Source: Candidatus Planktophila sp. | GTDB taxonomy: Bacteria > Actinomycetota > Actinomycetes > Nanopelagicales > Nanopelagicaceae | Length of the DNA stretch: 46,800 nt | Assembly (NCBI GenBank): GCA_017858325.1 | Contig: JAFMBT010000012.1 | Span: 1 to 46,800, forward strand | Direction: 5' to 3' | Shown here: positions 1 to 46,800 of the stretch, piece by piece | Numbering within the stretch: position 1 is the stretch's first letter | How the letters are laid out: the number at the start of each line of letters is the position of its first letter | Notes under the pieces: model-generated | Databases searched by the model: none | The model's input: only the letters and a program-made list of their open reading frames with translations | Told to the model about the DNA's origin: nothing | Position numbers and translations under genes: made by a program

Positions 1-428
1 TCTCCGAATAAGACTGAGGCATAAGGAAGTTTTGGTTCAGCTTTTTTATAACCCAGTAGCTGGTACACCGGAACTTCCTTAGCTCTACCCAATAAATCCC
101 AGAGCGCGATTTCTACTCCTGAGAACGTCAAGTCACTTTGAATGATTCCATAAAATGAAATCTCTTTAACTTTACGAGCAATTCTCTCAATATCACTGGG
201 TGAATTCAGCTCTTCACCAAGTACTGAGTCGATTACAGGATGACAACCGCTATGTGACATCGGTGCAATCCAGCTTGCTATGGAAGTGAGTGGTGAAGCA
301 ACGGCCTCGCCCCACCCTTCAAAATTGCCCGCTCTGACGCGAAAAACAAGTCCGTCCTGACTGCCATCGCCGATATCTAAAACTTCTGGCATTCTTAAGT
401 AGAAAAGATCTACGGAGTCAATTTTCAT
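1..428 (-). CDS. Enolase-superfamily (mandelate racemase/muconate lactonizing-like) enzyme, partial
   Basis: This is the N-terminal part of a protein that runs off the left edge of the window. Translation from the ATG at 428 gives 142 codons beginning MKIDSVDLFYLRMPEV and containing SGVEIALWDLLG about residues 108-119. That is the conserved helix of the enolase-superfamily N-terminal capping domain (compare SGIDIALWDILG in the divergent neighbour). The catalytic barrel lies outside the window, so the substrate cannot be deduced. Family members abstract a proton alpha to a carboxylate and are often sugar-acid dehydratases, racemases or cycloisomerases. It is transcribed divergently from a second member of the same superfamily across a 210-bp gap, which suggests a shared catabolic function and shared control. 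The family call is secure; the specific reaction is unknown. Confidence 0.8.
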   Translation of the reverse strand, partial: MKIDSVDLFYLRMPEVLDIGDGSQDGLVFRVRAGNFEGWGEAVASPLTSIASWIAPMSHSGCHPVIDSVLGEELNSPSDIERIARKVKEISFYGIIQSDLTFSGVEIALWDLLGRAKEVPVYQLLGYKKAEPKLPYASVLFG

Positions 429-563
429 AATTACTCTCTACTTTCTTCCAGTCGGCAACTTGTTCTTTAGATATTGAAGGATCACAAGTACTCTCATCTC
501 ATATTCCTTTACCTTATTTGCAGGGTTAATTGAGTAAATATTGAGAAGTCTGCCTGCAAATTA

Positions 564-592
564 TTGATTGTCAACCGTTGACGATACGTAAT
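564..592 (+). promoter_or_regulatory. Candidate promoter with palindromic operator between divergent enolase-family genes
   Basis: The 210-bp gap at 429-638 has no gene. It contains a perfect odd-centred palindrome, GTCAACCGTTGAC, at 570-582. Upstream TTGATT (564-569) and downstream CGTAAT (587-592) could serve as weak -35 and -10 elements with a 17-bp spacer, and the palindrome would then fill the spacer. Repressors of the GntR or LacI families bind palindromes of this size near sugar-acid genes. Neither the regulator nor the promoter is demonstrated. Confidence 0.35.
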
Positions 593-638
593 TCTTAGAC
601 TACTTTTTCTTTAATTCTCAACGTTTCAAGGAGGTCAC

Positions 639-1775
639 TTGATTATCCGTGAAATTAGAGCCGCTGGGCTTAGAGGTCATACGCCTGCTGGAGGCTGGTC
701 ACATGAATTAACACCTAGCGACGTTGTACATACCCTGATAAGTATTCATACCAGCGAAGGTGTAGTTGGCGTAGGGAGTGTTTTTACAAGTGAGGCCTTG
801 GTTTTAGCTTCACTTGAATTGCTGAAGGATCAATTGATCGGAGAAAGTGCTATCGAGCCGATTCGCGTCTCAGAAAAATTGCACCAAAACACTTTCTGGC
901 AAGGACGCGGTGGTGCGGTTACCCACACAATTAGCGGAATCGATATTGCGCTATGGGACATATTGGGACAAGTGACAAAGCAACCACTCTCCAGATTGTT
1001 GGGTGGGCGATACCGCGACAAAGTCCGGCCATACGCATCTGTTTTGATGCAGGAACCTAAAGATTTAATCCCAGTTCTTAATAAGCTTAAGGAACAGGGC
1101 TTTACCGCCTACAAAATTGGTTGGGGTCCATTCGGTCGTGTCAGCAAGGAAGTTGATCGTGCAATCGTTGCTGCGGCAAGAAAAACTATCGGTGAAGATG
1201 CATTACTTGCAGTCGATGCGGGTGGAAGTGATGCCTACTGGCATGGTGACGCAAAGTGGGCAATAAACACTGCGCAGATGTTGCAGGAGTACAACGTTGC
1301 ATGGTTCGAAGAAGCGATGTCACCAGATGACTATGAAGGTTTTGCAGAGTTAACTGCACTGAGCCCTGTCCCAATTAGTGGTGGTGAAGTTCTTACCCGA
1401 CGCCAAAGCTTTCAACCATACTTAACTAAGCGCCTTGTAAACATTATCCAGCCCGATGTAACAAAGGTGGGCGGCATAAGTGAGTTTATTCGCATAGCCC
1501 AAACCGCTGAAGATAATTTCGTGCGCGTTATTCCTCACGGATGGAATACTGCCGTTGGATTAGCTGTTGATTTGCAACTTGCCGCCGCTCTTCCTCGTAC
1601 TGAATTAGTTGAATATTGCACTGGTTCTGCCTACATTGATGCCATCGTTTCAAGGCCTTGGGTTCTCGACAGTGAAGGCATGTTGGAAATCTCGAAAAAT
1701 CCAGGATTAGCACTTGAACTAGATTATGACGCCATTCTTAATTTTACCGGTGGGATAGATCTCTTTACCCCATGA
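639..1775 (+). CDS. Mandelate racemase/muconate lactonizing enzyme family protein, probable sugar-acid dehydratase
   Basis: A complete 378-residue member of the enolase superfamily, mandelate-racemase subgroup. The capping domain (about 1-125) contains SGIDIALWDILG. The barrel shows the expected active-site series: Lys159 in YKIGWG, metal ligands Asp193 (VDAGG), Glu224/225 (WFEEAM) and Glu250 (SGGE), the dyad Asp273 (QPD) and His300 (PHGW), and Glu325 (LVEYC). A His-Asp dyad plus a Lys motif is typical of acid-sugar dehydratases and racemases. The start is TTG at 639, chosen because a strong AAGGAGG at 628-634 lies 4 bases upstream and the protein aligns with the family from there. It is divergent from another superfamily member. 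The family is well supported. The substrate is unknown, and dehydratase is only the likelier of several chemistries. Confidence 0.88.
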   Translation: MIIREIRAAGLRGHTPAGGWSHELTPSDVVHTLISIHTSEGVVGVGSVFTSEALVLASLELLKDQLIGESAIEPIRVSEKLHQNTFWQGRGGAVTHTISGIDIALWDILGQVTKQPLSRLLGGRYRDKVRPYASVLMQEPKDLIPVLNKLKEQGFTAYKIGWGPFGRVSKEVDRAIVAAARKTIGEDALLAVDAGGSDAYWHGDAKWAINTAQMLQEYNVAWFEEAMSPDDYEGFAELTALSPVPISGGEVLTRRQSFQPYLTKRLVNIIQPDVTKVGGISEFIRIAQTAEDNFVRVIPHGWNTAVGLAVDLQLAAALPRTELVEYCTGSAYIDAIVSRPWVLDSEGMLEISKNPGLALELDYDAILNFTGGIDLFTP

Positions 1776-1841
1776 AAAGATCTGGATGCTGATTCAACGA
1801 AAGCGCGCTGTGATATTACTTGGCGAAGGAGATGCAAGGGT

Positions 1842-1876
1842 TGAATTACACTCATGTAATTCATCCACACCTGTGG
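1842..1876. terminator. Inverted repeats between convergent genes, possible bidirectional terminator
   Basis: TGAATTAC at 1842-1849 and GTAATTCA at 1856-1863 form a perfect 8-bp stem with a 6-base loop. CCACA/TGTGG at 1865-1876 forms a second short hairpin next to the rhomboid stop codon. The position between the convergent ends of the enolase-family gene and the rhomboid gene suits transcription termination. Neither hairpin has a clear T-tract, so the call is weak. Confidence 0.3.
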
Positions 1877-1878
1877 GT

Positions 1879-2424
1879 TTACTTGTGGATAAGCAGCCTG
1901 GCGATCGCGGCCCCACCGATAAGGCCCCCCACATGGGCTCTCCAATCGATTCCTGGGATGGTAAATCCAATCGCGAGGTTGATTCCGACTGTGACGAGAA
2001 CAGCCCGCATCCCAACGCCGTAGCGTCTACCCAATACCAAGATCGCCCCGAAGAGACCGAATACCGCACCTGATACACCGATCGAGTAGCCGTTAAAGGG
2101 GAGAAAGTATGCCGATGTCAGTGAACCGGTGAGAAGGGAGAAGAAGAAGATCGCAAAGAATCGCGTTCTACCAAGAACACTCTCAATCTGCGTACCGAGT
2201 GAATGTAGCGCCAACATATTAAATGCTAAGTGATAGGGAAGATCACTTACCTGATCATGCATCAGTGCAACGGTAAAGAGGCGATACCACTGGCCATAGC
2301 TCTGCATCTCTGTCAATGGAGGCAGATAAAAATTATTGATCAGCTGTGGATCAATTTTCTGCCAGAGAAAGAAGGCAGTGATAACTGTGATGAGGCCTAA
2401 AGTCCCAGAACGATAAGCCTTCAC
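1879..2424 (-). CDS. Rhomboid-family intramembrane serine protease
   Basis: A 181-residue integral membrane protein with about six hydrophobic segments. It carries the rhomboid catalytic pair: Ser118 in IGVSGAVFG and His164 in WRAHVGG. HLAFNMLAL (about 65-73) matches the conserved transmembrane segment with the HxxxN oxyanion pattern. Rhomboids cleave substrate proteins within the membrane. This one lacks the N-terminal zinc-finger extension of many actinobacterial homologues, so it is a near-minimal version. The start is GTG at 2424, just downstream of the cyclophilin stop, so the two genes are probably co-transcribed. A perfect 9-bp DnaA-box sequence (1884-1892) lies in its last codons, possibly by chance. 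Substrates are unknown. Confidence 0.9.
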   Translation of the reverse strand: MKAYRSGTLGLITVITAFFLWQKIDPQLINNFYLPPLTEMQSYGQWYRLFTVALMHDQVSDLPYHLAFNMLALHSLGTQIESVLGRTRFFAIFFFSLLTGSLTSAYFLPFNGYSIGVSGAVFGLFGAILVLGRRYGVGMRAVLVTVGINLAIGFTIPGIDWRAHVGGLIGGAAIARLLIHK

Positions 2425-2434
2425 GCTGAGCTAC

Positions 2435-2944
2435 TTATGCAACGGTGACGCTATTAATAACAACGTCTTTGACTGGCTTATCTCCTTGACCAGTTTTTGT
2501 TGTTGCGATTGCATCAACAACAGCTTGGCTTGCAGCGTCTTTTACTTCACCGAAAATTGTATGTTTGCGGTTGAGGTGTGGTGTTGGGCCAACGGTAATA
2601 AAGAATTGTGAACCATTTGTATTTGGTCCCGAGTTAGCCATCGCTAGGATGTATGGGCGATCAAATACGAGTTCGCCGTGAAATTCATCTTCGAATTTAT
2701 ATCCTGGATCTCCGAAGCCTTTACCCATTGGGCATCCGCCTTGAATCATAAAACCGTCAATGACGCGGTGGAAGATAAGACCGTCGTAGAAGTTTCCTGT
2801 CTTCTTCGCACCCGTTGACATATCTGTGTACTCCTTGGTGCCAGTTGCTAGACCGACAAAGTTTGCAACCGTCTTTGGCGCTTGATGTTCAAACATCTCA
2901 ATAACGATATCGCCTAGGTTTGTGTGGAGTGTTGCTGTTGTCAT
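2435..2944 (-). CDS. ppiA: Peptidyl-prolyl cis-trans isomerase, cyclophilin type
   Basis: A 169-residue cyclophilin that speeds cis-trans isomerisation of Xaa-Pro bonds during folding. Diagnostic segments are [13 protein letters not shown], the GSQFFIT segment and a conserved [12 protein letters not shown] block, including the active-site Arg of FHRV. There is no signal peptide, so it is cytosolic. The open frame extends upstream to 3082, but that part is antisense to tRNA-Ala. I chose ATG at 2944 (MTTATLHTN), where family homology begins. In Mycobacterium ppiA likewise follows gyrA and the ileT-alaT tRNAs, and this synteny supports the call. The rhomboid gene follows 10 bases later. Confidence 0.95.
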
Positions 2945-3024
2945 AGTGAGCACCGTTTTCAGATATGGAGTGTGAGTGAGAAAGATTGTGGAGACCAGTT
3001 TTTTGGTTCCAACATTGAAACTTG

Positions 3025-3097
3025 TGGAGACCAGGGGAATCGAACCCCTAACCCCCGCCTTGCAAAGGCGGTGCTCTACCAATTGAGCTAGGTCCCC
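3025..3097 (-). tRNA. alaT: tRNA-Ala (anticodon TGC)
   Basis: On the minus strand the sequence folds as a 73-nt cloverleaf. The acceptor stem is GGGGACC/GGTCTCC and carries the G3:U70 wobble pair that identifies alanine tRNAs. The anticodon loop is TTTGCAA (TGC) and the T loop is TTCGATT. The discriminator is A and CCA is not encoded, so the CCA-adding enzyme is needed (a candidate, pcnA, is in this window). It lies 13 bases after tRNA-Ile in the same direction. Confidence 0.97.
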
Positions 3098-3110
3098 GTA
3101 TTAGAACGGG

Positions 3111-3185
3111 TGGGCCTAGGTGGACTTGAACCACCGACCTCTTCCTTATCAGGGAAGCGCTCTAACCAGGCTGAGCTATAGGCCC
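3111..3185 (-). tRNA. ileT: tRNA-Ile (anticodon GAT)
   Basis: The minus strand gives a 75-nt cloverleaf with acceptor stem GGGCCTA/TAGGCCC, anticodon loop CTGATAA (GAT), T loop TTCAAGT and discriminator A. CCA is not encoded. The order gyrA, tRNA-Ile, tRNA-Ala, ppiA matches that in mycobacteria. Confidence 0.97.
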
Positions 3186-3219
3186 GCAAGCGATCGTGTG
3201 AATCGATGCGGAAAACGCA

Positions 3220-3248
3220 AGGTTACTTGAAATTGATCAAGTCGCCAA
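3220..3248 (-). promoter_or_regulatory. Candidate promoter of the tRNA-Ile/tRNA-Ala unit
   Basis: On the minus strand TTGGCG (3248-3243) and TAACCT (3225-3220) are separated by exactly 17 bases. They lie about 35 bases before the 5' end of tRNA-Ile, in the short gap after gyrA. The spacer also contains the inverted repeat ACTTGA/TCAAGT, which could act as the gyrA terminator. Call by position and pattern only. Confidence 0.4.
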
Positions 3249-3262
3249 AACGGCCCCTACAA

Positions 3263-5796
3263 CTACAGGCGTGAAGAGTACTGCTTTTCCTCAGAAATCT
3301 CATCTTCCCCGTTGCGAGTTACTGAAAGCAGGCTAACCCCTTCATCAAGATTAACAAGGCGTACCCCCATGGAATCGCGACCGGTCTGGCGAACCTCTGC
3401 CGCCGGTGTGCGCATTACTGTGCCACCTGATGTAATCGCGAGCACTTCATCGCGATCTGATATCACAAGTGCGCTGACGAGTGAACCACGTGAACCTTCA
3501 TCAATCTTTGCCGCTTTAATGCCAATACCACCGCGGCCTTGCAGGCGGTACTCATCGATCGGGGTTTTCTTTCCATAACCACCATCGGTTGCAGTGAAGA
3601 CAAAAGATTGCGCATTGCTTGAATTAATTCGTGACATTGATAAAAGTTCATCACCGGCACGGAACTTCATGCCGATCACACCGCTTGTAGAGCGACCCAT
3701 TGGGCGTAGTGATTCATCATCTGAGGTAAATCTGAGTGACATCGCTTTCTTAGAGACCAAGAGAATTTCATCATCTCTATCAACTAAGGCAGCGGCGACA
3801 ACTTCATCTCCAGGTTTGAGTGAGATTGCAATCAGACCTCCGCTGCGTGGAGAATCAAACTCCTTTAGCGCGGTCTTCTTTACTAAACCATTTCGTGTTG
3901 CAAGTACGAGATATGGAATAGTGTCGTATGACTTAAACCAGATTACTTCTGCGATCTGCTCTTCCGGCTTAAATGCCAAAAGATTGGCCACATGTTGTCC
4001 GCGTGCGTCGCGTCCGGCATCTGGAAGTTCGTGAACCTTCGCTCGATAGACACGTCCTTCGTTGGTGAAAAATAGGAGCCAATCGTGTGTTGAGGCGACG
4101 AAGAAGTGGTCGACGATGTCATCTTGTTTGAGTGCCGCGCCTTTTACGCCACGGCCTCCACGACGCTGAGACTTATATAAATCTGCATTGGTGCGCTTTG
4201 AATAACCGCCATGGGTAATTGTGACGACAACATCCTGATCTGGGATGAGGTCTTCGGCTGAGAAATCACCTTCACTGGCCACTAATTGTGTGCGGCGATC
4301 ATCGCCATACTTTGTCACGAGATCTTCCAGCTCTCTCTTAATTATTTCGCGTTGCTTGGCCTCAGATGCCAGAATCGCGTTGAGTTCAACAATGTCGAGC
4401 ATAAGGCCGTCATGCTCATCATTAATTTTTTGTCGTTCAAGAGCTGCTATTCGGCGCAACTGCATATCTAAAATGGCGTTTGCTTGAATTTCATCTACAT
4501 CGAGAAGCTTCATCAACCCAGTACGTGCCTCTTCCGGTGTGGTTGAGGCGCGGATTAGCGCGATAACAGCATCGAGTGCATCAAGTGCCTTGAGATACCC
4601 TTTAAGAATATGTGTTCGTTTTTCTTTTTCTGTTAAACGATATTTAGTGCGGCGGACAATAACTTCAACCTGATGTTCGATGTAATACTTGATGAATTCA
4701 TCAAGGCGTAGCGTGCGTGGCACACCATCAACAAGTGCCAACATATTCGCACCAAATGTATCTTGGAGTTGAGTCTGCTTATATAGATTATTTAAGACAA
4801 CTTTAGGAATCGCGCTATTTTGTAGAACAATAACAAGGCGTTGTCCAAGGCGTTCATTGCCTTCATCGCGCACATCGGCTATTCCTTTAATTTTTCCATC
4901 TTTAACGAGTTCAGCAATCTTGAGAGCTAAGTTATCTGGGTTTACTTGATATGGAAGTTCTTTCACAACTAAACATGTACGCTTATTAATCTCTTCCACC
5001 AAAACCACTGCGCGCATTGTGATTGATCCGCGCCCTGTGCGATATGCCTCTTCTATTCCGGTACGTCCAACAATGAGGGCCTTAGTTGGGAAATCTGGCG
5101 CTTTAACAATTATGATCATCTCGTTGAGCAATTGATCAGATGGCATATCTGGGTTTTCAAGTGCTAAGAAAACAGCTTGCGCAACTTCGCGCAAATTATG
5201 TGGCGGGATATTTGTCGCCATACCCACTGCGATTCCCGCGCTTCCATTGACTAACAAGTTAGGGAAGCGACTTGGGAGAACTACAGGTTCTTGTGATCGT
5301 CCATCGTAGTTTGGAACAAAGTTGACGGTATCTTCATCGATATCGCGCATCATCTCCATGGCGATAGGAGATAAGCGGGCCTCTGTATAGCGCATCGCTG
5401 CTGCTGGATCATTTCCAGGAGATCCGAAGTTTCCATTGCCATCAACAAGTGGATAGCGCAGCGACCAGGGTTGGGCTAAACGAACAACGGTGTCATAGAT
5501 CGCGCTATCGCCGTGTGGGTGGTAATTACCCATTACATCACCGACGATGCGTGAAGATTTGTAATAGCCCTTATCTGGACGATATCCCGCGTCGAACATG
5601 GCGTAGAGAACTCTGCGGTGAACTGGCTTTAGCCCATCTCGTACATCTGGCAGAGCGCGGCCCACGATGACTGACATTGCATAATCAAGATAACTGCGCG
5701 CCATCTCGACCTGTAAATCAATTTTTTCAATACGGTCGAAATCATCGCCGGGGTTTTCCATCCCAGTGCGATCTACCGGCTTATCATCTTTAGCCA

Positions 5797-5797
<1 letters not shown>
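3263..5797 (-). CDS. gyrA: DNA gyrase subunit A
   Basis: An 844-residue GyrA, full length. It cuts and rejoins DNA in the gyrase A2B2 complex, which introduces negative supercoils. The catalytic Tyr is Tyr137 in [11 protein letters not shown]. The quinolone-resistance region reads [10 protein letters not shown] (93-102), with Ser98 and Asp102 intact, so no classic resistance change is seen. The GyrA-box QRRGGRG marks the start of the C-terminal DNA-wrapping beta-pinwheel. The start ATG overlaps the gyrB stop by one base (TAATG), which implies translational coupling. The C-terminus ends in a charged tail after the last pinwheel blade. Identification is certain. Confidence 0.99.
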
Positions 5798-7767
<1,970 letters not shown>

Positions 7768-7933
7768 CTAAAAACTCTGTATGGGGCTACAGGGGTCTTT
7801 TCCCTCGAAGCAAGGCAATATCCTATCGCGGAATCGGAGACAGTAATCTGCGAATAAGCCCTAGGGTGGGGATTAGAGAAGCGATCTCGCGCGGGTTGAG
7901 GGTACCTAGTGGGTTTAGCTCTTTGAGCGCCTC

Positions 7934-8395
7934 TTAGCCATAGGTATCGCGCGGACCGCGCGCGCCTCGGATGGTGCGGATGCCCTTCTTCCACGATGGT
8001 GCGGCGGGTCCGGTAAAGCGCAGGGATTCGACCAGGGCGCCTGGGGCACTTGATGTAATGGTGGCTAACAATTGATCCTGCACCGCTTGCAGTTGTGTTG
8101 CCCATGCCGTCGATGAACATTGAATGAGAAGCGTTCCGTCATAGATAGAAATTGGAGTTGTATGTGTTGCAACATCGCCTCCAACAATGTTCTCCCATTG
8201 CACAAAGAGATTTCCTTCAGCTAACCCTGACTCCCATTGTCTATGGGTAACCAAATCTTCAAGCACATCACTAATAAGAGTGGGGTCGCCTGGTTTAGAT
8301 CTCTCTTCAACAATTTCAGTTTTTTTCTTCTTAATAAAACCCGTCTTATATGTGCGGAAAAGTTCGAGGGCTAGATCAATTTTCTTTGAGGTCAT
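7934..8395 (-). CDS. dciA: DciA-like DUF721 protein, probable DnaB helicase loader/operator
   Basis: A 153-residue DUF721 protein. The core (about 60-130) has the pattern ENIVGGDVATHTTPIS followed by DGTLLIQCSSTAWATQLQ, which is the KH-like domain of DciA. The C-terminus GARGPRDTYG is characteristic of actinobacterial versions next to recF. DciA interacts with the replicative helicase and helps load it in bacteria lacking DnaC. No dnaC-like gene is in the window, while dnaA and dnaB both are. Its ATG overlaps the recF stop by four bases (ATGA), so it is translated in the dnaN-recF-dciA operon. The family is secure; the helicase role is inferred from characterised DciA proteins. Confidence 0.92.
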   Translation of the reverse strand: MTSKKIDLALELFRTYKTGFIKKKKTEIVEERSKPGDPTLISDVLEDLVTHRQWESGLAEGNLFVQWENIVGGDVATHTTPISIYDGTLLIQCSSTAWATQLQAVQDQLLATITSSAPGALVESLRFTGPAAPSWKKGIRTIRGARGPRDTYG

Positions 8396-9492
8396 AGTGG
8401 CGCCCCTATTTTAGTGACAGATCCAGGCGACACGTAGAAGCGTTCAGTAAGTAGCTCTGGCGGTAGATCACTTTCTACCGCAGCGGTAATAAATGTTTGT
8501 TCTGCTATTTGTGTTACCGCCACTAACTGTGCGCGCCTTGCTGTATCTAGCTCTGCGAAAATATCATCGAGAATCAAAATTGGGTGTGATCCCTCTTCTC
8601 GCAGTAAATTAAATGCTCCGATGCGAAGAGAGATTGCCATCGACCATGACTCACCGTGGCTGGCATAACCCTTTGCTGGAAAATCACCTAGGTGTAGGTA
8701 AAGGTCGTCGCGATGTGGACCTATAAGGCTGACCCCGCGATCTATCTCGTTCTTTGCAAGCTCTACTTGTTTTGCAGTTAACACCGTGAGGTTATTTTCA
8801 AAACTCTGTGATAACCCATCTGTTGGTGACTTATATGCAATCGATGCGGTTTTGACTTCATTTAAGTTGGCATAATTCCGGGTGAGAAATGGATTGAGTT
8901 TCTCAACAAGTTTTATTCGCTCTGCTGTTAACTCTGCCCCTAATTTTATGAGTTGCTCTGTCCATGGAGATAGAGCGGTCTCAGGGGCGCGTGTTTTTAA
9001 CAAGGTATTCCTTTGGCGTAATACGCGGTCGTAATCTGAGATAACACTCGCTAAGCGCGGCGTACGTGTAATAAGTAACTTATCTATGAAATCTCTGCGT
9101 TGAGTGGGTTCTCCTCTGACAAGATCTAAATCTTCAGGGGTGAAATAAATAATTTGTAGCGCGCCAAGAATCTCTCGTTGCGATTTAGTCGGGTTTTGAT
9201 TGATCCGCGCGCGATTAGTTTTATGTGCATTGATTTCAAGGTCAACCGCCAACGATCTATCGTCGCTGGTAATTTCAGTACGGATAATCGCTTGATCTCG
9301 GTCTTTATAAATTAGCGGTGTATTAGTGGCGACTCGATGCGATGAGAGAAATCCTAGATAGATAAGCGCTTCAACAATGTTTGTTTTGCCGCAGCCATTA
9401 TTGCCAATAAAGGTATTTACGCCGGGTTGAAAAGCTAGCTCTAGGTTTTCATAGGAACGAAAATGTGTAAGAGATAACCGTGTTACATGCAT
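8392..9492 (-). CDS. recF: DNA replication and repair protein RecF
   Basis: A 366-residue SMC-like ATPase that helps load RecA at single-strand gaps in the RecFOR pathway. Walker A is GNNGCGKT at 30-37, and the C-terminal Walker B is ILILDDIFAELD, with the ABC-type signature region before it (KGYASHGESWSMAISLRIG). It starts with ATG at 9492, seven bases after the dnaN stop, and overlaps dciA by four bases, so the three genes form one operon leading away from oriC. Identification is certain. Confidence 0.98.
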   Translation of the reverse strand: MHVTRLSLTHFRSYENLELAFQPGVNTFIGNNGCGKTNIVEALIYLGFLSSHRVATNTPLIYKDRDQAIIRTEITSDDRSLAVDLEINAHKTNRARINQNPTKSQREILGALQIIYFTPEDLDLVRGEPTQRRDFIDKLLITRTPRLASVISDYDRVLRQRNTLLKTRAPETALSPWTEQLIKLGAELTAERIKLVEKLNPFLTRNYANLNEVKTASIAYKSPTDGLSQSFENNLTVLTAKQVELAKNEIDRGVSLIGPHRDDLYLHLGDFPAKGYASHGESWSMAISLRIGAFNLLREEGSHPILILDDIFAELDTARRAQLVAVTQIAEQTFITAAVESDLPPELLTERFYVSPGSVTKIGAPL

Positions 9493-9498
9493 TTTTAT

Positions 9499-10629
9499 TT
9501 ATGAGGCATAACGCATAGGCATAAGTAGGTAGCGGTAATTTTCTAACGCGTTACCCGATGCCTCGTTCTTACCCATTAAAATTGCTGGTTTATTTGAGCC
9601 AGTAAACGAGATTTGTACAAAAGTTGTTCCTACTGCTTGTAAACCATCGATTAAAAAGGTCGGGTTGAAGGCGATTGAGATCGCTTCTCCTGTTAGTAAT
9701 ATATCGATTGCTTCGGTTGCTTGAGCGTCTTCCCCTGCGCCCGCCTCAAGAGAGAGAGATGTTCCGTTAAATTCAAGGCGTAGCGGAACTGTTTTATCGG
9801 TGACTAGCGCTACTCGTCGCACTGAATCTAAAAAGGGTGCCACTTCAACCACCGCTGTTGAGATAATGTTTTGATCGAGTAGATGTCGGTATGGGGGGAA
9901 TGTTCCATCTAACATTCGTGATGTCATGGTCTTTCCAGAACCAGCAAAACCTGCCAGGCGATCACTGCTCACGGTTGGCGCTAACGAAAGAGCAACTTCT
10001 TTTGAACCAACTAAAGATTTAGCAGCTTCGGCGATTGTTCGCCCGCGTAATAGCGCTGTTGTTGAAACGCCAGGTTGGGATGGTTGCCAGTTAAATTCTC
10101 TTACTGCTAACCGATAGCGATCTGTCGCCGCCAACGTCATTGTCTCTTCACTTATCTCGATATGAACACCTGTCAGTGTTGGTAGTGAGTCGTCTCGGCC
10201 TGCCGCAATAGCAACTTGTGCTACCGCTTGTGCGAATGTGTCACTTGAAACAACACCGGTTGCTTCTGGAAGTTCAGGGAGGTGTGGGTACTCATCGATA
10301 GAAAGCGTTGGGAGAGTAAATTTGGCTGAGCCTGATGTCACCAATACTCGTGTTCCATCAAGTGCGATAGTGATTGGTTTATTTGGTAGCGATCTACAGA
10401 TTTCCGCAAGGAGTTTTCCAGGAACTAAAACTTTTCCTTTTGTTGTGATATCTGCCGAGAAGTGAGCTTTACTAGAGGTCTCTAAATCTGACCCTGATAA
10501 GAAGACTTCATCACCTGTGGCATCGATAACAATCCCCAGAAGTTCTGTTTTGATTGGGCGAGTGGATAAGCTCCGGGAAACCCAATTAACGCCATCTGTG
10601 AGACCTTGCTGATCAACTGTAAATTTCAT
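9499..10629 (-). CDS. dnaN: DNA polymerase III subunit beta (sliding clamp)
   Basis: A 376-residue beta clamp with three clamp domains. It forms the ring that tethers polymerase III and binds many partners by clamp-binding motifs. Recognisable parts are MKFTVDQQGLTDGVNWVSRSL at the N-terminus and the C-terminal YRYLLMPMR, the conserved end of the third domain. It starts at ATG 10629, directly next to oriC, and leads the dnaN-recF-dciA operon. Placing dnaN after the dnaA-oriC segment is the standard actinobacterial arrangement. Confidence 0.98.
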   Translation of the reverse strand: MKFTVDQQGLTDGVNWVSRSLSTRPIKTELLGIVIDATGDEVFLSGSDLETSSKAHFSADITTKGKVLVPGKLLAEICRSLPNKPITIALDGTRVLVTSGSAKFTLPTLSIDEYPHLPELPEATGVVSSDTFAQAVAQVAIAAGRDDSLPTLTGVHIEISEETMTLAATDRYRLAVREFNWQPSQPGVSTTALLRGRTIAEAAKSLVGSKEVALSLAPTVSSDRLAGFAGSGKTMTSRMLDGTFPPYRHLLDQNIISTAVVEVAPFLDSVRRVALVTDKTVPLRLEFNGTSLSLEAGAGEDAQATEAIDILLTGEAISIAFNPTFLIDGLQAVGTTFVQISFTGSNKPAILMGKNEASGNALENYRYLLMPMRYAS

Positions 10630-11028
10630 CTCTACCGTCCTCGTCTTACCGCTCTTTGAAAGTCTGACACATTGGGTGCCATTGTTAAACTCCCACTTTT
10701 CGTTCGTGTGTGGGTCTTTTCTCTATCTATAAAGGTAGTAGTAGTAACCAGAGCGCTTCTCTGTGGAGTAACCCTCAGAAATACGTAAAAGTCCTGTTCA
10801 ACCCCGTGCACCACCAGATCCTCCTTGTGGGAAGCAGGTGGGTAAACCCTTTACTTCTGTGGATAACCGAGGCGGGGAGGCGAGCAGGAGCTCCGCCCCC
10901 ATCCACACCTTTCTACTGCGGAGCCTTTACCCACAGAAAAAAGGAGGATAACCACAGTTATCCACAACTTCTCCACAGTTGGGGGTAAAGCGTCCTAATC
11001 TGGACATATCTACCCAACCCCACCTTAT
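10630..11028. other. oriC: Chromosomal replication origin (oriC) between dnaA and dnaN
   Basis: This 399-bp gap has no credible gene. It contains two perfect DnaA boxes: TTATCCACA at 10958-10966 on the plus strand, and its complement at 10858-10866. One-mismatch boxes are TTACCCACA (10927-10935) and TTCTCCACA (10969-10977); weaker ones include CCATCCACA (10899) and ATAACCACA (10948). A DnaA-trio element and an A/T-rich stretch lie near the dnaN side (10715-10770). The dnaA-oriC-dnaN position and the divergence of gene directions around dnaA/rpmH support origin function. Confidence 0.9.
10715..10770 (-). other. Putative basal origin unwinding element: DnaA box, GC patch and DnaA-trios
   Basis: Read on the minus strand from 10770 there is a degenerate DnaA box (TACTCCACA, 10770-10762), a 14-base GC-richer stretch containing AGCGCT, then TTACTACTACTA (10747-10736) and an A/T-rich run of TTTATAGATAGAG type. 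The opposite strand read 3' to 5' is AAT-GAT-GAT-GAT, four tandem units fitting the 3'-(G/A)AT-5' DnaA-trio consensus known from Bacillus subtilis. The order box, GC cluster, trios, A/T-rich DNA is the described order. Function is inferred. Confidence 0.6.
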
Positions 11029-12435
11029 TTAGTTTTTAGCTGCCATTTTGATTCTATTGGTGAGCTCGGTGACCTGGTTATAGATCGACCGCCTCTCAGC
11101 CATTAATTGACGGATCTTTCTATCGGCATGCATCACTGTGGTGTGATCGCGCCCGCCGAAAGTCTGGCCAATTTTTGGCAAAGAAAGCTCTGTGAGTTCA
11201 CGACACAAGTACATCGCAATTTGGCGCGCGTTTACTAACACGCGTGAACGAGAGGTCCCGCATAAATCATCGAGAGTGAGGCTGAAGTAGGAAGCGGTGG
11301 AGGCCATAATTGTGGCAGCGGTGATTTCAGGTGTGGCATCACTTGGAATCAAGTCGCGCAGAACAATTTCAGCTAGACCCATATCAACCGGTTGACGGTT
11401 AAGAGAGGCGAAGGCGGTAACACGGATAAGCGCGCCTTCCAATTCGCGAATATTTGTAGATATTTTACTTGCGATAAATTCAAGAACATCATCAGGGGCA
11501 TTTAATTTATCTTGTGCCGCTTTTTTGCGAAGGATTGCAATTCTTGTTTCAAGCTCAGGTGGTTGAATATCGGTGATCAACCCCCACTCGAAGCGACTAC
11601 GGAGACGATCTTCCAGTGTTGTTAATTGTTTCGGTGGGCGATCTGATGAGATAACAATCTGTTTATTCGCGTTATATAAAGTATTAAATGTATGAAAGAA
11701 CTCTTCCTGTGTTCGCTCTTTATTTTCTAAAAATTGAATATCATCAACAAGAAGAATATCTAGGTCGCGGTAACGACGCTGAAAAGCAGAAGCTTTATCA
11801 TCACGAATAGAGTTGATAAAGTCGTTGGTGAACTCTTCCGATGAGACATAACGAACACGGACATTGCCGTATAACTCTTTAGCATAAGCCCCAATCGCAT
11901 GTAGAAGGTGGGTTTTACCTAACCCCGAATCACCATAAATAAATAGCGGGTTGTAGGCCTTAGCTGGCGCCTCAGCTACAGCGACAGCTGCGGCGTGAGC
12001 AAAGCGATTTGATGCACCGATAACGAATGTCTCAAAAATGTATCGCGGGTTGAGTTGAGACAGCTCTTCGTTTTTAAGTGAACCGGCGGCATCTCGACCC
12101 AAAGTCTTACTTGGCGCAGGAGAACTCTCTACAACAATTGTGGGGGCCGGAAGATCGGCAAGTTCAATATTTTCATCGATCATTACCGCAATATTTGTCT
12201 TATCGCCCAGCTCTCGAGTGAGAACTTCGTTAACAATAATGCGCAGCCGTGACTCGAGAACATCCTTAGCGAAAGCATTTGGCGCAGCGACGAGAAAACT
12301 TGTTCCTTCATCACTCTGGATCAATCCAAGAACCTTGGTCATCATTAAAAAAGCGCGATGTTGAGGTTCACCGATAGAGACGTGCTCGATTACCCGCTCC
12401 CATAAGGCGCTTAACTCCAGATCTACAACTGCCAT
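11029..12435 (-). CDS. dnaA: Chromosomal replication initiator protein DnaA
   Basis: A 468-residue AAA+ initiator. It binds DnaA boxes, melts oriC and recruits the helicase. The N-terminal domain I is about 1-85, with a short variable linker to about 125. The AAA+ domain has Walker A GDSGLGKT at 168-175 and Walker [12 protein letters not shown]. The C-terminal helix-turn-helix carries the signature [15 protein letters not shown]. The open frame extends to a TTG at 12459, but I chose ATG at 12435 (MAVVDLEL), which has a G-rich ribosome site just upstream. The TTG extension would run back into the upstream DnaA box. Three perfect DnaA boxes upstream suggest autoregulation. Confidence 0.98.
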
Positions 12436-12449
12436 ATAAGCCCCCAAGG

Positions 12450-12583
12450 TTATCCACAAAGTTATCCACAGGCTGTGGTCTAAAGTAGGGGTTGAGCCCT
12501 ACACAATCCCAATTTCGGCCGATAGCCTGTGGAGAAGTCGAAAACTAGAGCTCTTTTGGAAAAAGCGCAAGTAGTTATCCACA
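12450..12583. promoter_or_regulatory. DnaA-box cluster upstream of dnaA
   Basis: Perfect TTATCCACA boxes occur at 12450-12458, 12462-12470 and 12575-12583. A one-mismatch inverted box (TGTGGAGAA) is at 12528-12536. The first two are 12 bp apart in the same orientation and end only 15 bp before the dnaA start. The palindrome CCACAGGCTGTGG (12466-12478) overlaps the second. The cluster sits in the dnaA-rpmH gap (12436-12751), which has no gene. It is a probable site of dnaA autoregulation and part of the wider origin. Confidence 0.8.
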
Positions 12584-12626
12584 AGTTCTCTCCTCCCCTA
12601 TTCCACCCCTGGAGAAGGAGACGAGT

Positions 12627-12656
12627 TTGACCCTGAGGCAGTGCGCCCTCTACCGT
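12627..12656 (+). promoter_or_regulatory. Putative rpmH promoter
   Basis: TTGACC (12627-12632) and TACCGT (12651-12656) are separated by 18 bases and lie about 96 bases before rpmH. The sequence fits an actinobacterial housekeeping promoter (TTGACn, TAnnnT). A strong promoter here is expected for the rpmH-rnpA-yidD-yidC unit. Confidence 0.55.
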
Positions 12657-12751
12657 TACCCCGTTGCTTCCCCCGTACTTATGAATTAAAGCCTTCACGA
12701 GGCTTTGCGCACCAACAGTTTTGCATCACTTTATTAAAGGAGTTCGACCTC

Positions 12752-12889
12752 ATGACAAAGCGTACTTTCCAACCAAATACCCGCCGTCGCGCCAAGAAGC
12801 ATGGCTTCCGCGCTCGCATGGCTACACGTGCAGGCCGCGCCATTCTTGGAGCCCGCCGCGCTAAGGGTCGCTCACGTCTTTCAGCGTAA
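12752..12889 (+). CDS. rpmH: 50S ribosomal protein bL34
   Basis: A 45-residue, very basic protein starting [19 protein letters not shown] and ending RLSA, a typical bL34 of the large ribosomal subunit. The ATG at 12752 has AAAGGAG about 13 bases upstream. The longer open frame that begins at 12641 is not coding before this point. It lies next to dnaA and upstream of rnpA, as in nearly all bacteria. Confidence 0.98.
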
Positions 12890-12912
12890 AAGCTAAAACA
12901 CGGAGTCAAAGA

Positions 12913-13275
12913 GTGCTTCCAAAGAACGCACGACTTACCACAAGCGAAGATTTTGCTCAGGCAACCAAGAGTGGGTCTCGCCTTACATCAGAACACCTTG
13001 TTGGATATCTCTACATTAAGGGCGCCTCGGTCAAACCAGAGACAGTAAGTGCGAAGTGCGGGCTGATTGTTAATAAATCTGTCGGCGGATCTGTAAAACG
13101 ACACCGCATCGCCCGACAGATTCGCCACGATCTCGCACCACTTATTTCGAAACTCCCTACTCACTCTCTATTGGTCATCCGCGTTCTCAAAGGGAACCCA
13201 TCTTTCACAGAGGAAGTCAACACTGTGGTTAGTTCTTTACTTACCCGGACTGTAGAACGCAAGGTACGAGCATGA
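12913..13275 (+). CDS. rnpA: Ribonuclease P protein component
   Basis: A 120-residue basic protein subunit of RNase P, which matures the 5' ends of tRNAs together with its RNA subunit (not in this window). The RNR-type helix is present as [16 protein letters not shown] (about 53-69), with His-Arg where many homologues have Asn-Arg. It starts with GTG at 12913, 23 bases after rpmH. Its stop overlaps the start of yidD (ATGA), so the two are coupled. Confidence 0.95.
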
Positions 13276-13553
13276 GAATTCTACTTTTACCTTTAACACT
13301 ACTCATCAGCGCTTACCAAAAATTTATCTCACCTGCATTTGCACCTCGTTGCAAATATTACCCATCGTGTTCAAGCTATGCACTCACGGCAATCACAACA
13401 TACGGGCTTAAAGGAATTGGGATGGCAACCTGGAGAGTGTTACGTTGCAACCCATGGTCTTACGGTGGCGTTGATTACGTTAAAGAAAAAACCGATTTGG
13501 TAGTAAAAGACAGTGCAGAGCAATCACTTGAGAACACAAAGGCGGCGGCATAA
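13272..13553 (+). CDS. yidD: Membrane protein insertion efficiency factor YidD
   Basis: A 93-residue YidD. After an N-terminal amphipathic/hydrophobic segment it shows the signature [20 protein letters not shown] followed by [10 protein letters not shown], with the three conserved cysteines. It assists YidC-dependent membrane insertion, located at the inner leaflet. It overlaps rnpA by four bases and yidC starts three bases after its stop, so it is part of one operon. Confidence 0.97.
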
Positions 13554-13555
13554 CT

Positions 13556-14491
13556 ATGGGCACTATTTTAAGTCCCCTATACAATCTTGTATCAGGAGTC
13601 ATTGTTCTTTTTCATAACCTCTTATCACCAATCCTTGGCAAAGATAGTGGTGTGACCTGGTCACTATCGATTATGGGGCTTGTTGTGGTTATCCGAATCG
13701 TGCTTATCCCGCTTTTTGTAAAGCAGATTAAGAGCCAGCGCGCACTAACTGCCCTACAACCACATATGAAAGAGATTCAAAAGAAGTATAAAGACGATCG
13801 ACAGAAGCAATCTGAAGAGATGATGAAGCTCTACAAAGAGCACAAGACAAACCCTTTAGCATCATGTTTTCCAATTCTTGCTCAGGCACCAATTTTTTTC
13901 GCGCTCTTTACAGTACTAAATGGAATAGCCGCGAAAACACCTGAAGGTGTACCAGCACCAATCGCGCGTGGGTTCCTTAAAGGTGAATATCTTGAGAGTG
14001 CATCACAAGCAAAGTTCTTCGGTGCAAAAATCTCCGAGACTTTTTTAGGCAGCGATGATCTTAAAGTAAAACTAGTTACAGTCTTTCTTATCTTTATTAT
14101 GTCTGCAACAACCTTTACAACCCAACGTCAATTAATGACCAAGGGAATGCCAAAGATGGATTCAAGCAACAATATGATGTTGCAACAGCAGAAAATCATG
14201 TTGTATCTATTCCCAGTAATCTTCGCGATTTCTGGTGTGAATTTTCCGGTCGGCGTATTGATTTACTGGTCGACGACAAACTTCTGGACATGGGGACAAC
14301 AGTTCTATGTCATTAAACGAAACCCAACCCCTGGCTCTCCGGCATTTGAAGAGTTAGAACGGAAAAAAGCGAAGAAGAAGGGTGAAGTAATTCCCCCCGA
14401 GGGCACAACGGTGATAGATGAGGCGAACTCTGAAGAGGTTAAAGGTCAACGGAGCCAACCCAAGAAGAAGAAGAAGCGGAAGAAGCCATAA
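13556..14491 (+). CDS. yidC: Membrane protein insertase YidC/Oxa1
   Basis: A 311-residue YidC of the short Gram-positive type, lacking the large periplasmic domain. Hydrophobic segments occur near residues 10-30, 35-58, 100-125, 168-190 and 215-240, interrupted by a basic cytosolic hairpin (about 65-105) rich in Lys and Gln. The C-terminus is a strongly basic tail (KKKKKRKKP) likely to contact the ribosome. It inserts membrane proteins with or without SecYEG. It follows yidD and precedes jag, the standard arrangement. There is no lipoprotein cysteine at the N-terminus. Confidence 0.97.
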   Translation: MGTILSPLYNLVSGVIVLFHNLLSPILGKDSGVTWSLSIMGLVVVIRIVLIPLFVKQIKSQRALTALQPHMKEIQKKYKDDRQKQSEEMMKLYKEHKTNPLASCFPILAQAPIFFALFTVLNGIAAKTPEGVPAPIARGFLKGEYLESASQAKFFGAKISETFLGSDDLKVKLVTVFLIFIMSATTFTTQRQLMTKGMPKMDSSNNMMLQQQKIMLYLFPVIFAISGVNFPVGVLIYWSTTNFWTWGQQFYVIKRNPTPGSPAFEELERKKAKKKGEVIPPEGTTVIDEANSEEVKGQRSQPKKKKKRKKP

Positions 14492-14548
14492 ATCGGATAA
14501 ATAGCATTCAATCCCGTTAAAAGGGATTAATTACCCTAGGAGCAGAAG

Positions 14549-15082
14549 ATGTCAGAAGGAAATACAGTTGCAGAGGAAGCGGTCGAAGAGAAGGCCGCTG
14601 TTAAGGAGCCTAAGGCCCCTAAAACTATTGCAAAGCTTGAGGAGGAGGGCGATATCGCAGCCGATTACCTTGAGGCGCTCTTAGATATCGCAGATCTCGA
14701 TGGCGATATCGATATCGATGTTGAAAACGACCGAGCTTCGCTGGCAATTGTCGGCGGAAAGCTAGGCCACCTTGTCGGCGAAGAAGGAGAGGTCCTCGAT
14801 TCAATCCAGGAGCTCACCCGCCTCGCCGTCCAAACAGCGACCGGCGATAGAAGCCGCCTTATGCTCGATATTGAGGGTTTCCGAGCAAATCGACGTAGCG
14901 AATTGACCGCCTTGGCGAGAGAGAAGGCGGAGGAGGCGACCAGCACCGGCAACTCGATCACTCTGGAGCCAATGAACGCCTTTGAGCGCAAGATTATCCA
15001 TGACACGATCCAGGAGCTAGGCCTGACCAGTGAATCAGATGGCGAAGACCCACGTCGTTTCGTCGTCATCTACCCCGCATAA
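14549..15082 (+). CDS. jag: RNA-binding protein Jag/KhpB (KH and R3H domains)
   Basis: A 177-residue RNA-binding protein with an acidic N-terminal stretch, a KH domain (about 60-120, IVGGKLGHLVGEEGEVLDSIQ pattern) and a C-terminal R3H domain (MNAFERKIIHDTIQE ... EDPRRFVVIYPA). It lacks the Jag-N domain of Firmicutes, as is usual in Actinobacteria. Jag/KhpB is linked to cell elongation and RNA regulation. It lies 57 bases after yidC and has a ribosome site CTAGGAG upstream. The N-terminal repeats of Asp-Ile come from a short GATATC-rich stretch and are not a separate element. Confidence 0.94.
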   Translation: MSEGNTVAEEAVEEKAAVKEPKAPKTIAKLEEEGDIAADYLEALLDIADLDGDIDIDVENDRASLAIVGGKLGHLVGEEGEVLDSIQELTRLAVQTATGDRSRLMLDIEGFRANRRSELTALAREKAEEATSTGNSITLEPMNAFERKIIHDTIQELGLTSESDGEDPRRFVVIYPA

Positions 15083-15101
15083 ATATCTCAATCCATCACT
15101 C

Positions 15102-15692
15102 ATGTCAGAGAGCGGCGTTTCACGTGAAACACTCATTGAGCGCTACTTTCCAGAGCGCCTCACGGAGATAACCGCCTACGCTCAATTCTTGGCAACGGCA
15201 GGGATCGAACGCGGCCTGATCGGCCCTCGAGAGGGGGAGCGGATCTGGGAGCGCCATATCTTTAACTGCCTGCCCGTCACCCAACTCATTCCCCAAAGAG
15301 CATCGCTCTTTGATATCGGATCAGGGGCGGGGTTGCCTGGGATTGTGATCGCTTTAGCCCGTCCCGACCTCACCGTCTCCTTGATCGAACCCCTTGAACG
15401 CAGGGTCACCTTCCTCAACGAAGCGGTTGAAGGCTTAAATATTGAGGTTATCCGCGGACGAGCCCAAGATGTGAAGAGATCAGCTGATTTTGTCACCGCA
15501 CGAGCGGTCGCCCCATTAGAGAAGTTGAAGAAGATGAGTTGGCATATGGTCAAAACTGGAGGAAGTCTCTTAGCGATGAAGGGCGAAGGCGCTTCAGCTG
15601 AGATGGAAGGGGTCAAAGGTGCGACCTTGCATGAAATTACCTTAGAGGGAATTGAGCTCGGTCGCATCGTCTCAATTAAAAAGGGTGCTTAG
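15102..15692 (+). CDS. rsmG: 16S rRNA (guanine(527)-N7)-methyltransferase RsmG
   Basis: A 196-residue SAM-dependent methyltransferase that modifies G527 of 16S rRNA. The SAM-binding motif is FDIGSGAGLPGIVIA, followed by LIEPLERRVTFLNE and TARAVAPLEKL. The open frame extends back to 15030 inside jag, but the ATG at 15102 (MSESGVSRETL) avoids that overlap and fits family length. The fifth to eleventh codons contain a perfect parS site (15117-15130) that yields the peptide Ser-Arg-Glu-Thr. It is followed by parA after 8 bases, as in many bacteria. Confidence 0.95.
   Translation: MSESGVSRETLIERYFPERLTEITAYAQFLATAGIERGLIGPREGERIWERHIFNCLPVTQLIPQRASLFDIGSGAGLPGIVIALARPDLTVSLIEPLERRVTFLNEAVEGLNIEVIRGRAQDVKRSADFVTARAVAPLEKLKKMSWHMVKTGGSLLAMKGEGASAEMEGVKGATLHEITLEGIELGRIVSIKKGA
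15117..15130. other. parS: parS centromere-like site 1 (within rsmG)
   Basis: GTTTCACGTGAAAC is a perfect 14-bp palindrome and matches the canonical ParB-binding parS core; the flanks give 15 of 16 to the 16-mer consensus. It lies about 1.5 kb upstream of parB and 4.2 kb from oriC. It is read in rsmG as part of Val-Ser-Arg-Glu-Thr. Confidence 0.93.
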
Positions 15693-15700
15693 ATAAGGCT

Positions 15701-16630
15701 ATGAACCAGAGCGGTGATGATTCACGTGAAACATCGATGAATTCAGCGCCGGTAATCGGGGTCCGCAGACTTAAAGAGGCGATGGCAAAACCGGCCTCAA
15801 CCCGAATCTTCACCGTTGCCAACCAGAAGGGTGGGGTCGGCAAAACCACCACCACCGTCAATATTGCAGCCGCTCTCTCCATGGGGGGCCTCCGTGTTCT
15901 TGTTATTGATTTAGATCCACAGGGCAATGCCAGCACAGCGCTGGGTGTTCCGCATCGTGATAACGCCGGGATCTATGAAGTATTAATGGGGACGCAAGAG
16001 ATCTCATCCGTCCTACAGAAAGTGGCAGGGTTTCCATCCCTTGATTGCATCCCATCGAATACGTCGCTAGCAAATGCTGAAATTAATTTAGTCTCAATGG
16101 TTGCGAGAGAATTACAGCTAAAGGAAGCGTTAGAAACACTGAGTGCAAACTACGATTACATTTTTATTGATTGCCCTCCATCACTTGGGCTTCTTACAGT
16201 GAACGCTTTTGCAGCAGCGAAAGAATTGTTGATTCCAATTCAAGCTGAGTATTACGCGCTGGAAGGTTTATCGCAACTACTTGAAACATACGCTGTAGTT
16301 AAGAAGAGATTGAATCCAACGCTTCATCTTTCAACAATTCTATTAACAATGTTTGATGGACGTACACGACTTGCAAACGATGTTGCAGCAAATGTCCGCG
16401 CTCACTTTCCTAATGAATTAATTGATATTCCAATCCCACGCGCAGTACGAGTTTCTGAAGCACCTTCATATAATCAAACTGTAATGACTTATGACCCTGT
16501 CTCACCAGGGGCGATTGCATACATGCAGGTTGCGCGCGAGATTGCAGAACGCGGTAAAGCAAAAGAGATAATAGGCTTTGATTCAAATGTAGTGAGTATT
16601 AATTACAAGAAGGATGGAGAGAGCGCATGA
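15701..16630 (+). CDS. parA: Chromosome partitioning ATPase ParA (Soj family)
   Basis: A 309-residue ParA with an N-terminal extension of about 35 residues before the ATPase. The deviant Walker A is KGGVGKTT at 43-50, followed by DLDPQGNAS and IDCPPSLG. Together with ParB and parS it moves newly replicated origins. The ATG at 15701 is 8 bases after rsmG. The extension contains the second parS site (SRET), so this start is plausible, though a later ATG in the same frame (codon 13) cannot be excluded. The stop overlaps parB by four bases (ATGA). Confidence 0.97.
   Translation: MNQSGDDSRETSMNSAPVIGVRRLKEAMAKPASTRIFTVANQKGGVGKTTTTVNIAAALSMGGLRVLVIDLDPQGNASTALGVPHRDNAGIYEVLMGTQEISSVLQKVAGFPSLDCIPSNTSLANAEINLVSMVARELQLKEALETLSANYDYIFIDCPPSLGLLTVNAFAAAKELLIPIQAEYYALEGLSQLLETYAVVKKRLNPTLHLSTILLTMFDGRTRLANDVAANVRAHFPNELIDIPIPRAVRVSEAPSYNQTVMTYDPVSPGAIAYMQVAREIAERGKAKEIIGFDSNVVSINYKKDGESA
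15719..15732. other. parS: parS centromere-like site 2 (within 5' end of parA)
   Basis: GATTCACGTGAAAC differs from the 14-bp parS palindrome at one position (A for T at the second base). It lies in codons 7-11 of parA and again encodes Ser-Arg-Glu-Thr. With site 1 it forms a pair about 600 bp apart. Confidence 0.82.
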
Positions 16631-17490
16631 GTGTAAAACGCGGTGGGCTCGGAACAAATTTAGATTCATTAATCCCAACATCACTCACTGTTGGTCAGAC
16701 TGAAGTCGCACAACAGAACGAAGTACCAATCTCATCAATTTCACCAAACCCACGTCAACCACGTACAGTCTTTGATGAAGATGCGCTTAACGAATTGATT
16801 GCATCAATAAAAGAGATTGGTATTTTGCAACCCCCAGTTGTGAGAAAAGTATCTGAAGGCCGCTACGAACTCATTATGGGCGAGCGTCGATTCCGCGCAG
16901 CTAAAGCGGCGGGCCTGACATCAATTCCTGTCATTATTAGACAAACGCCAGATAATGAATTGTTACGCGAGGCGTTGATTGAAAATATTCATAGAAGCCA
17001 ACTCAACCCGCTTGAAGAAGCGGCTGCCTACGCAGGACTACTTGATGATTTTGGCTGCACACATGATGAACTCGCACTCAAACTGGGCAGATCCCGCCCG
17101 CTTATCTCCAACATGCTCCGCCTTCTTAACCTACCTGCATCAGCGCAGCGCAAAGTTGCTGCAGGTGTAATTTCTGCAGGACATGCGCGGGCACTCCTTG
17201 GTCTTGGCGATGAGAAAGAGATTGAAAAACTCGCCAATCGCATCGTGGCTGAAGGGCTAAGTGTTCGTGCGACCGAAGAAATTGTCGCCACAGCTCAACC
17301 GGCAAAGAAGAGCCCACAAGCGAAGACAAAGGTGGGAATCTCAGGAACCGCCCTGGCAAGCGCTGAATTACTCAGTGATTATCTTGATACACGCGTGCGC
17401 ATCGAACAGGGTAAAGGGAAAGGGAAGATCACAATCGAATTTTCTGGCAGCCAAGACCTGCAACGTATTGTGGATTTAATTGAGGGCTGA
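16627..17490 (+). CDS. parB: Chromosome partitioning protein ParB (Spo0J family)
   Basis: A 287-residue ParB. The N-terminal CTPase domain (about 30-125) contains the ISPNPRQPR and GERRFRAAKAAG motifs and the ENIHRSQLNPLEEA segment. The helix-turn-helix (about 135-165, ALKLGRSRPLISNMLRLL) recognises parS, and the C-terminal domain dimerises. The N-terminus begins with MSVKRGGLGTNLDSLIP, the ParA-activating peptide type. ParB loads at the parS sites 0.9-1.5 kb upstream and spreads. Its 3' end overlaps the convergent aminotransferase gene by 15 bases. Confidence 0.97.
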   Translation: MSVKRGGLGTNLDSLIPTSLTVGQTEVAQQNEVPISSISPNPRQPRTVFDEDALNELIASIKEIGILQPPVVRKVSEGRYELIMGERRFRAAKAAGLTSIPVIIRQTPDNELLREALIENIHRSQLNPLEEAAAYAGLLDDFGCTHDELALKLGRSRPLISNMLRLLNLPASAQRKVAAGVISAGHARALLGLGDEKEIEKLANRIVAEGLSVRATEEIVATAQPAKKSPQAKTKVGISGTALASAELLSDYLDTRVRIEQGKGKGKITIEFSGSQDLQRIVDLIEG

Positions 17491-18735
17491 GCCCCTGCGA
17501 CTCATCTCTTGATGGACTACTTGTCCTAACGCTTTGACACCTTCACGGATTCTCTCTGGCGTAGGGTGGCAGTAAGAAAGACGCATCGACCATGAACCAA
17601 ATCCATCTGCATAAAAGGCCGTCCCTGGGACATAGGCAACTTTTGCAACAATTGCCTTAGGCATCATCGCTTTAGTATCTATCTCAGGTGGCAGATTAAC
17701 CCACACGTAGAAACCACCACCAGGTCTTGTCCAGGTAGCCTCTTTAGGGAAATACTCATCGAGAGACTCCAACATCGCATCGCGGCGGACCTTATATACA
17801 TCACAAAAACTTGCAATCTGATCGCGCCAAGGTTGGTGAGTCAAATAGTTAGCAATTGTTAACTGTGTGAAGTTTGAGGGACATAAAATAGATGATTCAG
17901 AGGCGATCACCAATTTATCTTTAAGGGATTGCGGAACAAGGGCCCAGCCGACACGAAGTCCAGATGCAATAGTCTTTGAAAATGAACCGAGATAGATAAC
18001 GTTCTCTGAATCTTCAGCACGCATGGCATTTGGTGAAGGACGATCAAAACCTAAAAGACCGTAAGGGTTATCTTCAACAACAAAAATTTCCTCTTCGCGG
18101 CAGATGGCAAGAATTTCAGTGCGTCGATCAGCTGGCAGTAAAACACCAGTAGGGTTTTGGTAATTCGGAATCAAATAAAGGAATTTAATCTTTCGTCCAG
18201 CGGCACGAGTGACTGTAATCGCTTCACGTAGCGATTGTGGAACCATTCCATCCTGATCCGTCTCAACATGAACAACAGATGCCTCATATTGTCTAAATGT
18301 TCCAAGAGCACCGACATAGGAAGGCGCTTCGACTAAGACCACATCGCCCGGATCGATAAAAATTCGCGAGATAAGGTCAAGGGCTTGTTGGGAACCGGTG
18401 GTGACAACAACATCGTCAGGGTTGGCTCGGATTCCTTCAAGAGCCATCACATCACAGATTAATTCGCGAAGTTTTGGATGGCCTTGCCCGCTTCCGTACT
18501 GAAGTGCTTCCGCACCGTTAGTTAAAATAAGTTCATTAACAATATTTGCCATCATATCCATCGGTAACGCTGAAAGATTTGGCATACCTCCAGCGAGAGA
18601 GACAATCTCTGGGCGCGAGGCAACTGCAAAGAGTGCACGGATCTCACTCGGGAGCATTCCGGCAGCGCGAGCAGCAAAACGCTCTTCCAGCTTCTGCGGA
18701 GCACCTGTATGAAAGCGCGTATTGATCTCAGACAT
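17476..18735 (-). CDS. PLP-dependent aminotransferase, class I/II (2-aminoadipate aminotransferase-like)
   Basis: A 419-residue fold-type I aminotransferase. PLP-binding residues can be seen: Lys254 in LGSFSKTIASGLRVGW (Schiff base), Asp222 in VVEDNPYG, and Asn194 in NYQNPTG. The sequence resembles LysN/kynurenine-type or broad branched-chain/aromatic enzymes, and the exact substrate is not clear. I chose ATG at 18735 (MSEINTRFH), because the 35-residue upstream extension lacks homology and overlaps cwlM. A GGGAGA ribosome site lies about 10 bases upstream. It is the last gene of the minus-strand envelope/redox operon, 43 bases after cwlM. In mycobacteria a different small gene lies here between cwlM and parB. 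Confidence 0.9.
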   Translation of the reverse strand: MSEINTRFHTGAPQKLEERFAARAAGMLPSEIRALFAVASRPEIVSLAGGMPNLSALPMDMMANIVNELILTNGAEALQYGSGQGHPKLRELICDVMALEGIRANPDDVVVTTGSQQALDLISRIFIDPGDVVLVEAPSYVGALGTFRQYEASVVHVETDQDGMVPQSLREAITVTRAAGRKIKFLYLIPNYQNPTGVLLPADRRTEILAICREEEIFVVEDNPYGLLGFDRPSPNAMRAEDSENVIYLGSFSKTIASGLRVGWALVPQSLKDKLVIASESSILCPSNFTQLTIANYLTHQPWRDQIASFCDVYKVRRDAMLESLDEYFPKEATWTRPGGGFYVWVNLPPEIDTKAMMPKAIVAKVAYVPGTAFYADGFGSWSMRLSYCHPTPERIREGVKALGQVVHQEMSRRGSALN

Positions 18736-18778
18736 AAGGAGAAGTCTCCCATATACAAGAGCGTGCTGGGTGATCGAT

Positions 18779-19783
18779 TTAGCGACGAATACCGGCGCTA
18801 CGAAGATCGGATAAGCGAAGAGTCCCAGTTTTGGCATCATCTTCAGCCGCTAGATAGAGGCGCTGGATAGCGATAATAAATGCTTCGGCGAGAGCGTCAC
18901 GAAATTCAGGAGTTGCTAAATTTTTTGCATCGTGTGAGTTACTTAAATAACCACAGTCGACTCGGATCGATGGCGCTTGAGTAAGACGCAGAAGGTCCCA
19001 TGTTTTTGGGTGTGACCTGCAATTAAGAAGACTGGTGCGCGCAGAGATTTCCCGTTGTAATAACGAGGCAAATCGCTCTCCAACAACTGAGTGAACTCCA
19101 TGGGCTTGGCTGCCGTAGAAATAAGTCGCTACACCTTGAGCCAAAGGGTTTGCATGTGTATCTGTATGAAGTGAGATAAAGAGATCTGTCGGATTTGCAT
19201 TTGTGAATGCGATTCGTTCACTTTCGCTAGGACTGTTATGAGGACCGCGCGTAAGAAAAACACTGGCACCAAGTGCTAAAAGGCGACCCTCTATTCGCAC
19301 CGCGATGTCATAAACAATTTCAGCTTCACCAGGGTTACTACCTGGATCAAGCACAATTACTTTATTTGCAAGGGCCGGGCCTCGGGTTCGAACAGCAGCA
19401 CTTTCACGCAGTTGAGCTGGTGCGCCACCTGAAACAATTTTAGTTAAACGAATAAGTCCGATTATTGTCTCCGGCCCACATCGACCATCTACCTTCGCAC
19501 CGACTGATTTCTGAAAATCTTTAATAGCATTTTCGGTACGAGGACCATAGATTCCATCTACTCGCCCACAATCAAAACCCATATCAGTCAATCGTGATTG
19601 TAGAGAGGCAACGTCATCGCCGTGCATAAGCGAGTTGCTCTGAAGATAGAGCGAACGATCACCTAGTTTCCAGCGCGCATCTTCTAAAGCACGCTCAGTC
19701 GCAAGATCAAGAATACCTGTAACGTTGAGCCCACGCTCTTGCTGAAAAGAACGAATCTGATCAGGGGTAAGCAAGGGATCCAT
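18779..19783 (-). CDS. cwlM: CwlM-like cytoplasmic amidase homologue (probable peptidoglycan-synthesis regulator)
   Basis: A 334-residue protein with two peptidoglycan-binding modules (about 5-35 and 50-112, the latter with DGIYGPRTENAIKDFQ) and an amidase_3 fold (about 140-312). No signal peptide or membrane segment is present, so it is cytoplasmic. It is the mycobacterial CwlM orthologue by order (trxB-trxA-cwlM-parB) and by segments TWDLLRLT, VDCGYLSN and RLYL. The first zinc loop is lost: DPGSNP (146-151) replaces DPGHGG and the following stretch is shortened. The last Glu position is Asp275, while His206 remains. Amidase activity is therefore unlikely. The tail keeps Thr-Gly-Thr (319-321) like the PknB-phosphorylated tail of CwlM, which regulates MurA and MurJ. 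murJ is in the same operon. Confidence 0.88.
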   Translation of the reverse strand: MDPLLTPDQIRSFQQERGLNVTGILDLATERALEDARWKLGDRSLYLQSNSLMHGDDVASLQSRLTDMGFDCGRVDGIYGPRTENAIKDFQKSVGAKVDGRCGPETIIGLIRLTKIVSGGAPAQLRESAAVRTRGPALANKVIVLDPGSNPGEAEIVYDIAVRIEGRLLALGASVFLTRGPHNSPSESERIAFTNANPTDLFISLHTDTHANPLAQGVATYFYGSQAHGVHSVVGERFASLLQREISARTSLLNCRSHPKTWDLLRLTQAPSIRVDCGYLSNSHDAKNLATPEFRDALAEAFIIAIQRLYLAAEDDAKTGTLRLSDLRSAGIRR

Positions 19784-19802
19784 TATTTAAATTTCTTAAG
19801 GT

Positions 19803-20123
19803 TTAAATAAATGCTTCAAGGTCTTTAAGAAGCGCTGGCTTTGGCTTAGCGCCAATAATGGTCTTAACAACCTCACCATTGACATAAACGTTGAGCATTG
19901 GGATCGATGTAACACCGTATTTAATGGCGATCGCAGACTCTTCATCCGTATTGAGCTTTACAATCTTAATCTTCTCGCCATACTCATTGGAGAGATCTTC
20001 CAGAATTGGCCCAATTGCACGGCATGGCCCACACCATTCAGCCCAGAAATCTACAAGGACAGGGATGCTGCTCTTGAGAACAACGTCGTCGAAATTTGCC
20101 GCCGTTACCTTACTTGTTGCCAT
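19803..20123 (-). CDS. trxA: Thioredoxin
   Basis: A 106-residue thioredoxin with the redox motif WCGPC (Cys31, Cys34) and the cis-Pro segment TSIPML. It reduces protein disulfides and is itself reduced by the thioredoxin reductase encoded just upstream (52-base gap). It has no signal peptide, so it is cytoplasmic. The start is ATG at 20123. trxB-trxA-cwlM adjacency is the mycobacterial arrangement. Confidence 0.98.
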   Translation of the reverse strand: MATSKVTAANFDDVVLKSSIPVLVDFWAEWCGPCRAIGPILEDLSNEYGEKIKIVKLNTDEESAIAIKYGVTSIPMLNVYVNGEVVKTIIGAKPKPALLKDLEAFI

Positions 20124-20175
20124 TGTGTCGCTCCAGTTTTATTGTGTGAGGTGGGTCTGTATAAGTCCAAGATTA

Positions 20176-21096
20176 CTAGTGAGAGAGAAATTTTTCAGCG
20201 TCTAGCGCCGCTTGGCAGCCAGAACCTGCAGCAGTGATTGCTTGACGGTATGTGTGATCGACAAGATCTCCGCATGCAAAAACTCCGGGTAAGTTGGTCT
20301 TGGTCGAGCAACCTTCAACCTTGACGTAGCCCTCATTATCACAATCGATCTGCCCGATAAGGAGTTCGCTACGTGGAATGTGTCCAATAGCAACAAATAG
20401 GCCGGTGAAATCACGTTGTGAGAGCTCACCTGTGAGAGTATTTCGCAAAGCGAGTGCTTCAACTTTATTCTCTCCCAAAATATCAATAACTTCGGTGTTC
20501 CATAACATTTCAATCTTTGGATTGTTAAACGCTCGGTCTGCCATGATTTTAGAAGCACGCAATGTGTCGCGGCGGTGAATTAATACCACCTTACTTGCAA
20601 ACTTAGTTAAGAATGTCGCTTCTTCGACCGCTGAATCTCCACCACCGACTACAGCAATTGTTTGATCTCTAAAGAAGAAACCGTCACATGTAGCACACCA
20701 TGAAACTCCGCGCCCTGAAAGACGATCTTCATTAGCGAGCCCAATATGTCGATAGGCCGAGCCGGTGGCGAGAATTACTGCACGCGCCTGGACGACATTT
20801 CCACTTCCATCTTTAACTGTTTTGATCTCACCCTTGAGATCCATCTCAACAACATCATCTGTAATCAACTCTGTACCAAAACGAGCAGCCTGTTTACGCA
20901 TACTCTCCATTAATTCAGGGCCCATCACTCCATCAACAAAGCCAGGAAAGTTCTCGACTTCAGTTGTAGTCATTAGCGCTCCACCGGCGGTAACAGAGCC
21001 CTCATAAAGGATAGGGTTTAGCTGCGCACGTGAGGCGTATATAGCAGCGGTATATCCGGCAGGCCCAGAACCGACAATAACAAGGTCACGAATCAT
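20176..21096 (-). CDS. trxB: Thioredoxin reductase
   Basis: A 306-residue FAD/NADPH disulfide oxidoreductase. The FAD-binding motif is [10 protein letters not shown] (9-18), the redox-active pair is Cys134 and Cys137 in WCATC, and the NADPH motif is [10 protein letters not shown]. The C-terminal FAD segment is [10 protein letters not shown]. It transfers electrons from NADPH to thioredoxin. It starts at ATG 21096, 17 bases after murJ. In Mycobacterium sigM and its anti-sigma gene lie between murJ and trxB; here they are absent. Confidence 0.98.
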
Positions 21097-21113
21097 AAGA
21101 CCAGCCTACACAC

Positions 21114-22748
21114 TTAAGTGCCCTTCCTCTTCTTTAATAGCCCTCGCCCAAATTCAGCGAGAGTTGCAATCTCTGAGATTTTAAATAACTTCGCAAAGAG
21201 AAGATAGAAAACTCCGCTTGCTGCCAATACAACGCAGAGACGAAACGCTCGCAGGAGAGCCGAAGAGTCAGCACTCTCCCATTTAAGTAAATACACCAAT
21301 GCAAAGAGAGGAGCTATTGATAAAAGGGAGGCAACAAATAGTTTTGCGTGATGTCCAATAAAGGTAGAGATAGCCAATTTTCCGATATGTTTCTTCAAAA
21401 GTCCCAGCGTAATAAAGAGACCAACGATATAACTTACCGAAAAAGCGATACCCAGACCAATGGTTACCTGCTGGCTACTGAGTGTGTAGAGAAAAACGTA
21501 GGATAAGGCAACTGAGATGATATTAATTATTAAGATTGAAACAACCTGTGTTCGCGTATCTTCGAAAGCATTAAAACCACGAATAAGAATTAAATTTATT
21601 GAAAATGCAACAAGGCCAAGACTCAAGGCTGAGAGAACTTGTCCGATATACCGGGAATCCTCTAAGGAAATTCCAAAATAGAGCGCCTCGGTCATCATTG
21701 GTCCAAAGAAGAATAAGGCAACACCGCTGGGCACGGTAACAACACCGACCATTTTAATTGTTCTAACTAACTGTTTACGAACCTCTACTACATTTTTTTC
21801 GATTGCCAACTTAGAAAGGTGAGGAAGAAGTGCAGTGACAATTGAGATCGTAACGATTGAATAAGGTAGCAACATGATGTAGTAAGCAGCAGTAAATGGA
21901 GTAAATCCAACTCCTGTTGTGATTCCTTCTTGTGAACTACGAACCGCCGCACTTGTCGCAACGTTTACCGTGACTAGATAACCAAGCTGTGAAATCAAAA
22001 CATAGATCAAGGTCCATCCAGCTAGTGAGAATGATTTACCTAAACCGTACAATCCAAATCGAATGCGCAGATGAATACCAGAACGCCTAACGACAGGAAT
22101 GAGAATCAGCGCCTGCACCACAATTCCAAGAGTTGTTCCCCACCCCAGAAGTTGAATCTGGGCATCAGTGATTGTCTCTAGCGTGATCGAATTCTGGAAA
22201 ATAAGAACCCCAGAAAATACTGCAATTACAACGAGATTATTGGCAATTGGAGCCCACATGAGAGGGGCAAAAGAACCGCGCGCGTTGGCAACCTGTCCTA
22301 ACATCGTGAATAGACCTAAGAAGAAAATTTGTGGAAGACAATACCGAGTAAAGGCAATCGCGATCTGGTTCTCTGCCTCAAAACCCACCGTTGAAAATTC
22401 TGGTGCATAAAGTCGCACGAGAGCAGGTGCAAAGATAACTCCAACAATAACTAAAAGTAAAAGTATTCCCGAAATTGTTGTTACAAGGCGAGATGCAAAT
22501 CCATCACCACCATCTTCATCGGCGAAAGAGCGAACCAGTTGTGGAACAAAGATTGCAGTGAGTGCTCCACCAACAAGTAAGTTATAGAGAATGTTCGGCA
22601 TCGTATTTGCAACGTTGTAGGTATCTGCAAGGAGGGCAGTACCCAATACTGCGACGACGAGGATGGCACGGAAAAAACCAGTGATCCGAGAAAGAATCGT
22701 GCCAATTGCCATAACGCCAGAGGCACGGAAGAGTTCATTATTTTTCAT
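21114..22748 (-). CDS. murJ: Lipid II flippase MurJ (MviN family)
   Basis: A 544-residue MOP-superfamily membrane protein with about 14 hydrophobic segments, starting MKNNELFRASGVMAIGTILSR. The N-terminal arginine in ITGFFRA and the GGALTAIFVPQL segment are MurJ hallmarks. It flips lipid II across the cytoplasmic membrane for peptidoglycan synthesis. The protein ends soon after the last membrane helix. It therefore lacks the pseudokinase and extracellular domains of mycobacterial MviN. It overlaps the upstream DUF6049-like gene by four bases and is co-operonic with cwlM, whose mycobacterial product binds MurJ. Confidence 0.95.
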   Translation of the reverse strand: MKNNELFRASGVMAIGTILSRITGFFRAILVVAVLGTALLADTYNVANTMPNILYNLLVGGALTAIFVPQLVRSFADEDGGDGFASRLVTTISGILLLLVIVGVIFAPALVRLYAPEFSTVGFEAENQIAIAFTRYCLPQIFFLGLFTMLGQVANARGSFAPLMWAPIANNLVVIAVFSGVLIFQNSITLETITDAQIQLLGWGTTLGIVVQALILIPVVRRSGIHLRIRFGLYGLGKSFSLAGWTLIYVLISQLGYLVTVNVATSAAVRSSQEGITTGVGFTPFTAAYYIMLLPYSIVTISIVTALLPHLSKLAIEKNVVEVRKQLVRTIKMVGVVTVPSGVALFFFGPMMTEALYFGISLEDSRYIGQVLSALSLGLVAFSINLILIRGFNAFEDTRTQVVSILIINIISVALSYVFLYTLSSQQVTIGLGIAFSVSYIVGLFITLGLLKKHIGKLAISTFIGHHAKLFVASLLSIAPLFALVYLLKWESADSSALLRAFRLCVVLAASGVFYLLFAKLFKISEIATLAEFGRGLLKKRKGT

Positions 22749-23851
22749 CTACGCCCCTTTCTTATCCGTCGATACGTTTGCGCACCAGCTCCGATAAAGA
22801 GTAGAACGGCGGCCCCGGTTGTAAACCACGCCACTCTTGAATCGATCAAGGTCATGGTCAGGGATAACTCTGAAGCGGGTCCAAGCCATTGCCCCTTGGA
22901 GTTTGAGAGAACTGTCTTCACGTTTGTCTCACCTGAGGCGATAACGGTAAATGGAACTGCAAATTGAGTTCGTGAATTAGGTTCGAGGGTGATTTGTCGC
23001 ATGTGATTAACAAGAACTTTGATGTTAGAGACGCGGAAAATAAGATTCACAGTGACCGCTGAAGTGAAACCATTTACCAGCGTGAGTGGTACATCTACAG
23101 TTTCGGATGTAAGTGTGTACTTTCCAGGATTAACTCTTAACTTCTCTCGCTGTTGGGCAACACCAACAACGGCGCTTTGCGCAAACTTTTCAGAGAGCCC
23201 ACCATTTATTGATGGAGAGAGAAGGATCGCTAATCGTGCACGAAAGAGTTCGAGCTCAGGAGCCGTCACTACAGTAGAAAGCCGTGAGATCGCCTGTCTA
23301 TTAATAGTGTAGTTTTTTCTAAGCGGGCCACTAATTTTTGCGCTTTTACGGTTAGTGTACGACTTATCAATTTCTATCGTTCTGCCAGTATGGAAAGATA
23401 CTCTCTCTGCTCCGTAGGAAAAGTAAAAGAGCAGTTCACTTGGGGCAAGTTCTTTTGCTATAGCAAGATCAGGATTTCCATAAGCAATGGGCGTGATCTG
23501 GGCCCCGGCGGTAGCAATCTTTAATTGATCGAGGAAAGCAATAGCAACTTCGACCCCCTGCCCATCTGATTCATCTACCAGTTCATAACCACTTGCCATA
23601 GCTGCGACTTCATCTAGAAAAGCGCCATCAATAATCCAGCGAGTTTGAACAGGTAAAGGAGTAAAAATAAGAGAGCCAAGCCTGCCTTCTGGGGCGAGCA
23701 AGGTCGCTAAGTCATCGCTAATAAAGCGACCATCAATGAGTTGATGTGGTTGCTCAATAAGTTCAACTGTACGCACTGCAGATGCAGCTGTTTGGGGGAG
23801 AGAAATTCCACATAAAGTGAGGAAGAGAAGCAGAAAAGAGAACTTTTTCAC
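22745..23851 (-). CDS. Secreted membrane-anchored DUF6049-like protein
   Basis: A 368-residue protein with a signal peptide (about 1-24, hydrophobic run then TAASA), a long extracytoplasmic domain and a C-terminal membrane helix (about 342-360) followed by RRIRKGRR. This topology anchors it on the outer face of the cell membrane. The segment ITPIAYGNPDLA resembles the DUF6049 family, whose mycobacterial member sits between mutT4 and mviN. The same place is filled here between the NUDIX gene and murJ. It is much shorter than the usual 700-800 residues. Function is unknown; linkage to murJ suggests an envelope role. It overlaps both neighbours by four bases. The family assignment rests mainly on synteny. 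Confidence 0.75.
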   Translation of the reverse strand: MKKFSFLLLFLTLCGISLPQTAASAVRTVELIEQPHQLIDGRFISDDLATLLAPEGRLGSLIFTPLPVQTRWIIDGAFLDEVAAMASGYELVDESDGQGVEVAIAFLDQLKIATAGAQITPIAYGNPDLAIAKELAPSELLFYFSYGAERVSFHTGRTIEIDKSYTNRKSAKISGPLRKNYTINRQAISRLSTVVTAPELELFRARLAILLSPSINGGLSEKFAQSAVVGVAQQREKLRVNPGKYTLTSETVDVPLTLVNGFTSAVTVNLIFRVSNIKVLVNHMRQITLEPNSRTQFAVPFTVIASGETNVKTVLSNSKGQWLGPASELSLTMTLIDSRVAWFTTGAAVLLFIGAGAQTYRRIRKGRR

Positions 23852-24477
23852 TGGCTCACCTCAGTCGCCTTAGTGCGGGCGATCAATTTTTTCTCATCGG
23901 GATATGCTAAGAGCCCAATAATTTCGTTGAGTGGAAACCAGCCCACTTCATCAACTTCAGATTCCTGTCGCGCCAAAATCCCACCAGTTTCTCTAAACTG
24001 GAAATGGTGAACTGTTTTATGGATCCGTTTACCACCTGCCATAAACCAGAAATCGATCACACCGAGAGATCTTTCAATTTCGGAGCGTATTCCAGTCTCT
24101 TCGGCAACTTCACGAATAGCTGCCTGTTCTGGAGTTTCCCCATCTTCAATATGGCCTTTAGGGAGCGACCAAAGAATGCGTGAGCCCGTTGAATCTTTAT
24201 GATCTCGCCGACCAATCAGCAGACCCTTTGTCTTGCTTCCATCAATAACAAGTCCTCCAGCGCTGACTTCATCCACACGCTTTGCATAAGGAGGTCGCGG
24301 GGCTCCTGGTTTACCTTTTTTTGCGGGTGCTTGTACAGCCACCTCGCCAGAGGATTGATTCTGTGGGGCGCGATGTGCAGGTCGCTTACGCCTGCGCTTC
24401 TTCTTAATGCCTTCGCTGCCCGCACTAGGTGCCGGGTTCATGACATAAGGGTAGTGCTCGGGACTAGCCTTAGCCAT
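23848..24477 (-). CDS. NUDIX hydrolase (MutT4-like)
   Basis: A protein of about 209 residues with a Lys/Arg/Pro-rich low-complexity N-terminus (KKKRRRKRPAHR) and a C-terminal NUDIX domain. The NUDIX box GHIEDGETPEQAAIREVAEETG fits GX5EX7REUXEEXGU and implies Mg-dependent hydrolysis of a nucleoside diphosphate derivative. The order pcnA-mutT4-Rv3909-mviN in mycobacteria is the same. Start is uncertain. The open frame continues to 24666 antisense to pcnA. I chose ATG at 24477 (MAKASPEHYPYV), one base from the pcnA start, and ATG at 24441 is also possible. It heads the operon down to the aminotransferase gene. Confidence 0.88.
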   Translation of the reverse strand: MAKASPEHYPYVMNPAPSAGSEGIKKKRRRKRPAHRAPQNQSSGEVAVQAPAKKGKPGAPRPPYAKRVDEVSAGGLVIDGSKTKGLLIGRRDHKDSTGSRILWSLPKGHIEDGETPEQAAIREVAEETGIRSEIERSLGVIDFWFMAGGKRIHKTVHHFQFRETGGILARQESEVDEVGWFPLNEIIGLLAYPDEKKLIARTKATEVSQ

Positions 24478-24478
24478 T

Positions 24479-25942
24479 ATGTCTTCGTCTGAGATGCCCA
24501 CAGCCTCACCAGCGGGGTTAAGCGCTGCCAGCGAGATGGCTCTCGCCTCGTTGATCCAGCGCGTACCGCTTGCGAGTTCGCTCGCCACCATCTTTAAGGA
24601 GAACGGTTTTACCCTCGCCCTTGTGGGTGGTCCTGTGCGCGATGCTCTTCTCGGACGACTAGGCAACGATCTAGATTTTACAACCAGCGCCCCTGCCCTT
24701 GAGAGTAAGAAAATATTGCAGAAATGGGCGGATAACGTCTGGGATACAGGAATTGAATTTGGAACAGTTGCAGGAATACGTGGAGATACAACGGTAGAAG
24801 TAACAACATATCGAAGTGATGACTACTCACGTGATTCAAGAAAACCACACGTTCATTTTGGGACCTCAATCGAAGGTGATTTGTCACGCAGAGATTTCAC
24901 TGTCAATTCGATGGCCCTTGAGTTAACTGGAGAAGCACCTATTTTTATCGATCCATTTGGTGGCCTTGTTGATTTATCAAAGAAAATTCTGCGAACCCCC
25001 GGAAAGCCAGAAGATTCATTTAGTGATGACCCACTGCGAATGTTGCGCGCAGCCAGATTTGCAAGCCAGTTGAATTTTGAAATTTCACCAGAAGTTCTTG
25101 CTGCGATGAAAGAGATGACAGATCGGCTCGGAATAATTTCTGCCGAGCGCATCCGTGATGAGATTACAAAACTTTTAATGTCGGACAATCCACGCCTTGG
25201 TATAACAATTCTTGTCGACACAGGACTTGCTGCCAAAGTTATTCCGGAAATACCCCAACTGCGGCTAGAAGTAGATGAACACCACCACCATAAAGATGTA
25301 TACGAACACTCCATCACCGTCCTAGAGCAAGCTATCGCTCTTGAAGATCGCTTGGGTGGAGTCAACCTTGTTATTCGTTTAGCTGCCTTATTACACGACA
25401 TTGGAAAACCTAAGACCCGTGCGCTCATCCCAGGAGGTGGAGTCTCTTTCCATCATCACGAAGTAGTGGGTGCGCGGTTGGCGAAATCTCGCCTTAAAGC
25501 TCTGCGATTTAGTGGAGAGATTGTTGATCAGGTAGAGACTCTCATCGCGCTGCATCTGCGCTTTCACGGATATGGGGACGGTGAATGGACTGACTCCGCC
25601 GTACGAAGATATGTGCGCGATGCTGGGCCACTACTAGATCATCTCCATGTGCTCACGCGCGCCGATTGCACAACTCGCAACGCTCGCAAGGCGGCGCGCC
25701 TTGCGGCAACATATGACGGCCTAGAAGATCGCATCGCCATTTTAATGGAAGAAGAAGAGTTATCGAAGATTCGCCCAGATCTAGATGGTGATGAAGTGAT
25801 GCAACTACTGAATTTAAAGCCTGGAGCGATGGTGGGTAAAGCGCTCGCTTTTCTCCTGGAACTCAGGATGGAGCAAGGGCCGCTCGGGAAAGAGAGAGCG
25901 ACAGGGCTATTACAAGAGTGGTGGGCTAAGCAGAACGAATAA
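24479..25942 (+). CDS. pcnA: CCA tRNA nucleotidyltransferase
   Basis: Up to 487 residues, class II nucleotidyltransferase with an HD domain. The head has LVGGPVRDALLG and NDLDF with the catalytic Asp pair, the neck has RRDFTVNSMALEL, and the HD motif is HDIGKP. It adds CCA to tRNA 3' ends. tRNA-Ala and tRNA-Ile in this window lack an encoded CCA, so the enzyme is needed. The first ATG at 24479 lies one base from the opposing NUDIX start. An ATG at 24536 (MALASLIQ) would still include the whole conserved domain and leave room for promoters, so the start is open. The 3' end overlaps the convergent MFS gene by 17 bases. Confidence 0.93.
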   Translation: MSSSEMPTASPAGLSAASEMALASLIQRVPLASSLATIFKENGFTLALVGGPVRDALLGRLGNDLDFTTSAPALESKKILQKWADNVWDTGIEFGTVAGIRGDTTVEVTTYRSDDYSRDSRKPHVHFGTSIEGDLSRRDFTVNSMALELTGEAPIFIDPFGGLVDLSKKILRTPGKPEDSFSDDPLRMLRAARFASQLNFEISPEVLAAMKEMTDRLGIISAERIRDEITKLLMSDNPRLGITILVDTGLAAKVIPEIPQLRLEVDEHHHHKDVYEHSITVLEQAIALEDRLGGVNLVIRLAALLHDIGKPKTRALIPGGGVSFHHHEVVGARLAKSRLKALRFSGEIVDQVETLIALHLRFHGYGDGEWTDSAVRRYVRDAGPLLDHLHVLTRADCTTRNARKAARLAATYDGLEDRIAILMEEEELSKIRPDLDGDEVMQLLNLKPGAMVGKALAFLLELRMEQGPLGKERATGLLQEWWAKQNE

Positions 25943-27200
25943 AGAATTTACTTGGCCGCAAAATAGTGAGCGCTGTGAGGAGATATCCAACTCCGACGAC
26001 GGTAGGCAAGGTCCATGTATCACCATTTGCCGGAAGCAAGAGCGCAGCTAATAGCGCCCCACTCACAATCGAGAAATTTACAACTACGTCATAGACCGCA
26101 AAGACGCGACCACGATATATATCATTAATTTTTGATTGCACCAGTGCATCATTTGTTACTTTTACACTCTGCCCACATAGAGCTGTGAAGAATGCCGTGA
26201 GAGCTAATGTGAGCGATGACCGCGTAAAGGCAAGTGAAATCACACTTACCGAGGCGGCAATCATTGCTAATCGAATCCAGCGATGCCGCCCAACCATTGC
26301 AACACCAATCGGAGCGATAATCGCACCAATAACAAAACCAACAGCGGCGGTAACGATCATAAAGGTGACACCAGCGAGGCCAGCCTCGGTATCAATGGGA
26401 TTATTAAAGAAATTACGCTCAAGCACTAAAGTCATCAAAGTGAGTGCAGTCAAACCACCGCGTTGAATAGCAATCGCGATAATCCCTCTTGCTGCATCGG
26501 CATGTTCTTCTAGAAAGCGAATACCTTCACGCATCTCTTTCAAGCCTTGAGTGAGAGAACCCTTTGCAAGTTCATGTGGCAGTGGGCCAATCTCATTTTT
26601 TTTCAAAAGAGATGCAAAGAGAGCGGCACCGAGGTAACCACATGCAGCTACGCTGATAATTACTGCATCTGCATAATCGGCAGATGCTTGCGAATCAAGA
26701 ATGTTACGAATACCTAAGCCAATACCGCCTCCCAAAATAACCCAGACAGAGCCGCCCGTGACTACATAAGCATTTGCAGAGATGAGTTTTTCTCGGGATA
26801 CAACAAGAGGAAGTCCGGCTGAAAGTCCGGCGAGAATCAATCGATTGACACCGAAGGCGATGAGAACAAAGACTGTGAGTTCGACACCAGTTCGTCCTTG
26901 AAAGATCAGGATCGCAATAGTTAAAAGGGTTAGCGCGCGGACCAAGTTCGCAATGAGTAAGGCACGTTGGCGTGAGAAGCGATCAAGAATCGTCCCAACA
27001 AAAGGTCCAACAATTGAATATGGAACCAAGACCAGTGCGAAGGCAAGGGCGGCGCTCATTGCATCAGCTTGACGTTCCGGCGAAAAAAGAAGGAAGGAGG
27101 CGAGTGCGCTCTGAAAAATCCCATCGGTTAATTGGCCGGTCCATCTCACGCGAAGTAACCGGATAAGTTTTCGATCGAGGAAAATCTCTTTAACGCTCAC
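25926..27200 (-). CDS. MFS transporter
   Basis: A 424-residue major facilitator protein with about 12 membrane segments and a basic loop DRFSRQRALL between segments 2 and 3, the MFS motif-A position. The central cytoplasmic loop (about 205-230) is short. Sequence alone does not reveal the substrate, and drug-efflux-like families are the closest in appearance. It is divergent from the DUF5318 gene across 34 bases and convergent with pcnA. There is no adjacent regulator. Family is secure, function is unknown. Confidence 0.87.
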   Translation of the reverse strand: MSVKEIFLDRKLIRLLRVRWTGQLTDGIFQSALASFLLFSPERQADAMSAALAFALVLVPYSIVGPFVGTILDRFSRQRALLIANLVRALTLLTIAILIFQGRTGVELTVFVLIAFGVNRLILAGLSAGLPLVVSREKLISANAYVVTGGSVWVILGGGIGLGIRNILDSQASADYADAVIISVAACGYLGAALFASLLKKNEIGPLPHELAKGSLTQGLKEMREGIRFLEEHADAARGIIAIAIQRGGLTALTLMTLVLERNFFNNPIDTEAGLAGVTFMIVTAAVGFVIGAIIAPIGVAMVGRHRWIRLAMIAASVSVISLAFTRSSLTLALTAFFTALCGQSVKVTNDALVQSKINDIYRGRVFAVYDVVVNFSIVSGALLAALLLPANGDTWTLPTVVGVGYLLTALTILRPSKFFIRSA

Positions 27201-27234
27201 CGGGTAAGCGTAGATCGGCGAGAGCGATTATTCT

Positions 27235-27657
27235 GTGCAGATGGCAAAGACTCTCGCTCTCAGGTCTCTCCGCGCTTACATCGATTACACCCTCGATAAG
27301 CGCGCGACCCTTACTGCACTTTTTCGCGGAGTCGTAGATGCCTGTGATGCCGATCCATATTTATTGCGAGCAGCGAAGTATCATGGCGAACAGGTAGAGA
27401 GAAAGTGTCCAGTCTGTAAAAAATTAGAGTTGGTGGAACTTCGTTACACATTTGGAGACCAACTCGGACAATTTTCAGGGCGTATCAAATCTCCCCAAGA
27501 ATTAACAGCGATGGAAAGTGAGTTTGGCGAGTTCTCGGTCTATGTTGTGGAGGTCTGTAGGGGTTGTTCATGGAATCACCTCTGTTCCACCTTTATTTTG
27601 GGAGATGGAACTACGCGTAAACCGCCACGAAAAGTGCGAACGCTCGAGGACGAGTAG
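27235..27657 (+). CDS. DUF5318 family protein with zinc-ribbon-like cysteines
   Basis: A 140-residue protein with two cysteine pairs, CPVC (about 58-61) and CRGC (about 108-111), that probably bind zinc. The family DUF5318 is found upstream of class A penicillin-binding protein genes in Actinobacteria (Rv0049 before ponA1), the same place as here. Function is unknown. The start is either GTG at 27235 or ATG at 27241 (MAKTLALRSLRAYIDYT); no ribosome site decides between them. The gap to the PBP gene is 20 bases, so the two are co-transcribed. Confidence 0.85.
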   Translation: MQMAKTLALRSLRAYIDYTLDKRATLTALFRGVVDACDADPYLLRAAKYHGEQVERKCPVCKKLELVELRYTFGDQLGQFSGRIKSPQELTAMESEFGEFSVYVVEVCRGCSWNHLCSTFILGDGTTRKPPRKVRTLEDE

Positions 27658-27677
27658 AAAACGGGTAACCTTTCATA

Positions 27678-29597
27678 ATGGATAAAGCAACGATTCGTCG
27701 CCGCTTATTTCGCAGCACAATTTTTCTAGGTGGATTTGGCTTTATTGCCGGCTCGAGCCTTTTTGCCTTTGCCTGGTTTACCGTATCGATTCCAGATCCA
27801 AACGAATATGTGAACAGTCAAGCAACAATTATTCAATATGCAAATGGCAAAGAGATCGGCCGTATTGGAACGCAGAATCGTCGGATCCTGCCCATTGCAC
27901 AGATCCCAATTGATATGCGTAATGCGGTGTTGGCGGCGGAGGATAGAAACTTCTATTCAAACCAAGCATTTAGCGTCACAGGTATCGCTCGAGCCCTACT
28001 CAATAATGTGAGGTCGGGAGATCTCAACGCTCAAGGTGGATCGACCATTACTCAGCAATATGCAAAGACTGCATTTCTTACATCAAGTAGAACCATCGAG
28101 AGAAAAATTAGAGAACTTGTCATTGCCATGAAGTTAGAGAACGCTCTTTCAAAAGACCAAATCTTTGAAAACTATCTCAACACTATTTACTTTGGCCGCG
28201 GTTCATATGGCGTGCAGACTGCTTCGCAACAGTATTTTAATCGCAACGTTAATCAACTCAATCTTTCACAGACCGCGGTAATTGCAAGTATTTTGCGGGC
28301 CCCGGGTTACTACGATCCATCACTATCTGAAAATAACCTTGTACGTCTTCAGAATAGATTCCAATATGTAATAAATGGCATGTTGGATCAAGGATGGATT
28401 ACACAAGAGCAGGCAGATGAAGCCGCGTTCCCTAGAATCATACCTCGAGTCACATCGGGATCACTGAGCGGACCTAAAGGACATGTAATCTCCCAAGTCC
28501 AAAGAGATCTTGGGCGACTTGGTTTTACTGAAGAGCAATTACTCGAAGGCGGATTAGTTATCCGCACAACTCTTGAGCGGAAGGCCCAACAATCGGCGGT
28601 AAATGCTGTCACCAGACTTTATCCAAGGCAGGCTCCAGAGAATTTACGAATTGGACTCATTGCAATTAGACCTGGCACAGGTGAAATTATTGCCATGTAT
28701 GGTGGACGTGATTATCTAGAGCGCCAACTCAATGATGCAACGCAATCAATCGCACTCGCCGGTTCAACCTTTAAACCATTTGCACTTATCGCAGGGCTAG
28801 AGGCGGGAATACCTCTTACTTCTATGTGGAATGGTGATTCACCACAAATATTTGATGATTTGGGAAAGCCGTACACAGTAAGTAATTATGGAGATAACGG
28901 TTGGGGTCAGATAGATCTACTCACAGCTACACAACGCTCTATCAATACTGTTTTTGTTCCTCTTGGTATGAAGGCGGGCATGGATAAAGTTGTTGATGCC
29001 GCAAGGCGCGCTGGAATTCCCGAAAGCGTCGAGATGATTGCAACACCTTCAGTTGTTCTCGGAGTGGCATCGCCGCGCGTTATTGATGTGACCAACGCCT
29101 ATGCAACCTTTGCAGCGCAAGGTATCTATGCCAAACCTTTCCTTGTCGCTTCAGTAACGGGCCCAAATAAAGGCGTGCTCTATGAAGCAACACCTCAAAG
29201 GCAACAAGTTTTTTCACAAGAAGTGATGGCAGATCTCACCTACGCTCTGAAAAGTGTTGTTAACGGCGGAACAGGATCTGCTGCCTTGGCTCTTGGTCGC
29301 CCAGCTGCAGGAAAGACCGGTACCTCGCAATCAAATGCTTCGGCTTGGTTTAGTGGTTACACACCGCAACTAGCAGCGTCGGTTGCACTCTTTAGAGAAT
29401 CAGCATCAGAGTCCCTCAATGGAATCGGCGGCCTCACATCGGTAACAGGCGGAACATTTCCTGCCCGAATATGGACGCAATTTATGAGGGGTGCGCTGAG
29501 AGGTGAGCCGGTGATGAATTTCCCTGCCCCATCAAATATTGGTGGTCTAGACCCTATTGAGATGACTTCGGGCGGCGTTCAAACCCCAAAGGATTAA
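27678..29597 (+). CDS. ponA: Class A penicillin-binding protein (glycosyltransferase and transpeptidase)
   Basis: A 639-residue bifunctional peptidoglycan synthase. A membrane anchor (about 14-36) is followed by the GT51 domain with EDRNFY (Glu88 catalytic) and GGSTITQQYAK (120-130). The transpeptidase has the active-site Ser363 in AGSTFKPF (SxxK), SIN at 421-423 and KTGTSQ at 546-551. It polymerises glycan strands and cross-links them outside the membrane. It is shorter than mycobacterial PonA1 and has no C-terminal PASTA or proline-rich tail. The order DUF5318-ponA-GT membrane protein-rpsF matches mycobacteria (Rv0049-Rv0053). Confidence 0.97.
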   Translation: MDKATIRRRLFRSTIFLGGFGFIAGSSLFAFAWFTVSIPDPNEYVNSQATIIQYANGKEIGRIGTQNRRILPIAQIPIDMRNAVLAAEDRNFYSNQAFSVTGIARALLNNVRSGDLNAQGGSTITQQYAKTAFLTSSRTIERKIRELVIAMKLENALSKDQIFENYLNTIYFGRGSYGVQTASQQYFNRNVNQLNLSQTAVIASILRAPGYYDPSLSENNLVRLQNRFQYVINGMLDQGWITQEQADEAAFPRIIPRVTSGSLSGPKGHVISQVQRDLGRLGFTEEQLLEGGLVIRTTLERKAQQSAVNAVTRLYPRQAPENLRIGLIAIRPGTGEIIAMYGGRDYLERQLNDATQSIALAGSTFKPFALIAGLEAGIPLTSMWNGDSPQIFDDLGKPYTVSNYGDNGWGQIDLLTATQRSINTVFVPLGMKAGMDKVVDAARRAGIPESVEMIATPSVVLGVASPRVIDVTNAYATFAAQGIYAKPFLVASVTGPNKGVLYEATPQRQQVFSQEVMADLTYALKSVVNGGTGSAALALGRPAAGKTGTSQSNASAWFSGYTPQLAASVALFRESASESLNGIGGLTSVTGGTFPARIWTQFMRGALRGEPVMNFPAPSNIGGLDPIEMTSGGVQTPKD

Positions 29598-29611
29598 TTG
29601 AGGGACTGTAA

Positions 29612-30820
29612 GTGAAACTGCGCATAAGTAAACCCTTTGCAACAGTTATTTTTTTAGCGCTAATCGCAACACTTGTAGGAGCTTTTAAATTTAACTCCTG
29701 TGCAGGAAATGGCTGGGCTACGCCAGCCCAATATATACATGCCTGTTACTCAGATATTCCCGCTCTCTATAGTGAGCGAGATTTAGATAGAGATCAATGG
29801 TCTTACTCATCTACAACAAATGCAGTTGAGTACCCAGTACTTACTGGCACAGTAATGTGGATATTTGCCAAGGCAATCCCAACCGGTGACGATGAGATTC
29901 TGAACTACTACAGGATAAATGCGATCTTTCTAGCAGCGCTCTTTATTTTTCTCGCAATTATCGTCTACCGAATTCGTCCAGAGTTTGCCTACCTTGCGGC
30001 GATTGCGCCAGCTGCCGTTGCATCACTCTATATAAATTGGGATCTCTGGGCGATTGCATCGATGATGCTATCAATTTATTGGTTTGATAGGAAAAAGTAT
30101 CAACACTCTGCAGTTGCAATCGGAATTTCGATATCAACAAAATTTATGCCCGTATTTCTCCTTCTCCCTATCGTCCTAATTTTATGGCGACGTAATGAAA
30201 TAAAAGAGTTGCTTCGGTATTTATTAATTTCTTTGGCTACCTTTGCAGTCATTAACCTTCCAGTTTTCTTAACAACTCCTGATGGTTGGCTCCGCTTTTA
30301 TCAGCTTAACTTTGATCGTGGCCAAGATTGGGGATCTCTCTGGTATGGCCTAACATCACTAGGAGTAAATCTAGGTAATACAAACTTTTTCGCGATACTC
30401 ATACTTTTTCTTGTGGTACTTCTTTTCTCCCTTCTTATCTTCTCAACGAGAGAAACAGTGACGCTGGCAGATGTCAGCTTTATTCTCTTGGCGCTAGTAA
30501 TGATTGCCAGCAAGGTTTATTCACCGCAATACGTTCTCTGGTTAGCACCCCTTGCCGTGATAGCAATGAGCACCCGACGCGATGTCCATGCCTTCTGGAT
30601 CTGGCAGATCGCAGAAGTGATCTATCACGTTGCAATCTGGCAGCACTTAGCAACTGTAACGGGAGCAAAGTTTGGGCTGCCGCTGGCTGGCTACGCTCTG
30701 ATAACCCTGGTGCGAATTGCGGCCTGCCTCTACCTCGTTGGGGTATTGGTAAAAAAGCAGGCAAAGGGCGGCCAATTCCCGCATGAATTTCTCTTTAAAT
30801 CGACCGAGAGTTACCCTTAG
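29612..30820 (+). CDS. GT-C type membrane glycosyltransferase-like protein (Rv0051-like)
   Basis: A 402-residue polytopic membrane protein with about ten hydrophobic segments. The first extracytoplasmic loop (about 28-75) is acidic, with DLDRDQW and the motif EYPVLTG, like lipid-linked-sugar mannosyltransferases of the GT87/DUF2029 type. It lies between ponA and rpsF, the position of Rv0051. It could transfer a sugar from polyprenyl phosphate to an envelope glycan. This is inferred from topology, motif and place. The start is GTG at 29612, 14 bases after ponA. Substrate unknown. Confidence 0.78.
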   Translation: MKLRISKPFATVIFLALIATLVGAFKFNSCAGNGWATPAQYIHACYSDIPALYSERDLDRDQWSYSSTTNAVEYPVLTGTVMWIFAKAIPTGDDEILNYYRINAIFLAALFIFLAIIVYRIRPEFAYLAAIAPAAVASLYINWDLWAIASMMLSIYWFDRKKYQHSAVAIGISISTKFMPVFLLLPIVLILWRRNEIKELLRYLLISLATFAVINLPVFLTTPDGWLRFYQLNFDRGQDWGSLWYGLTSLGVNLGNTNFFAILILFLVVLLFSLLIFSTRETVTLADVSFILLALVMIASKVYSPQYVLWLAPLAVIAMSTRRDVHAFWIWQIAEVIYHVAIWQHLATVTGAKFGLPLAGYALITLVRIAACLYLVGVLVKKQAKGGQFPHEFLFKSTESYP

Positions 30821-30822
30821 CC

Positions 30823-30891
30823 CTCCACTTCTGTGGAGAGCAATAACCCTCCTGTCACGGAAATACCGTGGCCGTCTTAGTCCAGAGGAGG
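30823..30891 (+). promoter_or_regulatory. rpsF leader hairpins, candidate S6:S18 autoregulatory element
   Basis: In the mRNA leader CCTCCT (30848-30853) can pair with AGGAGG (30886-30891), the rpsF ribosome site. Inside is a hairpin CACGG/CCGTG (30856-30870) followed by CCG (30872-30874). A hairpin enclosed by a stem, with an unpaired CCG, is the general form of the S6:S18-binding motif known in many rpsF leaders. An upstream hairpin CTCCAC/GTGGAG (30823-30838) directly follows the preceding stop codon. Inferred from pairing only. Confidence 0.45.
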
Positions 30892-30903
30892 TTGGGTTAC
30901 CGC

Positions 30904-31188
30904 ATGCGTCACTATGAATTAATGGTCATTCTCGATCCAGAACTCGAAGAACGTACAGTTACACCATCACTTGAGACATATCTCAAGATCATCAAGGAAA
31001 GCGGAGGCCGCGTCGACAAGCTCGACGTATGGGGCCGTCGTCGTATGACATTTGAGATCAATAAAAAAGGCGAAGGCATCTATGCAGTTGTAGATATGCA
31101 CTGTGAGCCTGCAGCGATCAAGGAATTGGACCGTCAACTTAACTTGAACGAATCCGTTCTTCGCACCAAGGTTATCCGTCCCGAATAA
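30904..31188 (+). CDS. rpsF: 30S ribosomal protein bS6
   Basis: A 94-residue bS6 beginning [19 protein letters not shown], the highly conserved family start. It binds uS15/bS18 region rRNA in the platform of the 30S subunit, with bS18 encoded two genes later. The start ATG at 30904 is chosen from family homology; the frame is open from 30868. The ribosome site AGAGGAGG ends 12 bases upstream, which is rather far and lies in a leader stem. The operon order rpsF-ssb-rpsR-rplI is standard. Confidence 0.98.
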
Positions 31189-31308
31189 TTTCCACATTCC
31201 TTCGATGGCATCTAGAAAATGTCACCGCTGGGATGTAATTTAAAAGTATGGACTCCACCAGTAGAGACCACCCAGAGTAGGCATAGAGCTTAGAGAGAAG
31301 AGGAAAAG

Positions 31309-31815
31309 ATGGCAGCAGGAGATACAACAATCACAATGATCGGAAACCTCGTTGACGATCCAGAGCTACGTTTCACCCCATCGGGTGTGGCGGTAGCAAA
31401 ATTCCGCGTTGCTTCAACACCTCGTTATCTCGATAAGACGACTAATGAATGGAAAGATGGCGAGAGCCTCTTCCTTCAATGTCAGATCTGGCGTCAAGCT
31501 GCAGAGAATGTTGCAGAGTCATTGACTAAGGGAATGCGCGTCATTCTCTCTGGTCGACTTAAGCAACGTTCATACGAAACAAAAGAGGGCGAAAAGCGCA
31601 CAGTCTTTGAGGTAGAAGTAGATGAAGTAGGTCCATCACTCCGTAATGCAACCGCGAAGGTCACACGTACCCAGCGCGCAGCCGGAGCCGGTGGATTTGG
31701 CGCAGCACCTGCTGCCGCCGCTGATTCATTTAACGACGATCCTTGGGCTGCAGCATCACCTTCATCAGCCGGCGGCGGTTGGGCAACCACCACCTCCGAC
31801 GAACCTCCATTTTAA
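31309..31815 (+). CDS. ssb: Single-stranded DNA-binding protein
   Basis: A 168-residue SSB. The N-terminal OB fold (about 1-110) contains [18 protein letters not shown] and the [12 protein letters not shown] segment. A Gly/Ala/Ser-rich linker leads to the acidic tip DEPPF, which recruits replication and repair partners. It coats single-stranded DNA during replication. It is encoded between rpsF and rpsR, the conserved arrangement, with a 120-bp gap after rpsF that may hold a separate promoter. The AGAGG ribosome site lies near 31297. Confidence 0.98.
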
Positions 31816-31888
31816 TTTAAATCCAACCAACCATTCCTCATGGTGATCGAGAATCGATCGCGGTGAGGGCCCGAAAAGGAGCACCACA

Positions 31889-32176
31889 ATGGGAGCACGT
31901 AATAACCGGAACCTCAAGGAACCGAAGAACAAGGGCGCAAAAGCCGCTGCCCTCAATAAGAAGTTCAAGAAGAAGCCTTGCAGCTTCTGTCGTGACAAGG
32001 TCAGCTATATCGATTACAAAGATATTGCAACCCTTCGCAAGTACATCTCAGATCGCGGCAAGATCCGCGCTCGCCGTGTCACTGGCGCATGCACACAACA
32101 CCAACGCTCGATTGCAACAGCTGTAAAGAACAGCCGTGAAGTTGCACTCTTGCCTTACACATCGACAGCGCGCTAA
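31889..32176 (+). CDS. rpsR: 30S ribosomal protein bS18
   Basis: A 95-residue bS18. It has a long basic N-terminal extension, then CSFC and later TGACTQHQR, which together provide a possible zinc site of the cysteine-containing (C+) form. Core: [19 protein letters not shown]. It pairs with bS6 on the 30S subunit. The start is ATG at 31889 with AAAAGGAG upstream. It is followed by rplI after 14 bases. Confidence 0.97.
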
Positions 32177-32190
32177 GGGGGTAGCCAATA

Positions 32191-32640
32191 ATGAAACTTA
32201 TTCTTACTCGCGAAGTAACAAAGCTCGGTAACGCCGGTGATGTTGTCACTGTTAAAGATGGTTATGCCCGTAACTTCCTTCTTCCACGTGGCGTAGCAAT
32301 CGCATGGTCACTTGGTGGCGAGAAGCAGATCGAAGGAATTCGTCGCGCACGTGCTGCACGCGAAGTCCGCGATATCGATCACGCTAAGGAGATCAAGGCA
32401 GCCCTTGAAAAGGCAACTATCTCTATCCCAGTAAAGGTCGGAGCAAATGGCCGCCTCTTTGGATCAGTAACTGATAAAGATATTGCAGCAGCAATTAAGG
32501 TTGCAGCTGGTACAGATATTGATCGTCACAACATTAAGACCGCTGGACATATTAAGAAGACCGGCACACATGCGGTAAAGGTCTCACTTGCTCATGCAGT
32601 TGTTGCCACCGTCAACGTATCGGTAGTTGCTGCGAAGTAA
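32191..32640 (+). CDS. rplI: 50S ribosomal protein bL9
   Basis: A 149-residue bL9 beginning MKLILTREVTKLGNAGDVV with the conserved GYARNFLLPRG that binds 23S rRNA. A long central helix separates it from the C-terminal domain. It starts with ATG at 32191 after GGGGG. It ends the rpsF-ssb-rpsR-rplI unit, and a terminator-like hairpin follows. Confidence 0.98.
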   Translation: MKLILTREVTKLGNAGDVVTVKDGYARNFLLPRGVAIAWSLGGEKQIEGIRRARAAREVRDIDHAKEIKAALEKATISIPVKVGANGRLFGSVTDKDIAAAIKVAAGTDIDRHNIKTAGHIKKTGTHAVKVSLAHAVVATVNVSVVAAK

Positions 32641-32663
32641 CTACTAGGTAAAAAAAGTGAGAG

Positions 32664-32685
32664 GCCCCTTGCAAAGGCGAGGGGC
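32664..32685 (+). terminator. Hairpin terminator after rplI
   Basis: GCCCCT (32664-32669) pairs with AGGGGC (32680-32685) across a 10-base loop, and the flanking GAG and CTC can extend the stem. A run of A lies just upstream (32650-32656), but no strong T-tract follows. It probably ends the ribosomal protein operon. Confidence 0.5.
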
Positions 32686-32741
32686 CCTTCTCATTATGTA
32701 AGATTAAAAAAACTTTCTTTCATTTAACCCTGTGGAGGAGC

Positions 32742-32765
32742 AGCCCTGCTCTGAACAGGGCTTTT
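32742..32765 (+). terminator. Intrinsic terminator upstream of dnaB
   Basis: AGCCCTG (32742-32748) and CAGGGCT (32756-32762) form a perfect 7-bp stem with a 7-base loop, followed by TTTT. This is a good Rho-independent terminator. It would separate the ribosomal operon from the dnaB regulatory region. Confidence 0.7.
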
Positions 32766-32792
32766 AACGTCTTGTTCATCAGAATCGCTCAC

Positions 32793-32867
32793 TTACCCAC
32801 ACCTTATACACAGCCATCCACAGGTAAAGGTCGGGTTATCCACCCTCTTATACACACCTTCTCCACA
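32793..32867 (+). promoter_or_regulatory. Phased cluster of DnaA-box-like sites upstream of dnaB
   Basis: Six same-direction sites resemble TTATCCACA: TTACCCACA (32793), TTATACACA (32804), CCATCCACA (32814, two mismatches), TTATCCACC (32836), TTATACACA (32848) and TTCTCCACA (32859). Steps are 11, 10, 22, 12 and 11 bp, about one helical turn. TTATACACA fits the broader E. coli consensus TTATNCACA. The cluster ends about 100 bp before dnaB. It may be a DnaA-controlled regulator, a titration site or an origin-like element; no function is shown. Confidence 0.6.
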
Positions 32868-32968
32868 CGAGCGTCACCGTTTTCTCGCACTATCTCATCC
32901 CTTGCACCTAAGTTTCGCATCTAGGCCTCTCATAAGAGATGTCAGTACCTGATGGGAGGGTGTGCATT

Positions 32969-34423
32969 GTGAGCATCGCAGAACTCCCTAATAACTCAAG
33001 CCGCTCCTTCTCAACAGTAGGCGCTGACTTTGAGCGCACACCACCGCAAGATCTCATCGCAGAACAATCTGTACTTGGTGCGATGATGTTATCGAAAGAT
33101 GCAATTGCAGATGTTATTGAGGTAATCCGCGAAAGAGATTTCTATCGACCTGCACATGAACTTATCTTCGATGCAATCCTAGATCTCTATGGACGCGGTG
33201 AACCCGCTGATGCAATTACCGTCTCTGCAGAGTTAACAAAGCGTGGAGATATTGCACGCGCCGGCGGCGCACCATATCTACATACCTTGATTTCATCCGT
33301 ACCAACGGCTGCAAACGGTGGCTACTACGCAAAAATTATTTTAGAACATGCAATTATGCGCCGTCTTATTGAAGCGGGCACAAAGATTGTTCAACTCGGA
33401 TATAACGCCGAGGGTGAGGTAGATGATGCAGTTGATCAAGCACAAGCTGAGGTCTATGCCGTCACAGAGCGACGTTCATCAGAGGATTACGTACAACTTT
33501 CAACAATTTTGCCACAAGCTCTCGATGAGATTGAAGCAATCGCAAAGGGTGGCGGTGTTGAAGGTGTAAAGACTGGCTTCCGTGATCTTGATCTACTGAC
33601 ACATGGTTTACATCCCGGAAATATGATCGTACTAGCGGCGCGTCCTGCAGTAGGAAAGTCAACGCTCGGCCTTGATATCGCGCGCCATGCATCCATTCAT
33701 GAGAATAAAACATCTGTGATCTTCTCTCTTGAAATGTCGAAATCTGAAATCACGATGCGTATGTTGTCGGCAGAGGCGCGCGTTGGCCTTAATAGCATTC
33801 GCTCAGGACAACTCAGCGATGATGATTGGGCAAAGTTAGCTCGCCGTATGGGCGAAATCTCCGATGCCCCACTCTTTATCGATGATTCTCCTAACCTTTC
33901 AATGATGGAGATCCGTGCCAAAGCGCGCCGTCTCAAGCAACGCCACAACCTGCAGCTTGTTGTTATCGATTACCTGCAGTTGATGACATCGGGTAAACGT
34001 GTCGAAAATCGCCAACAAGAGGTCTCTGAATTCTCCCGGCAGCTTAAATTAATGGCGAAAGAACTCGATGTTCCAGTAATTGCAATCTCACAGCTCAATC
34101 GTGGCCCTGAACAGCGTACAAATAAAGTTCCAATGCTCTCTGACTTACGTGAATCTGGATCGATTGAACAAGATGCTGACGTTGTTATCTTGCTGCACCG
34201 CGAGGATATGTATGACTCACAGAACCGCCAAGGCGAGGCAGATCTCATCGTTGCAAAGCATCGTAACGGCCCTACGCGAACCATTACTGTGACGGCTCAA
34301 CTTCACTTTGCCCGCTTTACAGATATGGCAGCTAACCCAGGTTCAGGTCGCGACTTCACCTCATCACAACCATCAGATTTTGAACAACCTTCATCACCTG
34401 GTGATGGTGGGTGGAACGAATAA
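32969..34423 (+). CDS. dnaB: Replicative DNA helicase DnaB
   Basis: A 484-residue hexameric helicase. The N-terminal domain (about 25-125) has PPQDLIAEQSVLGAMML and GGAPYLHTLIS. The RecA-like domain has Walker A ARPAVGKST and Walker B VVIDYLQLM, with SGSIEQDADVVILLHR following. No intein interrupts the gene, unlike some mycobacterial dnaB genes. I chose GTG at 32969 (MSIAELPN) because GGGAGGG lies 8 bases upstream; an ATG at 32939 gives 10 more residues but has no ribosome site. The convergent EamA transporter gene starts only four bases after the stop. Confidence 0.97.
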   Translation: MSIAELPNNSSRSFSTVGADFERTPPQDLIAEQSVLGAMMLSKDAIADVIEVIRERDFYRPAHELIFDAILDLYGRGEPADAITVSAELTKRGDIARAGGAPYLHTLISSVPTAANGGYYAKIILEHAIMRRLIEAGTKIVQLGYNAEGEVDDAVDQAQAEVYAVTERRSSEDYVQLSTILPQALDEIEAIAKGGGVEGVKTGFRDLDLLTHGLHPGNMIVLAARPAVGKSTLGLDIARHASIHENKTSVIFSLEMSKSEITMRMLSAEARVGLNSIRSGQLSDDDWAKLARRMGEISDAPLFIDDSPNLSMMEIRAKARRLKQRHNLQLVVIDYLQLMTSGKRVENRQQEVSEFSRQLKLMAKELDVPVIAISQLNRGPEQRTNKVPMLSDLRESGSIEQDADVVILLHREDMYDSQNRQGEADLIVAKHRNGPTRTITVTAQLHFARFTDMAANPGSGRDFTSSQPSDFEQPSSPGDGGWNE

Positions 34424-34427
34424 TTCT

Positions 34428-35357
34428 TTAAGTAGCCTTGGTCGCTGTGATCTTTGCGCTATCTGCAATATAAATTCCAACAAGCACAATTGCAGCGCCA
34501 CTTAATTGGATAGGCGCCCAACTTTGTGCAAGCCAGATCCATGCAAAGGCTCCGGCAAGAACTGGCTCTAACATCCCCACCACACTCGCAGTCGATGGAG
34601 CCATTCTTCGCAGCCCACCGATAACAAAAAGGTAGGGAACGATTGTTCCCATCACGATAATCCAAACGATTAATACCCACCCCGGAAGAAATGTTCCGTC
34701 AAAAACCCCTTGCAAGTTCATACTCTTTGAAAATATCTCAAAGGGAAATTGCCAGATAGGCATAACAAGGGTCCATGCCATAGTGGCTATACCTAAACCC
34801 CAAGCGGTCATCGATTGTGCCGATTGCGTCTGCCCAACTTGAGAGCCAACGAGAAAGTAAACGGCGAGTGCGAAGGCCGAGATAAGAGCTCCAATAATTC
34901 CGATCAGATCAAAGATAAGGCCATCCCAAACCTTTGCGATAAAGAATAAGCCAAGGAATGAGAGTGCAATGCCACCCCACATCGCATTCGGTACATCTCT
35001 CTTGCGCACAAATTTAATCCAGAGAACAATCCAGATAGGTGCGGTGAATTCAATAATAAGGACAAGGCTTAACGGGACACCTCGTTGAATACCGAGAAAA
35101 TACCCTGCCTGTACCACAGCAAAACCAATCATGCCAAAGAGAATCAAGGTGGGGATCTCTTGCCGAGTCGCGCGTAGGGAATTTCTATTACGCGCCACAA
35201 TAAAGAGAAATAGAATTGTGAATGCGCCAATGCAACGAATTTGGACCAGACGAAACGGTGACATGTGATCTAAAACCAAAGTCGAAATCACTCCGTTAAA
35301 AGAGAAGAAGAGAGCACCTAATATCAGGTAGATCTCACCACGGAAGCGATCCAGCAT
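34428..35357 (-). CDS. EamA/DMT-family transporter
   Basis: A 309-residue membrane protein with about ten helices arranged as two EamA repeats. Typical parts are FNGVISTLVLDHMSPFRLVQIRC in the first and MLEPVLAGAFAWIWLAQSW in the second repeat. Members export amino acids or metabolites, and the substrate is not predictable. It starts at ATG 35357, 17 bases after the fadE5-like gene, so it is probably co-transcribed with it. It is convergent with dnaB. Confidence 0.88.
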   Translation of the reverse strand: MLDRFRGEIYLILGALFFSFNGVISTLVLDHMSPFRLVQIRCIGAFTILFLFIVARNRNSLRATRQEIPTLILFGMIGFAVVQAGYFLGIQRGVPLSLVLIIEFTAPIWIVLWIKFVRKRDVPNAMWGGIALSFLGLFFIAKVWDGLIFDLIGIIGALISAFALAVYFLVGSQVGQTQSAQSMTAWGLGIATMAWTLVMPIWQFPFEIFSKSMNLQGVFDGTFLPGWVLIVWIIVMGTIVPYLFVIGGLRRMAPSTASVVGMLEPVLAGAFAWIWLAQSWAPIQLSGAAIVLVGIYIADSAKITATKAT

Positions 35358-35374
35358 CCGGAAAGGGTATCTGA

Positions 35375-37201
35375 TTAGAAAGCGTTCTCTGAAATCTCCA
35401 TAACCGCACTATCTGTGGCTTCAACGATCTTTCGATCTGCTGTGATGTGTGGAAGATAATTCGCGACAAAGAAGTGAGCCGATGCAATCTTTCCTTCGTA
35501 GAATGCAGCATCTTTTCCAGCACCTTCTGCGATCTTTGCAGATGCGATATCAGCTTGACGCAAAAGGAGCCAGGCGGTGATGATGTCACCGACTGCCATA
35601 AGTACTCGGGAAGTATTGAGACCTACCTTGTAAATCTCATCAGCCTTTTCTTGTGATGCCATCGCATGGCCAACAAGAACTCCAACCATTCCTTGCAGAT
35701 CACCGAGCGCTTTAAGGAGAGCCTGCTTCTGCGTATCGTGTACGCCGCCAGTTGCCGCAAATGCGCCAATCTCTTTTCCGAGAAGCCCAAGTGCCTTTCC
35801 ACCATCTTTAACAATTTTGCGGAAGAAGAAATCTAACCCTTGGATTGCCGTTGTTCCTTCGTACAAGGTATCGATCTTGGCATCGCGTACATACTGCTCA
35901 ATAGGCCAGTCACGAGTAAATCCGGCACCACCAAATGTTTGTAGCGATTCAGTGCCAAGTAGCGTCCATGATTTTTCGGAACCAAAACCCTTAACTACGG
36001 GAAGCAAGAGGTCGTTAAGAGCCTCCATCTTGGCTAGCAGATCTTCATCTCCCGCTTGCCGTGCCAATTCGATCTCATCCTGAATAGTTGCTGTGTAGAG
36101 AACAAGAGCGCGCATACCTTCAGAGTAAGACTTCTGCACCATCAGCGAACGACGCACATCTGGGTGATGAATAATGCTGACACGAGGTGAAGCTTTATCG
36201 TTCATCACCTTCATATCTCCACCCTGAATACGTTGCTTGGCATAGAGCAGGGCTTGCTGGTATCCGGCAGAGAGAGTTGCTATCGCTTTTGTTCCCACCA
36301 TCATGCGAGCAAATTCAATAACCTTAAACATCTGCGCGATACCTTGGTGAACATCGCCCAAGAGGTATCCAACAGCTGGTTCTTTCTCCCCCAAATTAAC
36401 TTCACATGTTGCTGAAACGTTAAGCCCCATTTTATCTTCGAGCGCTGTGACATAGACACCATTGCGCTTTCCAAGTTCACCAGTTTCTAAATCAAAGATG
36501 AACTTAGGAATCAAGAAGAGCGAGAGCCCCTTTGTTCCTGGCCCACCACCTTCCCGGCGTGCCAGTACGAAGTGAATGATATTGTCGTAGAAATCAGCAT
36601 CACCTGAAGTGATGTAACGCTTTGTTCCGGTGATGTGCCATGTTCCATCTGGTTGCTCGACAGCCTTGCTGCGACCGGCACCAACATCAGAGCCTGCGTC
36701 AGGTTCGGTTAGCTGCATCGTTGCACCCCAGTGGCGATCAACCATGTGCTTCGCAATCTTCTTCTGTTCATCAGTGCCAAGCACATATGCAACATGTGCA
36801 AAGGCATAACCAGATGCGTAGATATGAATTGCTGGATTTGAACCAAGAACCATCTCGGCGATTGCCCAACGAAGAGATGGTGGAATTTTTAAGCCGCCAA
36901 GTTCGACTGGCGCATCAACTCGCCACCACTCACCATCGATGTAAGCCTTATACGATTTTTTAAAACTCTCTGGCAGGGTGACATTGCCAGTCTCTTTATT
37001 AAGTTCTGCCCCGATGCGATCACTCTCGACGAAAGAATCTGCGAGATCGTTTTCGCACATGCGCTTTACTTCTTCAAGCATGCCCACAGCAGTCTCTCGG
37101 TCTAGATCTGAATATAGAGAAGTTCCCAGAACTTTCTCTCGACCCAATAGATCAAAGAGGCAGAATTCGATATCGCGGAGGTTGGCTATGTAATGTCCCA
37201 T
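35375..37201 (-). CDS. fadE5: FadE5-like long acyl-CoA dehydrogenase
   Basis: A 608-residue FAD-dependent acyl-CoA dehydrogenase, the long form with a C-terminal extension. It resembles mycobacterial FadE5 from its N-terminus ([18 protein letters not shown]). The FAD-binding region has [13 protein letters not shown] (about 162-174) and the catalytic base is Glu448 in [10 protein letters not shown]. It oxidises acyl-CoA to enoyl-CoA in beta-oxidation, passing electrons to ETF. No other beta-oxidation genes are nearby. It is divergent from dcd across 82 bases. Substrate range not deduced. Confidence 0.93.
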
Positions 37202-37283
37202 GGGGATATGGTGCTACCCACCGGTAACTTATGCAACTTGTGGCTACTGGCAATTTTCGCGCCGTGGGAGATAGGCTCGCGCC

Positions 37284-37862
37284 GTGCTACTTAGTGATCG
37301 CGATATCCGAAGTGAAATTTCCGCAGGGCGCGTAGGCGTCGAACCCTTCCATGAGGCGATGATCCAGCCATCTTCGGTCGATGTCAGGCTTGATAAGTTC
37401 TTTCGAGTCTTTGAAAACCACAAGTATTCGGTAATCGACCCATCTCTCGAGCAGCCAGAGCTGACACGTGAGGTCATCGCCGACGGCGCAGAGCCATTTA
37501 TCTTGCACCCAGGTGAATTTGTTCTCGCCAGCACATATGAAGTAATCACATTGCCAGATGACATCGCAGGTCGGCTCGAAGGAAAGTCTTCCTTGGGGCG
37601 TCTGGGTCTGCTCACACATTCAACTGCCGGTTTTATCGACCCAGGATTTTCAGGCCATATCACTTTAGAACTTTCGAATGTAGCAAATCTGCCAGTGAAA
37701 TTATTTGCAGGTATGAAGATCGGCCAACTCTGCCTGATCAAACTCTCCTCCCCGGCCGAGCACCCATATGGAAGCGAAAAGTACGGTTCGCGCTACCAGG
37801 GTCAGCGCGGCCCAACTCCGAGCCGTTCCTTCCTTAACTTCCATCGGAGTAAGATCGATTAA
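37284..37862 (+). CDS. dcd: dCTP deaminase, probably bifunctional with dUTPase
   Basis: A 192-residue trimeric enzyme. Key segments are [26 protein letters not shown] and [14 protein letters not shown], with the catalytic Glu in the last. In mycobacteria and archaea the same family converts dCTP to dUMP directly, and this sequence resembles that bifunctional group (for example GRLGLLTH). It provides dUMP for dTMP synthesis and limits dUTP. It starts with GTG at 37284. It is divergent from fadE5 and is followed after 43 bases by lemA. Confidence 0.93.
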
Positions 37863-37868
37863 CCGATG

Positions 37869-37894
37869 AGGGAATATCCCTTTCGGTGAAGGGG
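37869..37894 (+). promoter_or_regulatory. Short alternative hairpins over the lemA ribosome site
   Basis: AGGGA (37869-37873) can pair with TCCCT (37877-37881), while overlapping CCCTT (37878-37882) can pair with AAGGG (37889-37893). The second pairing covers the lemA ribosome site AAGGGG. The two hairpins exclude each other, so they could act as a translation switch or link lemA to dcd translation. The stems are only 5 bp. Confidence 0.3.
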
Positions 37895-37905
37895 TTAGAA
37901 ACATT

Positions 37906-38457
37906 ATGGAAATCTTTATTATTCTCGGCATCATCGCACTTCTTGCAATCTTTGCTATCGCCCAATACAACCGACTTATTCGCCTGAATATAAGTGTCGA
38001 TGAAGCCTTTGCTCAGATCGAAGTGCAACTCACACGCCGTTTAGATTTAATCCCAAACCTTGTTGAAACTGTAAAAGGATATGCAGCGCACGAGCAAGCA
38101 ACATTCGATGCAGTAGTTTCGGCGCGAGCCAAGGCAACCTCAGCTACAGGAGTTGCAGATGTATCTGCAGCTGATGGCATGTTAACCCAAGCGCTACGCG
38201 GACTTCTTGCAGTTGCAGAGGCATATCCAGATCTGAAAGCGTCAACAAACTTTTTATCACTTCAGGAAGAACTCTCAACAACGGAGAACAAAGTGGCCTT
38301 TGCGCGCCAGTTCTATAACGACAATGTACGCGCACTCAACGAAGCGGTCGGAACTATTCCGACGAGCTTCTTCACTGGGCTTGCAAAGGTAAATGCACGT
38401 GACTTCTATGAAGTGGAAGATCCAGAGGCACGTAAAGCACCTAAGGTTAATTTCTAG
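37906..38457 (+). CDS. lemA: LemA family membrane protein
   Basis: A 183-residue LemA protein: one N-terminal membrane helix (about 3-20) and a helical domain with YNRLIRLNISVDEAFAQIEVQLTRR. Motif DLIPNLVETVKGYA is typical. LemA proteins have no clear biochemical role but are often encoded with HtpX or TPM proteins, and here htpX follows after 4 bases. The start is ATG at 37906, with AAGGGG 11 bases upstream. Probably faces the membrane together with HtpX. Confidence 0.93.
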   Translation: MEIFIILGIIALLAIFAIAQYNRLIRLNISVDEAFAQIEVQLTRRLDLIPNLVETVKGYAAHEQATFDAVVSARAKATSATGVADVSAADGMLTQALRGLLAVAEAYPDLKASTNFLSLQEELSTTENKVAFARQFYNDNVRALNEAVGTIPTSFFTGLAKVNARDFYEVEDPEARKAPKVNF

Positions 38458-38461
38458 ATAG

Positions 38462-39376
38462 ATGTCATCGAATTTTCGTAGCGCAGAGGGGGCAAATAAG
38501 CGTAAAACTTACCTTCTCCTTGCTGCCATGGGCGGGTTGACCTGGTTACTTGCCTACGCTGCCCTGACATATTTTGGCGCTGGTACGACATCGTTTATCG
38601 TGCCGATTGCCGTTGGAATCTCACTGATTGGTGTCTGGGGCTCGTATTACGGCTCAGATAAATTGGTGTTAAAGATGACAGGTGCTCAATTAATCACGCG
38701 TGAAGATAACCCCGAACTCTTTAATCTTATTGAAGAGGTTGTGGTTGCAAGTGGACTTCCCATGCCTAAAGTGGCGATCGTTAACGATGCAGCCCCGAAT
38801 GCTTTTGCCACTGGTCGAGATCCAGAACATGCTTTGATTGCATTTACCACTCGGATACTGGAAGTGATGGATCGAGACGAGTTACAAGGCGTTATCGCCC
38901 ACGAGATGGCACACGTCGCTAATCGCGACACCTTAGTTTCGGCGGTAGCTGCCACAACTGCTGGCGCAATTGCGATCCTTAGTGATTTCATGGCTCGTAT
39001 GATGTTCTTCGGTGGCGGGCGAAACCGACGAGATGGAAATGCAAACCCAATACTGCTTGTCATCTCACTCGCAATTATGATTTTAGCGCCCATTGCTGCG
39101 ATGCTCTTACGCAGTGCAATTTCTCGCAGGCGTGAATCTTTAGCAGATGCCACTGCGGTGTCATTTACACGAAACCCCACGGGACTTCGTCGTGCGCTAG
39201 AAACGCTAGCGAGAGATTCAACAGTTGTGCGTCAGCAATCAAATGCCGTTGCACACATTTGGATTGAATCACCTCTTGATGGCAAGGCAGTGTCAAAAAT
39301 GTTCTCTACCCACCCACCAATCGAAGAGCGGATTGAAACGCTACGCGCGATGGAGTTTTTGGGACCGCAACAGTAA
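38462..39376 (+). CDS. htpX: Protease HtpX homologue (M48 metalloprotease)
   Basis: A 304-residue membrane metalloprotease. Membrane segments are at about 17-37 and 42-60 and again at about 160-180 and 190-210. The zinc motif is HEMAH at 147-151 and the third ligand is probably the Glu in RRRESLADATA (about 219). HtpX degrades damaged membrane proteins. It is coupled to lemA. The convergent crgA gene follows after 14 bases. Confidence 0.95.
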   Translation: MSSNFRSAEGANKRKTYLLLAAMGGLTWLLAYAALTYFGAGTTSFIVPIAVGISLIGVWGSYYGSDKLVLKMTGAQLITREDNPELFNLIEEVVVASGLPMPKVAIVNDAAPNAFATGRDPEHALIAFTTRILEVMDRDELQGVIAHEMAHVANRDTLVSAVAATTAGAIAILSDFMARMMFFGGGRNRRDGNANPILLVISLAIMILAPIAAMLLRSAISRRRESLADATAVSFTRNPTGLRRALETLARDSTVVRQQSNAVAHIWIESPLDGKAVSKMFSTHPPIEERIETLRAMEFLGPQQ

Positions 39377-39390
39377 GTAAAAGCTCTGAG

Positions 39391-39657
39391 TTAGCGCCAT
39401 TTTGTGGCGAGCGAGAAACCAATACCGATGAAGGTAAAACCAACGACCATATTCCAGGCGGCGATTCCAGGGATGGGATATCGAGTTTCGGTGACGTAAA
39501 AAATGACAATCCAGAGGAGGCCAATGAGGAAATTTGCGATCATCACAGGAGCAAGCCATACCGGGCTCTCTAACGGTGCATGTGGTTCATCCATATGCAG
39601 CTGCTCATCATGAGCATGTGACTCTTGGACTTTTTTACGCAATTTTGATTTAGGCAT
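39391..39657 (-). CDS. crgA: Cell division protein CrgA
   Basis: An 88-residue CrgA with a basic N-terminus (MPKSKLRKKV), an acidic/His-rich stretch and two membrane helices (about 33-53 and 64-83). The core WLAPVMIANFLIGLLWIV and the C-terminal GFTFIGIGFSLATKWR are characteristic. In mycobacteria and streptomycetes it recruits division and septal peptidoglycan enzymes. It is divergent from trpG, as in mycobacteria, where crgA and trpG lie near pknB. Confidence 0.93.
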   Translation of the reverse strand: MPKSKLRKKVQESHAHDEQLHMDEPHAPLESPVWLAPVMIANFLIGLLWIVIFYVTETRYPIPGIAAWNMVVGFTFIGIGFSLATKWR

Positions 39658-39746
39658 GGCCTCAGATTACACGGGCAGGGGGTGATAGCGCCACATCGCC
39701 AAATTAGAGGTAACGGGATTGGGGGGTAATAGGCAAGAATGGAGCC

Positions 39747-40373
39747 ATGACTCGCATTCTCGTCGTCGATAACTATGACTCATTTGTCTTTAATCTGGTG
39801 CAATACCTGCAACAGTTGGGTGCAGAGTGCACCGTTTTTCGCAACGATGAGGTCGAAGCAGTAGAGGCTCAGAATTTTGATGGAGTGCTTATCTCCCCAG
39901 GACCTGGAACCCCAGAAGAGGCTGGCGTTAGCGTTGCGATGATTAATTACTGCGCGCAGAATTCAATTCCACTTTTTGGTGTCTGTTTAGGCCATCAAGC
40001 TATCGGTGTTGCCTTTGGTGCAACTGTTTCTCGTGCACCCGAACTTTTACATGGCAAGACCTCGTTAATTAAACATAACGGAGCAGGAGTCTTGAAAACT
40101 CTGCCATCACCATTTACCGCAACTCGTTATCACTCTCTTGCAGTGGAAGAACAAACTATCGGAGACGAGTTAGAGATAACCGGTAGAACAGAGTCGGGTG
40201 TAGTGATGTCGATGCGTCACAAAAGCTTACCTATCGAAGGTGTGCAATTTCATCCTGAGTCAGTTCTTACCGAACATGGTCACCTTATGCTGGCAAACTG
40301 GTTAACAGGGTGCGGGGATAAGGAAGCGCTCGCAAAATCAGTGGGTCTAGCACCAGTACTTGGAAAAGCTTAA
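39747..40373 (+). CDS. trpG: Anthranilate/aminodeoxychorismate synthase component II (glutamine amidotransferase)
   Basis: A 208-residue class I glutamine amidotransferase that supplies ammonia. The nucleophile is Cys79 in FGVCLGHQAIG, and the His-Glu pair is in VQFHPESVLTEHG (about 170-182). The partner, TrpE or PabB, is not in the window, so tryptophan or folate synthesis cannot be separated; the enzyme may serve both. It has the position next to pknB seen in mycobacteria. Its stop overlaps the pknB stop by four bases. Confidence 0.9.
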   Translation: MTRILVVDNYDSFVFNLVQYLQQLGAECTVFRNDEVEAVEAQNFDGVLISPGPGTPEEAGVSVAMINYCAQNSIPLFGVCLGHQAIGVAFGATVSRAPELLHGKTSLIKHNGAGVLKTLPSPFTATRYHSLAVEEQTIGDELEITGRTESGVVMSMRHKSLPIEGVQFHPESVLTEHGHLMLANWLTGCGDKEALAKSVGLAPVLGKA

Positions 40374-41926
40374 GGCGAAGGCGCGCGATTAATTGTAATT
40401 GTTACTGAGTTACCGATTGTTTGCGTAGTGCCAGCTTCAGGAGCTTGGCGAATTACTACATCAATCGGTTGAGTTGGGTCATAGTCGTAGAACTCTTTGA
40501 AGAGAAAGTCTGAGTTGAAGAGAAGAGTTTTTGCTTGGATTGCTTCAATGCCAACAAGATTTGGTACTTCAACTTCACCATTTGCAATTGTCAGAATTAC
40601 CCCAGATCCTGCTGTAATAGTCGAGCCTGCAAGTGGAGTAACTTCCAAGACAGTGCCTTGCGCCTCCTTTGATGAGGTAGCAATTGTTTGTGAGACCACC
40701 AAGCCAACAGCGGCTAGCGCGGCGCGTGCATCGGTAAGATCAAGTCCAATTAGCCCATCAGGAACAATTGCATTTCCTGGACCATCAGAGATCGTGAGCA
40801 CAACACCCGAACCTGGGCGAATATCACTTGATGCAAGTGGAATCTGACTTGCTATTCGTCCGGCGGGAATTCGCGGGTCATGTGCGCGCGTGACTGTAAC
40901 TACATATTCATTAAGTGCTTCACGTGCCTGATCTTCTGTCAAACCAATTACGTTGGGGAGTTCAAAGCCAACACTTGGCTCTGATGCTCCATTTACGGAA
41001 AGTCCCACTATCGCCAAGAGAGAGGCGATTAGGACAGAAACACCGGCGATAATAAAGCTACGGCGCTTGAAAGGATATGCGCGCGCAATTTTTGTAGTGA
41101 CCTGAACGCCATCTCTTAAACGTTTAAGATCTGCCAACATAGAGAGCGCATCTTGATAGCGCGCATCTGGACTCTTACTCAGCGCGACAGCAAGTACTGT
41201 CTCAACATCGGCCGGTAAATCAGGCTGAATCGAACGCACAGGCGGGAACTGCCCTGATACATGTTGTAGCGCAATTGAAACAGGGGTCTCTCCTGTAAAT
41301 GGAGGGCGTCCTGTAAGAAGTTCATAGAGCAGACAACCGGTTGAATAGAGATCACTTCGTGCATCTGCAACTGAACCCTGTGCTTGCTCTGGCGAAAGAT
41401 ATTGCGCTGTGCCGACAATGTTCCATGTACTTGTAAGTGTGGCTCCTAGATCATCGATCGCCCGAGCAATGCCGAAATCCATTACCTTCACATCACCGTT
41501 GCCGGTGATCATGATGTTGGCAGGTTTTATATCGCGGTGAACAATTCCGCGCATATGGGAGTAATCAAGAGCTTCAAGGACTCCGATGACAATCTCGAGC
41601 GCACGATCACATGCAACGCGCTCACCGTTGTGAATGAGTTCGCGCAAGGTATGCCCGGTGACTAACTCCATCACAATATATGGCGCAGGATCTTCCCCAG
41701 AATCATAGACAGCGACAATGCCTGGGTGATTCAAACCAGCAGCAGCCTTCGCCTCTTTTCGAAAGCGCGCAACAAAGGAAGGGTCTTGTGCCAAATCACT
41801 ACGGAGTATTTTGACGGCGACTTCACGCGAAAGGCGTTGATCTTGCGCGGTATAGACATCTGCCATTCCGCCCGTGCCAATCATTTGGCCAAGAAGATAA
41901 CGATCACCTAAGAGTTTTGCGATCAT
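40370..41926 (-). CDS. pknB: Serine/threonine protein kinase PknB with PASTA domains
   Basis: A 518-residue receptor kinase. The kinase domain (about 9-270) shows the Gly-rich loop GTGGMADVY (17-25), Lys39, HRDIKPANI (130-138) and DFG (150-152), with a Thr-rich activation loop. A juxtamembrane stretch precedes one membrane helix (about 291-313). The outside has three PASTA modules (about 322-385, 390-450, 453-515), one fewer than mycobacterial PknB. PASTA domains sense muropeptides or lipid II. The ATG overlaps pstP by four bases. It probably controls cell-wall synthesis, with CwlM, encoded in this window, as a candidate target. Confidence 0.97.
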   Translation of the reverse strand: MIAKLLGDRYLLGQMIGTGGMADVYTAQDQRLSREVAVKILRSDLAQDPSFVARFRKEAKAAAGLNHPGIVAVYDSGEDPAPYIVMELVTGHTLRELIHNGERVACDRALEIVIGVLEALDYSHMRGIVHRDIKPANIMITGNGDVKVMDFGIARAIDDLGATLTSTWNIVGTAQYLSPEQAQGSVADARSDLYSTGCLLYELLTGRPPFTGETPVSIALQHVSGQFPPVRSIQPDLPADVETVLAVALSKSPDARYQDALSMLADLKRLRDGVQVTTKIARAYPFKRRSFIIAGVSVLIASLLAIVGLSVNGASEPSVGFELPNVIGLTEDQAREALNEYVVTVTRAHDPRIPAGRIASQIPLASSDIRPGSGVVLTISDGPGNAIVPDGLIGLDLTDARAALAAVGLVVSQTIATSSKEAQGTVLEVTPLAGSTITAGSGVILTIANGEVEVPNLVGIEAIQAKTLLFNSDFLFKEFYDYDPTQPIDVVIRQAPEAGTTQTIGNSVTITINRAPSP

Positions 41927-42705
41927 AAGAGCGCCGTTCCGAAAAGCTCGAGGTTTTCATCGCGTGGCTGGCCGGTAGCGATATCGGCAACAATAACGGT
42001 GACATTATCTGGCGCGCCTTGCACATATGCGGCATCAACTAGGGCAGTCACCGCATCATCCGGTGAAAGCGACTGGGCTAGAGAAAAAATCTTCTGATCA
42101 TCGAGAACGCCTGAAAGTCCATCACTGCAGAGGATAAATCGATCAGAGTCGTGGGCGTCAAAGAGATGTAGCCCAATTGAGAGTGAGCCAGCGCCCATGA
42201 GCGCTTGTGTCAACATAGATCGTTGCGGATGTTCTGCCACATCCTTAGCCTCAATAGTTCCAGCCGCTAACAACTCTTGCATCACAGTGTGATCGACGCT
42301 CAATTGCTCAATAGTTGTGCCTTGAATTCGGTAGAGCCGCGAGTCTCCGATATGAAGGAGGGCTAATTTGTTATCACGAATAAAGAGAGATGTGAGAGTT
42401 GTGCCCAATCCAACTAAATCCGGATCTTCATCGCTCGCCTCTTTCAGCGCTTCATCAATATCCTCAATGGATGAATTAAAGAGATCATCTGCCGAGTCTT
42501 GATCGACTTCTTGATCTAAAAAAATTGCTGCTCTGCGAGCAAGTACTAAGAGTGCAATCGAAGATGCAACTTCTCCTCCAGCATGTCCACCCATACCATC
42601 GGCAACTGCAAGCAGGCGCGGATGAGTGAGTGCTCCATCTTCATTTCCATTACGAACCAATCCAATAGCCGAGCGCGCAGCGCTTTGGAAATAGAGGCTA
42701 TTCAT
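41923..42705 (-). CDS. pstP: PP2C-family Ser/Thr protein phosphatase PstP-like
   Basis: A 260-residue PPM phosphatase. Metal-binding motifs are RNGNEDG (about 18-24), ADGMGGHAGG (35-44), CSDGLSG and DNVTVIVAD. It reverses phosphorylation by PknB. In mycobacteria PstP has a membrane helix and an extracytoplasmic domain; here the protein ends with the catalytic domain, so it is soluble. It is the first gene of a pstP-pknB pair. FHA, rodA, pbpA and pknA, which share the mycobacterial operon, are absent here. It is divergent from pheA across 58 bases. Confidence 0.95.
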   Translation of the reverse strand: MNSLYFQSAARSAIGLVRNGNEDGALTHPRLLAVADGMGGHAGGEVASSIALLVLARRAAIFLDQEVDQDSADDLFNSSIEDIDEALKEASDEDPDLVGLGTTLTSLFIRDNKLALLHIGDSRLYRIQGTTIEQLSVDHTVMQELLAAGTIEAKDVAEHPQRSMLTQALMGAGSLSIGLHLFDAHDSDRFILCSDGLSGVLDDQKIFSLAQSLSPDDAVTALVDAAYVQGAPDNVTVIVADIATGQPRDENLELFGTALL

Positions 42706-42763
42706 AATAGGTAAGCCTAATGGCAGGTGAGATCGAAGTACCGCGCTCGGCTATCCTTAGGCA

Positions 42764-43591
42764 GTGAGCACATATGCCTATCTCGGCCCAGTAGGGACAT
42801 TTACCGAGGCCGCTCTCAAGAAAATAAGTACAGAAGCAGATTCCCGTGTTCCTTATGCAAATGTGACTGCAGCCCTTGATGCTGTGCGCACAGGGGAAGC
42901 TGCCTACGCGCTGGTCCCGATCGAGAATTCTGTGGAAGGCGTCGTTGCCCGCACATTAGATGAACTAGCAACGGGAGCGCCTCTTGTTATTGCCGGAGAA
43001 GTAACGTTGCCCGTCTCTTTTGCATTGATGTCCTTACCGGGCAGAACAGAGATTTCTACAATTGCAACACATCCACATGCAGAGGCACAGTGTCGGACCT
43101 ATATTGCACAACGCTATCCGCATGCGGAGTTGGTTCCGACAACATCAACTGCAGCGGCAGCGCAGGCACTTTCGCGCGGAGAGTTTGATGCTGCCATCGC
43201 ATCTAGCGCTGCGGCAGAACACTTTGGTCTAACAATCATCGAAGAAAATATTGGTGATAACGATGGAGCAGTAACTCGATTTGTATTAGTCCAAAAACCT
43301 GGCCAGATACCAAAGCCAACCGGTGATGACCGAACCTCTGTTGCGCTCTTTATCGATGGCGCTCGCGCTGGCGCACTTCTTGAAATTCTCACAGTTTTTG
43401 CAAACTACAACGTGAATCTGACATTTATTCAAAGTCGCCCTACAGGTCGCGAACTCGGCCACTATCATTTTATTATTGATGTCGAAGGACATTGCCAGGA
43501 TGAACCAGTTGCCAAATCTCTGAGCGAGCTTGGGGAGATTTGTGATGAGATTAGGTTTTTGGGTTCATATCCACGAGAGGCGCAAAAATGA
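42764..43591 (+). CDS. pheA: Prephenate dehydratase
   Basis: A 275-residue prephenate dehydratase that makes phenylpyruvate for phenylalanine. The catalytic domain (about 1-180) begins [16 protein letters not shown] and contains [10 protein letters not shown] and the catalytic GAVTRFVLV. An ACT domain follows (about 190-265). Its Phe-binding motif reads QSRPTG where most family members have ESRP, so feedback control may differ. It starts with GTG at 42764 and overlaps serS by four bases. Confidence 0.95.
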
Positions 43592-44856
43592 TTGACCTTA
43601 AATTTCTCCGTGAAAACCCTGATGTAGTCCGCGCATCCCAGAAAGGGCGTGGCGAAGATGTAACCATCGTAGATAAAGTTCTTGCTAGCGATGATGCTAA
43701 ACGTGTCGCCATTACTGAATTCGAGCAGTTAAGAGCTCAACAGAATGTCCTTTCAAAATCTGTCGGTGCGGCAAGTGGAGATGAAAAAGTAGCGCTATTG
43801 GCTAATTCAAAAGAGTTGGCAGAGAAGGTAAAGGCCGCTGATGCCAAACGTGCCGAGCTTGAAGCGGTAGCGCTTTCTCATGCGATGGTTATCTCAAATA
43901 TTTTAGATCCAGAAGTACCAATTGGTGGAGAAGAAGATTTTGTAGTCATCGAGCACGTTGGAACACCCCGTGATTTTTCTAGCGCTGGATTTGTACCAAA
44001 AGATCACGTCGAACTCGGCAAACTTCTTGGCGCCATTGATACAGAACGCGGTGCAAAAGTTTCCGGTTCACGTTCGTATTATCTGACCGGAGTCGGAGCG
44101 CTCCTGGAATTCGCGCTCGTGAACTATGCAATTTCATCGGCAACCAAGGCGGGATTTATTCCTGTTATTCCACCTGTTTTGGTAAAGCCGGCAGCTATGG
44201 AAGGCACTGGGTTTCTGGGACAAGCTGCCGAAAATGTTTACCACTTAGAGAAGGATGACTATTACTTGGTGGGCACCAGTGAAGTTCCATTAGCAGCCTT
44301 TCATATGGATGAAGTTCTCGATGTGGCAAAACTTCCATTGCGATACGCCGGATACTCCTCATGTTTTCGCCGCGAAGCCGGCAGCTATGGTAAAGATACG
44401 CGTGGAATTATTCGCGTCCATCAATTTGATAAAGTTGAAATGTTCTCATTCTGTAAACCAGAAGAGGCTAAGCAGGAGCATCAAAGACTTTTACAGTGGG
44501 AGAAAGATTTCCTCAATGCTATGGAGATTCCATATCGCGTGATCGATGTCGCTTCAGGTGATCTAGGCTCTAGCGCTAACCGTAAGTTTGATATTGAGGC
44601 GTGGATCCCGACGCAGGATGCGTATCGTGAGGTGACAAGCACATCAAATTGCACCGAATTTCAGGGTCGCCGCTTAAACATTAGATATAAAGATAGTGAT
44701 GGCACAAAAGCTATTGCCACCCTTAATGGAACCCTCGTAGCAATTCCCCGCATGATTGTTGCGATTTTAGAGAATCATCAAAATGCTGATGGAACAGTAA
44801 ATGTTCCTGCTGCCCTGCAACCATTTTTAGGCATGACACGATTTGAGCTTGTGTGA
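43588..44856 (+). CDS. serS: Serine-tRNA ligase
   Basis: A 422-residue class II synthetase. The N-terminal coiled-coil arm (about 30-105) is typical of SerRS and binds the long variable arm of tRNA-Ser. Class II motifs are visible: [36 protein letters not shown] (motif 2) and [16 protein letters not shown] (motif 3). It overlaps pheA and the HAD gene by four bases each (ATGA and GTGA). A tRNA-Ser gene lies 0.9 kb downstream. Confidence 0.98.
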
Positions 44857-45674
44857 ATCTAGGAGAAACTCGCCCCAAGCTTATTGCTACTGATCTAGAT
44901 GGAACGATTGTTCATCATGACGGGACAATTACTGAACGCACGCTTGCAGCTTTTTCGCGCGCCCGTGAATTAGGGGTTGAGATTTGGTTTATTACCGGGC
45001 GCCCTCCACGTTGGATGGGCGAGATAAAAGACGCTTTCGGTTATGGAAATGCAATCTGTTGCAACGGCGCGATGCATTACGACTTAATGAATGGAAACTC
45101 TATTGAAGAGTGGGCGATTCCTGATGATCTTTTGCTCGAGACAATCAAACGCTTGCGCAGATCAATTCCAGGAGTTGCATTTGCAATTGAGTCACATAAT
45201 TTTTTCAAACGAGAAAAATCATATGTAGCAGTCTGGGATGCCGGTATTGATCACAATGGATGTAACCAGATAGAAGAAGTACTCACTCTTCCAATTTTGA
45301 AAATGCTCGTTCGTTGCCAAGGCAACGATTTCACTTCAGATGAAATGTTAGAAATTGCAGTTCGTGAAATTGGTGACCTAGTAACGATCACGCACTCAAG
45401 TGCTACAGCCTCACTGCTCGAAATTTCAGCTAAAGGAGTTTCAAAGGGTGAAACATTGGCGCTGATGGCTGGCAGGCTAGGCTTTTCAGCCGATGAATGT
45501 GTTTCATTTGGAGATAACCCAAATGATTTTTCAATGCTTGAGTGGTGTGGTCGCTCGTATGCAATGTCTGATGGACATGCCGATGCACCACACTATGCAA
45601 AAGATGTGGCTGAACCATGCACAGTAGATGGCGTCGCTAAGATCATTGAAAAATTACTCGACCTGCCTGCCTAA
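44853..45674 (+). CDS. HAD-superfamily hydrolase, Cof/subfamily IIB
   Basis: A 273-residue HAD phosphatase. Motif I is TDLDGTIV (nucleophile Asp and general-acid Asp), motif II is ITGRPPRW and motif IV is [12 protein letters not shown]2-type cap domain (about 85-190) marks it as subfamily IIB, which acts on sugar phosphates, FMN or similar small compounds. Substrate unknown. The start is GTG at 44853, overlapping the serS stop. It is in the pheA-serS operon and is followed by tRNA-Ser. Confidence 0.9.
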
Positions 45675-45722
45675 GATCTGCCGATTTTTTAGATACGCCT
45701 TTTGTCATGTAGCCTCTCCCAC

Positions 45723-45808
45723 GGAGGGCTCGCATAGCGGCCGAGTGCACCGGTCTTGAAAACCGGCAGGTGAAAGCCTCGTGGGTTCAAATCCCACGCC
45801 CTCCGCCA
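45723..45808 (+). tRNA. tRNA-Ser (anticodon TGA)
   Basis: An 86-nt tRNA with CCA encoded (45806-45808). The acceptor stem is GGAGGGC/GCCCTCC, the anticodon stem is CCGGT/ACCGG around loop CTTGAAA (TGA), the long variable arm is CAGGTGAAAGCCTC and the discriminator is G. All fit serine tRNA reading UCN codons. It lies 48 bases after the HAD gene and upstream of the Sdh genes. Confidence 0.97.
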
Positions 45809-45836
45809 GTTTTATTTGCCTACACTGATTTATCTG

Positions 45837-45946
45837 TGGCTGACTTCATAGCCAGTACACGGGCAACCACCTAGCATCTTCGCCTTAATCGGCGCACACT
45901 TGCCCTATTAAAGCCACCCAGTTGTGGTGAGAGCGGGCAAAAGGGG
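45837..45946 (+). promoter_or_regulatory. Structured leader before the succinate dehydrogenase genes
   Basis: The gap at 45809-45955 has several inverted repeats: TGGCT/AGCCA (45837-45854), CGCC/GGCG (45881-45894) and CCAC/GTGG (45914-45927). The central TTGCCC (45900-45905) can pair with GGGCAA at 45861-45866 or at 45935-45940. The two forms exclude each other, and the second ends next to the ribosome site AAGGGG (45941-45946). This resembles an attenuator or riboswitch layout. No known riboswitch class is recognised. Confidence 0.4.
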
Positions 45947-45955
45947 TATTAAAGA

Positions 45956-46756
45956 ATGTCAGGAGTTTTCTCTCCATCACGTGCGCAGATTAAAGAGCGC
46001 ACCCTTAGAACGGATAAATGGTGGTTGCAACCTCTTGCGACATTTGGAGTTCTCTTCAGTTTTGTTATCTATGCAACCTTCCGCGCCTTCGAAGGTAAAT
46101 ATTATTATGCAACAAATTTAGTCTCACCGTTTTACTCACCATGTCTATCTGAAGCTTGTGTTGATGGAGCGGTTATTGCCGGATTCAACCCAATAAGCGC
46201 CTCCATTCTTAATATTCCTATTTCACCAGCACTTATTATTTTAATTTTTCCTCTCGGTTTCCGATTGACCTGTTACTACTACCGTAAGTCGTATTACCGT
46301 GCTTTCTGGATGTCACCACCAGCGTGCGCAGTTGCTGAACCACATAAGAAGTACACCGGAGAAACTCGTCAGCCACTAATCTTGCAGAATGCGCACCGCT
46401 GGTTTTTCTATGCTGGACTTGTCTTTAACGTAATTCTTACCTACGACGCCGTTATCACATTCAAAAACCCCGAAGGCGAATGGGGTCATATGAGCGTTGG
46501 TTCGCTCGTACTTGTCTTTAGTGCATCGATGTTATGGATGTATTCACTTTCCTGTCATACCTGCCGACACACGATCGGTGGGCGGTTGAAACATTTTTCC
46601 AAACATCCAATCCGGTATAAGGCATGGACGACGATTTCACAGTTGAACCACTCACATGCTCTCTATGCATGGATCTCACTCTTTGCCGTCGCATTTGCCG
46701 ACATCTATGTCCGTCAAGTCTCCGCTGGCGCATGGACAAACTTCTACTTCTTCTAA
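45956..46756 (+). CDS. sdhC: Succinate dehydrogenase (Sdh1-type) membrane anchor subunit
   Basis: A 266-residue protein with about five membrane helices (about 28-45, 91-110, 148-165, 183-200, 236-252). It resembles the anchor encoded before the flavoprotein gene in Actinobacteria (Rv0249c of M. tuberculosis): segments FYSPC, GFRLTCYYYRK, YYRAFW, SPPACAVAEPHKKYTGETR and KHFSKHPIRYKAW. Cysteines and histidines cluster as CLSEAC (63-68) and SCHTCRH (199-205). The mycobacterial Sdh1 complex has a membrane-embedded Rieske-type cluster, so these residues are candidates for cofactor binding; this is inference. It is not a classic two-helix SdhC/D anchor. AAGGGG lies 9 bases before the ATG. Confidence 0.85.
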   Translation: MSGVFSPSRAQIKERTLRTDKWWLQPLATFGVLFSFVIYATFRAFEGKYYYATNLVSPFYSPCLSEACVDGAVIAGFNPISASILNIPISPALIILIFPLGFRLTCYYYRKSYYRAFWMSPPACAVAEPHKKYTGETRQPLILQNAHRWFFYAGLVFNVILTYDAVITFKNPEGEWGHMSVGSLVLVFSASMLWMYSLSCHTCRHTIGGRLKHFSKHPIRYKAWTTISQLNHSHALYAWISLFAVAFADIYVRQVSAGAWTNFYFF

Positions 46757-46777
46757 TGGATTCTAAAGGACAATAAA

Positions 46778-46800
46778 ATGACAGAGCTAGAGCGCTACAA
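46778..46800 (+). CDS. sdhA: Start of the next gene, probably succinate dehydrogenase flavoprotein
   Basis: Only the first seven codons (MTELERY) are in the window. An AAAGGA ribosome site lies at 46764-46769, 8 bases before the ATG. The anchor gene is normally followed by sdhA in this operon, which makes sdhA likely. The seven residues alone cannot prove it. Confidence 0.55.

Follow-up and report, generated by a model that had tools for sequence, protein, structure and literature searches.

The cwlM gene of the window, the 46,800-nucleotide stretch of Candidatus Planktophila DNA that was analysed, probably encodes a Planktophila-group orthologue of CwlM that resides in the cytoplasm, carries an Amidase_3 fold without a complete zinc site and, because that site is incomplete, most likely does not cut peptidoglycan, serving instead as a kinase-controlled regulator of early peptidoglycan synthesis. 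The predicted product is a degenerate protein with peptidoglycan-binding and Amidase_3 domains and a C-terminal phospho-tail. Its parts are as follows:

18779..19783 (-), cwlM, 334 aa, ATG start (open reading frame and translation, Pfam, AlphaFold2)
19463..19621 (-), PG_binding_1, residues 55-107, the better of two stretches (Pfam; structural match to 6tci)
19325..19348 (-), zinc-loop remnant DPGSNPGE, residues 146-153 (alignment to relatives and solved amidases)
19166..19168 (-), His206, the retained second zinc His, in SLHTD (alignment)
18986..19039 (-), RT..CRxHxKTWDLLR patch, residues 249-266 (conservation; alignment to five solved amidases)
18956..18958 (-), Asp276 at the position of the catalytic, last Glu (alignment)
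18782..18850 (-), C-terminal tail, residues 312-334, with Thr319 equivalent to Mtb T382 and Thr321 to Mtb T384 (alignment)

In the published accounts, Mtb and Msm CwlM (Rv3915 and MSMEG_6935) share with the window protein the peptidoglycan-binding and Amidase_3 domains, the lack of a signal peptide, a degenerate zinc site, a T-G-T tail and the trxB-trxA-cwlM gene order. Boutte et al. (2016) reported that mycobacterial CwlM has not conserved the key zinc residues, that an Msm allele stripped of all four zinc-coordinating residues still complements, that actinobacterial CwlM homologues are without secretion signals, and that most clades retain the phospho-motifs whatever the state of the zinc residues (PMC4946905). 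An earlier note on this DNA had proposed that the regulatory role of CwlM can outlive zinc binding. While the degraded site and the kept tail agree with this proposal, the central claim is already in print for mycobacteria, since Boutte et al. described CwlM regulation without the zinc site (PMC4946905). As far as searches of titles and abstract openings show, what is new is the stepwise erosion of the zinc site in Nanopelagicaceae, with excision of its loop, together with the absence of mycobacterial partner features. The literature search found no paper on CwlM in freshwater bacteria, and the titles and first abstract lines of work on Planktophila peptidoglycan contained nothing on CwlM. EnvC has a LytM fold, which differs from that of CwlM. 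EnvC-type regulators are likewise dead hydrolases that act as regulators (cited in PMC4946905), but in a different compartment.

The assignment to CwlM made in the earlier note was borne out by the domains, the synteny and the tail Thr (Pfam, alignment). PG_binding_1 was matched in two stretches (E 3.7e-24), with the N-domain of SleB (6tci) as a structural match (Z 13.8), and these domains precede Amidase_3, as in the CwlM family generally. The first of them is about 34 N-terminal residues shorter in the window protein and several related CwlM proteins than in other genera. The Amidase_3 match (E 2.6e-28) covers the profile from position 22 onward only, and the first zinc loop appears to fall outside it. 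The genes upstream of cwlM are as follows:

19803..20123 (-), trxA-like, immediately upstream of cwlM (WCGPC motif read directly; synteny)
20176..21096 (-), trxB-like (CATC motif read directly; synteny)
21114..22748 (-), murJ, 544 aa, without the intracellular domain (TIGR01695, E 2.7e-83; length comparison)

The order murJ-trxB-trxA-cwlM is co-directional, with intergenic gaps of 17, 52 and 19 bases. On the other side, parB is separated from cwlM by an aminotransferase-like gene and, like a parA-like ORF, is encoded on the opposite strand; the trxB-trxA-cwlM order near par genes that marks the CwlM family is present. The shared operon with murJ had been taken to point to a regulator; the arrangement itself stands, but the murJ-trxB-trxA-cwlM order is common across the class and cwlM-murJ linkage is widespread, which tempers that argument. 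No trx genes were seen in four f18 loci among those listed, which have short flanks. Adjoining murJ is a DUF6049 protein (22745-23851, -) of 368 aa that matches only positions 552-702 of the 708 in its profile, the C-terminal part.

Active Amidase_3 enzymes are extracytoplasmic. The N-terminal hydropathy of the window protein is 0.71, compared with 2.37 for a signal-bearing control, so that by hydropathy it has no secretion signal; because its N-terminus is not hydrophobic, the protein is probably cytoplasmic, as had been suggested from the letters. Values of up to 2.23, near the control, were obtained for some family rows with script-chosen starts, and these count against the regulator reading. 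No second Amidase_3 gene was found at E <= 0.001 in the host genome (1.336 Mb, 99.9% complete). The same genome has two adjacent NlpC/P60 matches (L211, L212; G000 contig 18), and with the sole Amidase_3 being degraded, much of the wall cutting may fall to these endopeptidases.

Active zinc Amidase_3 enzymes use a His-Glu-His triad. The five solved amidases that were aligned have D(P/A)GHG with the first His, Glu about 14 residues later, SIH, and a final Glu. Comparison with relatives and active amidases, which the earlier note had suggested, confirmed its observation at the DNA and protein level: DPGHGG has been replaced by DPGSNP, the first zinc His is gone, and the loop after it is shorter by about 10 residues. 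The triad is therefore broken, but Glu153, the zinc Glu inside DPGSNPGE, and His206 remain. Since two of the three ligands are present, the statement that the zinc site is lost holds for one ligand and the loop only, and the protein may still bind metal weakly. The final Glu is indeed Asp (Asp276), as first described; however, zinc-intact members of families f11, f13, f14, f16 and f21 carry Asp too, so this residue is not evidence of zinc loss.

Structure modelling, another of the suggested checks, predicts that the Amidase_3 fold is retained. The AlphaFold2 model of the window protein, built with 58 aligned rows, has a mean pLDDT of 85.4 and a pTM of 0.66, and a model of the zinc-intact CwlM of genus g6 has a mean pLDDT of 82.0. 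Among the structural matches to residues 130-317, the first 24 rows have Z 18.7-25.7 for aligned lengths of 151-179 residues, with Foldseek in agreement; all 24 are amidases or amidase-type endolysins, and the best, 9a7d, is itself an integrative model. CwlV, CwlD, AmiA/AmiC, Ami1/Rv3717 and LytH have the same fold as window CwlM (Z 22.2-24.6).

The loss of the first His is shared by nearly the whole family. Amidase_3 was matched in 97 of 101 Nanopelagicaceae genomes, including 67/67 of good quality, and CwlM was present in 81/81 genomes searched of the order, every one of them Nanopelagicaceae. Of the 97 family genomes with a match, 73 entered the alignment (the window, 71 others and G088) and 24 were left out. 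Outside the family, 89 class genomes gave a match, and 88 of them were aligned, the weak G206 match being dropped and only one of the two G205 copies being used; 46 of the 148 class genomes gave none at 1e-15. The alignment thus held 80 Nanopelagicaceae rows (window + 71 + 8) and 88 rows from other families of the class, 168 in all. L111 and L142 each carry one in-frame stop and were represented by their best open piece, unmended. In one relative, L022:1325-2205, the cwlM frame is broken after residue 61, and this row was excluded.

Of the 168 rows, 72 have all three residues of the His-Glu-His set. Within Nanopelagicaceae the set is retained only in genus g6 (3 rows), and the first His is absent from the other 77 of 80, so its loss in the window protein is more than chance. 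The erosion is graded. The loop is retained without its His in g2, g4, g5, g9, g10, g11, g13 and g14, and is partly shortened in g15 (grade 1); it is deleted in 18 of 19 g1 rows and in g7, g8, g12, g16 and g17 (grade 2); and the second His or the Glu has also gone in g2, g5, g7, 7/8 g8 rows, g12, g14, g16, g17 and part of g1 (grade 3). Among these relatives the second His has become Lys, Arg, Asn, Ser, Asp, Gly or Ala, and the zinc Glu has become Asp, Asn, Ile, Val, Gln or Ala. In short-loop rows the first-His column holds Ser in one alignment and a gap in another, with the same conclusion.

Zinc loss was also observed outside the family, in f4 (11/11), f9 (1/5), f25 (2/2), f29 (4/4) and f34 (1/2). 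Mycobacteria are among the members of f4, where L192 and L194 contain the Mtb phosphopeptide of PMC6180346 (one of them script-checked). The f4 pattern differs from that of the window protein, which has lost the loop but retains the second His: all 11 f4 rows keep the Glu and lack both His, and most keep the loop (deleted in L133). In a quick tree, with SH-aLRT support only and with the zinc-loop, His2, Glu2 and tail columns left out, a clade of 76 rows, all zinc-lost, had support of 99. Zinc-lost g15 and zinc-intact g6 join at an unsupported node (21), leaving one or two losses within Nanopelagicaceae, and the whole-tree minimum was 6 changes for zinc state and 8 for the short loop. One g1 member, L207, retains the long loop at a weakly supported position (38), which suggests separate loop deletions. 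L138 (G108, f9; RSQE) has lost the zinc site independently, the other four members of its family being zinc-intact, and it retains the tail Thr. In L157, L158, L162, L163, L167, L190 and L198 (f25, f29 and one f34 member) both zinc site and tail are lost, and CwlM in these rows must function by some means other than the known switch.

The phospho-tail of the window protein, by contrast with its zinc site, was found kept, TGT included, as the earlier note had claimed. The tail reads KTGTLRLSDLRSAGIRR and retains TGTLRLSDLR, in which T319-G-T321 is a C-terminal Thr phospho-motif of the PTG or TGT type; the Mtb numbering was verified on a mycobacterial relative of 406 aa, in which residues 382, 384 and 386 are Thr. 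Thr319, Gly320, Leu322, Asp326 and Leu327 are present in 80/80 family rows and Thr321 in 77/80. In 21 named-contig rows, five of them identical to aligned rows, Thr319 occurs in 21/21 and Thr321 in 18/21. The full TGT motif is not invariant, because Thr321 is replaced by Met in L019-L021 and by Val in g6. In published work, Mtb Thr382 is described as critical for FhaA binding (PMC6180346), and an Msm T374A mutant as slow-growing (PMC4946905).

Genus-weighted conservation in the 77 zinc-lost family rows was 1.00 each for Thr319 and Thr321, and 0.71 and 0.54 for the zinc Glu (Glu1) and second His (His2), the 42nd and 28th column percentiles; only these two ligands give a fair test, since rows were selected by the first His. 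The 69 zinc-intact rows from other families give, by definition, 1.00 for each of the three ligands, and 0.68 for Thr319 and 0.23 for Thr321; many zinc-intact orthologues keep the tail Thr, and their second tail position is usually not Thr. Co-evolution of the second Thr with zinc loss was suggested by Thr321 in 77/77 zinc-lost family rows and 10/11 f4 rows, but is not claimed. The tree gave 3 independent pairs (4 on all branches) with a median p of 0.5, and counterexamples include L138 and L019-L021, where zinc is lost and there is no second Thr, and members of f24, f26 and f35, where zinc is kept with TGT.

Candidates for the enzymes that would act on the tail are encoded in the window:

40370..41926 (-), PASTA Ser/Thr kinase, made the PknB candidate by its position next to a GATase gene and the phosphatase
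41923..42705 (-), PP2C phosphatase, PstP candidate (Pfam; NCBIfam Stp1/IreP model, E 1.4e-57, below cut-off)

In mycobacteria pknB adjoins trpG, and the window kinase adjoins a glutamine amidotransferase gene. The two genes lie 20.6-22.9 kb from cwlM, consistent with the earlier statement that pknB and pstP are about 20 kb away, but a second PASTA kinase of 628 aa is encoded elsewhere (L210:1465-3351(+), G000 contig 27), these being the only two Pkinase matches in the genome. With the same NCBIfam model the second kinase scores 555 bits and that at 40370-41926(-) 532; because the former scores higher, either could act on CwlM. The PknB candidate would phosphorylate Thr319, and perhaps Thr321, PstP would undo this, and the switch of CwlM from one binding state to another on phosphorylation would tune early peptidoglycan synthesis, MurA being the first candidate target. 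A non-catalytic, kinase-controlled regulator, perhaps of MurA, is thus a plausible description of the window protein.

A MurA gene is present in the host genome (L128:1468-2757(-)), with Asp at the catalytic Cys position, a change from which fosfomycin insensitivity is predicted. The same Asp is reported for Msm and Mtb (PMC4946905). Other features of the Mtb circuit were not found. The acidic REEEL pair (Mtb E178/E179), part of a site described as needed in vitro for MurA activation (PMC12723410), is replaced by S128 and A129, and the N-terminal phosphosite T43 falls in a gap in 80/80 family rows. FhaA was not found in the genome, where the sole FHA match is a 167-aa protein nearest to OdhI (NCBIfam, below the model cut-off). 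The MurJ intracellular linker that binds CwlM is absent from the 544-aa window MurJ. Among the loci listed, at most four per group, at least 36 complete family rows have a MurJ of 516-580 aa (of 41 listed, 36 are complete, 4 are cut by the stretch edge and L075 has only 175 aa), at least 14 complete rows from other non-f4 families have 531-588 aa, and four f4 rows have 1184-1262 aa, two of them reaching the stretch edge; among the complete rows listed, long MurJ occurs in f4 only. The MurA and MurJ binding experiments that the earlier note suggested assume mycobacterial interfaces (MurJ linker, REEEL pair, FhaA) that are absent or changed here. Parts of the mycobacterial partner model are possibly lineage-specific. 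Together with the report of amidase activity for Mtb CwlM, discussed below, and a 2025 study in which the effect of CwlM on MurA in vivo was only modest (PMC12723410), these absences count against the regulator reading.

The same absences, with the tail and the RT..CRxHxKTW patch kept, favour an alternative in which CwlM is a non-catalytic scaffold for a lineage-specific partner, such as the OdhI-like FHA protein or the MurJ core, and does not regulate MurA. FHA domains have a preference at the +3 position from the phospho-Thr, and Leu322, at +3 from Thr319 and present in 80/80 rows, would suit an FHA ligand. Such a scaffold is a serious but tentative alternative, given that MurA is present, cwlM-murJ linkage is widespread and the partner is itself hypothetical.

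The patch is conserved regardless of the state of the zinc site. For R249, T250, H258, W262, L265 and R266, respectively, conservation was 1.00, 1.00, 1.00, 1.00, 1.00 and 0.99 in the 77 zinc-lost family rows; 0.96, 1.00, 0.92, 0.96, 1.00 and 0.92 in the 72 zinc-intact rows; 1.00 each in the 11 f4 rows; and 0.83, 0.83, 0.83, 1.00, 1.00 and 1.00 in the 7 zinc-lost f25, f29 and f34 rows. The five solved amidases aligned keep His-Glu-His and the last Glu, but all lack His258, with Arg in three, Val in one and Glu in one, and all lack Trp262, with Phe in four and Tyr in one; Leu at 265, by contrast, is close to generic among them. Zinc-intact Actinomycetes CwlM (for example f18, f24; g6) has the same domain order and the RT..CRxHxKTW patch, but retains His-Glu-His. 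As judged from conservation, the patch may be a functional site with or without zinc, and is offered as a lead. Nanopelagicaceae thus form a natural series from an intact zinc site to none, across an order in which all 81 genomes searched have the gene, and the series suggests that what matters in CwlM without catalysis is the tail Thr and the CwlM-specific patch. A more speculative proposal, which we consider rather improbable, is that CwlM of this family is a stripped-down switch without the REEEL pair, MurJ linker, FhaA and T43. The fold would then serve for binding alone, working through the phospho-tail (Thr319, Leu322, Asp326-Leu327) and the patch (R249 T250 ... H258 ... W262), the latter an ancestral, zinc-independent partner or ligand site throughout Actinomycetes. 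If true, this would point to a core CwlM mechanism so far undescribed.

Residual enzyme activity is an unlikely alternative to the non-catalytic regulator. Glu153 and His206, with another ligand, could support a weak or altered metal amidase acting on cytoplasmic muropeptides, in a fold predicted to be intact, and Mtb CwlM has been reported to have amidase activity although its key zinc residues are missing (Deng 2005, cited in PMC4946905). However, the second His and the Glu are variously replaced in family relatives while the gene persists, and both columns show ordinary or low conservation.

Window cwlM is under strong purifying selection and is maintained, not decaying. Between the window and L002, dN is 0.016 and dS 0.518 for the whole gene (dN/dS 0.03), and 0.010 and 0.471 for the amidase domain (dN/dS 0.02); against L004, dN is 0.055 and dS 1.586, and overall dS was undefined for four other pairs. 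Ordinary decay of a gene drifting to loss in a reduced genome, for which the progressive loss of catalytic residues and loop might speak, is largely refuted and extremely improbable in view of the low dN/dS of this one close pair, retention in 67/67 and 81/81 genomes, the invariant Thr319, and zinc loss in large genomes too.

Genome reduction was considered as the cause of zinc loss and rejected. The earlier note had treated the reduced genome as notable context, but the ligands were lost in multi-megabase mycobacteria-like genomes (f4, 11/11) and kept in the small-genome family f5 (1.4-1.7 Mb, 2 rows); since members of f4, f9, f25, f29 and f34 have lost the zinc site too, reduction alone is insufficient. 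Several metagenome-assembled genomes labelled Bifidobacterium breve or Streptomyces griseus (L007, L011, L018, L019) bear a Nanopelagicaceae-type CwlM, and their labels are probably wrong.
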